A DNA stretch of 64,000 nucleotides from Pigoraptor vietnamica (Eukaryota > Opisthokonta > Filasterea), in contig CALSCQ010003162.1 of the NCBI GenBank assembly GCA_943704525.1, positions 1-64,000 of the forward strand. The letters are read 5' to 3'. Positions 1-64,000 of this stretch are shown here, piece by piece. The notes under the pieces are model-generated. The model was not told the origin of the DNA. It did not search any database and saw only the letters and a list, made by a program, of their open reading frames with translations. The position numbers and the translations under genes are program-made. Positions within the stretch are counted from its first letter, which is position 1. Every line of letters begins with the position of its first letter.

Positions 1-731
1 GGGGGGGCACGAGAACGGACAAGCGACTCACCGCCAGCTCGACCTCGAGCGTCCGACCGAGACTGAACAGCGGCGCCGGTGCGGCGCTCGACGCATTGCT
101 CGTTCCTTCCAGCGACTGTCGGATACGCGACATCCATCCCAACATCTCATCCTTGGACTCGGCGTGGAGCACAATCGACGAGGCGCTCGCGGAGCTTATT
201 TCGAAGCTGTAGGGAATCTTGGTGCGCGACTCTGCCTCGTGCACCTCGCAGTAATTGGAAAGGTCGATGGTGCCGAGCAGCTCGTGATCCTGCGCACAAG
301 ACGCGTCAGATGCCGTGGCATTCTGCGCATGGCTCGTCACACGAACAAAGCACGCCAACATGCGCACTCACCCCCTCGCTCTTGAAGTAGAAGAGCAGCG
401 AGCCCTTGAGCACAAACCACCGCCGCTTCCACGACTGCGGCGCACAGGAATGAGACACTGCCCAGCAACGCGAGAGTGCACACGGCTCCAGCGCACCTTG
501 TGAGAGAGGTTGAGGAGTCCGCTGCTCGGCTTGCCGCTCTTGATGCCTCCCTGCTTCGTCAGGTACCCACTGCGCGTCGCGCCCTGCTCATCCAATGATA
601 TTGGAATGAAAGCGCCCCCATGAGCCCCACATTCACACCGCACGACAGCCACGCGACAGGACACCCACGTCGAGCTCTGCGGCGGCGACTGTGACTTTCT
701 TGTGCTGCTTGCCCTGGAATAGCGACGCCAT
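1..731 (-). CDS. PH-domain protein, 5' part (gene runs off the left edge)
   Basis: The start is ATG at 731-729. Four exons can be read (731-669, 583-497, 434-372, 291-32), with GT-AG introns between them and a donor GTGAGT at 31 that leads out of the window. The protein opens with MASLFQGKQHKKVTVAA and then shows a pleckstrin-homology fold: GYLTKQGG, the strand-forming SWKRRWFVLKG, LLFYFKSEG, and a late helix with the family Trp in DEMLGWMSRI. PH domains bind phosphoinositides or proteins at membranes. The domain sits at residues ~24-120, which suggests an adaptor or regulator whose other domains lie outside the window. It is divergent from WASP across a 412 bp spacer. The exact family cannot be told from this part. 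Confidence 0.8.
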
Positions 732-1143
732 GGCGACGAGGGATCGCGCGCACGGACGTGTGACACCACGCAACGGTCAGTTGGCACGCCACGCGGGCGG
801 CCAGAATGCACTAGTGTCTCAGTGGGTGCACTGTCAGCGCATGGGGTCGCGCGTTCGGGCTGTGAACGAGCAGCGCTGCGTGCCGCTTTCACTGCGCGTC
901 GTGTTTACGCTTTCAAGTGTGGCGAGAGGGCTGTCGACGGAAATAGCCATCATACACCCCGGATGCAGATTTTGGGTGATCATCCGGGGTGGCTGGTGGG
1001 TCATCGCAAACACAAACGGCCACACACACGCAAACGCGAAACATCGGATTCAACAAATTACCCCAATTCAAAATCGGCAGAGTATAAAGGCCTCTTCTCC
1101 CTTTTTCTGGGTCTCCATAGACGGTCCGTCGCGCCATACAATC
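732..1143. promoter_or_regulatory. Divergent promoter region between the PH-domain gene and WASP
   Basis: This 412 bp spacer separates two divergent start codons and holds no credible ORF. A TATA-like TATAAAGG lies at 1083-1090, about 55 bp upstream of the WASP ATG, in the right orientation for that gene. The assignment rests on position and motif only. Confidence 0.4.
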
Positions 1144-3204
1144 ATGGCGGCGAACGTGGACAGTTATTCGGAGCTTCTCGACCCTAGCGAGCATGGCGTC
1201 CTCAAGAATGCCGTGGGCCCGCGGTGTCAGGTGCGCTTGTAGTGTTGACGCGTGGTTCGACGATCGTGGCATCAATTACGTTGCTGACGTGCATTATGCA
1301 CAGTTTTTGGCCATGTCGGTCGCGCAGCTGTTTTTCGCGCAGCCCGATTGGGCGCTGCAGAGCATTGGCGCCGTGTGCCTCGTCAAGGACAACCAGAAGC
1401 GCTCCTACTTTCTCAAGCTGATGGACCCCCAGGTGGGCATGGTCTTCTTTTTCTATTTCTTTTTTTTTCTTGAAAATAGTGCGATGCTCACCAAGAGTGC
1501 TTGCTGCAGTCTGGTGCCGTCAGCTGGGAGCAGGAAATCTACACCGAGATGAAGTACAACAAGCCCCGTCCGTACTTTCACATGTTCTCCGGAGACGTGG
1601 GTACTCCTGTCTACCGTACATCGCGCGTGTTGTGCTGCTGGTCCACTCTGCTAACAGGCGGATTGCGCAGAGCTGCACCGTTGGGCTCTGCTTTGCCGTC
1701 GGCGCCGAGGGCGAGGCGGACCGCTTCAAGGAGAAGGTCGACGAGATTGTCAAGAAGCGTGAGTGTTTGCTTGCGTCGAGACAATTGGCCTCGTTCTTCT
1801 ATTTGGGCGAAACAGACGCGCTTTTGTTCGAGGTGATATGACAATTTGTCCTGTTTGCGCTGGGCAGGCAACCAGGCTAGCACGCCGCGCAAGAGCATGG
1901 CGCCCTCGGCGGCTGGCATTTCGGCCCCGGGGAACGCCCCTGTCTCTGGCCCGTCCATCTCGGCGCCGACGCCCGCGGTGCAGAAGTCGCTGAGCAACGA
2001 GACCGCCATGAGCAAGGGCGGCACCATCAAGGCATGTGCCGCTCGCTTTTGTGCTCAAAGCATTTTGCGCATGTCGCTTACTCGCACGCACTGATTGCGC
2101 AGGGCAAGGACAAGAAGGGGCGCCCCAAGATTAGCAAGCTGGACATTTCGACGCCGTCGGATTTCCGCCACGTCGGACACATTGGCTGGGACCCCGACAA
2201 GGGGTTCGACGTCAACAACATTCCGCCCGAGTGGAAGGCGCTCTTCGACAAGGCCGGTGTCACGAGCGAGCAGCTGCAGGACAAGGAGACGGCGAAGATT
2301 GTCATGGACTTCGTCAACGAGCACGGTGGACTCGGTGCGCCACCGCCCGCATCGCTTGGCGCCCCGGCGCCTGCCCGAGGTCCCGCGCCCGCACCCCCAA
2401 GCACCCGTGGAGGTGCGTACCGCTTTTGGTTGTTAGATGTCGAATGTGGGTAGTTTTCAACCGCTCTTGCTCACTGAGTCTCTCGTTTTCACAGCCCCAC
2501 CGCCGCCCCCCGCCGGCGGCAACCGCGGCCCTCCTCCTCCCCCGCCCGGTGGTCGCGATGCCGCGCCGCCGCCGCCCTCTCGTGGTGCGCCGCCGCCGCC
2601 GCCGGCCGGTGGACGCGGTGCTGCGCCGCCGCCTCCCCCTTCGCGTGGTGGACCCCCTCCTCCTCCCGCCGCCGCTGGGCCCCCACCACCACCGCCGCCG
2701 TCTGCGCCCGCGCCGCCGCCACCTCCGCCGATGGGTGGCGCCCCCCCTCCCCCTCCAGCTGGAGGATTTCTTGCTGGCATCCAGGGTGGCGCTGGGAATC
2801 TCAAGAAGGCCGAGGTGCAGGAGCGCGCGCCGGACGATCCGCGCGGTGGCCTTCTGTCGGCCATCCAGGGCTTCGATTCGACGCGCCTCAAGAAGGTGGG
2901 TCGCACACTTCCGCTGTCGGTTCTTTGGCTTGTATAATGGCTGACGGATTCTCCTTCTCGTCTGCAGGCGGATCCTTCGGAGCGCCCGCCCCCGCCGGCC
3001 GAGTCGAACGACCTGGACGGCATGGCGGCTGCACTTGCGAATGCGCTTGCGTCTCGCAAGAACGTCATGATGAAGGAGTCCGGTGAGTGGCTGAAGGATG
3101 TTCTCGCTTCGTGTTTTTAGGGGTTAAATGTGCTCATGGACGCTCTCGTTGCAGACGACGAGGACGACGGCGATGTTGGCGGCGATGATGACGAGTGGGA
3201 CTGA
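1144..3204 (+). CDS. WAS: WASP-family actin nucleation promoter (WH1-CRIB-polyproline-WH2x2-CA)
   Basis: This is a Wiskott-Aldrich syndrome-type protein of about 475 residues that links Cdc42/Rac signalling to the Arp2/3 complex. Nine exons can be read. Exons 1-4 give a WH1/EVH1 domain (ALQSIGAVCLVKDNQKRSYF, then FAVGAEGEADRFKEKV). The exon from 2103 gives a basic stretch and a CRIB motif (ISTPSDFRHVGHIGWD). A glycine-proline tract follows at 2493-2760. Two WH2 motifs come next (GFLAGIQGG..LKK and GLLSAIQGF..RLKK), then a central helix and an acidic end finishing in DDDEWD with the terminal Trp that contacts Arp2/3. The intron at 2032-2102 starts with GC instead of GT. The complete domain set in canonical order makes it a true WASP rather than WAVE. 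Confidence 0.93.
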
Positions 3205-3420
3205 GCCTGTCGGGTTTACCATGGTGCATTCAATAGAGCTGCGTTACTATGAACTGTGTAGTACGACGGGTTTGTGAGGCGCCAAGAATTCAGAGCTGCG
3301 TTGGTGCGTGTAATCACAGTGCCTGGCACCGAGATGGCGTTGCATGCCTTTGAATCGAATACCGAACTGCATTTATACAAGCCCGTTCGGGCATTACACA
3401 TGCCGGAGGAGGGCCGGGCA

Positions 3421-4305
3421 CTAGGGACGAATGACGCAGCCTCCCTTAAAGTGCACGAGCAGCACCTCCTTGATGGCGCAAATATCGCGCTGCAGCGCAG
3501 CCTTCTCATCGCGCAGGAGGCGGTGCTCGGCCAGCAGACCGGCAACCCGGCTGCGGAGGTCCTTCGTCTCTTCGTCGCGCCGCGCCCGAAACTTGCGCGC
3601 CGACGCCTTGTTCTTCTCGCGGCGGCGAACTTCCTTTTCGCCCTTGCTCAGGCGCTCCGACCCGACCGAACGGGCCCGCGCGCGGGTTTGCACCGGCACG
3701 CAGTCGTCGTCAGCACGTTCGGCGCTGCCGAAGAATCCCCAGGCGCCATACGCCTCGCTTAGGCCCCGCCCAAGCGCCGAGGCTTCAAATTCGGAGAGAT
3801 CGCCGCTGGCGCCCTCCGACATGTCGCCCTCGGCCATAGAAGAGCACGACTCGCGCCGTGCGTCCCCATCATACATGGGAACATACACATCTTCGCACGC
3901 TTCCGGCGCGGGCGCGCCGGGCTCGCACGAGTCCTCCAACGCGGCGTCGTACACGGGGACAATCCCCGCCGTCGCGTCGGAAATTGCGTTGTAGCCGCAC
4001 GACGGATAGCGCAGGAGAGAGTGGGAGGCGGCGTTCACGCTCGGCGTGCAGCCACCGCTTGCGAGGTCAGCCGCTACGACGTCCGAAAAGAACGAGCCGT
4101 TGGCAAAAAATTTGAAGGGAGAAGTAGGATTGCTGCCGCACTGGACGTCGTACACGGATGCATCGTCGAAGGGAAGCGGTGCGGAGAGGGGCGCGTCGAC
4201 GCGACCTGGAACTGAATGTATAAGGTAGTCGAGGCGCTGAGTGTCCTTGATCATCTTTGGAGTAGAGTAGCCGACTTGTGCGCGCGTCCCCTGTCGCTGT
4301 GGCAT
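3421..4305 (-). CDS. bZIP transcription factor
   Basis: This is an intronless 294-residue protein. The bZIP domain is at the extreme C terminus (~220-290). The basic region RREKNKASARKFRARR carries the N-x7-R signature, and it is followed by a leucine-zipper-like amphipathic helix running to the end. The N-terminal two thirds are acidic and Ser/Gly/Ala-rich with no recognised domain, as in many activation regions. It should bind DNA as a dimer in the nucleus. An internal Met (MIKDTQ, residue ~18) is an alternative start. The gene converges on WASP, with 216 bp between stops. Confidence 0.85.
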   Translation of the reverse strand: MPQRQGTRAQVGYSTPKMIKDTQRLDYLIHSVPGRVDAPLSAPLPFDDASVYDVQCGSNPTSPFKFFANGSFFSDVVAADLASGGCTPSVNAASHSLLRYPSCGYNAISDATAGIVPVYDAALEDSCEPGAPAPEACEDVYVPMYDGDARRESCSSMAEGDMSEGASGDLSEFEASALGRGLSEAYGAWGFFGSAERADDDCVPVQTRARARSVGSERLSKGEKEVRRREKNKASARKFRARRDEETKDLRSRVAGLLAEHRLLRDEKAALQRDICAIKEVLLVHFKGGCVIRP

Positions 4306-4575
4306 GAGATGGACGCGTCAGGTCGATCGATCTCGCGGCGACGGCGAAAGAGAGTTCACGGAAGTCCTAGAGGAAGCGGCGGAGCGCTTCGCAGGATAGC
4401 GCGGGGGCCCAATACTATCGGAGCAAGCACATTGTTGCTGTAACGGCCGCGTTGCGCAGTGGCACGGTCAACCTGTGTGGCCACAACCGTGCCGCTATAT
4501 ATACTGCGTCCATTGCTGCAATCGCGCCATTGTCATGGTCGTCTGTCTGTCTGTGTGTGTGTGTGCGTGTGTGCG

Positions 4576-4613
<38 letters not shown>

Positions 4614-5195
4614 CGTGCAGTGCGTGTGTGGGTGCGCAGGGAATGTGGCCACGCAGACAGAGAGAAGCCGTCACCTTACTATTTTTGGGTAGGTGACGCA
4701 GTGCTAATGGTTCTTTCACTAATTGACTTTTAATTCGTGGAAGGGGGCACTTTCCTTTTTGGACCATGTCCAGACATTCCTGGCAGCGCTCGTCATTTGC
4801 TGCGTGACGTATGGTGACCTGTATGTCACGTGAGGACACATAGACTGAGTTTCGACCGCAATTTCGCCACAAAAGTGACTGTTTTCTCAGTCTGTTGCAT
4901 TCGCAGATTTATTTCGCACCTCTTTCATTATGGCCCCAGTATGGAATTTGTCTTTATTTCGGTGCCGTGTTTTTGGTAGAAATTTTTGAATTGAACCGTG
5001 GGCGTTGTGCGTGTGTGGTTGGCGCCGCACGCGTGCGCCTCGCGCCGCTTGCGCTGACGCGTGTGCTGCTTGCGGAGGAACAGAGCGAGGTGAGAAAGAG
5101 GGAGGGAGCGCTGCGCATAGGGGAAGGGAGTGCGCTTCCTTTCTCTCCGGCTGGTCCTTCCGCTGCTTCCGCCTCCGCCGGCGGCTCGTTTCACC
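4306..5195. other. Divergent spacer with a (GT)n microsatellite
   Basis: This 890 bp interval between the bZIP and aquaporin start codons has no supported gene. A degenerate GT/GCGT tract runs from about 4541 to 4632. A TATATATAC stretch is at 4496-4504. The short ORFs here are products of the GT repeat. Confidence 0.6.
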
Positions 5196-6272
5196 ATGAA
5201 CTTTGGCGACGCGCCGCAGCCCGTCAACGGGCCCATTAAGGTGCCGCTGAAGCACAAGGACAAGTGGGTGGCTCTGCGCGGTGCTAGTGTGCAGACGAGG
5301 AACTTGTTGTGTCCCTGAGGAGCCTTCGTTTGGCTGTGTGGTACTCACGGCTGCGGGCACTCACACGGACTATTTTGCTTGCCCAGGGTGAAGAATGTTG
5401 CCATTTGGATAAACGACACGAACCCGGACGAGGTCAGCGACGTCTGCAAGGCTGCGTTTGGCGTGGCTGCTTCGGCGGAAATTGTCGGACTCGCCGACGA
5501 GGAGTCGAACACGGTCCACCCGTATTCGCGCCTGCTCAAGACCCCGCAGATATTCACGGGCGGCAGCAACACGCTCCTCCTCAAGCGGAAGGGTGCGTGC
5601 CGCTTAGTAGTCTTGCACTTGAAGATGATGCTTGGGTTAGGGCTGGGCGCACTCTAACGGTGCCGCGTTATCCACTGTTCTCTGACTGTGAATGTACCCA
5701 CTGCAGGCGTTATCTATGCCGACGGCGGTTTCGTGGACGCCGACGGTGTTCAGAAGATTGACATCGTCAAAAAGCACAAGGCTGAGAAGGAAGGTCGGTT
5801 GCTGCAGTGGATTTTGGGCGGTTTACCGTGCCGTTTGTCGTTTGCATGCGTGCGCGCGAGATATTAGGGTGCTGTGACGACTAGCGCGGCGAAACGGTCA
5901 CTCAGTTGTCTGTGTGTCTGTAGCAGGCGAGCGCAAGAATGAGACGCTGACGCAGAAGCTCAAGCGCAAGCTGACGTCGAAGGACTTTGTCCGCGCGTTC
6001 ATGGCCGAGTTTGTTGCGACGATGCTTTTCGTCATCATCGGCTGCGGCGGCGCCCTTGCGTCGCAGGCGACCACGGACCCCATCCGCCTCGACTCTGGCC
6101 GCCTCCTCGCCATTGCGCTCCTCTTTGGCATCGCCATCACCGTGCTCGTCTATTCGACTGCGCACTTGTCCGGTGGTCACATCAATCCCGGTACGCACGT
6201 CGCGGTCTCATGTGCGCCGCTTCTGCACGTAGCTTGTTCGAATTGCTTCTGCGGCGTGTGCGCGATGTTCTG

Positions 6273-6326
<54 letters not shown>

Positions 6327-7098
6327 ACGTCACGCGCGCAGCCGTGACGATTGCCGCGATGGTCTTTGGCAAGATTGGCAAGATTTCGGCGATATCGTAC
6401 ATCATCATGCAGGTGCTCGGGGCGATATTCGGCGCGCTCGTCCTCAAGGGCCTTCTTCCCACGGCGCTCCAGGGCCACCTCGCGGCCAACGGACTCGGGT
6501 CTGGCAGCTACGTCACGCTCGTCAACAACGGCTCTGCGATGGTCCCGACGACGATCGTGTGGTCTGTGTCGCCCGCGCAGGGCTTCTTCATCGAGTTTGT
6601 CTTCACCGGCCTGCTTGTTTTTGTCGTGTTCGGCACGGCCATCGATCCCAAGGCCGACAACCCGAAGGGCCGTTCTGGAAACTTTGCGCCGCTTGCCATC
6701 GGTCTCTCGATCTTCCTTGCGCACATTTTTGCGATTCCCTTCACGAATTGCGGCATCAACCCCGCCCGCAGCTTTGGCCCTGCCGTTGTCTCCGGGGTGC
6801 GTTTCGGTCTTTGCGCAGTTTTGGTTCCGTTGCTCTGCGTGTTGCATGCTGAATGTCATGGCCGTGTCGTCTCATTGCGCTCGCTTGCACATTGCAGTAC
6901 TGGAAGGACCACTGGGTGTTCTGGATCGGCCCCATTCTCGGCGGCATCTGCGGCGCGCTCGTGTACACGCTGCTGTTCATGTACGAGGGCAAGGAGGAGA
7001 AGGAGGAGAAGGAGCGCAAGAAGGCCAGCGAGGCGTTCAAGGAGAAGCTGCTCTCGCGCATTGGCGAGGACGAGGAGATGGAGCTCATGTCGTCGTAA
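5196..7098 (+). CDS. Aquaporin (MIP family) with an extra N-terminal domain
   Basis: Six exons (5196-5263, 5387-5592, 5707-5793, 5927-6190, 6342-6796, 6898-7098) join in frame to 426 residues. The MIP channel begins near residue 135 (FVRAFMAEFVATMLFVIIGC). The first NPA box is split by the fourth intron (HINP|AVTIA) and the second is in GINPARSFGPAV. Six membrane segments are visible, followed by a charged tail. It should conduct water or small solutes. Upstream is an unusual soluble segment of about 120 residues (VKNVAIWINDTNPDEV.., SNTVHPYSRLL.., TGGSNTLLLKRKG, VIYADGGFVDADG) with the alternating pattern of a small alpha/beta domain that I do not recognise. The donor at 5264 is the only one giving the right phase, so the fusion is read directly rather than assumed. 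Confidence 0.88.
6274..6324. repeat. Poly-C tract of 51 nt inside an aquaporin intron
   Basis: A pure run of C occupies 6274-6324 within the intron 6191-6341, which otherwise has a normal donor (GTACGC) and acceptor (GCGCAG). It could be a real homopolymer, or its length could be a sequencing artefact. Confidence 0.9.
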
Positions 7099-7244
7099 AG
7101 AGCACTAGTCGGCGCGAACCTGCGCCTCCGTCTTTCGCATTTGTCTACTTGCGCACGTTATGTTTTTCGCTCGTGTTTTAAAATGAAAGCACGCTTATCT
7201 CGCACGCACAGCGCCGCCGCGTATACTGCATGCAACCAGTGCAT

Positions 7245-8669
7245 TCAGATGCCCGTGTCCATTGTGGCAGATGGCATGGGTACCGCGGGTATCGCGCTGG
7301 TGGCCACCACCACTGGCGCGACAGGTATCGGCGTCGGCGACGACGCTTGGGCTACCACCAAGGGAACATACTCGAAAAAGTAGAACTTGAAAGCCGTCGC
7401 AAGCGCGCCGTGCATCACAAAGACGAGTCCGGGGAGCACGTAGCGAGGCCATCCGTCCATCCGCGACACAAACGGGTAAAAGTTTCGCACGAGCACGGCG
7501 CCTGCGCCAGAGGTCGTTAAGCAAAAACTGGCCGCCAGCCAAAGTGTGCGTTTGCACGCCCAACTCACCGGAGATACCCATGGCGATGTAAACGAGCGAC
7601 CATCGGAGCGCCTCGCTGTCCAAGACACAAAGGACCTTCGCAAATAAACGCGTAAGCTGAAGAACGGCAGAAAAGCTGACTCGAAAAGCAAGCACTTCGC
7701 AATGGCCGAAACAACATGACCTGCGCGCACTCAGTGAACAACATTGGCTCACCGAGACGGGAATGTAGGCGAAGAGCGAGTAGCCGTAGATGCAGACAAC
7801 CTCTGTCAAACCCACGGTCCTCGTTTTCGCCACGTAGCGGAGTGCCGCCCACACCGCAAGGGGAACAATCGTCGCATAGCCGTAGATGGCCGTCGCAGCA
7901 AACGTCACCTTGGAAAAGTCGTACCGCCAGTCCTCCGTCCCCCGCCGGTAGCTCGCAATGTAGCTCGACAAATTCCCCGTCACAGCCATTGCGAAAATGA
8001 GCGTCGTCGCAATCCAAAAGGGACCTGAGCCGAAACGCTGGTGCGTGAGGAGAGTGCAGCCGCGCAGCACATGGGCACGCGAACGCACCGTACAGGTCGG
8101 GGCTCGAGCTGATCGAATCGAGGAAGTCATGATGGAACGGCCACACGGATTTCCAGATGCGCCGTCCAACCTGCCCACAATTCTCTCGTGAGACGGGCCA
8201 CGGCAGCAGTACGAGCGACTGGCCACCCACCTGCTCCGTGCCAACGTCAAAGAAGCGGCGGTAATAGTCGATGGACCAGAGCGGCGGTCCGTACTTCTCG
8301 CCGGTCGCTGCCGGGAGCAGGTTCTCGCGATCGGAAAACCCGCCTGCGTCTGGCGGGAGTTCAAGCGGCGGTCAGTTGCATGGGCACTTGCAGGCATTCC
8401 ATTGCAGGGGCACACACCATCCCCAAACGAAGCCGGCTCGATCGAGCCCGACACGGCGGGTGTCTTCGAAGAGTAATCTGCAGCAAGAGCGGAAGTAAGA
8501 GTCACAGCGACAATAATGAACCGCGCAAGAACTCACCTATGAACTCGAGTGTGGTGTCCGTCGGCCCCGCCGCACCCTAGCGACAATCACGGAGTGAGTC
8601 GTCAAGTCATCTCCCGTCGTCCCCCTAAAACGCATCACTTACCGGCACCGACGCGGATTTTTCCGCCAT
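7245..8669 (-). CDS. Yip1-domain Golgi/ER membrane protein, YIPF1/YIPF2 type
   Basis: The protein starts MAEKSASVP (ATG at 8669-8667) and is spliced over at least six exons. A polar N-terminal region (LEFI..DYSSKTPAVSG) leads to the family-typical WSIDYYRRFFDVGT, then to five hydrophobic segments (GPFWIATTLIFAMAVTGNLS, FAATAIYGYATIVPLAVW, VCIYGYSLFAYIPVS and two more). The conserved GYSLF..IP lies in the membrane part. The family recruits or recycles Rab GTPases at the Golgi. The last intron uses the acceptor that yields SGAVLVRNFYP. The tail is Pro/Val-rich. A YIF1 gene, a partner family, lies at 33.1-34.8 kb. Confidence 0.85.
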
Positions 8670-8882
8670 GGGACGTGAAGGACGGCCTCTGTCACGCTTT
8701 TTGGTGCAGAGTTAAGAGATGCCCCTCAAAAAACAAGTGGCAGCTGGAAGGGCAAGCCCGGTCACGTGACGACAGCGGCCGGCGCACGTGATTCCACTTC
8801 GAGGGCGGCTGATGCGTCTTTTGCAATATGGTGCGCCGGGCTAAAAGCAGGCTGCAGTTTGTTCTTATGCGCCGCATTGGAA

Positions 8883-9896
8883 ATGTTCGAGCGTGCGGAT
8901 AAACGGGAAAGGAACCAGCTTCGACCGCTGGCGTGCGAGCAGGCGCCACTGAATCGCAGCGATGGATCGTGCCGCTTTTCCCAGGGTGCGTACGTCATTG
9001 CTTGACACAGAAAGATGTGGACCCGTTTCATACTAAGATACCTGCAGGCGACACGGTCGTGACGGTGGGCGTATATGGTCCCGTGGAGGTCAAGCCCAGT
9101 AAGGAGCTGATTGACCGCGCGACGGTGGAGGTCGTGTTCAAGGCCAAAACGGGGCGACCGGGTGAGTGCCGCGCGTGTGTGACGGTGGCAGTGAGCAACC
9201 GACTCGGCTGTTATGGCGCTGCTAATGCACCCAACGATCAGGCGTGGCTGAAAAGCTCATTGAGCACTATGTGCGGCTGACGGTCGAAGCGGTGACACTG
9301 AGGATGATGCATCCTCGGACGTCCATAGTTGTTAATATCCAAGTAGTGAACGACGCTGGTTCGGTACGTCCCGTCTCGTTCTTGCAGTGCACTCGCGTTG
9401 TTGTGGGTGTTCTTACGAACTGCTTCCAACAGCTCCTTGCTGCGACCCTGAATGCAACGTGCCTTGCCCTGCTCGATGCTGGCATCCCCCTCAGCCGGAC
9501 ATTCGCGGGCGTGACATGTGCCGTGGGTGCGGATGGCGACCTGCTGCTCGACCCAACGTCTGAGGAGGAACAGGCGAGTGCTTGCGTGTTACTCGGTCCG
9601 CTTGCGTCTCCAATGCAACTAACTCCGCCTTTGCAGACGGCCACGTCTTCCTTCACATATGTATATGATGGATCCTCCGATGGTTTCCTAACCACGCACA
9701 CTTCGGGAGCTTTTAGCCAAGAAGAAGTGGGTGCCGTGAAAGCTGTCGTGGTAATTGGGTCACTGTTCCGGAACTTATCGTGTGCCTTTGTATGCCCATG
9801 TTTCAGCTTGCCTCTGCTGCAAATGCAACCCGCGCCGGCGCCGACAAAGTACTCGCCTTTGTGCGCGTCTCCAACCAACGAAAATATGGATTATAA
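8883..9896 (+). CDS. EXOSC5: Exosome complex RNase PH-like subunit RRP46
   Basis: Exons join to about 230 residues with one RNase PH fold. The start MFERADKRERNQLRPL is followed by NRSDGSCRFSQ|GDTVVTVGVYGPVEV, where the first intron interrupts the family's SQGDT motif. Later segments are IDRATVEVVFKAKTGRPG, TLRMMHPRTSIVVNIQVVND and LLAATLNATCLALLDAGIPL. The protein ends ..VSNQRKYGL. RRP46 is a catalytically inert ring subunit of the RNA exosome in nucleus and cytoplasm. Length and order match the family. Confidence 0.88.
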
Positions 9897-10269
9897 AGCA
9901 GAATTGAACAACTGCGTTTCTGGTCTGGAGTAACAACACGTAACGTGAGGAGAATTTTAACCGAGTTTTCGGTGGTTTTTAGCTGTTGACGTGTCCGGGA
10001 AGATAACTTGCGTTCACCCGCAAAATTTCCCACAATTACCCCGCCGTTTTCAGTGTTCGCGCACGGCCGACCCCCCTCCGCGTCATCAAAATTCGCGGTA
10101 AAAACCCGTGACACCGCCCACCGCGACGTCGGCGCCCCAAACACGACACCAAACACACCACGCGCATAACTCCGCCGGTGTCGCCTTTTGTAATCCCCAA
10201 CTGTCACCGCGCGATCGCGAGCGAAATTTGTGTTGCGCTATTTAATCTGTTCGCCTTTCCGAGTGTCTC
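9897..10269. other. Spacer between RRP46 and the RETREG-like gene
   Basis: This is 373 bp between two tandem plus-strand genes. I see no ORF, RNA gene or repeat that can be supported. It presumably holds the 3' end of one gene and the promoter of the next. Confidence 0.5.
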
Positions 10270-11764
10270 ATGGGATCACGGGCAGCGGCACCCGCCGGCG
10301 GCACCGCGAATGTGCCGGACGGGCGCGTTGCGGAACGCCAGGCCCTCATGGATCTCGTTGAGGACGCCTTCCTTGGTCGGAGGCCGCTGTGCACGGCGGC
10401 TTTGATCGTGGCCGTCCACGGTGTCTTCTGGTGAGGCAGCTTGCCGCCGTCCCCTTGTCGTTTCGCTCGCTAAATGAGTGTTGGTCGCAGGCACCTCGTG
10501 ACAACGGAGCGAACGCTGCTGTCAACTACGTCGTACTCGCTGCTGATTGTGGCTTCGCTGCGTGCATGCGCCGTTAAATGTCCTTCTCCGCACAAGGGAT
10601 TGTCCAAAGTACGTGTTTGCGAATTGGACGCGTTTTACGAGCGCTTTGTCGTTGTCTGCGGCTGACCCTTCGTTTCCGTCGTAGGCAATTGCCACAATAC
10701 TGGACCTGGGTGCCTCTGACTTGCCGTAAGTCGCTCGTGCGCCTGGTCGGCCGTTTTCGTGTTCGTGTTTGACATTGCGCTGCTGCAGGCGGCCGAGTCC
10801 GGTCGTTGGTCCCATTGCGCGCGAGGCAGCTATCGCCGCGGAGAATTTTTGCGTTCGCGTGTGGAGCACGGCTGGCCACCTCCGTCGCTCGCAGCCAGGC
10901 GAGGTGCGTCCTTACCAGCTGCTCTGTCTGTGACGTGTTCTCATGGAGAGACGCCGTTCTTGTGCAGTTTGCCAAGTATACGGTCGTGTTGTGCGCGGTC
11001 ACGGGGACGCTCGGCGCCCTCGTGTCGGGGCAGTTGCTTGCGTATGTGGCGGGTGGGTGGTGCTCGGCTCTTTTGGCCCGGTGGTTGGTGTGCGCTGATG
11101 CGTAGTTTCGCTCCGTAGCGATTGGCGTGCTGTCGGCTCCGGCCGTCCGTCACTACAACGTCCTTGGGTCTGTTCGTGCGCGATTTCAGCAGCTCGAAGT
11201 ACCGCCGGCCGTTTCTCGCCTGTGCAATGCCGTCGTAGCGCCCCCTGGTTGGTGCCATGTGCCGCTTGTTGGTCTTCTCAACATGTCCGTGTTACTTGCG
11301 ACTTGTGCATTTTGCCTGTGTCTTGTGTCACCACCACGAACGGCTTTTTGTTTGACCGTTTACGTGCGATACACAGATGTCGATAATAGCGACATTTTTG
11401 GGAAGGACGGGGCGTTGGCGACTGATCCGTTTGGTGCCATGGAGGATTCGCTGTTGGATGCGTCGTTCGCAAGGGCGTTGACGGTTGAAGGTGCGGTCAT
11501 TGGTATCAGTGTCATGTGCAATAACTCTGCATTGCGGTGTCTGACACGGCATGTGCAACAGGTTTTGCTGATCTGTCGGCCTTGGAGCGGTCGTCCGCTG
11601 AGGACGAGGCGCCGACCACTCCCACGGCGCCATCGGTATCTTCGTGGTCGGCGCTCGATGTTTCTGGCAATGTGCTCGGAGAGAGCGCCGCGGCTGAGGA
11701 CGAGGATGTCGACATTAGCGACTATGCCGTTATCGACAGTAATCGCCTGGACGTCTCCGGATAA
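10270..11764 (+). CDS. RETREG/FAM134-like reticulon-homology ER-phagy receptor
   Basis: The start MGSRAAAPAGG is followed by ALMDLVEDAFLGRRPL, a long hydrophobic hairpin (TAALIVAVHGVFWHLV.., TTSYSLLIVASLRA), a soluble stretch (IAREAAIAAENFCVRVWSTA), a second hairpin (YTVVLCAVTGTLGALVSG, QLLAYVAAIGVLSA) and an amphipathic segment (VRARFQQLE). This is the layout of the reticulon-homology domain of FAM134/ARL6IP1 proteins, which bend ER tubules. The C-terminal exon is acidic, and DEDVDISDYAVID matches a LIR core (YAVI after acidic residues) at the place where FAM134 proteins carry theirs. Whether the stretch 11199-11373 is an intron is uncertain, because it stays open. Family assignment is by architecture plus local similarity. 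Confidence 0.7.
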
Positions 11765-11907
11765 CGTGTCTGGACACAGAATCACCACTGCCGTGTGCTG
11801 GCTCGGGACGTGTTCCCACTAAATTCATGGCGGCAATTAGAAAGTGAAACAGCTAGCGAGTGGACGGAAGGACGTTGTAGACGTGAGGGAAAAGAGCAGA
11901 GGGGGAA

Positions 11908-13299
11908 ATGGGGCGCGAACTGCTCCTGTATTACCACCGCTCCATGGAGCCCCTCGCACGCAAGATTGCAGAAATGTGCGCAGAGGTGGAGGATGACGAC
12001 GAGGACCTCACGCAGGTCATACAGCAGCGCGCGCGCGGAGGGGCCCAAAGGACGAGCACGCCCGCCGCGCCAGACGCAAACCCCCGCCGCAAGCGCACGG
12101 CGAGCGCGGTGTTTGGCCACCGGCACGTTGTTCTGTGCGGCGATGTGCGCTGGGAGTATTTCGAGGACGGCTTTCCCAACGTGTTCATTGAAAACGTCAA
12201 GAACATGGCGGGCCACGACGGTGTGGTGCCCACTGTGTCCCTGTCTGCGCACGTGCGGTGCGCGAATGTGTTCTGACACAGGCCATCGCAGTGTTGTTGC
12301 TTGCGAGCTTCCACGACACGTCGATTATATTCGAGCAACTCTCCGTCATCTACTCGTTTCCAAGGTGCGCCTTTTCAATGCCAATGTCACGGCTGCTATC
12401 GCGCGGTCACTGACGGCGTGCACGCAGGTACCTTGCGCGCTCGTTCACCCTCATATTGCCTTACTTCCCCACGGGCACGATGGAGCGCGTGGACATTGAG
12501 GGTCAGGTCGTCACGGCGAAGGTATTGCCGCTTATCGCGTGCGACAGACAGAGAGAATGGTTGATCGCGCGGTTTTTTCACGCCTTGCACGCGCCGCGCA
12601 GAGCCTTGCGACGATGCTGTCGGCCATTCCGCTGACGACGCAGGGCCCAGCACAGATACTCATCTACGACATCCACGCGCTCCAGGAGCGCTTTTACTTC
12701 AGTGACCAGGTCATTCCGCGGTAGGTGCACTGGCGTCTGCGCGAACGGAAGACGGCACAGAGCATCCCCTTATTGTGCAAACATTGTGCGCACGCAGGCT
12801 GGAGTCGGCCGTCCCTCTCCTCATACAGCGATTGCAAGAACTGCCCGACGCCGCCACGACGTCCGTCGCATTTCCAGACGAGGGCGCCCATAAGCGTTTC
12901 CACACGCTTTTCGACGAAAGTTCGTGGCCAACTATTATCTGCACAAAGGTCCGGGACGGCGCGAGGCGGATTGTCACGGTCAAGGAGGGTGACGTCGCAG
13001 GGCGGCACGTCGTCATTGTGGACGATCTCGTGAAGACGGGCGGCACGCTGCTCGAGTGCGCACGGGCCCTCACTGCGCGTGGAGCGACGGCGGTGAGCTT
13101 CTACGTGACGCACGCCGTGTTCCCGCGCGAGAGCTGGCGGCGGTTCATTGGCCAGGGCTTTCGGCACTTCTGGATCACGGACTCGTGTCCGCACTCCGTC
13201 ACGGCCGTGGCGGGGCAGGAGCCGTTCGAGCTCCTCTCCATCGCGCCCGCGATTGCCGAGGCACTCGCGGGCTACGACCTGCGCCGATATCATGTGTAG
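11908..13299 (+). CDS. Ribose-phosphate diphosphokinase-like protein (plant PRS3/4-like class)
   Basis: This PRPP synthetase-type protein makes, or descends from enzymes that make, 5-phosphoribosyl diphosphate from ribose 5-phosphate and [23 protein letters not shown] is followed by an inserted low-complexity basic stretch (~residues 35-70). Then come [62 protein letters not shown] and the PRPP-binding loop [14 protein letters not shown]. The closing segment contains [11 protein letters not shown]. These blocks match the divergent class typified by plant PRS3/PRS4 better than the animal PRPS type. Five introns can be read, including one splitting GHD|VLLLASF. Confidence 0.87.
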
Positions 13300-13449
13300 A
13301 GGCGATGATTGTGCGCCTTTCGTAAATGCCCACTCTGCATTAAACATGCGCCGTGATCAGCTGTTCACGTGCGCGGGTTTGAGTCTGCGTCGAGTTGAGC
13401 GTTGCTTCATGAATAAATTCGCGTGCAGCGCAACATCCATCCCTAAAGC

Positions 13450-15847
13450 ATGGCGTACCCTCCCCCGCCCGGCGCCGCGTATCCGCCGGGGTTCCCCGCG
13501 CCCCCGCCGGGCCTTGCGCGGCCCCCCGGCTTCCCCACGCCCTTCGCGATGCATCCGCACGCCGTCGGACCTCCGCACGCGTACGGCGCTCCCGTCGCCA
13601 CCGGCCCGCGTGGGTGTCCATCGTGCGTGTCTAGCGTGCATGCCGCCTGTTCTCAACGCATTGTCCCTCCTCCTTGCGCTCCGCAGGACCCGCGCTGCTT
13701 CCCGCACCCGGCCCGCCAGTCCCCGGCATGGCGGCGCCGGCGCCGACGCCCGCGCAGACGGCAACCGTGTTTGTGGGCAACATCACCGAGCGCGTCGCCG
13801 ACAACATTCTGAAGAATTTGCTGTCGACGTGCGGCACGGTAGTGAACTGGAAGCGGGTGACGGGCGCGTCGGGGCGACTGCAGGCGTTCGGTCTCTGCGA
13901 TTACGCGACGCCCGCCATGGCGCTCCGCGCGCTGCGCCTCCTGTCTGGCATTCGACTGGGAGACCGCGATTTGCTCTTGAAGGTGGACGAGAAGACGCGG
14001 AGAGCCCTCGACGAATTTGAGGCGGCGGAGAAGCAGGATGGGGCGCAGGAGCAAGGGGCGGCGGCGGCGCAGAGGGACGCGGACGACGCGCGCACGGCGG
14101 AGGAAATACGTCTACTAATAGAGGGCTCAGGCGTGAACGACGAAATCCCCGCGCTGACGGCGGCGAATGCCATGGCGGCCACGGTGGTCGCTGCCGCGGC
14201 CGCCGCCGAGGGCGCCGATCGCAGTGAAGGGGCGGAACCGGACGAGGAGGTCCGCCAGCGCCTGATCCTGCGCGAGCTGGTCACGTTCCGCGATGGATAC
14301 GGGAAGCGCCCGGAGCGCGACGTGCGGGGCCGCGACACAGACCGTGACAGGGACCGCGAGCGAGAGCGCGATAGGGGCAGGGATAGGGAGAGAGATCGGC
14401 GGGAGGGTGACAGAGAACGGGATCGTCGAGACGACGGGAAGGACCGGTCGCGCGAGTCGGAGAATGCCCTCCGCGAGGTGGGAACAGGGCATGTGTGCGC
14501 TTTTTATTCTCGGGGCCGTTCTAGGCCGTTCTAATGGTGTCTTTACCGGGTGCAGCGCGAGAGGAAGTGGGAGTCGCGGGAGAGGGAGCGCCTTCGCACC
14601 CTGGAGCGCCACGCGGAGCGAGAGGCCCACGCCGCGCGTGATGAGGAGCGGAATCGGGAGAAAATGGCTGCGTTTTTGGCCTCTTATGACGACGACACCA
14701 TGGACGAGAAGCATTACCGGTGCGTGAGATTGCTGCGCCGACAGCCAACTGCGTCCTCAAGTGTGTGTGTGTGTCGCATGGACAGTTGCACCTCCCAGCG
14801 TCTGGAGCGTGCAGTGGCCAAGTGCGTCGCGAATAGGGTGAGTCTCACGGAATATTGATGCGCGGGCTCTCGCAGGGGTTCCGCCTTGGCTCGGAAGCAG
14901 AGGGAACGGGAGCGGGAGTTGGAATCGGACCGGCGCGATGCTGAGCGCGAACGTGCCGAATCCTCGCTAGACGCGCCTCTCCCTGCCCCCCCTGGGGACA
15001 GCGATGCTCAGCCGCCGGTCCCAGAGGACGTGAGCGAAGCGCGCGCTGGCGTTGGCCAACCCGCGGAGCCTGAGGCGGACAAGTCGGAAGACCTGGCCGA
15101 GGCACGCCTGCAGCCTCTCCGGCCGCTCGTCTTTGGGAAGCCCAGCGGCGCGCGAGCCCGCGCCCCCAGTGCTTCTGGATTCCAGGCCTCGCACTCGTCG
15201 TCCCCTGTTCCGAGTGCGGCGGGAGGGACGAAGCGTACCGCGGCAGTGTTTGCGGACGACGAGGATGAGGCGGAGGAAAACGAGGCTAAGCGACGTCGAA
15301 TGGAGCGCCTCGCGGAACAGCAGCGTGTACTCGCTCGCGACGAAAGCCATGCGCCGGCAAAACCCCTCGACGCGGAGGCGCGAAAGCGTGCTGTGCAGGC
15401 GCTCATTGCACGCATCCCCACGTCGACGGATGACCTCTTTGCATATCGCGTGGATTGGAGCCAGGCTGACGCGGTGAGCAGTGGTCCCTATCTGTGTTTT
15501 CGGTGACATATTGTTAAGCTGACCATGGCCCAATACCGCGCAGACGCTGATCGACGGGCGGCTCAAGGCGTGGGTTTCCAAAAAGGTGGCCGAGTACCTT
15601 GGTGCTGACAACATGACCCTCACGGCGTACATCTGCGGCAAGCTGCGCGAGAACAGTGCGCCGGCCGTACTCGTCAAGGACGTGACGGAGGTGGGTCTTG
15701 AGCGCTCGCTGTTTTCTGAGGTGGCGTACTCACGTCATGTGCGATTGACAGATTCTTGGCGAGAAGGACGCGCATGTGTTTGTGGCGAAATTGTGGCGCA
15801 TGCTCGTGTACGAGACGGAGGCGCGAAAGGCCGGGCTGAGCGACTGA
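13450..15847 (+). CDS. RBM25: RNA-binding protein 25 (RRM, RED repeats, PWI domain)
   Basis: This is a U1-associated splicing and 3'-end factor. The Pro/Gly-rich N terminus (MAYPPPPGAAYPPGFPAP) leads to one RRM (TATVFVGNITERVADNIL.., GLCDYATPAMALRALRLL), a highly charged Arg/Glu/Asp alternating region (RDTDRDRDRERERDRGRD) and a C-terminal PWI domain (LKAWVSKKVAEYLGADN.., FVAKLWRMLVYETEARK) ending GLSD. At least five introns are visible, among them one after DEKHY. Length and domain order are those of animal RBM25. It should act in nuclear speckles. The last exon spells a standard PWI end, so the 3' boundary is secure. Confidence 0.93.
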
Positions 15848-16061
15848 ATAACATGGGCAAAAATGGTATTCAATTGGCACGAGAGCGAATTCATGCAACA
15901 CGCAAGACTTCGCCGCCGCAGAAAGAAGAACGCACTGGCATTGCAGGCAAAAGTCCGCAGGCTTCCACAGAACGCCAACGGTGCGCTGCAAAACGATACT
16001 GCGCAGAACGCAAGCACGCCGCACGCAAGCACGCACGCACACACACATCGTCGAGACAACG

Positions 16062-17378
16062 CTACTTGTTCTCAGCGCTTGATCGGTAGCTTTGTCCGTG
16101 GATGCTCCCTGGTCGCCCCCGCGAACTGGACGAGTACGACTGCGAGTGGCTGCGCGCGAGAGAGCCATAGGCGCCGCCGGGGTACGACGGCGTGCCCTGG
16201 TGATAAGCGTGCGGCAGCGTCGGGATGTCGTAGGGGTTGCTGTTGCGGATGAGCGGGTGCACGGTGTCGCCGTCCTCGCTGTCGCTCTCGTAGCGCTTCG
16301 GATTGTCGAAGAAGTACGTCCGCGCGCCGCCGTCGGGGAGGTCCGGGTTCACGGCGGGGTGCAGCGAGTCGGCCTGCGTGAGCCGCGGCTTCTTGACGCG
16401 GAAGAACCACACCATCGCAAAGGTCGGGAGAATCTCCCACAGAAACAGCGACGCGCAGAGGAAGGCGTAGTTGTACGTCTTGTTGTCGTCAAAGTCAAAG
16501 TGGTCGGCGGCCGATCCGTGGCGGGGGTCGCCCACCACAAACGCCGTGAGGTTCGTTGCGACGGCGACAATGTTGTACACGGCGCGCGACGTGAAGAGGA
16601 CGGCCATGAGCGCCATCAGCAGCACAACCTGGCGCAGCGTCGTGCCCTTTGCCTGCAGCAGCACGCTGGCGCTGCCGAGCTTCATCACGCGGAACATGTA
16701 CACGACCAGCGCCGCGGACAGAAGGAGGAAGAGCGTCTCGTTCACCGCAACGCGCGCAATCGCAATCGATTTGGGAAACGTCACGCGGTTCCCAACGATG
16801 GCAACGCAAGTGATGTTGACGGAAAAGAACGCAACGTTCGAGCACATCCACGTCGAGAGCAGAATGCGCTTGTAGAGAGCCTTGGACGCGAGCTGCCATC
16901 GCCCCTTGTGCACGACTTGCGCAAAGTACAGCACGAGCAGGCTGAACGTCGCAAACTGCAGCGTGATTGGCACGCAGTAGATGAACCGATACACGGCGAG
17001 CGACCAGTTGGTCACGAGGTTGAGACCGAAGAGAATCGTCCGCAGCAGCGCCCAGAGGAAGCACAGCGCGAGGAAGAGGCTCTGGTACGACAGCTTCTTG
17101 TGCCGGTAGAACAGGATGCGCGCGAGTTGAAAGAGGATGAACACGACCATCACCGCGTAGGACACCGTCAGCGCAATGGTGAGCGTCGTGTGAATCGAGG
17201 CGGGCAGCAGGTGCGCCGGCGTCAGCGACGAGAAGGGAATCACGTTCTGCACGTGCGTTCCGTTGGCCCGCAGCACGTGCATCGCCGGCGTCGCCTCCGC
17301 CGCCCCCGTGGGGCCCATGCTACTCGTCCCCGCTCCCGCCATCGTGCGAGCACCGCCCGGGATGCGCTGCAGGAACAA
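16062..17378 (-). CDS. GPR137-family seven-helix lysosomal membrane protein
   Basis: This is a single-exon protein of 438 residues. After a short lumenal region, hydrophobic helices begin at ~residue 60 (TTLTIALTVSYAVMVVFILF). The family signature YRHKKLSYQSLFLALCFLWA follows, then five further helices and a polar Ser/Tyr-rich cytosolic tail of about 110 residues (SHSQSYSSSSRG). GPR137 proteins sit on lysosomes and support Rag/mTORC1 signalling in animals. Plant THH1/TOM1 proteins are distant relatives. MAGAGTSSM (residue 13) is an alternative start. It converges on RBM25, with about 215 bp between stops. Confidence 0.85.
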   Translation of the reverse strand: MFLQRIPGGARTMAGAGTSSMGPTGAAEATPAMHVLRANGTHVQNVIPFSSLTPAHLLPASIHTTLTIALTVSYAVMVVFILFQLARILFYRHKKLSYQSLFLALCFLWALLRTILFGLNLVTNWSLAVYRFIYCVPITLQFATFSLLVLYFAQVVHKGRWQLASKALYKRILLSTWMCSNVAFFSVNITCVAIVGNRVTFPKSIAIARVAVNETLFLLLSAALVVYMFRVMKLGSASVLLQAKGTTLRQVVLLMALMAVLFTSRAVYNIVAVATNLTAFVVGDPRHGSAADHFDFDDNKTYNYAFLCASLFLWEILPTFAMVWFFRVKKPRLTQADSLHPAVNPDLPDGGARTYFFDNPKRYESDSEDGDTVHPLIRNSNPYDIPTLPHAYHQGTPSYPGGAYGSLARSHSQSYSSSSRGRPGSIHGQSYRSSAENK

Positions 17379-17570
17379 GGAGGCTCTGCAGCCCTGATAA
17401 CGCAGCGACGTGTGTGGCTCTCCCTGCGCATTGGTCCTGATTAAATTGGCAAGGATGTGTCGTTTTCCAGCCGTTTTGTGTGCCTGTCCAATTCAATTGT
17501 GCCGGTGGCTAATTAGGACCCCGTGACCAAAGTAACACACGATATCACGGTGTTACTTCCAATAAACGCT

Positions 17571-20500
17571 TCATTTTTTTCGAGCGGCCAACGCAGCCAG
17601 TTCCCCCTTGAGCGAGGTTACGGTGCCCTCGATGAGCTTGCCGATCGCAAGCGCGTTCTTTTTCCGCTCCTCCCACTGGTCCTTCATCTTCTTGAGGGCG
17701 TCCTTGTCGGGGCGCTGGTCGGAACCGAAGGCCTGCATGCCACGGCGCATTGTGTCCGCCTCGCGCACAAACGCAGCGACTGCGCGCACGAGGTTCGCGT
17801 CTTCGGTCGAGAGCCCCGCAGGCGAAAGCCCCTCGGAAGAAGATGCCGTCCCGCCCGACCCTCGCAGGCCGGCAAGTTCCGCCTCGAGCGCGCGTACTTT
17901 GTCTCGCAGCTTGGCGGTTTCCGGCGAGTCGGTCGACGTCCGTGATGCGGTCGGTGTCTCGTCACCATTTGCGCCGCCCTTCTCCTTACCCGCTCGCCCC
18001 TTGCGCTTCGACGCCGTCTCGAGCGAGGCAGAGCTGCTCCCACCCTTTCCGTCGCCCTGTCGCCCCCACACCTCGATAACCAGCGCATCGGATTCGAGAT
18101 ACGTGAGAAACGCCTCGGTGACCGGGTTCACGGTGAACTGCCGCCGAAACTTGAACTCGGGGTTCATCGTCTTACCGACGGCGGACGTTTCGTGGACTTG
18201 GTCGTCCGCATAGAATTTGAAGCGGCAGAAGACAGAGCGCGTCGCGTCCGCTTCGACCCATTTTACGCCCCGCGCCGATGGCACCTTGACGACGAGATCG
18301 ACGCGTTTCCCCAGAAGGTCCTTAGGGGAATCGACGAAGGACTCCTCGTTCAGCTCCCGACCCTTTGCGTCCGCGCACGCAACGCAGACTTGCAGGATGC
18401 CCTCCTCGTGTCCCTGGTAGTTTGTCACCGCGAGGCTCTCGTTCATGTCGATCATGTAGCCGAGGCTCTGCAGGTACACGTGTGCGCTGTCGACGGTGTT
18501 AGAACAGCGGCATCGGACAGCACGGCGCGGTCAGTGAGTCGCTCACCTTCCAAGGAAAACGTCCTCCGGCGGGTCCCAGAAGGGGTCCTTGGACTCTTCG
18601 ACCGTCGGCAGTTCGCACGTCTCGATGTACTGCTGCCACATCTCCTGCATGAGGTACTTGCGATTGACGAACTTCCCCTTCGGCCAGAGCCATACGTAGT
18701 TGGTGCGGGCACTCGACACGCGCACCATGACCTCCTTGCGATCGTCGTGCAGGTTGTGCGCCGTGCCCGAACGCACGACGAGGTCGAAGCGGAGCCCCTT
18801 GCCCAACTCTTCGCTCATGGCGTTGGCCTCGGATACCATCGGCAGCAGGCGGACAAGATCCTCGCGGACGCGCAGAATCTCTGCAAGTGCAACTCACTAT
18901 TGTCAGCCACGCGCGAGCGCGCACGTGTTGCACTTGCGCACGTGATGCTGCGCACCTTGGCTCTTGTCGTCCTTCCCGTCTCCCAAAAGGTTTTCGGGGC
19001 GGGTGAGACCCTGTGCCGCGGCAATTTCGTTCTGGCAAAAGTCCCAGTCGACCACAAACGCAGCGTCCGCCTTCTCACGATCGCCCTTGAAGCCAATAAA
19101 GACGTAGAGATTGTTCGAGCCAAAGAGGATGCGGTCGTTGTGCTGCAGGGCGCGGCTCGCCGTCACACTCTGGCCGTTGACGAGGATTCTCGCGTTGCCG
19201 AGTGGCTTGATAGTCACAGTCTTGCCGTTGTTGGCCAGCGCGGCGTGGTCCTTGAGTAGACTGCAGGGCCAAAACGGTGAGACGCCGCCGTAAATGTGCT
19301 TTTGACAAAGCATCCGCACTGTCAGCATCACTGACCTCAGTCCACGCATCTGAATCCTCGACGCCGACGCCTCCGCTGTCCCCACAACAATGTCGCCTGC
19401 AGACGACTCAGCGTTAGTAAGGGCCAAAATACGGCCAAAACTCGAACGCAGAGCCCGAGCATAGACGCTACGAGCACGTTGCCGAGTGCGCACCCTTCTC
19501 AATCACGTGCTTGATGACACCAGACAGCTGCGAGTCCTCGTTGATGTTCTGCAGGTGCGGCATCGTCAGCAGCCGCGGGTCGCCGCGCTGTGCCTGGCTC
19601 TCCCAGTCGCGACGCGCGTCCTCGAGCCGCTGCTCCCATGACCTTCCCATTTCCTCCATCTGCCTCTCGTTCGCGGCAATCTTCTCCTGCATCTCCGACA
19701 TCTCCGCCTGGCGCGCCGCCAGTTCTGCAAGAACGGCCTGTCAGCAAGCGCGGCACGGAATGCACAAGCGCACAGAACACCCACCATCGGGAGTAAGGCC
19801 CTTTGATGACGCGCCATTGCCGCTGAGCATGGCCAGGAGTCGCGCGTTCTCCTCCTTCAATTCTCGAATGAGGCGCTCTGTTGGGTCTTCGTTGACGACT
19901 GCGCTGTTCTTGATCTTCTTGGCCCTGTGAGCACGCGCATTCGGCACGTTAAGCAGTGAAAGAGGTCTGTGCTGTGCGCACTCTCAACGCACCTGTCGGC
20001 ATAGCGCAGCGTTGACAACGTTTCGTCGTAATTGATCGCCGCAGGGCTCAATGCCGCAATCTGCGAAGAGCAGCATGAGGGTAAGGCACTCGCGACATCG
20101 TCCACGCCAGCACCCGCAACACCAACCATGATGGTGCGGCTGTTGCCTCCGAGCGCATTCATCAGCAGTTTCGTGAGAATCGAGTCGCGGTAGGGCACAA
20201 GCACGTTCTTCTTCCCCATGGACTTGTCCGCCAGCGCGCTGCATGCCGTTGCTCCGTGAGACACTGCAAAGCTGCAGCACCGCCAGCAACGACAGTGGCG
20301 CACCTGATCACATTCCCAAGCGTCGAAAGACTCTGGTTGATGGCAGAGCCCTCCTTCAGGCGGTCGCCCGTCGCGCCGGTGGCATCCGCGCGCTCGCTGC
20401 CGGCGAGGTCGACAAGGTTGATCTCGCTGCTCTTTGTCATCGACTTGCCCTTCTCCTTCAAAATCTGCGTGAACTTGATCGTGATCACCATGTGCGACCG

Positions 20501-21450
20501 GCTGCTTGTGGCGTTCATGTTGGTCGAGGCGGTCGTGCGGTTCAGCGTTCCCTCCTCCATCCATCGCTCGATTTCCGCATAGTTCTTGACGGCGACAATC
20601 TAAGAGCAAATCGTAATAGCAGCAACCGAGTCAGCCTCCACAGCGGCCATCAGCAACCTAAGCCGAGTCGAATCGCATCTTGGCGCCCACCTTGAGTTCG
20701 TCAACGAAGAACCCCAACTTCGGGTGCTGGCGAACCTTGAGCCCTCCCTTCACGCTTTTCGTGCTGAGAAGGTCGCGCACCTGCTCGTTGTAGATTTCAA
20801 TCATGCTGAACGTCACTTGAAACTGCTTGTCGGGGTCCTTGTTCTCGGCAATCGCCTTGAATAGCTCGTCGCACGTGATCGGCACAATGCCCTTGTTCGG
20901 CCCGTAGCTACGTGCGATCATGGCATCAGCACCCTTCTTGCTACCGTGCGCAATGCGACGACACCCACCCAAGCATGGAATAGCTCTTTCCAGAGCCGGT
21001 CTGACCGTATGCGAAGAGCGTGGCGTTGTACCCCTGCCACGCGTTGTCAAGAACACCGCGTCCCAAGTCGTCGAACACGCGTCGCTGCACGCACGTCATG
21101 TAAGTGGACTGCCGGCCTCCAATCACCGCAACAGTGCGCGAAAGCAAACCTGATCTGCGTACGCCTTGCTCTTCGGTACGAAGACGCCATCTTTGTTGGT
21201 GTCGAACCCGTCGTGCGACCAGTACGAGTAGTCGAATGCAAAGGTTTTGGGATCCCCTCGGTTGTTGGGGTCCTCAATCGATGTCTTATCGCCCTCCATC
21301 GATAACACGCAGCTCGAGTTGGCATCTTTCTCGCGCTACATTCAACAAGCCATTGTGAGCGGCATGGAAAAAAGAATGGGACGCCTCGCCACAGCTCACC
21401 TGATTGAACGGCCGTACTCGTACCGCCACCTTCACGTTATCGGCTGACAT
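17571..21450 (-). CDS. Kinesin-3 motor (KIF1/Unc104 type) with FHA and KIF1B domains
   Basis: The start [17 protein letters not shown] (21450) opens an N-terminal motor read over many exons: P-loop [16 protein letters not shown], switch [11 protein letters not shown], switch [14 protein letters not shown], and neck-linker region RYADRAKKIKN. A coiled coil ([20 protein letters not shown]) is followed by an FHA domain ([16 protein letters not shown].., [15 protein letters not shown]). The KIF1B-type region carries [12 protein letters not shown], and then a C2-like segment ([14 protein letters not shown].., [18 protein letters not shown]). The tail is a short coil ending LAALAARKK. It moves vesicles, or intraflagellar-type cargo in some protists, toward microtubule plus ends. 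No lipid-binding PH domain is present at the C terminus. Confidence 0.93.
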
Positions 21451-21855
21451 TCTTCAGACGCCCCTTGGGCCGCACTGATCGCGGGACCTCAGCCGCAATC
21501 CAGATAGCCCCCCGCCCGCCTGCATGTGCTTTGTGCGTCGTTTGCTTCAGTGAGAGTGCGTGCGTGCGCTTTGCGTTTCTTGGTTCCACTTCCCTGGCAG
21601 GCGCTGGGGGCAGTGATTGGGGGGCAGCTCCGGGTGGCAGCCACCAGCGGACAACTGCCGAATATGGACATGATGTGCCCGTTGCCCTGCGCAACGAAGT
21701 TCCGGATAAGCCGGAATTACTCCGTGCGTCGTCATGGCAGCGCCCTGACAGTTGAGTGGCCTGTGGTGGTGCGCTGAACTAGCGATGGGAGCGGTACACA
21801 CTTCTAGACCGTGTTCCCAAATTACGGCGTGCGTTGCAAGTTGCGCTGCGGAAAA
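21451..21855. promoter_or_regulatory. Divergent promoter of kinesin-3 and RSPH9
   Basis: A 405 bp spacer separates the start codons of a microtubule motor and an axonemal protein. No motif was identified with confidence. A possible ORF on the plus strand here has no family features. Confidence 0.35.
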
Positions 21856-22932
21856 ATGGACGCGGACGACGTGTTCGTGAGCATCGAATATGTGGCGTCG
21901 AGCGGCGCCGTGCTGTCGGTCGAGCAGAAGGCGGCCCTCGAGACGTCCCTCGTGATCCTGAAGGACACGCAGAAGGCGCAGCGCGTCAAGTTTTGGGGCA
22001 AGGTCATCACGACACGCAACGACTACTTTGTTGCCGAGTGCTTTGGCCGCGACGAGCTGCTTGAACGCAAGTGCTTTTACAGGTGCGTTGCGGTGCGTTG
22101 TGTGGATTGCGCGCTGTACTGAGTTTCGGCCATTTCGCAGCCGTGAGTGCGTGAGCTGGGTACAACTTCCTGAGGTGGACGCGGCCTTGAAGGAAGTGTG
22201 CGCCAGCATCCGTGGGCGTTTCACGGGCGATCCCTCGTTCGAGCACAGGCTTCCCCCGCTTCCCACGGCCGACGGCGCAGATGGCGAGGTGAGTGCGTGT
22301 CGCGTGTAGACCGGTTCCACGTGCATTGCATTGACGCTATCCGCATGTAGGAGCTTGTCGTGACGGAGGAGAAGCGGCTCGCTGCGCTTGTTGTGCGAAT
22401 TGACGATGCCGTGTCTGTGGTGCCACGGGGAGCATACATCAAGACGCCCACGGGCGTTGTCGAGCCCAATCCCAATTTTGGCGGTGGGTCGGCTGCGAAC
22501 CGTCGTGGCCTGTGTTGTTGACGGGTCACTGACGGTACCATGCGCAGGGTTGTCAACGGCTGCGGCGGCGAAGCTCTCGTCCTACCTCCACTTCCGCGAG
22601 GCCATCAACCTCAAGAAGAAGAGCCTGCTCCAGAGGGAACACCTCGAAAAGTCCATCGATTTTCTCGATCCCATCGACGAGGACGTTCCACGCGGTGCGT
22701 TGTGCAGCATGCACAGGTCTGCGAAGCTTTGTTTGTTTTGTGCGCATCTGACGCGCGCTGTCGCACCACAGAGTCCTGGAGCCTCCAGTTTGAGAAGGGA
22801 AGCGGGCTGGTGACCATTCGCAGTCTCTTGTGGCCCGGCTTCACGTTTTACCACGTCCCCAACTCGCCGCGCTTTGGCTACGTCTACTTTGGCATTGGCG
22901 AGTCCAACTACGACCTCGGTTTCATGTTTTAG
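21856..22932 (+). CDS. RSPH9: Radial spoke head protein 9
   Basis: This is a structural component of the ciliary radial spoke head. MDADDVFVSIEYVASSG starts a protein of about 275 residues over five exons. It is collinear with RSPH9: RVKFWGKVITTRNDYFVAE, FTGDPSFEH, VVPRGAYIKTPTG, KLSSYLHFREAINLKKKSLL, TIRSLLWPGFTFYHVP and the end GYVYFGIGE..YDLGFMF. The length equals the family norm. An upstream in-frame ATG at 21811 is ignored because family members begin MDAD. Its presence implies motile cilia or flagella in at least one life stage. Confidence 0.95.
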
Positions 22933-23008
22933 AGGACCGCGTTTGCTTGCGCGTAGCGTGCGGCGTCAATTGTATCTTCTGAAGTTGCGCATTGCCCTCA
23001 GCTTGCCG

Positions 23009-25940
23009 TCATCTGGTTACCGCGTTATCCTGCCCACTGGTTAGAGCAAGGCCGTATTCCGAGAGAATGTCGGGTGCAACACTACTTGGAGCGCCCACGG
23101 TCAAGTCAACGCCGGCCCGCGACTTCGGGAAGGCGATGGCGTCGCGAATGCTGGGCAGACCGCAGAGGATAGCTATCATGCGATCAAAGCCTGCGCATAC
23201 ACACGTAAGAGAGAAGGCAACATTGACGCGAATCGCACTGGAGGGCATCGCAGAACAATGTACAGCGCACCAAGGGCAAGGCCTCCATGCGGCGGTGCGC
23301 CGAGCCGCAGAGCGTCGAGGAGATGCCTAAAGGTGTCTGGATTCGCCTGAGACGAGACAGCTGAGAGTAAGCCACCAATTCATGGAACGACTGTGCCGCA
23401 ATGGCGTACCTTGAGAATTTCAAATATGCGCCGCTGGAGCTCGCTGTCGTGCACGCGGATGGACCCGCCGCCGAGCTCCCATCCATTGACGACGAGGTCG
23501 TAGTGCTGGCCACGGACCTAGGGTAATAGGCAGTTAATAGGTGCCGATCAAAAGCCAAGTTCTGCAGCACGCACCTCCAAGGGATGAGTCTGCAGACGAG
23601 AAACGTCCTCGGGCTGCGGCGCCGTGAACGGGTGGTGCACCGACTGAAGGCCCGTGCCATCCTCTGTGGGCTCAAAGAGGGGAAAGTCCTCCACCCAGAG
23701 GAAATTGAACGCCGTGCTATCGCGGACCGGGACACCTGCGCCGCATGCGTGAGCTCGCTGCTCTCATGTGAAACGCACGCACCCAATTATCACTGAGCAG
23801 ACGTTGCAGCCGATGCGCGCGTGAGAGCGTGCGCGCCGCACCTTTGCTTTCGCTCCAGTCAGCAGCCAAAATTCGCGCTCTCCCAAGGGTCGCGCTCTGC
23901 GAGGATATGCGATCAACGAGGAGCAGTGTCGCGAACAGAGCAACGTAACGAACCCACCGTAAGACCATCAGCGCCCTCGCAAAACACAATGACGGCGCCA
24001 GCAGGCGCACCCGTCGCAGCTTCCACTGCACGCTTTGCTTCCTCCGAAAGATGCTTATCAAGCCTCGAGCGCCAGCTGCCAGGCGACATCACTTGCGCCA
24101 CAGTGACAGGCTGCTCGGGAGTGTGTCGCAGTCAGCATCGGGCAACCGTCAGAAGAGACCAAGTGGTGCGGAGGAGGCACATACCAGCCTTAGCCCCGTG
24201 TCAGAATCAATAAAACTGGAGAAGTCGTTCATCTCGGCGCGGGAATAAGGCCAGCTGCGGCCAGGGAGGGCAAACGCCCTCACCCGACCGCCGCGGCTGC
24301 CATCCCGCAACGGCACCCAACGAGACACGTCCGCAATCTGCATGGGCAGCATGATGACACAAGGGAGCGCGCACAAATGCGCGCGAGTCACGACCACGAA
24401 CCTTCATGTCAAACCGCGTGTCCGGCTTGTCCACACCGTACTGGTCGGATGGAGGGGCGGTCAGAATAACTCAATTCCCGCGCACGGCCACGGACGCGCC
24501 CGCACTCACCCATTCCATGGCATCTGCATATTTCAGCCGCGGAAACGGAGGACCGACACTTGGACGACGTCCAGCCGCGGACCATGCGGCCATCACCAAG
24601 TCTTCCGTCACCGCTTGAACATCGCCCGCCGTCGCAAACGACAGCTCGAGATCAATCTGTCACGGCAGTGTTGGATTTTGTAACGCAAGCGCGCAATGCC
24701 CCAAGCGTGCGCAATGCCCCCGTGCGCACCTGCGTAAACTCCGGCTGCCGGTCCGCCCTGAGGTCTTCGTCGCGGTAACACCGGGCAAACTGGAAGTACC
24801 TATCGATGCCTCCAACCATGAGCATCTGCTTGAACTGCGAAGCACACGCAGTGTTAGGCGCAGCGGGAACACTGAGACACAGGCGGGTGCAGCAGGGAAG
24901 CACTGCGCACAAGCGGCACTACACCTGCTGCGGGCTCTGCGGCAGGGCAAAGAACTGGCCAGAGCCCCTCGTGGGAACCAGGAATTCGCGCGCGCCCTCA
25001 GGCGTCCGCTTGAACAGGGTCGGCGTCTCCACCTCGACAAATCCTGCCAGCGGCACGTGAGCAATCGCACAACGGCGCTGTTTTCGCCCGTGCAGCCAGG
25101 TGCGTACCATGTTTAGCAAAACACTCGCGCACGGCGCGGCCGACATCCGACCGCACGCGCAGATTCCGTTGCATGCACGGGCGACGGAGGTCGACGTAGC
25201 GGTACTGCAGCCGCAGCAATTCCCTGGACTACGGCGCCTCATTAGAATCAGAACGGACGCCTCTAGAAGCCAGGTCGCGCACACGCACCACGTCGACCTT
25301 GTCGCCAGTCGGGAACGGAAGCTCGCCGCATTCGTTGAGAACCTCAAACTCGGAAACATCGACTTCCACATCGCCCGTCGCCATTTCCTTCGCAAGGTCC
25401 TCGGTGAGTGGCCAGGTACGGGGCGGCCGCACGCAAAAAGAGCGCACCCACCGCATTGGCCATTCCATGCGGGCGCGCGCGAACAGTCCCCGTCACGCGC
25501 ACCACGGAGTCGTGCGCTACCGCCGCGAGCGACGCAATAAGCGCATGCTTGCGTTCCGCGTTTCCCTTCTGCAAATGGTTGTCCGTCAGCCACCTCAAAA
25601 TTGGCCCGTTCTCCAGCACGTCTTCTCACCGAGTCGACAGAGACGGTCAGTTGCGTGGCGCCGTACGCGTCGCGCAAGGGCACAAACAGCAGCGAGCCGG
25701 AGACACGCCTGCAGATCCGCCGTCAGCAGCAACGAACGACCAACATGACGCTTCTAGTCGACCCGCGCACCTCGTTTGCTGTATCCAGCCACAGAGAACA
25801 ACAGATTGCCCCACGTCGGCAACGTTCAGGTCGCCGCAGGTGTGCGTGCGCAAACCCGCGTGCCGTAGTGTGTGCGCCCATCGCACAGACGTTGCGTACA
25901 GCAGCTTGTGCTGCACGCCTCGGAAACTCCACATGTGCAT
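23009..25940 (-). CDS. DARS2: Mitochondrial aspartyl-tRNA synthetase (bacterial type)
   Basis: This class II synthetase charges mitochondrial tRNA-Asp. The chosen start [20 protein letters not shown] gives an Arg-rich, acid-poor presequence. An OB-fold anticodon domain follows ([38 protein letters not shown]). The catalytic core includes [45 protein letters not shown], motif 2 [20 protein letters not shown] and motif 3 [18 protein letters not shown] bacterial-type insertion domain is present between them. At least ten short introns interrupt the gene. The Met at 26039 would only add unconserved residues. Confidence 0.93.
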
Positions 25941-26126
25941 GAAGCTCGACTCACTCGCTATGAAACAAGTGAAAGAGCGAGGCGTGCGTCTCCTGTAACA
26001 GTCGGTTGGCGACCCGCCCACTGCCGGCCATCCGATCACCGCCGACTGCTCTCTGTCGCTATCTGACTCACTACTGCCTCAAGTGGGCGTCGCAGTGCAA
26101 AAGCGAAACACTGCCAATTCGCCGCG

Positions 26127-26438
26127 ATGAAGCGCGCGGTTGCAGAACAGCCAGCAAGCGGTGTTGGGGCGCGCCCGCCCACAGTGCCTGGCGACCGCGC
26201 CCTCCTTGCGCTGAAGGCAGTGCTGTGGCTTCTGCTCTTCGGTTTCTTTGTCGAGATTGAGTTTGGCGCCCTGTTTGTGGCGGCGTCGGTGCTCGTGCTG
26301 GCGTGGGCAAACACGTCCACCGCGCCGCGGAGGGCGGGGGAAAAGAGCGCGTACTCGGTGTTCAATGCACGCTGCGAGTCCATCGACGGCACGCTCACCG
26401 CCGAGCAATTCGAGCGCGAGCTGCGCCACAAGCTCTAG
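26127..26438 (+). CDS. SAYSD1: SAYSvFN-domain protein (SAYSD1-like)
   Basis: This is a single-exon protein of 103 residues. A hydrophobic hairpin-like segment (LLFGFFVEIEFGALFVAASV) is followed by the diagnostic block KSAYSVFNARCESIDGTLTA and the end EQFERELRHKL. Animal SAYSD1 is an ER membrane protein linked to clearance of stalled, UFMylated ribosomes. Here almost only the conserved domain is kept. The ATG at 26127 follows a 186 bp divergent spacer with AspRS. Confidence 0.9.
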   Translation: MKRAVAEQPASGVGARPPTVPGDRALLALKAVLWLLLFGFFVEIEFGALFVAASVLVLAWANTSTAPRRAGEKSAYSVFNARCESIDGTLTAEQFERELRHKL

Positions 26439-26482
26439 TGCACTTGTCGCACTGCGTTTTTTACTGAAGCGCGTTCGCTACC

Positions 26483-26827
26483 ATGGAAGGATGCGGTACC
26501 TTCGGGTGTGCCGGCTGCCTTGCGTGCGAGCGCGCCGCCGTTGCGCGCTGGTTCGTGGCGGCGGAGCGGTTTGAGCGCCGGCGGTTTCTCTCGGCGCTGC
26601 TGTCGCGCGTGGTGCCCCCCGCCGCGTGCGACGGGGACCTCGCCGCCGCCATGCAAGCCTCGCTCGCGGTCGCACCTCGCGCGCCGACCGCTGTCGGCCA
26701 AGCGCTCGCCGCGTTCGATCGGTGGCCGCACGAGCACCAGAACGCCTTGCTTAATGCGCTCGAAGACATTGACGCCGTGTGCGTCAACGAATTTCACGAC
26801 AGCGCGGCACGTCTGCGGTGGCGGTGA
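26483..26827 (+). CDS. Small conserved protein, possibly DUF4508 (C14orf119-like)
   Basis: This intronless 114-residue ORF sits 45 bp downstream of the SAYSD1-like stop. ARWFVAAERFERRRFLSALL and FDRWPHEHQNALLNALEDID resemble the two-block pattern of C14orf119-type proteins (Trp-Phe, Arg-Phe-Leu, then Trp and a helix). The similarity is by eye only. No catalytic residues or membrane segments are visible. The N terminus has four cysteines (MEGCGTFGCAGCLACER) that could bind metal. Its stop codon directly abuts the stop of the next gene on the other strand. Confidence 0.55.
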   Translation: MEGCGTFGCAGCLACERAAVARWFVAAERFERRRFLSALLSRVVPPAACDGDLAAAMQASLAVAPRAPTAVGQALAAFDRWPHEHQNALLNALEDIDAVCVNEFHDSAARLRWR

Positions 26828-27922
26828 CTATGTCTCAAACGTCGGTGCGATGCTTGCGGTCTGGCCGAAGGAAGCCGTGCAGTTCGCGCCCGTCTGCCAC
26901 CGGCAGTCGTCCACGAGCAGTTTGAACTCGACGCGCACGCCCGGCAAGCCCCAGAGCACCGCGCGCCACTCGCGCGCCCCGCAGTTGCGGAGGGGTAACC
27001 CGCGGTTCCATGTGAGGGGCTCCTGCGACCCACGAATAAACAGCGCATGCCCATATCCCACGTCGCACTGTGCCGTGATGCAAAGCGCGTTGGCTGTGTG
27101 TGCGAGCGGCCGCGCGGGCGCGCTCCCCGGCAGAGCAAGGCGCACGATGAGGCCGGGATGATCCGAGACAATGGGGCCCATGCCGTTGAACACGTGGAAG
27201 GCCGACACAACAGCGCACGGGGACGAACAGTGGAGAAAGGCGCGGTCAATGCCAAAGAGGCGGGGATCCACATCGACGAATCCGAACGAGGCGATCGCGG
27301 CGCACACTGGCGAGCCAGCGTCATCGTTCATGTCGCCGAGCACGAGCGGCGCCACGCGATAGTCGCGCGACCACAGCTCGCCTGCAGCGGCCAGTGCGTC
27401 GGCTGCGGCCTCGCGGCCCTGCGCAGCGCGCGATTGGCCGTCGAACGCCTCGAGGTGGACACAGTGCACGGCCAGCGCGATGCCCGGCGCCACCGCCACC
27501 GCGACCGAAGCCCCCGCGCGCCGCAGGGGCCCCTGTGCCGCATAGACCGTCGCGTGCGGACCGGCGACGACCGCTCGCGATGCGCGCACGAGCACCGCCA
27601 CGCCCTCCTCGCAGGCGTCGGGTTCGCCGTCCCACGCACGGTGGGCTGCCGTCCAGAAATGCGCCCACCGCTCGCCGGTCGCGGCGGTGAGGGCGTCTGC
27701 CAAGAGGTCGACCGCGTGCGGCCAGTGGGGGAGGGGGGGCTGCAAGGGCGGTGCGCAGGCCTCTTGCACGGCGATGGCAACAACGCCCTCGCCCGCCGCC
27801 ACGCGCGCAATGCAGGCGAATTTGGCACGCTGCCGCTCGAGCGCGTCGCCGGGACCGTGGCGCAGCTCCCCGTCCAGCTTCCACCCGTGCAGGTTGAGGG
27901 ATAGGACGCACGCGTGCGCCAT
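26828..27922 (-). CDS. Endonuclease/exonuclease/phosphatase-fold protein with a C-terminal beta-sandwich-like domain
   Basis: This is a single-exon protein of 364 residues. The first ~265 have DNase I-like motifs: VLSLNLHGW, AIAVQEA with the metal-binding Glu, VLGDMND, and the closing SDHPGLIVRL. These predict a divalent-metal phosphodiesterase acting on nucleic acid, lipid phosphate or another substrate. The last ~90 residues (GYGHALFIRGSQEPLTWNRG, then VEFKLLVDDCRWQTGAN) resemble a starch-binding or Ig-like module often appended to such enzymes. There is no signal peptide. The absence of introns in an intron-rich neighbourhood is notable, and its origin is unknown. Confidence 0.75.
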   Translation of the reverse strand: MAHACVLSLNLHGWKLDGELRHGPGDALERQRAKFACIARVAAGEGVVAIAVQEACAPPLQPPLPHWPHAVDLLADALTAATGERWAHFWTAAHRAWDGEPDACEEGVAVLVRASRAVVAGPHATVYAAQGPLRRAGASVAVAVAPGIALAVHCVHLEAFDGQSRAAQGREAAADALAAAGELWSRDYRVAPLVLGDMNDDAGSPVCAAIASFGFVDVDPRLFGIDRAFLHCSSPCAVVSAFHVFNGMGPIVSDHPGLIVRLALPGSAPARPLAHTANALCITAQCDVGYGHALFIRGSQEPLTWNRGLPLRNCGAREWRAVLWGLPGVRVEFKLLVDDCRWQTGANCTASFGQTASIAPTFET

Positions 27923-27996
27923 GGTGACGCGGACTGATTGCGAGCACGGGACGCCGGTCGGTTGTGGGTCGTGAAACGGAGATCTTCATTGAGTAT

Positions 27997-30191
27997 TTAT
28001 TCAATCGACTGCCGTGTTTCAATCACCTCGTAGTTTTGAACTACATCGCCCACCGCAAAGTCAAAGAACCGCTCGACGCCCACGCCGCACTCGGCACCCG
28101 TCTGCACGGAGTCCACCGTCTCCTTGACCTGCCGGAGTGAGTCAATCTTGCCGTCGTGTATGACCACGCCCGCGCGGACGACCTGGACGGGCAGGCGGCG
28201 CACAAGCGGCCCGTTGACGACGCGGCATCCGCCAACGCCGCCTTCCTGCTTGTTCTTCGAAAAGACGGCAAGGACCTCTGCGCGCGACACGACACGCTTC
28301 TCCTTGAGCGGCGGTAGCAGCGCCGCCATTTTCTCGCGGAGTGAGTCGAGCAGTGCGTAAATGATGTTGTGGTCGCTGATGGTCACCCCTTCCGCGCGCG
28401 CCTGCGACTCGACCAGGCGCGGCACGGCCACATTGAATGCAATAATCTCTGCGCCCGTCGCGGCGGCAAACTTGACATCCGCGGGCGTCACGGGGCCCAC
28501 CTCTGCGTCGACGACTTCCACCCGCACCTTCGTTTGCGGCAGCGCCTCGACACACGGCAGGAGGGCCTCGAGCGAGCCCTTCACGTCCGTCTTCAGCAAA
28601 AGCGTCAGCGTCGGGGGCGTGCCGTCCACCGCGTCAGCAGCGTCCACCACGCGCCCATGAAACGCTGTCCGCGCAATGCGCGCATCCCGGCGCGACATGG
28701 AGCGCAGGGCAAACCGCCCTTCCGCACGCTCCGCCTTTCCCGCGCTCGCAATCTTCTCCTGAGCGGCGGCGGCCACGCCGGCTTCCTCCTCGTCAACCCA
28801 CGTCTGCCGCAGCGCTGCGACAGCCTTCGCGCGCTCCTCCGACTCCACAACGAGTACGGAGTCCCCGAGGGCAGGAAGCTCTTTGAGGCCGATGATCTCC
28901 ACGGGATCCGAGGGCCGCCCTTCCGACACCGCGCTGCCGCCAGGCCCACAGAGGGAGCGGACCCTTCCCCACACAGTCCCGGAAACGATGTGGTCGCCGA
29001 CACGCAGCGTGCCCCGCTTCACGAGGGCCGTGACGAGCACGCCGCGGGCTCGGTCGATGTGCGACTCGATGACGACGCCCTCGGCGGGCCCGGATGCGTC
29101 GCCGCGGAGGCCAAGCAGGTCGGCCTGCAGGCTCACCGCCTCAATCAGCTGTGTGAGACCCTCGCCCTTCTGCGCCGATATCGCCACGGCCTGCACGTCG
29201 CCCCCCGCGTCCTCCAGCTGTATGCCCGATTCAATGAGTTGCTGCTTCACGCGGGCCACGTTCGCGTTCTGCTTATCAATCTTCGAGATGGCGACCACCA
29301 TGGGAACCCCCGCGGTGCGCGCGTGGGCGATGGATTCGCGCGTCTGTTGCATGATTCCGTCGTCTGCCGCGACCACGAGGATGACAATGTCCGTCGCATG
29401 CGCCCCGCGCGATCGCATCGCCGCAAACGCCTCGTGGCCGGGCGTGTCCAGGAATGTGACCGACTCTCCCGTCGGCAACGCTACCGAAAAGGCGCCAATG
29501 TGCTGCGTGATGCCCCCCGCCTCCGACGCCGCGACGGACGACTTGCGCAGGGAATCCAGCAGCGTCGTCTTGCCGTGGTCCACGTGCCCCATGATGGTGA
29601 CAACCGGGGGGCGCCGCGGAAGCCCCGCCTTGTTTTCCAGGGGCGGGCGCGGTACGGCGTCAAGGACAGGCGGCTGCACGCGCACGGGCGTGTGGCCGCG
29701 TTCGAGCACAACGAGCTGTGCAATGTCGGCGGGCACACGGAGCGCGCGACCTGGAGGGGGTGCCGGCAGCGCATCAAGCAGCATGGCCCGCAGGCGCCCG
29801 TAGTCCTCCTCGAGCAGCGTCGCAAGCCGCCGCGCCGTCATGCCGTCGTACACCTCCACGTTGCGCACGGCCTGCTGTTCGAACCCGGGCTTGCGTTTCT
29901 TCTTTCGCCGTGCACGCAGGTCATCCGCCCCCCAGCCGTCATCCTCCTCCCCCTCCATTTCCGTTTGGCGCGCGATATCCTCGGTGCGAGGGCGCTGTGT
30001 TTTTAATCTCACCTGTGGTCGCCATCGTGGGGCCACGGGGGCGAACGGCCGCAGGAGTAACTGCTGCGCACGAGGCCTCTCACTGAGCGGGAACAAAGCA
30101 ATACACATGCACACCATGCACAGCTTGCACTCACCGTGCACGCCGCGCGCCCTCCGCGCCCAACAGCGGTTGACAATGCCCGAAGTGACAT
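27997..30191 (-). CDS. MTIF2: Mitochondrial translation initiation factor IF-2
   Basis: Exon 1 (30191-30135) encodes the presequence MSLRALSTAVGRGGRAACT. A GTGAGT..CGCAG intron (30134-30064) leads to one long exon. The GTPase brings fMet-tRNA to the mitochondrial ribosome. The G domain has GHVDHGKTTLLDSLRKS, ITQHIGAFSV, FLDTPGHEAFAAMRSRGA and VAISKIDKQNAN. In the last motif the usual Asn of NKxD is Ser. Domains II (VVIESHIDRARGVLVTALVK), III and IV (ECGVGVERFFDFAVGDVVQ) follow in the bacterial order. The longer reading that begins at 30141 runs through the intron and is not preferred. Confidence 0.93.
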
Positions 30192-30397
30192 TTCCTGGTC
30201 TGTTGTGGACTGGCGGGTTGCGCAGTTGAAGGCGTCGGCATCATGTGCCATTCGGTGCGTCAGACCGGCGTCACTGCCCTTCTGGACAGCGAAGGTTGTT
30301 GCCGACTGGCTGGCCGCACTAACGAGAGAGTCCTACAGCAGAGCAAGTCGACTAAGGGCGTGCGTTCGCGAGTGCATGTGCGCTGCTGTTGGTGGGA

Positions 30398-33106
<2,709 letters not shown>

Positions 33107-33129
33107 CACACGTCCGTTTAATGGATCGG

Positions 33130-34015
33130 TCACACGCGGCTGAAAATGTAGGACAAGAGCACCTGTGAGGCAGCCACAAAGAGCAGGAAGTACGTCTTCC
33201 ACTGCCCCCGCGCGCCGTGACCCGAGCCGCCCTCCGGCAGAATGACGAGCCGCAGCGACTTGATCTGCGGGAAAGTGGTTAGCGATGCACGCAGTTAGCG
33301 ATGCACGCAGACTTACGGCAGCATTTTCAGACAGCGCTCACCAGGAAGTAGCTGACCGACAGACTCGTCCACGCAAGCGCGGCAAAGTACGCAGTGTTGC
33401 TGTGGGTGACGAGGCGAACGAGCATCGCCACAATGATCCTACGGCGCCGCAGTACCAACGTCAGGGCGGAAGGCGATTCAACCTACAGCGAACAGCCACG
33501 CACTACCGCACCCACCCCACGAACTTGTAGCCGCAAAATGCCATGAGATCAAACACATGGGTCTCTGCGCTGATGTTCAACAGATAGAAGCCGAAATACA
33601 TCGCGAGGACTTCGACGCACAGCCACATGAGCGCCGAGCTTGCCGTGATGCCCAGCGCTTCGGGGCTGAAACTGTGAGGCACCAACAACAACAACAGGGT
33701 TTAAGTGAGTGGCCAGCACAGGCTAGGCTGGCTGTGAAAACGCCTCGCGGACTTACGTCAATTGCGTGCCGAGCGACAGGCCAACGACCAGGACGTACGT
33801 CGCAAAGGCCATCACTGCGACAGGGAAACGCAGTCAGCACGTGCCTTCGACAATTGGACAACGGGGAACGCACCGGGAATGTACAGGTCGGGCGCGTTGA
33901 TGTCGTCCCGCGGCGGCGCAAACTCAGCACCGGCCTGGCCAGAAAACACCTGGCGTGCCCAGCCCTGTGCGCGGCTCACTTCAGTAGAGCGTCTGCTTGC
34001 TTGTGTGTATGTGTG

Positions 34016-34063
<48 letters not shown>

Positions 34064-34787
34064 TGTGGTGTGTGGTGTGTGCGTGTGGTGTGTGTGGTGT
34101 GGTGTGTGTATGTGTGGTGTGGTGTGTGTATGTGTGTCGCGCAAAAGTGCTGCTGCGTATCTGTGGGTACATTGTGCCTGTATGTGCGTATGTGCGTATG
34201 TGTGTGTGCGTATGCGTGCAGATATCTGAGTGGGCGCATGCGTACCAGCAAGTGTGTGCGTATGTGCGCGATACATGAGGGGGTGCCTGTATGACCGTGC
34301 ACACATGTCGCACCTTGTGCCCAAAAGGGAACAGGAGCAGCTTGAGCTTGCTGAGCACATACGAATTGCTGACGTTAAAGTAGTACTTCAGCTTTCCGCG
34401 GGCAATAAGGCGTTCGATCTGGGCGTGGCGCCATTCAGACACTGGACGAACGACAGACTTCGCCTGACAAAAATAACCACCAGCACGTACATTCTTTTCG
34501 ACGTAATCTTTTCCCGTGGCCGCCATTGTCGACCCGTATGCGAGCGCAGCAGTCGCAACGGGGTCGTTCATGAAAGCGGGCGCCTGGCTACCATCAAAGA
34601 ACGGAGTGCCCCGAGGCGGCTGCCCGTACGCGCCCGCGGGGTCACCTCCATACTGCCCGCCGGGTGGGGCGCGATGGTGGACGCCTGCTTAATTACTGTG
34701 AGCTCCAAAGCGTCCAGGTCACGCCGACACGCAAGCGAATACGAATAGCTTACCCCCGTACGCCTGGTGAGCGGGCTGGTACGCCAT
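33130..34787 (-). CDS. YIF1: YIF1 family Golgi/ER trafficking protein
   Basis: MAYQPAHQAYGG starts a protein spliced over about eight exons. A polar N terminus leads to NDPVATAALAYGSTMAATGK, IARGKLKYYFNVSNSYVLSK, LLLFPFGHK, the family-diagnostic RDDINAPDLYIP, then five membrane helices (MAFATYVLVVGLSLGTQL, SSALMWLCVEVLAMYFGFY, and others) ending SYIFSRV. YIF1 works with Yip1-family partners in ER-Golgi transport. An intron at about 33,985-34,312 carries a large GT repeat. The stop lies 23 bp from the MSK stop on the opposite strand. Confidence 0.92.
34005..34290. repeat. (GT)n/(GTGT-rich) microsatellite inside a YIF1 intron
   Basis: Nearly pure GT dinucleotides run from 34005 to about 34137, with degenerate GT/GCGTAT repeats continuing to about 34290. 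The flanking sequence holds YIF1 exons on the minus strand (LLLFPFGHK upstream, VFSGQAGAEF downstream). The repeat enlarges this intron to over 300 nt against the local norm of about 70. Confidence 0.85.
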
Positions 34788-35621
34788 TTTTGCGCTTCAA
34801 ACCTCCAGAATAATTTGGTTTGTAAGTTGATGTGCAAACGTGAGCATACACTTTGTGCAACCCGCAGTTTCAAGTGCATGACGTCATATGATGGAACCCG
34901 AACATTGCACAGAAAAAAATGGAGTTGTAAGCGCTGCATCAGCACTCACATCAGCACTATGTAAAGCAGGCGAGATGTGCCTCCGCCATGAGTCACAAAG
35001 AAAACGGTGAAGTTTCGCGCCATTTAATCTGTTACGAAACAAAGTGGCGATGTTGCGCGATCTCATACTTGCCTTGACTTCGTTCCGATTCAGATCCTCA
35101 CGAATCCTGGGCCGATATTTCGGGTTTCGTAACTAAGCCGCGAGACGATCCTGAAGCCATGCAAGGGACAAGTGCAGTGTTCGATCCTTCAGTTGGCCTC
35201 ACGACTACTACTACTACGACCACCGCCACGACAACGAAGGCTGTTACGCCGGAAAGGTCCAATAGTTGCGTCGTCTTATGACAACGTGCTATGAACGAAG
35301 GCATTTGAGTGCTGCAATTTTGCAAGACGTGAACTTTTTGTTCGCTATTGGGCTGCTTCCCGATATCGATACGATGTAGAAAAGCAGTCCATCCATATTC
35401 CACACAACTGAAGGCACTGCATGTAAGGAACGTGATTCTCGGGCCTCTGTTTTTGTTATATGCTGTACGACGCTTGAGACGGACGATTTATTATCAGGTC
35501 AGGATCTACTTTGCCAGTTCAGCTAACAAAGAACTGGGCTCTTATCTTGCTCAGACCGCCTCACGAAGACGCTACGTTCTGGTAACCTTTCCTTGAGGTG
35601 CTACTAACGTTCTACGTATAA

Positions 35622-35673
35622 GAAATTGAGCACGGGCTCCGTGAAATTGAGCACGGGCCCTTGTAGAATTGAG
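35622..35673. repeat. Short direct repeats alternating with a CACGGG hairpin
   Basis: GAAATTGAG occurs at 35622-35630 and again at 35643-35651, with a near copy AGAATTGAG at 35665-35673. Between the first two lies the inverted repeat CACGGGCTCCGTG (35631-35643), and after the second CACGGGCCC. Confidence 0.8.
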
Positions 35674-36686
35674 GCATCCAGTTTCGTTCCAATGGGACTC
35701 AACGAAAATGTAACGCCAAACACAATCCAATCAAAACCAAAGGTGCTTGTCGGAACACAAAACACAATAGATAGGCATATAGATCAGACCGAAAATAGAA
35801 ACAGTTTCTATCATATGTAGTTGCGCGGACGATAAATCTCGAGAATTAGCCGGCCGGGATGCCGAGTTGCAAGCAAGTACCACTAACGACATCGCGTTCT
35901 GCAGGCTAGAGAATCCGCTTCCATGGCCTTTTCTGCAAGCGCACTCTCGAATCATGTATGCCTGGAAGCAGGCATAACGTCCCATATTCATATACGCGGG
36001 GCCGGCCCTTTGCAGTAAGTAATTAATTACGTCGACTGAAGTTATACACAATTGTAGGTTACAAGGACATTTTAGAGTGGAAAACAAGGGAGGTGTCTAT
36101 ATTAGTTATTCTGCCTCAACTCGGGCAGGAGCTCGTATTCCTCCTCCTTCTTAGCCGTTATGTTGTTATCGATACCGACGGATGTTACGGAGTGTTGTCG
36201 ACATCCTCCTTTATGACAAGGGCTAATCCCGTGCTATATAATATATATATATATATATATATGCTTTATATAATGTGTATGACCATTTTTCAAGGTATGA
36301 CACTTTCTTTCGTCGATCTAATTCAACTCCGTCTGCTTATTAATATATAATAATAACTCCATCCTAAGCCCGTCTGCTAAAAGAGTGATACCCGCTTGGG
36401 GGACTGGATTCGTTGTCTTGGCTTGGAAACGAATCAGCTTAGCCCCATGGGGAATCCCGATCGCATTGCTTTGCCGCCTACATTGATTGTACGACTGTGC
36501 CGAAATTAGGACGGAGAAACAATTGCTTTGGTTGGCTTTTTTGAGAACGTTAACACTAAGGCGATACTGAATGCTACGCGTTTTCGGTATCACTTCTCAC
36601 GGTCTCAAATATTCCATTTCGCGGCTTTCTTTCACAGAACTATTTCGTTGATCCACTCTCATCATTGGCGCATGTCCACCATCGCC

Positions 36687-36724
36687 GCTAAATTCCACGG
36701 GGGCTTAGCCCCCGTGCTAAATTC
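36687..36724. repeat. Perfect GC-rich palindrome flanked by 9 bp direct repeats
   Basis: GCTAAATTC at 36687-36695 and at 36716-36724 flank a hairpin with 10 bp perfect arms, CACGGGGGCT and AGCCCCCGTG (36696-36716), around a single T. A related palindrome CCCCATGGGG is at 36443-36452. Confidence 0.85.
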
Positions 36725-37135
36725 AGCGTCGCGCTGCAAGAAGAGCACAGCAAGATGATGAACGTCCTTGGAATGAATTACCCAAATATGTAAGACTTAG
36801 GCCTTCTGATTCCAGATCGGGAAAATTTTGCCGCTTGTTGGCATGGAAATCTCGTCTCTCTGTCGACACATTTCCAAAAATCATAGAAAAACTGGAAAGT
36901 TTCAATTCACGCAAGTTTTCGCGTGCGTTTCGTGCCCATTCCGTCTCGCAAATCCGTCTCTTGAAAAGTCCGTGCGCTAGATTTATCGAGTGAAGTACGG
37001 TTGAGACGGGGACGACAATCGCTGGCGACCCCGTTCTCTCGTGCACGGTGATCCTGAAGGCGGCACCGCTGCCTTCGTCGTCGCGTGAAAACGGGGTCCC
37101 CCTTCTCAATAGCCGTTTGGAATCCCGCGCGGCCT

Positions 37136-39350
37136 ATGGCGTCAAATTTGTCGGCCCCCAACGCTGGGGGCGCGGGACCGCCTCTTGGACGCCGGCGCTC
37201 AAACGATCTGCGTGGAGAAACGTTGCAGAAGCACCGACAGTTTCTGAAGCAATTTGCTCAGCAGCAACGGAGCGGAACGCCAACGCTCAATCTCCCTGTG
37301 CGGCCACCGGAAAAGTTTACGAAAGAAGAGGCCGAGGCGGAAGCGATGTTTCTCGCTCTGGAGTACATTCGAAAGCGGAACGAAGAGATGATGGTGGAGG
37401 AGCCTGCGTCGGGTGCTGGCGACATTGACGAGCGCGGGATGCTGTCTATAACGGGCTCGGTCGTGTCGCGGCTCATGAAAATGGACCTCACGGACTATGC
37501 GTTTGACAGTGGTGGGTTGTGTCGCAGGTAGCAACGACGCTGCTGTTTTGTGTGCCGCGTGTTGACAGCGACGGCTGACGAGCACCTGACATTGTCTTGT
37601 AGGCCCGGAGGGCGTGCTGTTCGACGGGGAAAAGCTCGCGATGACGGTGTTTCAGGAGGTCGACAGGGGCATTCAGGCCTGGAAGGACGCGAAAGACACT
37701 CGCGTGGACAAGTGGGTCGCTGTATTTGTGCGGACTGTGTTGGACGTTTTTCGCTGAGACTGTCGCGCGCAGGCCGGCCATTGTCTTTGACGTGCAGTGC
37801 TACGCGGCGCAAGGCCGGCGTCCGTCGATGGAGGACAAGCACGTGGCCATTGTGGACCTCAACGAGCTCCTTGGGCTGGAGGTGGGCGGACACCTGCTCT
37901 TCTCTGTCCGTGCGCAGACGCTTGTCGCCATGTGTTAACGGCGCCGTGCAGGGGTTTCCACCGCAGGCATTCTTCGCCGTGTACGACGGCCACGGGGGCG
38001 TCGAAGCCGCGGAGTATGCGCGCACACACCTGCACGTGTTCATCTCGCGACAAGACTCGTTCAAGAAGGACATCAACAAGGCGCTCATGGACGGGTTCCT
38101 CCGAGCGGACGAGTCTTTCCTTGCCAAGGCGGAGCGGGAGGTGCGCATTCGTCAAAATTGAAGCGCGTTTTTGCCTGCGCTGTGTTTGTCCGCTTTAGTT
38201 GGCGGCTCGTTTCCGTCTGTGTCCGTCTCTTGTGTGTGCCTTCGTGTCTTTGCTTTTCTGTTTCTGCAATCTGCCATCTGCTCTCTGTCCTGCGTATCCC
38301 TGCTTGCGTACCTGGGGTATGTCTGTGCGGCTGTGTCTGTCTGCGTATGTCTGTGTCTGTGAATTCGTGAGGCTGCGCCTGGTGGAGTCGATGCGCTTGC
38401 GCAGTGACCCTTGATCCAATGTGCACGCGTGCCTGTGTGGTGTGGGAATCGTTCGAGGCGGGCGTTCGCGCTCACGCACTGCTCTGTGTGCAGAACATCA
38501 CGAGCGGTGCAACGTGCATCTCGACGCTTATCCGCGGGAAGGAGCTCTACGTTTCGTGGCTCGGGGACTCACAGGCAATTCTCTGCCGGGGCGGGAAGGC
38601 CGTCCAGCTCTCCTTTCCCCACAAGCCCGACCGTGAGGCACGTCACGCGCGCATGCGGTGTACATGCGCGTCGGCGGACTTTAGAGTGACCCATGTTTCA
38701 TTGTGCAGGACGAGAAGCTGCGCATCGAAAATGCGGGCGGCATTGTGGTGTGGTACGGGGCGTGGCGCGTCAACGGCGTGCTCTCGGTGGCGCGCGCCAT
38801 TGGCGACAAGCACCTGAAGAAGTATGTGATCGGAGAGCCGGACATTCTCGAGTACGGACTGCAGGACACGGACGAGTTCCTGGTGCTCGGCTGCGACGGC
38901 CTCTGGGACGTCATGGACCCGCAGAGCGTCGTCGACTTTGTCCATCAGTACCTCGACACGAACGACGGCGACTGCAAGGGCGCGGCCGAGGCGCTCGTCG
39001 ACAACGCGCTCGAGCTCGGCTCCACCGACAACGTCTCCGTCATAGTCGTCTTCTTGCGCAAGCCGCCGTCCAACAAATCGGCCGAGGCGACAGCGGCGAG
39101 CGTTGCGCCTGCGGGCGGCGCGGAGTACAAGTCGTCGCGGACGGGGTCCAAGGCCGACGTCGGAGTGCCGGGCGCGGGGGGTCGCCGTGGCTCGTGGACA
39201 GACACGGACACGTCGCCCGGGTGGCCCCAAGACGCGCCACAGGACGCGGCTGCGCGCGTTGGGGGCGCTGCGGTGCGACAAGCACCCGCGGCCGAGCGGC
39301 ACGACAGCGACGACGATGCAAAGGACGAGATTGAGGGGGTGCCTCTGTGA
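37136..39350 (+). CDS. PP2C-type Ser/Thr phosphatase, PPM1E/F (POPX)-like
   Basis: MASNLSAPNAGGAG starts a basic N-terminal extension with a helix (LQKHRQFLKQFAQQQ). After two short exons comes the PP2C core: RRPSMEDKHVAI, FFAVYDGHGGVEAAEYA, a TCISTLI strand, LYVSWLGDSQAILCRGG, DEKLRIENAGG, GVLSVARAIGDKHLKKYV, LVLGCDGLWDVMD and GSTDNVSVIVVFL, with all metal-binding Asp residues present. The ARTHLHVFISRQ helix and RVNGVLSVARAIG match PPM1F-type enzymes, which in animals counteract PAK and CaMK kinases. The Ser/Asp-rich tail ends EIEGVPL. The intron 38141-38493 is unusually long (353 nt) and T-rich. Confidence 0.88.
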
Positions 39351-39443
39351 CCGCGCCGGCGTCGCGTTTGTACAGACCGACCTCTAACAAATATCGAGGT
39401 CGTAATGTGCTCGCTTGAGTTGTGCTATTGTCGCCGCTCGCAC

Positions 39444-40454
39444 TCATCGTGGAGGCGCATGCAAGAACCTCGCCACGGCATCGCCCGAAGGTAGCAGAAC
39501 GATGGCAGTTTTGTAGAATGCAGCACGCAGAGCTCCCGCCGCCGCCGCCTTGCGAGCGGTGCGCAGACCTGGGAGTGCACAAGGTCAGGGCATCCCAACT
39601 TTGACACTCACATGCGCCCTTACCCACTTGACGCATCGAGCCCGTTCGAACTCGTGTCGGCTACTGTTGCATGCACGCCTTCCGAAAAGCCGGATGTTCC
39701 ACGCACAAACACGCGTGCAGTGCACCGGCACTCGACAGACGGTGCGGTTCCGTGTCCGCGCGGCAGAGGCACCATGGATGCCTGGCACGCGGCGGATGAG
39801 CACAGTCCACACAGGCAGGCCAAACAGTCATCGCCCGCTCACCTCGACGATGCTGCACGACCAGCCATTGAAGCCAAAGTAGTGGTTCGCGAGGTCGTAG
39901 CACTTTGCGAGCGGGAGGCTGAATGGCGCCGGTCGGCAGCGGCGGCGAGCGCGAGACACCTGCACGTGCCAGGCATTCAGAAAAAACGCAAGTTGCGCCG
40001 ATGACAAGACGGCCGTCCGTGCCCACCCGCAGTGCATGGCCCCGCCACGTGGCTCCCTTCAAGGCCTCCAGGGCACGCGAGGCGTCGCGCGCCGAGTAGA
40101 ACTTGACAAAGGCAAGCAGCCTGTCTGCGCACATGCAGACACGACACTCAGTGTGGCGTCATATGCCAGTTTGTCCAAGCACGCGGGCGCTCACTTTCAG
40201 GACGCCCCACGCCCTCCACCAGAATTTCGTTGCACTGTATCTCATACACGAGCCCAAATTGGCCGAATAGTTCCTGCGGTGCGGAGACGCGCAGCCCGAG
40301 GGCAGTGGCACGGTCAGCGCAGTCACAAGAGGCTGTGCGGTGCATTCCCACTTGCCTCGAGGCGGTCGGCGGCCGTAACATCTTCCACAGCGACCATGAG
40401 GTTGTGCTCGTCCGCGAGTGGCGCTTCAAAGAGTATGACTTCGAGGGGCGCCAT
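39444..40454 (-). CDS. RDM1: RDM1-like protein (RAD52 motif-containing protein 1)
   Basis: MAPLEVILFEAPLADEHNL starts an RRM-like fold. Exon 2 (from 40273) gives ELFGQFGLVYEIQCNE, and exon 3 gives RLLAFVKFYSARDASRALEA. The RAD52-type motif follows, as LPLAKCYDLANHYFGFNGWS, very close to the hallmark block of RDM1 (KCQELANYYFGFNGWS). The last exons read ASMVPLPRGHGTAP.. and RKAAAAGALRAAFYKTAIVL, ending ..LHAPPR, which parallels the RDM1 C terminus. In vertebrates RDM1 binds DNA and RNA and is linked to cisplatin response. The first intron (40355-40274) has a GC donor (GCAAGT). Start and end were chosen by frame and similarity. Confidence 0.82.
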
Positions 40455-40666
40455 GGTGAGTGAGCGTGTTTGGATGTACGTGTGTGCGCATGTGTGTACT
40501 CTAGTTGTGTAGTCCTGGACGGCCGTTTTCGTGTTCTCCGTACAAAAATTTTAGGTGGCGTCGAAATCACTTTCGGTGACGTCACGGCATCCTGGCGCTT
40601 GTTGTGCCAACGGAGCATTTTTCCGTCCCCTGGTCGCAGAGTGCCGCAGCAAACAGCCTTGCGACC

Positions 40667-41645
40667 ATGGCAGCGACGCTTGCGTCCGTCGCGTGTCTCC
40701 TTATGGGCGCCCACCTTGCGCTTGCCTCTTCGCCGTTACAAAGTGACGGCCCTCCGTGTCTGTGCCGCGTACCGTCGTCTGCTCTCGTGCCACCACTCCC
40801 GACGCCGCGCTGTGTACTATGTGAGTGCGCGCAGCTCCGATTTTCTTTGTACCCTTTTGTTTGTTTGTTTGAGCCTTGAAGAGGGTTCCTGTGACGCTGG
40901 GACGACAGCACTCGCGCCTGTTTTGCCGCCTGCTGACTGCCGTTTCATGATCACCAGCAAGGGACGGCCCTGCCCGTTGTCCGTGGACTTTGCAAGTGGA
41001 AGGAACGAGCATTGGGGAATTTTTCGACGGCTCCCCTGCGCCGGCCATTGTGCTTGTGAGTGCTCTGCGCAACTGGCTTGCTGATGGGGAGTGTAACGGC
41101 TGACTGTGAGCAGTTTTATGTCCCAGACTGTCCTTTTTCGCGAAGGATGCGACACATCTTTGAAATGACTGCGCGTTTTGTGCCCGATGTCACCGTTGCA
41201 AAAGTCGATGCGAGCGTGGACGACGCGTGAGTGAAGCCCAAGTGCAATGTGAAGGGACCGCAGCGCTGTCATTCACTGACTCCGCGCCAGTACCAGGCTT
41301 GGCGTTTGGGCCGTCCCTGCTGTCGCTGCCTTTCATCGTGGACGCGTCATTGCGCGCTTGAATGGCGAAGTGTCTGTTGAAAAACTGCTACAATTTCTCA
41401 CATCTTTTTCCGGTAAGGCGAAGGATGGGAGAGGCGGCAGTCCAGTTGGTGTTACTGACTGCCCTCGCTCTGCAGACGTCGCCGTGACTGGACTGGCAAA
41501 CGCGTCGCTGCCAGAGAGTGTGGCTGAGCCGACGCGCGACGAAGAGCCCCGCGCGAAGACGCCCGTGGTGCTGTGGGCGTCTGTTTTATATGTCCTGCTC
41601 TACGCTGCGTGGACGCGGTGCGCAGCCTGGCAGCGTATCACGTGA
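40667..41645 (+). CDS. TXNDC15-like ER thioredoxin-fold membrane protein
   Basis: MAATLASVACLLMGAHLALA is a clear signal peptide. A 138 nt intron (40821-40958) leads to CPWTLQVEGTSIGEFFDG and a thioredoxin domain, AIVLFYVPDCPFSRRMRHIF, with a CxxS-type active site (CPFS) as in TXNDC15 (CRFS). Next come TVAKVDASVDDATRLGVWAV and PAVAAFHRGRVIARLNG, then a C-terminal membrane anchor (PVVLWASVLYVLLYAAW) and a short tail. TXNDC15 is an ER protein needed for ciliary function in animals. The single Cys argues for a chaperone or isomerase-like rather than dithiol redox role. Confidence 0.78.
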
Positions 41646-41803
41646 CACGCGTGCCAAAAATACACGGTTGGTGTGAAGGAAAACAGCCACACCGCAATTT
41701 GAAAGGCTCGACAACGCACCCCACCCCGCACACTGACGCTACAGCAACAAACCCGTGGTCGCCTCGTACGACATTCCTCACCGCGGAGCGTGCGCTGCGG
41801 AAA

Positions 41804-44800
41804 TGGGGCGACAGAGGGGTGGTCGCGAGGGTGGCACGGGGGCGCTGCTAGTGCTGGCGATGGTGCTCTGCGCCCGTGCCGCGAGCGCCGACTTTGCGTG
41901 GAAGCCGCTTGCGGACACGGTCGACGGCCGTTGCGACCATGGCACCGGCGTCTTTCAGGGGAAGCTGTACATGTTTGGCGGCTACAATGAGGCGGATGGG
42001 GGCGTTACTAAGTGAGTGCCTTGCGTGGTTGCGCTGAGCGGGCGACCCATTCCTCACGTGTGTCTCCCCAGGTACAATGCCATCGTCGTCTACGACAGTG
42101 GCAACGACGCGTGGACTGAGCTGTCTGTTGCCGGCACCCCGCCCTCGCCGCGATCTGCGTCGGCTGTGGTGGGTGTAGTGCGGTGTATAACGAAACGCTC
42201 TCACGTGGCACTGATTTTACGCTCTTCCTCAGGCCGTCGTTGGGTCTCTGCTTGTGGTGATTGGCGGCATCAATGAGGACGAAGAGACTTTGAACGACGT
42301 CTATTTCGTCAACCTCACGGCCGCGACACCTACATGGACGGCGGTGTGTATTCTCGCTGTCTGTTTGTTTGACTCTGCAGATGCGCTAACGACGGTGCGC
42401 TTTGCTCCGTGCCGCAGCCGGCACTCACAAACATTGCACAGACACCCCCTGGCGTGTCGTGGTGCACTTCGACGGTCTTTGGAACCAACGTGTTCCTGTA
42501 CGGCACATATTACTACGACACGGACCAGGTGGGTGCGTGGCATGTGGCCGACCGCAATGTGAACGGATCCCTCACTTACCTCCCGGCAATTCCACCTACA
42601 GAGCCGCACCTACATCCTCGGTATGTTGCACTGGGTTTCCCGCACATGCGGTCTGTGGTGCCTGTGGGTTTTCTCATCGCACTGGCGGGACATGCAGACA
42701 CGGCCAACTGGTCATGGGAGCTGGTGGCCTACAACTGCGGGGCGAGTGGCACGTACACGCCGCTGTCGAACACGCTCGTCTACCGCGACAAATTTCGCAA
42801 CATAGACTCCCTGGCGTCCGATGCGGCGGCATTGGTGGTGCCCCAGATTAAGGTTCGGCTGTTCGTTGGTGAGCCTGCGCAATTGTGCAAGGCGGCCGAG
42901 TGACTGTTGTTTTGGTGGGCTGCAGGGATCCACTCCGCTTAACGTGACAAAGGTCCGCTTGTGGCTTGACGACGCCGCCACGCAAAATGCGTAAGTGCAT
43001 ATATTCGGCGCCCATTTGGCGACCTCTGACTCAAGTAGCACGGGAAGCCTGACAGCGCCGTGTGCAGGGCGGCCTTCAAGGCGTCGGGCGACGCGGTCAC
43101 GGCTGCGCGCGGAATGCTCGCTTCCGTGAGCGATTCGGACTCCCCGGCCACCATTGTCTCTGCATTTAATGTGGGTGCACGTCGTCGTTTGCGTTGCGCT
43201 GAGAGCACTGCGCTGACGTCGCTTTCTCTCTGCCATGCAGAATTTCCTTGGGTACTGGACGAACGCAACGCAGGGTGCGTCCACGACCGCATGCGGGCGG
43301 GCGTCGTGCCCTCCTGCAAACTGCACCGTGCCGCCGCCCATGAGCGGCGCGCGTGCCGTGTACTACGGCGGCCTGGTGTACATGTTCGGCGGATGGTCGT
43401 GCTCGGGGCCTGGTGAGTGGCACTCGCATGACGCATGCATCGCCCGTCCGTGCGAGGCTCAGTGTCGCTGTGTTATCACGCAGGCATCGGCGGCCCGGAT
43501 TGCTTCAGTCGCGACGTGTTTGTCTACAACACAACGTCGCGTTCGTGGTCCATCCCCGTTGTCACAAGTACGCTCACCAACGGCGATCCTCCCCCGCCGA
43601 CTTCGTTTGGCAGCTTTGTGCTGTCGCCGGCTGAAAAGGTTGCTTATGCATTTGGCGGCGGATATCTCGACAGCGCGGGTGACTGGTGCGTACTGGGGCT
43701 TATTGTAGCATTATTCGTGCTCCTCCCTTCCGCTGAACCCTTGCTGCTCTGCGAGCAGGTATTACGACGATACGGTGTATGCGCTTAATCTGCAGACGCT
43801 ATCGTGGTCGACCCCGGTCGTAAAAGGGGCGTTGCCGCCGCGGCGGTGGTCGCATACGTTTGACAAGATTGACGCGGGCTTCATTCTCTACGGTGGCTGC
43901 AAGCCTCCGGAGAGCTACTATCATGACACGATGCTCCTGTACCCTGTGGAGACGGCCGCAACCAAGTCCGTCGCGGAAGGCACTGGCCTCACGGCGGCCG
44001 TCGCAGGCAGGAAAGGTCATGCCTTAATTCAGGTGCGCGATACGACAGGCGCCGACGTCCTGTTTGGTGGCGAGGCGGTGGGGGCTTTCGGCTTCTCGGT
44101 TGGCCAGTACCAGTCGTACTTCCGCGCTGACGTCGTCGACTATGCGAACGGCACGTATGCCTTGGACTATTCGGTGACAGTCGCCGGCCCGTACCGTCTC
44201 TCCATCACCCTGAACGGTCGAGACATCGTTGGAAGCCCCTTCAACATAACGGTGGCTCCGGAGGTATGTGTTTGACACCAGCGGCGCTGACGTCATGGTG
44301 CGTTGGTCTGATTCGCGCGCTTGGGACGTGTGTGCAGGTGCCCGACCCGGCCCAGACGTATCCTTACGGCGCGGGCTCAAAGGGCGCGGTCGCCACTTAT
44401 CCTGCGCGCTTCTGGATCTACAGCGCGGATCGCTACGGGAACAATGCGCCCATCGAGCACGGAAAGCCTTTTGTGGTCACGTTCGCACTGGGCGGCAGCG
44501 TCGTGGCAATCCATACCATCACAGACTCCCTCGATTTGAGCGAGGGGTATCCCGTCAAATTCACCCTTCCGACCCCGGGCGTGTACAACGTCTCCATCCT
44601 GTACGACGGGCAACCGGTTTCGCAGTCGCCGTTTGCCCTGCGCGTGTCTCCCACCGGTAAGTGGTTGCAACTTATTGCCAGTTGAGTCGGCTGGAAAGCA
44701 GTCCAGTGTTCTGATCATTCGCTTTGACGACACGCAGCGACGGACAACCGCATCGACGGCGTGTACATCTTCTTCCTCGTGCTGGGGTGTCTGCTCATCT

Positions 44801-46066
44801 GCCTCTCGATCCTCATGATGGTACGCATGTACCTCGCGCGGGAGAAGAAGGTTTTCAAGTCGGCAAGCCCTCCGTTTCTGTTTGTGATTCTTTGCGGGTG
44901 AGTACGATTTTCCGCGTCCTTCGAATGATCCTGAGTGTGTTGCGCATGGATTAAGCGACCGGCAATTTTGTTGCGGACGATAGGTCTTGCGTCTCGTACG
45001 CGTGGGTGTTCTTCGCGTACCCGTCCCCCACGGCTGCCCTCTGCACCGTGCAGCAGTGGTGCATTCATGTCGGCTTTGCTCTCATGCTCGGAGCGCTCGT
45101 GCTCAAGACACAGCGGTGGGTCGGTGTGGCATGTGTCCCACTTCTTAATCGTGCTTTCACGTGTTATGTCACGGAAGGGCAATGGCACGACTTGACTCCT
45201 TATGCCACGTCGGCGTCTCCGCCGCAGTATCGCTATCATTTTCAACTCGAAGCTCAACAAGAAGATCCGCCTGAGGGACAGCCTGCTCTTCCAGTACTTG
45301 GCGGTGATCGTCGCTGTGTTCATCATATACATGATCGTGTGGTCTGCCGCGGGCACGCCGTCGGTCGAGGTCACCTCCGGCCTCTCGGTAACCGAGACGC
45401 CGTCGGGGTACGTGCTCGTCGACGACAAGATTAACAAGCAGTGTCGCACGGACTGGTGGAACTACGCCGTCATGCTCGGCGAGCTGTTCATCCTCCTTTA
45501 CGGAATGCGCCTCGCCTTTCTGGTCCGGAAGACGCCCAACGCGTTCAACGAGTCCCGCTTCATCTCGTTTTCGGTGTACAACTGGTTCTTCGTCGCCGCC
45601 GTCGTTCAGCTGATCGTCCACTTCGCCGTCGACAAGGATGCGAACATCGTGTTTGCGCTGACGGCAATTCAGGTGGACCTGACCGTCGGCATGGTCGTTG
45701 CGCTTCTGTTTCTGCCGAAGCATCGGGCCGTTTCCCTCGGTAAGGGCGACGGTTCGACGTCGCAAGGGGGCGACACTTCATCGACCCGTATGACGGACAT
45801 TGAGACGCGTGCCAGTAGCGCGGCAGATGCTCGTGCGATGTCGCTGCTTCAGGACGAATGCAAACGTCTCATGCAAGAGAACGAGAAGGTGCCGTGTGCC
45901 GCCTTCTTTGTTCTGTCATTCTTGATACGTATTTCCTACTTACTTAATGTGCCCTCCGCAGCTCAAGCAAATCATGATGAAGCACGGCAACCGCCACGTC
46001 GACAAGGGGGCCAAGAGCACGCCGCCACCGGTGCAGGCTTCGATTCGGCCAGACCAGCACGCCTGA
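41804..46066 (+). CDS. Class C-type seven-helix receptor with Kelch and filamin-repeat ectodomain
   Basis: About 15 exons form one reading. A signal peptide (LLVLAMVLCARAASA) is followed by Kelch motifs over 41900-43960 (GTGVFQGKLYMFGGYNE, GSLLVVIGGINEDEETL, GARAVYYGGLVYMFGGWS, SHTFDKIDAGFILYGGC). Two filamin/ABP280 repeats lie at 44030-44660 (GTYALDYSVTVAGPYRLSI..GSPFNITV and PGVYNVSILYDGQPVSQSPF). Then come seven helices (44760-45740): VYIFFLVLGCLLICLSILMM, SPPFLFVILCG, WCIHVGFALMLGALVLKTQR and so on, ending LLFLPKH with the class C PK motif. The conserved extracellular cysteines are present (AALCTVQQW, NKQCRTDWW). A cytosolic coiled coil (LLQDECKRLMQENEKLKQIM) recalls GABA-B receptors. There is no Venus-flytrap domain. 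Signalling by a G protein is expected but not shown. Confidence 0.85.
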
Positions 46067-46192
46067 ACGAGGCACGCATGCCAATGCGGCTCGGTATCGA
46101 CACTGGACGCTACTGTTTTATCGCGCGTCGCGTTGGGATAAAGTGAACAGACACACGACCGCACGTCGTCTCGTTCCCGTTTAATGGAGCTC

Positions 46193-49100
46193 CTAATGTG
46201 TGCGACAGAAGGCCATCAGGTCATTTCCTGGACCAGGGATGCCACCGCCAAGCACGCTCAGGCTGTCGATGAAGTAGCGCACATCTGCATTTACCCTGCG
46301 CACGCATTTTTTCCCCTTATTAGTGACGCGGGCGCGTGCGCGTACGAAGGCCAGAGAGGCGCATCTCACCTTTTCTGCAAGACTACCTGGCGGAGGTCAA
46401 TTTTCGAGTAGGCCTCCTGCAGCTTCGCGTTGTATAGGGCGAACACCTGCGAAAACACCAGCTGCAGAGACGTGCAACGCCGAGTCAACGCCAGGACAAC
46501 CCCACACTTGCATCATTAACACTTACGCGCATATCCTCGGGCGACAGGAGGTCCTGTAGAACCTTATGCAACTTCGTTGTTTCGCGTACGAGGGTGCGCA
46601 TGTAGCCCGACGGCGGTTGGTCGTCCGTGAGACGAAAATCCTGCCCAAAAATGATTATTACTGTAAGCAACAGCACTGCCACCGTCCACCGCAGGCACAA
46701 ACCTTGACAATACTCGCAAAGACCTCGCTCATGATCGTCACAATTTTGCGGCGGATTTGCTCAGCGTGGTCGGAGTAATCCTGCAACATCACCAAGTGAA
46801 CTCGTGCCACATGTCAAGGAACCTTGGACTACAAGCCAAAAAATCACGCCATGAACCCGGTTGCGAACACACAACCGCCGCCAACCTTAGAAATGCGGTC
46901 AACCTCCGCCAACATCACGCGCTGTCGCTCAGGAAGTTTCGATGACAGCAGAGCTCGGATGACCGGAATTTGTGCCACCACCGCCGACAAACACTGGACA
47001 GTGAGGGCTGCAAAACACCAATAGCTTTCAGTACGGCCACCAAAACGCAATAGCCGACAGCGCGAAGCAAAAACAAAGTCATAGTTGCCCCCAAAGGGGT
47101 CCTCACCAAGATGCTTGGCCGTGATTGTCTTGAGCCCAACGCCGCCGCCCAAAATGAGCTTGCACGTCTCAGCGTTGAACAACTGCAGAACGCTTCAAAT
47201 CAGGCCAGTGTTGACAAACAGCCAAACAAGCAAGGAAATGTTGCCTCCTGACCTTCAGCAGCGCGCAAAGCTTCCCCATCACGTCGACCGAAAGGGCCGG
47301 GGTCCCTGCAACGCACTCGCAATACTCCGTGACCATCTTGAGGAAGAATAGCGCGCAGCCAGCCACGCGAAAGTCGCGCCCCTGCACCCGAAGAAATCCG
47401 GATGGGCGCGCCGATTCCGCCGAACGCACAGGAATTGCGATGCCAGCGGCGTGCGCTACCTCACGCGTCAACAAATCCGCTGGCCGGTCGACGACAGCCT
47501 GGAGTTCCGGTGCCACCTCGGCGGCAACCCACCGCTCCTCGCGCAGCAGCGCCAACAATGCGGCCACGCGCTGCTCGTGGAAGCCGACCATGAATCGCTT
47601 GGCTTGCGACAGGAGAGCACCGCGAAGACCAAGGCCGCTACGTCGTGACACTGCCTCGGAAGCGGCAATAAACGAGTCGCACGTTCGAAAGAAATCAACG
47701 AAGTCCACGGACGAGAGACGCTCCATCTGATTCGATCGCACACCGAGCAATTTCGAGCAGCGCGTGTGCGCGAGCTCGACGGCAGACGCCAGCAGTTCGT
47801 CGCTGTCTCGAAGCATGCGCACACGATCGCTGTAGTCGGAGGGTTGGTCCAATGCGACGGCCTCAGGAATCGGAGCACCGTTCGCCGAGGCCGCGTTCTC
47901 GTTTTCTGCGGCGGGCATTGGCTTCGACGACTGCATCGCGGGAGGGGCCGAGTTTGCCAGGGCCGCTATCAGCTCATCGCCCTCGAGCACCTCGCCCGTG
48001 TACAGAGCCGCACTGTTCGCAGCGTGCGACCCTTCTACATGAGCGTCTGCCCCGGGGCCTGCAGCGGGGCGGCCGTTCGCTTGGACAAGATCGCCGTTGG
48101 ACACCACCCTCGGCAACTCAACGCGCGCAGGCGCCGCAGGAGCCGCAACTGACACCCCCACCACGGAGACGATGATGGCGTGCACGGCGCGAAGACCGAC
48201 AAGCGCATCTCCCAGCACCGCATACACACACGATAGCATCTGCAGCCAGTGCCGGAAGCCAAGCTGCCGCATCTGCTCCGTAAGGCTGCGCGACACACCA
48301 TGTGAGCGCCCGAATGTCAGTTCACCACAAAAGCGACGCCCACCAACCTGGCCTTCTTCTCCTCGCCCGCAACCGTCTCCACGGCATCCAAACTGGAATC
48401 CTCGTTAATCGACGCGAGGTAGTTTGACACAGCCTGCACGTGGCGACTCAAATCAGAGACATCTAAAGATGTCCCAGGCACCGCCACCCGCGCCCCACCT
48501 CCTTAATGGCAAGCTTGATACGAGAGTGCACGCCGTCGCGGTAGCTCGAGAGGCAGCCTTGCCTGCGCGTGTGCAGGAGGCCCTGAACAACGGGCGCAAT
48601 GCGGTCGCGAAACCTGTCCACATGGCTCTCGACTGCGGCGAGCGCAGCGGCTTCGTCAAGGACGCGGCCGAGGCCTGGCGATGAGACGCACTCGAGCGCG
48701 AAAGAGAGAAAATCCGACTCGATCATAGCGCCCACCACGCGCGCCATCTCGGTGAGCTGCGAGCCCATGTGCCTGCCAGCACGCGACGGTCAGCCGCATT
48801 CAAAAACTCCTACCACACACAGGGCCGCGCACCTGAAGCAGTGGATGCCGGCGAGCTCCGTCTCGAGAACTTCCTGCGTTCCCGCAATCAGGTCGAGCGC
48901 GCGAACGTAGTCGGCCGACGCGAGCAGCAGCTGGATGGTCGGCTGTGTCTGGTGGACGCTCGCCATGAGCCGCAGCTGGATTGGAGAGGGTCAGCGGGGC
49001 TTCACCACCAGTGCGCCGCCGAAAACAACCAACACCCTTCGCCGCACCTTCCTGTTGACCGTCCGCAGGTTCATGCCCCGTCGAAGCATGCTTGGGATGT

Positions 49101-50415
49101 CGAGCGCGCTCACGACAAGGGCGCCGTCCGCTTCCGCCAGACGGCGCCGCAGTTGGTGAATTTCCAGGCAGCAGCGCTCGACCTCGTCGTACAAGTCATC
49201 CTGTGACCGCATGGCACCGAAGAACGCGCCAGAACGGAGGGATATTTGCCGTGCGAGTTGCATCTCCACAATGTCGAGGTGGTGAGACAACTGCGATGGC
49301 GCACATCAGAACGACCGACCATCACGCGCATGCGACACATGCGCTCCAAGGGAGCTCTGGCGAAGACGCCGCACCTTCTCCTGATGGAGCTTGCATGACG
49401 ACAGGAAGAGAGCGCGCCCTTCGGCCTCAAGGCGCAAGTGCTCGTCCACGCGGAGCATCGCCTCAAACGTCCGCTCGTCCGTCAGCCGAAAATCCGGCGC
49501 AAAGATCTCCTGCACACCTCCATATGAGAGAGATCCATAAAGGAGCATATGCGAGATGTTCACAACGACGCACCTGTGGCAAGTCCGCCAGTGCGTCGCT
49601 TATGGCTTTTGTCGCCTCTGTAAACACACAACCGTCAGCCAGGACAAGCACCGCACTTGGGGCTTCTGATCTACCGAGGATGCAACAGCACAAGGCGGCA
49701 CACACCCTCAATACGCCGCCGCACAGCAGCTGGATCCCGCGCGCCGTCGTCGTCGCCCACGTCCGGCAGTCCTACCGGCTCCGGCGCCAGCGGTCGCCCG
49801 AGCGGCTTTTGCCGATACGGGTTTTCCTGTGCGCAGCACAATGTGAGCGGGCCGACGGAAACGCGCGAGGGCAAGAAGGGGAAGCCACGTACCCCGTAAA
49901 TGCGCGTGAGGTACTTGTCAAAGTCGGCGCGCGAGACGCGGGGAATAGCCGGGTGCGGCGTGAGCACCGGTTTCGCCCACGCCTCACCCCATGTCTTCGT
50001 GTATATGCTCTGGTTCTCCCGACGGCCCTGCAGCGCATCCAAAGCTCAGGCCCGCAGAACGGCAATGTCATAACAAGGGCCCGTACTATGTGCGTGCGTG
50101 CTTGCGTAGATGCTTGCGTAGATGACTTGTGCATGTTTCGTGCGTCCTCGTGCGTGTGCGTGCATGCGTGCGTATGTGTGTGTGATTGCGCATGCAAGCG
50201 TGAGCGTGCGTGCGTGCGTGTTCGTATGTCTGTGAAGTGTACGTGCGTATCCATACGTGTACGTGCATGTATGCGGTTGCACAACCACAAACCTCCGGCG
50301 TGGGGTCGTTGAGGAGGGACACGAGGTTTGCGCGCAGGGGAAGCTGCGGCACTCCTCCCTCCGGCGCACTTCCGTGCCGCACGTCCCCCGAGGGACCACC
50401 GCCACCCGCGGGCAT
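46193..50415 (-). CDS. VPS54: VPS54 subunit of the GARP tethering complex
   Basis: The start is MPAGGGGPSGDVRHG (50415). Exons run down to the stop at 46193. Recognisable blocks are NQSIYTKTWGEAWAKPVL near the N terminus, the helical bundle EIFAPDFRLTDE.., LSHHLDIVEMQLARQISLRS and LLLASADYVRALDLIAGTQ, then TRCSKLLGVRSNQMERLSSV, the Vps54-domain block AETCKLILGGGVGLKTITAK and IPVIRALLSSKLPERQR. GARP tethers endosome-derived vesicles at the trans-Golgi. The first intron (about 50,055-50,290) is enlarged by a GT/GCGT repeat. Exon order matches the family, and the final exons (YFIDSLSVLGGG..) are the least certain part. Confidence 0.88.
50086..50275. repeat. GT/GCGT-rich microsatellite in the first VPS54 intron
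   Basis: The plus strand is dominated by GTGCGTGC, GCGTAGATGCTT and GTGTACGTGC units. Antisense ORFs here rich in His/Thr are products of the repeat, not genes. Confidence 0.75.
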
Positions 50416-50717
50416 GGCAAGCGCACGTGGCCCGCCTTTGCGAGCGTCCGCCAGCGGCTATGTCTCTCCGGGACGCATGTGGCATCCAACGCCGACCGGC
50501 ACAGGGCGTGTGAGGAGCACGGGTGCGCGAGAGACGCACGACGCACGGGTCTTCACACAGGGAAGCGCCAGCACAGCTGCAACGGCGCCGCTGGCGAATG
50601 CGCTGTGGCTGCAGTTGCGCCGGGGGAGGCCTGGCACTCGTCTTCATCTGCCACTGACACACAAGTGACAATGTGACGTCATCAAGCGCCGAGGGATGGA
50701 TGCGCCCAACAAAACGT
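50416..50717. other. Spacer upstream of VPS54 and downstream of KAT8
   Basis: These 302 bp separate two tandem minus-strand genes. I see no gene or conserved motif. It should contain the VPS54 promoter and the KAT8 3' end. Confidence 0.45.
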
Positions 50718-52618
<1,901 letters not shown>

Positions 52619-52853
52619 TTTTCAGCAGTGGCGGAGTCACATGTGACGTGTCAGTGTGCCACTTTTGCGCTTCGTTGTGACCAAGCCGCAAGAAAGTAGA
52701 AGCATGGGTTCAACGAAAATGGCGCAGTTCGCGTCTGATGTTGTTCCCGTCACGTGACCGGGCGTTCCAGCAGCACGTGCAAATTCACAGCACACTCGCC
52801 GCGCACTGCTTTCAAAGACGCAACGCAAATTTGCAGTGGCCTTTGCAGCAAAA

Positions 52854-55242
52854 ATGGACCGCGCGGGGCGAACCCAGCGCAAGCGCCCGGGACAGAAGGA
52901 GCCGCGCAAGGGTGGGTGTGCGTATGGAAGCGGCGCCACCCAGGGAAGTGCTAAGTGTGGCCCATTCGCAGCCAACGGCAAGCGTAAGGAGGAGGATGTG
53001 GGACCCGAGGTGCGCGCCTCGATGAAGAAGTATCGACGGGGCGACTCGAATGCGCTCAAGGCAGGTGTTTGGCGACTGGATCTCTGCCAGCGCGCGCGCT
53101 GACACGTGCGCTGCAGGGCATTACGGACAAGAAACTGAAGGGCGCGCTGAGGAGAGAAGAGCGCCGGATCAAAGATGCCGAACTGCGCGCCGCCAAGCTG
53201 GAAATCCTGCAGACGGAGGAGGCAGGGGCACTTGAAGCCGAGGGGATGGAACGCACGTACAAGTTCACACAGGCGCAGATCGCTGAGCACGTGGACATTG
53301 CCAGCGCGCACAAGGTACGTGCCGTGCGTTCAGTCGCTGTGAGCGCATGACCGGCTTAACTAAGGGCTGCGCAGGTCTTCGATCTGAAGCTGGATGCGTA
53401 CGGTTCCTATAATATCGACTACACGCGGAACGGAAAGTGAGTCCGGAAAAGAGGCGACACTGCGGGACTGCGCTTACGCGTGCGCTGCGCAGGTTCATTG
53501 TGATTGGCGGCGAGAAGGGCCACGTGGCGACGTTCGACTGGCGGGCCGGCCGGCTTGGCTGCGAGCTGTTCTTGCAGGAAACCGTGCGTGACGTGCAGTG
53601 GCTTCATAACGAGACGATGTTTGCGGTCGCACAGCGGAAATACGTGTACATCTACGACAACAACGGCGTGGAGCTTCATTGTCTTAGGCAGCATGCGGAG
53701 CCTTCGCGACTTGCATTCTTGCCGTACCATTACCTCCTGCTCTCAGTGGTGAGTGTCGTGTCATGTAAGGGCGTTGACTTGCTTTGTGCTCACGAAGGGC
53801 GCGCAGGGGGCCGGCGGCGTGCTCAAGTATCAGGACGTGTCGACGGGACAGTTGGTTGCAGAGCACAAGAGCCGCCTCGGACCCTGCCACACACTCGCGC
53901 AGAACCCGCACAATGCGGTGGCATTGCTCGGACACGGCAACGGTGAGCTGCGTTGTGGCGACAGTGGCGCGCGTGCTTTGCTGAGCAGGGATGTCCGCCG
54001 CAGGGACTGTGACAATGTGGACGCCCAACATGAGCACGCCGGTCGTGAAGATGCTGTGCCATAGAGGCCCTGTGCTCGCCGCGGCGGTGGACCTGTCGGG
54101 TCGGTGGGTGGCGGTTGGGGTGGACGCGCGGTCATTATGTTGGTCAAATTGTGCTGTTGGTTTACGCGCCGCTGTCCTAGGTACATGGTCACGTCCGGCG
54201 CGGACTCTCAAGTGAAAGTATTTGACGTTCGCACGTACAAGGAGCTACAAGCATACTACTCGCCGACGCCTGCGTCGACGCTGGACATTAGCCAACGTGG
54301 TCTTCTGGCCGTTGGGTTCGGCCCTCACGTGCAGGTGCGCATTCCACACACTGAGGCACATGCCCTCGCCTGTGTTTTACACGAAAAGTGCGCTGCAGGT
54401 GTGGAAGGACGCCTTTGCGACCAAGCAGCAGTCGCCGCATATGAACCACCTCATCCCTCGGTCGTCCGTGTCCGACGTGCGCTTCTGCCCGTTCGAGGAC
54501 GTGTTGGGCATCGGGCACCGGACCGGCCTAGCGTCTATCCTCGTCCCCGGTAAGCCCTTGCAACACACCCACCACCGTTCTGCTTCCCGCCGAACGAATT
54601 CTCACGCATGTTCGCGCGCGGCGCAGGGGCTGGCGAGGCCAACTTCGACGCGCTGGAGAACAATCCCTTCGAAACACGGCGCCAGCGCCAGGAGGGCGAA
54701 GTCAAGTCGCTGCTTGAGAAGGTGCGCGCGTGTTGTGTGGCATGGGCCAATGGGTTTGCGGTAACACTGCTTCTCTACACCAGATACAACCCGAGATGAT
54801 TACGCTCGACCCCTCGCAAATCGGGACGGTGGCGCGTGATCGTAAGGAGGAGATGGCCGAGGACCGCCGGCTCGCTTTCGAGGTAAGCTGACAACAGAAT
54901 TTTCTCGCGGCATGCGTTTAAGGAGACGCTGACTCGCGCGTGACTTAGGCGAACAATCCCGGCCTCAAGTACGAGCCGAAATTCCGTGCGCGCGGCAAGA
55001 GCTCGTCGCAGCGACGCTACCTGCGAAAGCAGACGAATGTCGTCGATGCGAATAGGGTGAGTCGCTCGTTCCCCATTTGCGTCCTGCGCGGCTGTTCGGC
55101 AGCGTTCTCACGGAGAATTGCGCAGATTGCTCTCCGGGAGCGCCTGGACAAGGAGAAGGCGGAGAGGGACAGGCGACACACGGGTGGCGAGGCCGAGCGA
55201 AAGCCAAAGACGGCGCTGGACCGGTTTACCCCGCGGCGATAA
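52854..55242 (+). CDS. WDR46: WDR46/UTP7 small-subunit processome protein
   Basis: This U3 snoRNP protein is required for 18S rRNA maturation in the nucleolus. [19 protein letters not shown] (basic) is followed by a helix ([20 protein letters not shown]) and then a WD40 propeller: [95 protein letters not shown]-like [19 protein letters not shown]. The BING4 C-terminal module ([34 protein letters not shown]) and a basic tail end ALDRFTPRR. It has 13 or so short exons. The ATG at 52854 gives the expected basic start. Confidence 0.93.
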
Positions 55243-55349
55243 CTCAATGCAAAGGCATTCCCTTACTTCGACGAAATGTGCGTGAAAATAGTACGTGTAA
55301 TTGTGCAGGCGACGACGCGACGCAATTCGAAAAGACAAACACCCGCGGC

Positions 55350-57523
55350 CTATTTGGCCTCGACTTCCGTAGAGCCCTCCGCCTCCTCCACAGCCTGGGG
55401 CGCGCCACTCGTGGGGTCACGCGTGGCCATGAACGCGCGTATTTTTTGGAGCGCAGGCGAGTCTTCCGACCCGCAGTTGCCCTGCACGCAGCGGGTGTGA
55501 GCGATGCGTTGCTGCAGACGACGCAGGATGTGCAACGGGCACACGCCGCACGCACCTCCATGGACAGCTTGAGCAGGCCAACGCGCTCGACGTCCTTCTT
55601 GAGCGCGGCGAGGAGGGCGTCGACGGCGGCGTCCGTGATGCTGTTGTACGACATGTTGAGGTTGGCGAGCGTGCGGTTGCCCGTCACAAACCACTGCCCG
55701 TCAATCTCCTCCATGGGCTCGCGGAGTGGGTTGAAGTAGTCCATCTGCGCGGCGTGCGTCAGCATTTGTGCAAGCGGCACTGCGAGCCCAGCACGCTGCC
55801 CACCTCCGGCTCCTCCCGGTCCTCCTCGGTCGTCCGCTTCTTTCCCGCGGACGACTTCTCCTTCTTCTTGGACTTGCTGTCTGGCGGTGGCGCAGCTGGC
55901 GATCGCAGGCGGCGGAGCACACGGAAGCGGTTATTCACAACGACCAGAGGATACCATGCGCACCCGCGATGGTGCACGCACAGCCTCGCACAGACCAACC
56001 AGCAGACTCATCGGCAGACTAATCACAGACTACCGAGCAGAGCGGGGCGTGGACGCACCGGCCTTCTTGCCGCCCGCCTTGTCGTCGGGTCCCTTCTTCG
56101 CGGGCGCCTTCTCCTCGACCTTCTTGAGGGGCTCCTTGCCGCCCTTCTTCGCGGCCGCCTTGTCCTTCGACTCGGCCGATTTCGGGTTCTTCTTGGACAG
56201 ATCCGCCGCGGACGCTTGCGTGTTCCTGCATCAAGCGGCCTGCCTCAGCACGCGCCCAACAGGATGCACGCACCGCACCGGCACCCACTTTCCCTTCGAG
56301 CTCGGCGGTCGCTTGTCGCCCGCTTTCCCCCCGTCCTGCTGCTGCTCCTCGCATTCGCGCTGCTCCATCTCCGTCTTGTATTTCCGTCGCGCCACGATTT
56401 CGTCGTGCGTGAGCGCGTACTTCGATAGAACCTCCGCAAACGCCAAGACGCCGGGATCGCGCACAAGGTTGCGCCCAATCGAAAGCGACAAGAGCGTCCT
56501 ATTTGTTTTCAAAGACTGCAAGCAACACAGCTATCACGTAAGCCTCTTCGCGACACGGCAGGTGTGTGTAGGGAGGTGGCACGCACCTCAGCAAGGGCTG
56601 TTGCTCCCGCGTCCGCAATCCTATTCTTCCATAAGTTCATGATCGCCAGCGTCCTGTTTGCCTTGAGCGCTTCGGCGATGGCCTTTGCGCCCTCGCACGT
56701 GATGCCGTTGCCCCGGAGAGACAGCGAACGAAGCGGCGAGTCATCGCGCAACAGCTGCGCATACAGCGTCTCGGACACTGGGTTCCAGTCGACGGCAAGC
56801 ACGCGCACGGTGCTCTGCGGCAGTGCCTCGGCAATGGCCGAAAATGTCGCGTCCGTCAGGCCCGCATTCCAGAAACTGCGTCGAAATCATCTGCTCAGCA
56901 AACAAACCCACGGCAGTGGCGGCGCGTACACGTGTCACAGTGTGCCGTACGTGCCTCAGGGTGGTCAACCGCTGGCATGCGGGAACAATTGTCTTGAGCA
57001 CTAACGCATTGTCCGGGTCCAGCTTCCAACCGCGGAGCGCCACCTCGCGCACAGCCGTGCGGTCCTCGGGATCGCACTCAATCACAATCCGTCGTTCCTC
57101 GCAGCCGGCGTCGGTCGTGGCTGCATCCTCCTCGCCCGCGCCGCTGCGCCTGCGAATTTGCGCACCCGCTATGCGAAGCTTCGCGGTGTATGATCGGTAG
57201 TCGTTCTCAAAGACACCTGTCGGCTCAAAGGGCTCTGCGGCGAATGGCATGTCATCATGCGCACGCAGGCACATCACATTTTCAGCACCCAGACGCATCC
57301 ACAACCTCACACAGCAAGGCACAGACCCATAGCTAGACGACAAAGCCAAAGTGACTGACATCCTCAGACAAGCGGGCACGGTCGCACAGGGCACAATTGC
57401 CGCACACCCACCCTGAGAGCCCTGCCCATCGCTGCTCGGGTCCAGCTCAGTTGCAGGTTCAGCCGCAGCCGCTGCTGCTGCTGCTGCTGCTGCGGCCGCC
57501 GCCGCCGCAGGCACGTGCGGCAT
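55350..57523 (-). CDS. LRRC71: LRRC71-like leucine-rich repeat ciliary protein
   Basis: The start MPHVP leads into a polyalanine run encoded by GCN codons (57462-57513). EVALRGWKLDPDNALVLKTI and FWNAGLTDATFSAIAEALPQ lead to RNI-type leucine-rich repeats (SPLRSLSLRGNGITCEGAKA, NRTLAIMNLWKNRIADAGAT, TNRTLLSLSIGRNLVRDPGV). The LRRC71-specific YALTHDEIVARRKYKTEMEQ is followed by a Lys-rich insert (KKNPKSAESKDKAAAKKG), the last repeats (RTLANLNMSYNSITDAAVDA) and VGLLKLSMEGN..IRAFMATRDP. LRRC71 is a flagellar protein in animals. The Lys-rich insert between repeats is also present there. Exon joins in the Lys-rich part are approximate. Confidence 0.78.
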
Positions 57524-57886
57524 GTTTCAGTGGGCAATACGCGCACAGCAGTGTTCGGACCTCTAACTTCTCAAAGAGACGAAAGTTCATGTTGGCGGTC
57601 ACGTGAAGGTATGTTGTCAGGGCAACCGCATTTCTCCCGAGATCTCGCAACTTATTTGTTGCCGAGCTCTCGTGAAAATCTCAGCTGACGCGCCGTTTCA
57701 GCAACTCCACAGACACTTGAGAGGCCAAAAGGATAAGATGCACGCATTCTCCAGAGTCACTCTGTGTCACCGCAAGACCTGCCAGTTACACGAAGGAGAC
57801 TGTCCGTGGGGTGCATAAGAGTGCGGTGACTGTGCCCGCGCGCTGTTTCTGCGGGTCCCGTGGCGACCGTTTCGTCTGCGCACGTC
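57524..57886. promoter_or_regulatory. Divergent spacer between LRRC71 and the TANGO1-like gene
   Basis: A 363 bp interval lies between opposed start codons. No ORF or motif is supported. Promoter function is inferred from position. Confidence 0.35.
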
Positions 57887-60800
57887 ATGGCGACCATGGC
57901 GTCGTGGGCATGGGCGGCGTTCGTTGTCTGCGCACTGCTCTCTGCGTCGCACGCGCACGTCGTGTGCAAAGATCCTCCAGACTGCTCAGGCAAGTGGCCA
58001 TCTGTGTGAGTCACGTGCACGTTCTGTCCTCTAACGTTATTTGCTGCAGAGCCGCTGAGCAAGGCGAAAGCCATCCGGTCGCACCGACCCACAGTGCCCC
58101 TCGGCGAACTCATGTTTGAGGACGGCGAAGAGATTATGGTTTATGCAAAGGGCCTGCCGCGCAACCACTGGAAGGGCGGTGGGTGCATCGTTTTAGGTGC
58201 TGTTCGTTTACATGCCCCACTCGCATGCCTCTCACCGGCTTGTGCAACAGAAATCAATGGCCGGCGAGGGGTTTTTCCCTCTTCTGCTGTTGTCGAGAAC
58301 GTGGTGTATGCGCCGGGGCACGAGGCGCTGGACCTCTTTGTGCCGAGCGACGACGACATTGCGCGCTTCAGGGGGGACCTGGCTGCCCTCGAGCACAGCG
58401 CCCAGGCGGACGACTGGGTGCGCACACTGTCTGTCTTTGACGTGTGCTTTGGCTTCTAGATAGCTGTTGAGGTGTCTGCCATGTCCCTTTCTTATTGTTA
58501 TGAATAGTTCTAAGATCATGTTCTGATGTTTTGCCGACCGCAGAAGTATTCCCGGTCGCGTCACGTTGCATTGAATCGACTGCGAGAAATGGGCGCAGAG
58601 TACGCCGCGTCACTCGAAGAGAATGCACCGCACGTTTACGGCGAGTTTCAGGAGGCCATGGTGCGCCTCGACAGCCTCAGCCGGGCCCTCATCGGTCCTG
58701 AACCGATGGATGTGCCCGAGGAGGAGGTGGAGGCCGAGCCGCCCGCGGAGCACCCGCATGGAGACGACGGAGAGGGCCACGATGCCGAGGGGGAGCCGGT
58801 GATGAGCGAAGCGGAGCTCGACCTCGCGCGTGCGGTCGCCGCGATTGAGCAGGAGTCGGCTGAGGCTGGGGACGACGGGCACGGCGAGGCTGTGCATGCC
58901 GACACCGCCCCAGATGCCGGTCATGCCGATGCCGGACACGCCGACTGGCATGCCGGCGGACACGCTGAGGGTCACGCTGACGGACACGCTGAGGGTCACG
59001 CCGACGGACACGCCGACGGGCGTGCTGACGGACACGCTGAGGGTCACGCCGACGGGCATGCTGACGGGCATGCTGAGGGGCACGACGTGTTGCATGCGCA
59101 CGAGGTTGACGGACACTCTGCCGCGGATGAGCACTTCGCGCGTGCCCACACCGATGACCCCGATGCGCGCGACCACCCTGCGGGAGGCGTGCCCGGGTCC
59201 GTCACGGCGAGTGCTCTCGAAGTGTCCACTGCCACGGCAGCCGTGTCCCTTGATGATTCAGCGGCTGCCGAGGCGACCACACCTCCAGCAGCAGCCACAG
59301 AGTCGGCGCCGGCTGTTCCTGCCTCGTCCGAGCCTGGCCTGCCTGCTGACGAGCATGCATTGGATGCGAGCAAGGACGACCATGCCGGACACCCTCCTGT
59401 GGATGAGTCTGTGACATTGGCGTCGAGTACAGACGGTACTCCGGCGAGTTCGGAAGCACCCGCAGCAGAAACCGTCATCGCGAGTGACCTTGGTTCGGTT
59501 GAGCCCGTGCCGGTTTCGTCGTCGTCCCACGAGGCCTCGGCTTTGTCCGAATTGCCGGGCGCGGAGGCGTCGGCGCCAGGTGAGGCGCATCCCTCATCGC
59601 TCGGTGGGGCGCAACTGGCGGCGAACGAGCCGTTCGCGGGCGAGGCGCACGTGGGCGATGCGGTCGCACATGAGAGTGCCCCTGTCGCTGTGCCGGATGC
59701 TGCATCGAACCGCGTTGATGTGCCGCTGTCCCCGGACGCGACGCACGACGCAAACGGTCCGCACGCGCCGGCGCCGTCGCTCACGTACTCGATGGCGGAC
59801 AAGAGCACGGCCACCGCGGACCCAGTCCCGGAGGTGGCAGCGGAACCCGTCGCGCAGCCGCCGCCTTCGTCCCCGCCGCACGTGCAGGACCACGCGGCTC
59901 CGGCTGCGCTGGAGGCTGTGGCAAACGGTTATTTGGAGCCGCTGGCTACTCTCCACACGGTGCCTCTGGTCCAGTCGGCCGCAACCGCCCTGCTGGGCGT
60001 CCTGACGGTGGTGTTGCTGCAGGCTTGCTTTGGCCGGCGCCGGGCAGCGTCGCAGTCGGCTGCCGCGGGCACTGTCAGCAAGGGCGTGGCTGAGGCCGAG
60101 AAGCGGATGATGGACGCGCTTCGGGGCTTGGAGGACGAAAAGGCGGCGCTGGTGCGGCGTGTGAAGGAGGAGGAGGGTCGCGCGCGCGGCTTTGCCGTAG
60201 AGGTTGATCGAGCGCGTGAGGAGGCGCGTGGTGCGCGTGCTGAGGCGCAGCAGTTGGCGTCTCGCCTCGCTGATGTCGAGCGGCGCGCTAATGCGATTGC
60301 AGCCGAACGCGACGAAGCGCGGGCAGGGCAAGTGGCGACAGCGGCATCGGAGGAGCGCCTGTCGGTGGCGCTGCAGGCCGTCGCCGCCGAGAAGGATCGT
60401 GCCGACCGCGCCGCCGCCGCCGCCGCCGACCTCGTCGCGGCGCTGGAGGAGGAGCGGGCTCAGCGCGCGCGCGCGGACGCCGAAGCGGCCGCCGACAGGG
60501 AGGTGATGGCGACGCAGCTCGCGGCCGCTGTGGACGCGCAGAAGAAGGCGCAGGGGGAGGCAAAGGCGATGGCTGCGGAGCTTGATGTGCTGCGCGTGTA
60601 CTTCAAGCACGACACGAGTGTTCCGGGGGAGGAGGACGAAGACGCCGAGGACGGCCCCAAGAAAGGTGCCAGCGACGCGACGCTTGTTGACACGCTTCGG
60701 CTGGACGTGGCACGTGAGCGCTCACAACGCGTTGCCGCCGAAGAGGAGTGCGGCCGGCTTTCTGGCGTGCTTGATTCGCAACGGGCGGCGCATGCGGCGT

Positions 60801-62314
60801 GGCAGGAGGACAAGCTGGCACTCGAGGCGCGTGTCGCTGAGCTGATGCACGATGTGGAAGCTGCGCGCGCATCCGTCGCGGAAATGGAAGAGGAGCGGAA
60901 GAAGGACAAGCGCCGCCTGGGTGTTGTGAAGGACTTCCTGGAGGAAGAGACGGCGAAGGCCAAGGCCCGCGCCGCCGAGTGCGAGGCACGGGAAGAGAGC
61001 GCCCGCAACGAGCTCGGCGGGCGCATTACGGCGCTTGAGCGGCAGTTGGCGGAGGCGCGCGGGCTGTGCGCGGCGCTGGAGCGCAAGGGTGCGGACGCCG
61101 AGGAGGCGCACGCGGCGCAGCTGGCGGAGGTCCAGCAGGCGCAGGCGGCGTACATCGAAGAGATGCACCAGTCGCACGCCGCATACATCAACGAGCTGCA
61201 GCAGATGCACGCGGCGCAGGTCGCCGAGCTGCGGCACACATTTTCCGCGCAGGTGGCCACCCTCCAGCAGTCGCATGCGGCTGCGCTCTCGGCAAGCCAG
61301 TTTGAGGCGGCATCGGCACAGGCGCGCGCGGACGCGGCGCACACGTCGGGAGCGCAGGCTGTGGAGAGCATGCGCACCGAGCACGAGCGCGTGTTCGCGG
61401 AAGTCACGCGGCGGCTTGCGGAGACGGAGCGGTTGTTGGAGGAGCGCACGAAGGAGGTCGGCTTCCTCCGCGGGCGCCTGCAGGAACTGACGGACGCCAA
61501 CCGCAAGATGCAGCAACAGCTCGCGGCGCGCCCGCGTACCCCGCATGGCGCACCTCCGCCGTCGCAGGCGCCTACCGGACAGCACACTTCGCCCGTTACT
61601 GCTGCGGCTGCTCCCCTGCCGCCTCCCGGCGGACGCCACACCCCCGTGGGCTACGGTGCGCCGCAGTATGCAGACGGCGGTGCGCAGGGTCATGCACCCG
61701 CGTATCCCCCGGCCCATGCTGCTCACGGTGGACATCCACCCCAGGGGCCGCCACACGGCCAGCCTCCTGGCGTGCGTGCCCCGGCACCCGTGCCGACACG
61801 CCCGGCAGGCCCCGCCGGGCAACCCATGCCGCCACGCCCCCCCGGTGCATCGGGAGTCGCGCAGCCTCCCTTTGGGCAGCAGCCGCAACCGCAACAGCAG
61901 CAACAGCACCCGCCGCAGCATGCGCACCCACCACCCCGCGGTCCTCCGGCGTCCACTCCCGGCGCACCGCCGCCTGGTGCGCAGCAGCCTGGCGCGCCGC
62001 AGCCGCAGCGGCCACAGCGGCCTCCGTCGGCGGGACCACCGGCCGCGCAGTCACCTCCACGCGGGCCGCCGGATGCGAGCGGGATGGCACCGGCGGGACG
62101 GGGTGCGCCTGTGCGTCCTGGTGGACGGCGCCCGCCTCCGCCGCAGGGAGCGCAGCAGGCCCAGGGAGCAGCACTCGCCGCGGGGGCCTATCCGCCCAAC
62201 GAAGGGCGGCCGCCGTCGGTGCAGCGTCAGCCCATTGCGGCACCGCAGGGATACGGCAACGGCGATGGCGGCGACGGCCAACCGATGGAGCCCGTGTGGG
62301 TGACGATGACCTAG
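57887..62314 (+). CDS. TANGO1/MIA3-like ER exit-site cargo receptor
   Basis: Four exons form one reading. A signal peptide (SWAWAAFVVCALLSASHAHV) is followed by VCKDPPDCS and a MIA-type SH3 domain: EPLSKAKAIRSHRP, GELMFEDGEEIMVYAKGLP, HWKGEINGRRGVFPSSAV, VENVVYAPGHE. The lumenal part continues with an acidic region and a His-rich tetrapeptide repeat (GHAE/GHAD, 58909-59090). One membrane segment (ATALLGVLTVVLLQACFG, about 59970-60030) precedes long cytosolic coiled coils (60080-61540). A Pro/Gln-rich C terminus (61550-62300) ends MEPVWVTMT. This is the full TANGO1 plan: lumenal SH3, membrane anchor, coils, proline-rich Sec23-binding region. The first intron (57990-58049) has a GC donor. Confidence 0.83.
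58909..59090 (+). repeat. 12 bp tandem repeat encoding GHA(E/D) in the TANGO1-like gene
   Basis: Units of the form GG-A/T-CACGC-T/C-GA-G/C repeat about a dozen times in frame and give a run of Gly-His-Ala-Glu/Asp in the ER lumen. Variants such as GRAD and GHDV mark the edges. Confidence 0.9.
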
Positions 62315-62373
62315 GCGCTCAATGAAATCGTGTAATGTGTGGGAGATGAGGGGGCGTGACTTCTTTAATGGAG

Positions 62374-63051
62374 TTATGCAAGAAGAGTGGCGAGCTCCCC
62401 ACTCTGGTGCTTTCGGTGCGTGTCGTCGCAGCCCCCGACGTGCTTGCCCTTGATGAAGACGTTGGGGACGGTCGACTGCCCCGTAAGCTGCTTCAGGGCG
62501 TCCTGCATCTGCGAACCCTTGGCTGCGCATGTGATACGTTCACCGAGAATGAGAACGGCGGAAATGCTGTTGGCCGGAGACGCAAAACGCGACCAAACGG
62601 TCCCCTTCTACCGTGGCGGTGTTCTCCCACAGCACTAGCAAGACACTGTTCTCCCACAGCAATGGCAAGACACAGCACTCGAGTGCACACCGCAGCCACG
62701 CACCAACGGTGTCCAGTTCGACGGCATGGAACGAAACGCCAATCTTGTCAAAGAGACCCTTCACCTTCACGCAGTACCTGCTCAGCAAGGCAGCGGCAAT
62801 AAGCGCAATACTCGCAAGCCAGCGAACAGAAGCACACGCGCGTCTGCCCCGGGGACTATGGACATTGCCCATACGCACGGGCAATAGGTCTTTGAGAAGA
62901 CGACGACATTGTGCGCTGCGATGGTCCGCTGGACCTCCTCCTTCACATCGGCCATGTTGTGGGCGAGGGCGCGCGGGGCGACTTGCGGCAGGCGGGCAGA
63001 GAACAGACGGGCGGCGTAAAGGGGCTGGCGCGTGGCACCAACAAGGCTCAT
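62374..63051 (-). CDS. GLRX2: Mitochondrial dithiol glutaredoxin
   Basis: Three exons give about 150 residues. The presequence MSLVGATRQPLYAARLFSAR is Arg-rich and lacks acids. The thioredoxin fold reads VVVFSKTYCPYCVKVKGLF, with the CPYC active site split by intron 1. Next are FHAVELDT, GSQMQDALKQLTGQSTVPNV, FIKGKHVGGCDDTH and the end GELATLLA. The TVP cis-proline and GGCDD glutathione-binding motifs are present. It should reduce glutathione-mixed disulfides in mitochondria. Intron 2 holds a short direct duplication. Confidence 0.92.
62616..62668. repeat. Short tandem duplication inside a glutaredoxin intron
   Basis: The unit TGTTCTCCCACAGCA followed by a variable tetramer and CAAGACAC occurs twice in tandem (period about 24 bp) in the second glutaredoxin intron. 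It appears to be neutral repeat slippage. Confidence 0.6.
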
Positions 63052-63191
63052 CTTGGCTAATCTACGGAGGAGCGGGTGACTGCTGCCTGTTGTGCATGTG
63101 GGTCACCCATCGCACGTGACACACTGCGCGCCAAAAATCAAAAAAACACCGCCGGCAATGGCAAACCCTGCCGATACCGAAACGGCTGCGA

Positions 63192-64000
63192 ATGAAGCTG
63201 CTCTGCGACGCCGAGCTGGTCGCCGGAGGGGCCGCCGCGACGGGCGCTCCGTCACGGCGGCCTGCGGCGGCGGCGGCGCTGGTGGTCTCACGGGAGGGCG
63301 GGCGATTGCGCCTCACGGTGCGAATGGCACGGGGCGGCGGGGCGTACGACGTGGGTGCTTTGTTTCTCATCCCATTCTCAGCCCATCTCCCTCACTTCCC
63401 ATGGCGCCTCTGCTCATGATGCCGTTTGGTCCCTGTTTATTCACGGCGCGCAGCTTGAGGGGAATGTGGCTCGCATCTTCTCGAAATTTGCGGACACGGG
63501 CAAGGCCACTATTCGCTTAGTGCGGCCGCCACACGACATATGCATCAGCCGTGTGGGTGTGCGTTCTCATTCGCACATGTGGGGGCTTGTAATCGCATGG
63601 CCTTGCGCACTGCAGTCGTTGCAATGCAGTCTGACCTACCTGTGTGTACCGATCTCTCACTTTCAGGCCAAGGCGCCGTCGCTGCTCCGCTTTCTGTCTC
63701 TAGTCCACCGCGCTTCGGAGAAACCGTCCACTATTGCCGACGAAGACCTTTCTATCGGCGAAACTCCCTCTGTTCCTGTCAAGAAAAACGCCGAGGTGAC
63801 AGCGCCAGTGGTGGGTGATCGGCCGAAGGGAGGCCTTGTCGGCGCCACGGACCTGCAGCGCCGCATGACGGTTGCGAAGGGGGCGCGCGCCATTCCAGCC
63901 GTCGTTCCGCCACAGCTGAGTGCGCTTGCCATCGAGGACCGCCGCGCACTCGAGTTGCTGCAGCAGACGGACGCGCTCGTGCTGCTCGAGACGCTCGAAT
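63192..64000 (+). CDS. PIF1-type helicase, N-terminal part (gene runs off the right edge)
   Basis: MKLLCDAELVAGGAAATGAP starts exon 1 (63192-63350). Exon 2 encodes WSLFIHGAQLEGNVARIF and SKFADTGKATIRLVRPPHD. Exon 3 begins AKAPSLLRFLSLVHRASEK and continues in frame to the window end. Exons 1-3 resemble the PINT region that precedes the helicase core in animal PIF1 (a Cys-containing strand, then LFTRFAEAGRSTLRL-like and LRRFLRTLRL-like blocks). The Walker motifs would lie beyond the window, so the helicase identity is inferred from the N terminus only. An alternative upstream ATG at 63159 is in another frame and gives a low-complexity product. Confidence 0.5.

Follow-up and report, generated by a model that had tools for sequence, protein, structure and literature searches.

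Class C receptors are mostly regarded as small-molecule sensors that work by flytrap closure. The locus at 41,803-46,066 on the + strand of the 64-kb window, by which we mean the whole stretch of DNA that was analysed, raises the question of whether such a receptor can instead carry, within a single gene, a Kelch propeller and filamin repeats. Our hand-built model of this locus comprises 14 exons that splice into one open reading frame of 1,091 residues. We consider it likely that they constitute a single gene encoding a class C (glutamate/GABA-B family) GPCR, in which a Kelch propeller set on two filamin repeats replaces the clam shell. The continuous frame, the order of the domains, the class C domain and the conserved activation residues can all be read directly from the sequence.

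Signal peptide, Kelch propeller and filamin stalk

The start codon was placed at 41,803, the first ATG in a frame that has a stop at 41,734. Residues 1-29 (41803..41889) have the character of a signal peptide, as had been predicted, with the n-region RQRGGR, the core ALLVLAMVLCA and the AxA site ASA|D. The Kelch region, a putative beta-propeller, follows at residues 30-526 (41890..43942, exons 1-9). Pfam analysis of the spliced protein bore out the claim of several Kelch motifs: Kelch_KLHDC2_KLHL20_DRC7 (PF24681) matches at 1.1e-45 in three stretches, the best of which covers residues 41-168, other Kelch models (Kelch_1/2/3/4/6) also match, reaching residues 365-514, and phmmer against the PDB returned KLHDC3 (1e-19) together with other Kelch proteins. 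Approximately 6-7 blades, with an insertion, were counted by eye. Structure prediction of exon 9 alone gave a pLDDT of 34, too low to be of use; the Kelch motifs are beyond doubt by Pfam. About 130 residues without a significant family match (residues ~250-378, 42748..43354) separate the two halves of the propeller; they contain a tight cysteine cluster, CGRASCPPANC, and could form a ligand-binding insertion. This region also holds intron 4 (42853-42925), the single uncertain splice of the model, for which in-frame alternatives exist 18 nt further upstream and 12 nt further downstream, either of which would alter a few residues and only in the propeller.

Both filamin-type repeats of the original prediction were recovered as Ig-like folds matching PF00630. 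The first (residues 530-627, 43952..44245) shares an exon with the last Kelch blade, and the second (residues 634-737, 44338..44649) occupies a single exon. The Pfam Filamin model matches at 4e-23 in two stretches, each repeat passes the cut-off when searched alone (2.1e-13 and 6.1e-11, respectively), and a PDB match to the Dictyostelium gelation factor (1.6e-21) extends across both. A single-sequence AF2 model of the second repeat (exon 10) consists entirely of beta strands at a modest confidence (pLDDT 70). Foldseek with this model ranked the TRIM3 filamin domain first at an E value of 0.016, none being lower, and adds little, as its matches include other Ig folds and unrelated proteins besides filamin domains. 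A filamin Ig domain is also joined to a beta-propeller in TRIM-NHL proteins (TRIM3, TRIM71/LIN-41), encountered among the PDB matches, which differ in being cytosolic, in placing the filamin domain before the propeller, in using NHL rather than Kelch repeats and in lacking a membrane domain. The signal peptide, the seven hydrophobic helices downstream and the presence of 10 N-glycosylation sequons in the ectodomain (4.7 in shuffles, p ~0.01; 0 in the tail) together indicate that propeller and stalk are extracellular.

The predicted absence of a Venus flytrap is confirmed by Pfam, since neither ANF nor solute-binding models matched the spliced protein up to E = 1. The same search of the spliced protein detected neither the NCD3G cysteine-rich linker of mGluR, CaSR and T1R nor the Cache plus EGF-like ectodomain of GPR158 and GPR179. 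The accompanying generalisation, in which a Venus flytrap is the ligand sensor of known class C receptors, was too broad, and the contrast drawn from it overstated, because class C receptors without this domain are already known. GPR158 and GPR179 carry a Cache domain instead (PMC8611064, PMC12716839). Varied N-termini have been known in fungal class C receptors since 2012 (PMC3251606), and in those of gut fungi about 30% have a pectin-lyase fold, almost half have a type II solute-binding (sugar-binding-protein) domain and 0 have ANF (PMC5168858). A 2025 survey reports 5′-nucleotidase C-terminal and ephrin-receptor-like domains in the class C receptors of choanoflagellates, and diverse further domains in those of non-animal organisms (PMC12716839). 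The present protein resembles these chytrid, gut-fungal and protist receptors in placing class C helices beneath a non-canonical ectodomain, but the domains reported for them in the main texts are pectin-lyase fold, type II solute-binding, 5′-nucleotidase C-terminal, ephrin-receptor-like, EGF and ANF, not Kelch or filamin (PMC5168858, PMC3251606, PMC12716839). Among the papers searched, none paired Kelch or filamin with class C helices. The lack of a Venus flytrap is not new; the Kelch and filamin version is apparently new with respect to these papers and may have been described elsewhere. No relatives were confirmed in two scans of IMG/VR or in GTDB genomes.

What such an ectodomain would sense can be considered from its parts. 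Propellers usually have a protein or a glycan as partner. The one described here would bind an extracellular protein or glycan, and the filamin stalks would transmit the resulting ectodomain change to the helices; the earlier idea of a polymer or surface-protein ligand is reasonable. An adhesion or mechanical sensor, in which the propeller grips a surface or another cell while the filamin repeats form a tether that bears force, is a variant of this interpretation that differs in its stimulus, force on a tether versus relay of a soluble ligand. We regard it as somewhat unlikely. Filamin repeats are load-bearing Ig folds, a property established in animal and Dictyostelium filamins, and filamin relatives are found outside the cell in gamete adhesion proteins, to which the repeats show weak matches (the GEX2 Ig model at 4e-4, below its Pfam cut-off, and FUS1p at 5e-4). 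However, the stalk has just two such repeats, Pfam matched neither 7tm_2 nor the GAIN/GPS cleavage module in the spliced protein, unlike in adhesion GPCRs, and the mechanical stimulus is one that we infer.

The seven-helix domain and its switch residues

The membrane part of the receptor (residues 747-1001, 44758..45720, split by introns 44898-44983 and 45116-45227) contains seven hydrophobic helices and matches Pfam 7tm_3 (PF00003) at 4.5e-45, with 155 bits against a cut-off of 33.5 and coverage of profile positions 6-251 out of 251. It passes 7tm_3 on its own as well, so that all three families to which the original prediction appealed, 7tm_3, Kelch and Filamin, are recognised by their models. 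The class C hallmarks that had been noted, extracellular loop cysteines and a PK motif in helix 7, were located by alignment: TM3 Cys813 and ECL2 Cys909 align with the cysteines of GPR158 and GABA-B2, as does Pro1000-Lys1001 with the PK of both. Among PDB sequences the helices match GPR158/mGlyR (1e-23), GABA-B2 (3e-19), GPR179 (5e-16) and mGluR5 (3e-13). GPR158/mGlyR is the closest by sequence in this domain, with 67 identical residues out of 248 aligned. The lack of a Venus flytrap, the TM3-ECL2 cysteines, Lys3.50 and the PK at helix 7 are shared with GPR158 and GPR179, from which the receptor differs by having Kelch and filamin modules in place of Cache and EGF-like ones and by its short tail.

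The likeness to GABA-B2 extends to the residues involved in activation. In GABA-B2, Lys574(3.50) pairs with Asp688(6.35), Arg577(3.53) makes contact with the C-terminus of G alpha, and the lysines 586, 588 and 590 of intracellular loop 2 touch G alpha (PMC9360005). The alignment equates the first pair with Lys834 and Glu945 of the receptor, Arg577 with Arg837, and Lys586 and Lys590 with Lys845 and Lys849, respectively, Asn847 replacing the lysine at 588. A comparable lock that includes a TM7 lysine has been reported in GPR158 (PMC8611064), and this lysine corresponds to Lys1001. The receptor further resembles GABA-B2 in having SP at ICL1, KTxR at the end of TM3, a basic ICL2, N-D/E-S followed by SVYN in TM6, PK at TM7 and a zipper-like cytosolic segment; unlike GABA-B2, it has no Venus flytrap and its zipper is far shorter. 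Because the TM3-ECL2 cysteines, the ionic-lock pair, most of the ICL2 lysines and the PK are retained, the 7TM part looks competent for signalling, as judged from sequence, and intracellular loop 2 would engage a heterotrimeric G protein in the fashion of GABA-B2.

The GABA-B-like cytosolic coiled coil of the original prediction is present in a weaker form than its wording suggested, as a leucine zipper of only three heptads at residues 1041-1065 (45838..45985, split by the last intron, 45889-45961), with Leu1044, Leu1051 and Leu1058 at the d positions and Met, Cys, Asn and Met at the a positions. The C-terminal tail and the stop codon follow (45986..46066). The receptor is probably dimeric; two copies would stand side by side, and the zipper may aid this dimerisation.

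An improbable reading of the same domain makes the protein a receptor-like scaffold without G-protein activation of its own, as proposed for GPR158, which recruits RGS7-Gbeta5 and is not a standard activator (PMC8611064). The higher score of the helices against GPR158 than against GABA-B2 or mGluR5 is compatible with such a role, but ICL2 is basic and GABA-B2-like, the lock residues are retained, the tail is short, and the match to GPR158 past helix 7 is weak and lies outside the best-scoring PDB stretch.

A ligand-activated class C receptor with an exchanged sensor could represent an unreported subfamily, which we put forward tentatively, at somewhat less than an even chance: its Kelch propeller on a filamin stalk would sense the ligand, perhaps a polymer, a cell-wall glycan or a protein on the surface of prey or partner, and the filamin repeats would pass force or rotation to GABA-B-type helices. 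The occurrence of class C helices in well-preserved form beneath a propeller and stalk supports the notion that the mechanism of the helices and the dimer is ancient and that the sensor is exchangeable. The receptor also provides a concrete case in which to ask how a sensor unable to close like a clam still switches the helices.

Continuity of the gene and its surroundings

The claim of one continuous set of exons spanning 41804-46066 stands as a 14-exon open frame whose stop codon ends at 46,066, except that the start lies one base earlier, at 41,803. All 13 introns are GT-AG and measure 60-112 nt, their splice sites follow a single pattern with the exception of intron 4 (donor GTTCGG), and third-position GC (GC3) lies between 0.66 and 0.83 in each of the 14 exons. 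The end of the Kelch region and the first filamin repeat are encoded by one uninterrupted exon (43,759-44,263), and their fusion is therefore independent of any splice assumption. The join between the filamin repeats and the 7TM domain requires one intron of 81 nt (44,657-44,737; GTAAGT...CGCAG). The only ATGs within 44,600-44,830, at 44,815, 44,818 and 44,827, all fall within the inner end of helix 1, which leaves the 7TM half with no start as a protein of its own that includes a complete helix 1. Two adjacent genes, one for a secreted Kelch-filamin protein that could end near 44,687, as read-through past exon 10 meets a stop within about 12 codons, and one for a short 7TM protein, are thus very unlikely on the evidence of the shared Kelch-filamin exon and the missing start before helix 1, all the more as the 81 nt leave scant space for a promoter, the signals and length of the intron resemble those of the other 12, and the intron phases agree.

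The window is gene-dense, intron-rich and eukaryotic, probably from a single-celled organism, with 61% GC; no tRNA genes were detected in it, nor any tandem paralogue or second copy of the receptor. The upstream gene on the same strand ends at about 41,645 and has no Pfam match, and a neighbouring convergent gene has a Vps54-like Pfam match just under the cut-off. Farther genes encode an aquaporin, a kinesin, an initiation factor 2-type GTPase, kinases, a PP2C phosphatase and a MYST acetyltransferase. An uninterrupted open reading frame of 980 codons at 58589-61528 (+ strand) has no Pfam match. Another, of 415 residues at 16131-17375 (- strand), contains about seven hydrophobic helices and returned no match in Pfam (E up to 0.1) or the PDB (E up to 1); it is perhaps another seven-helix membrane protein. 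Two successive kinase domains in one exon run at 30619-33082 (+ strand), which Pfam identifies only as protein kinase, resemble the RSK type, although this assignment is guessed from sequence. At 1247-3105 (+ strand), a WH1 domain followed by a P21-Rho-binding domain (CRIB) identifies a WASP-type actin regulator.
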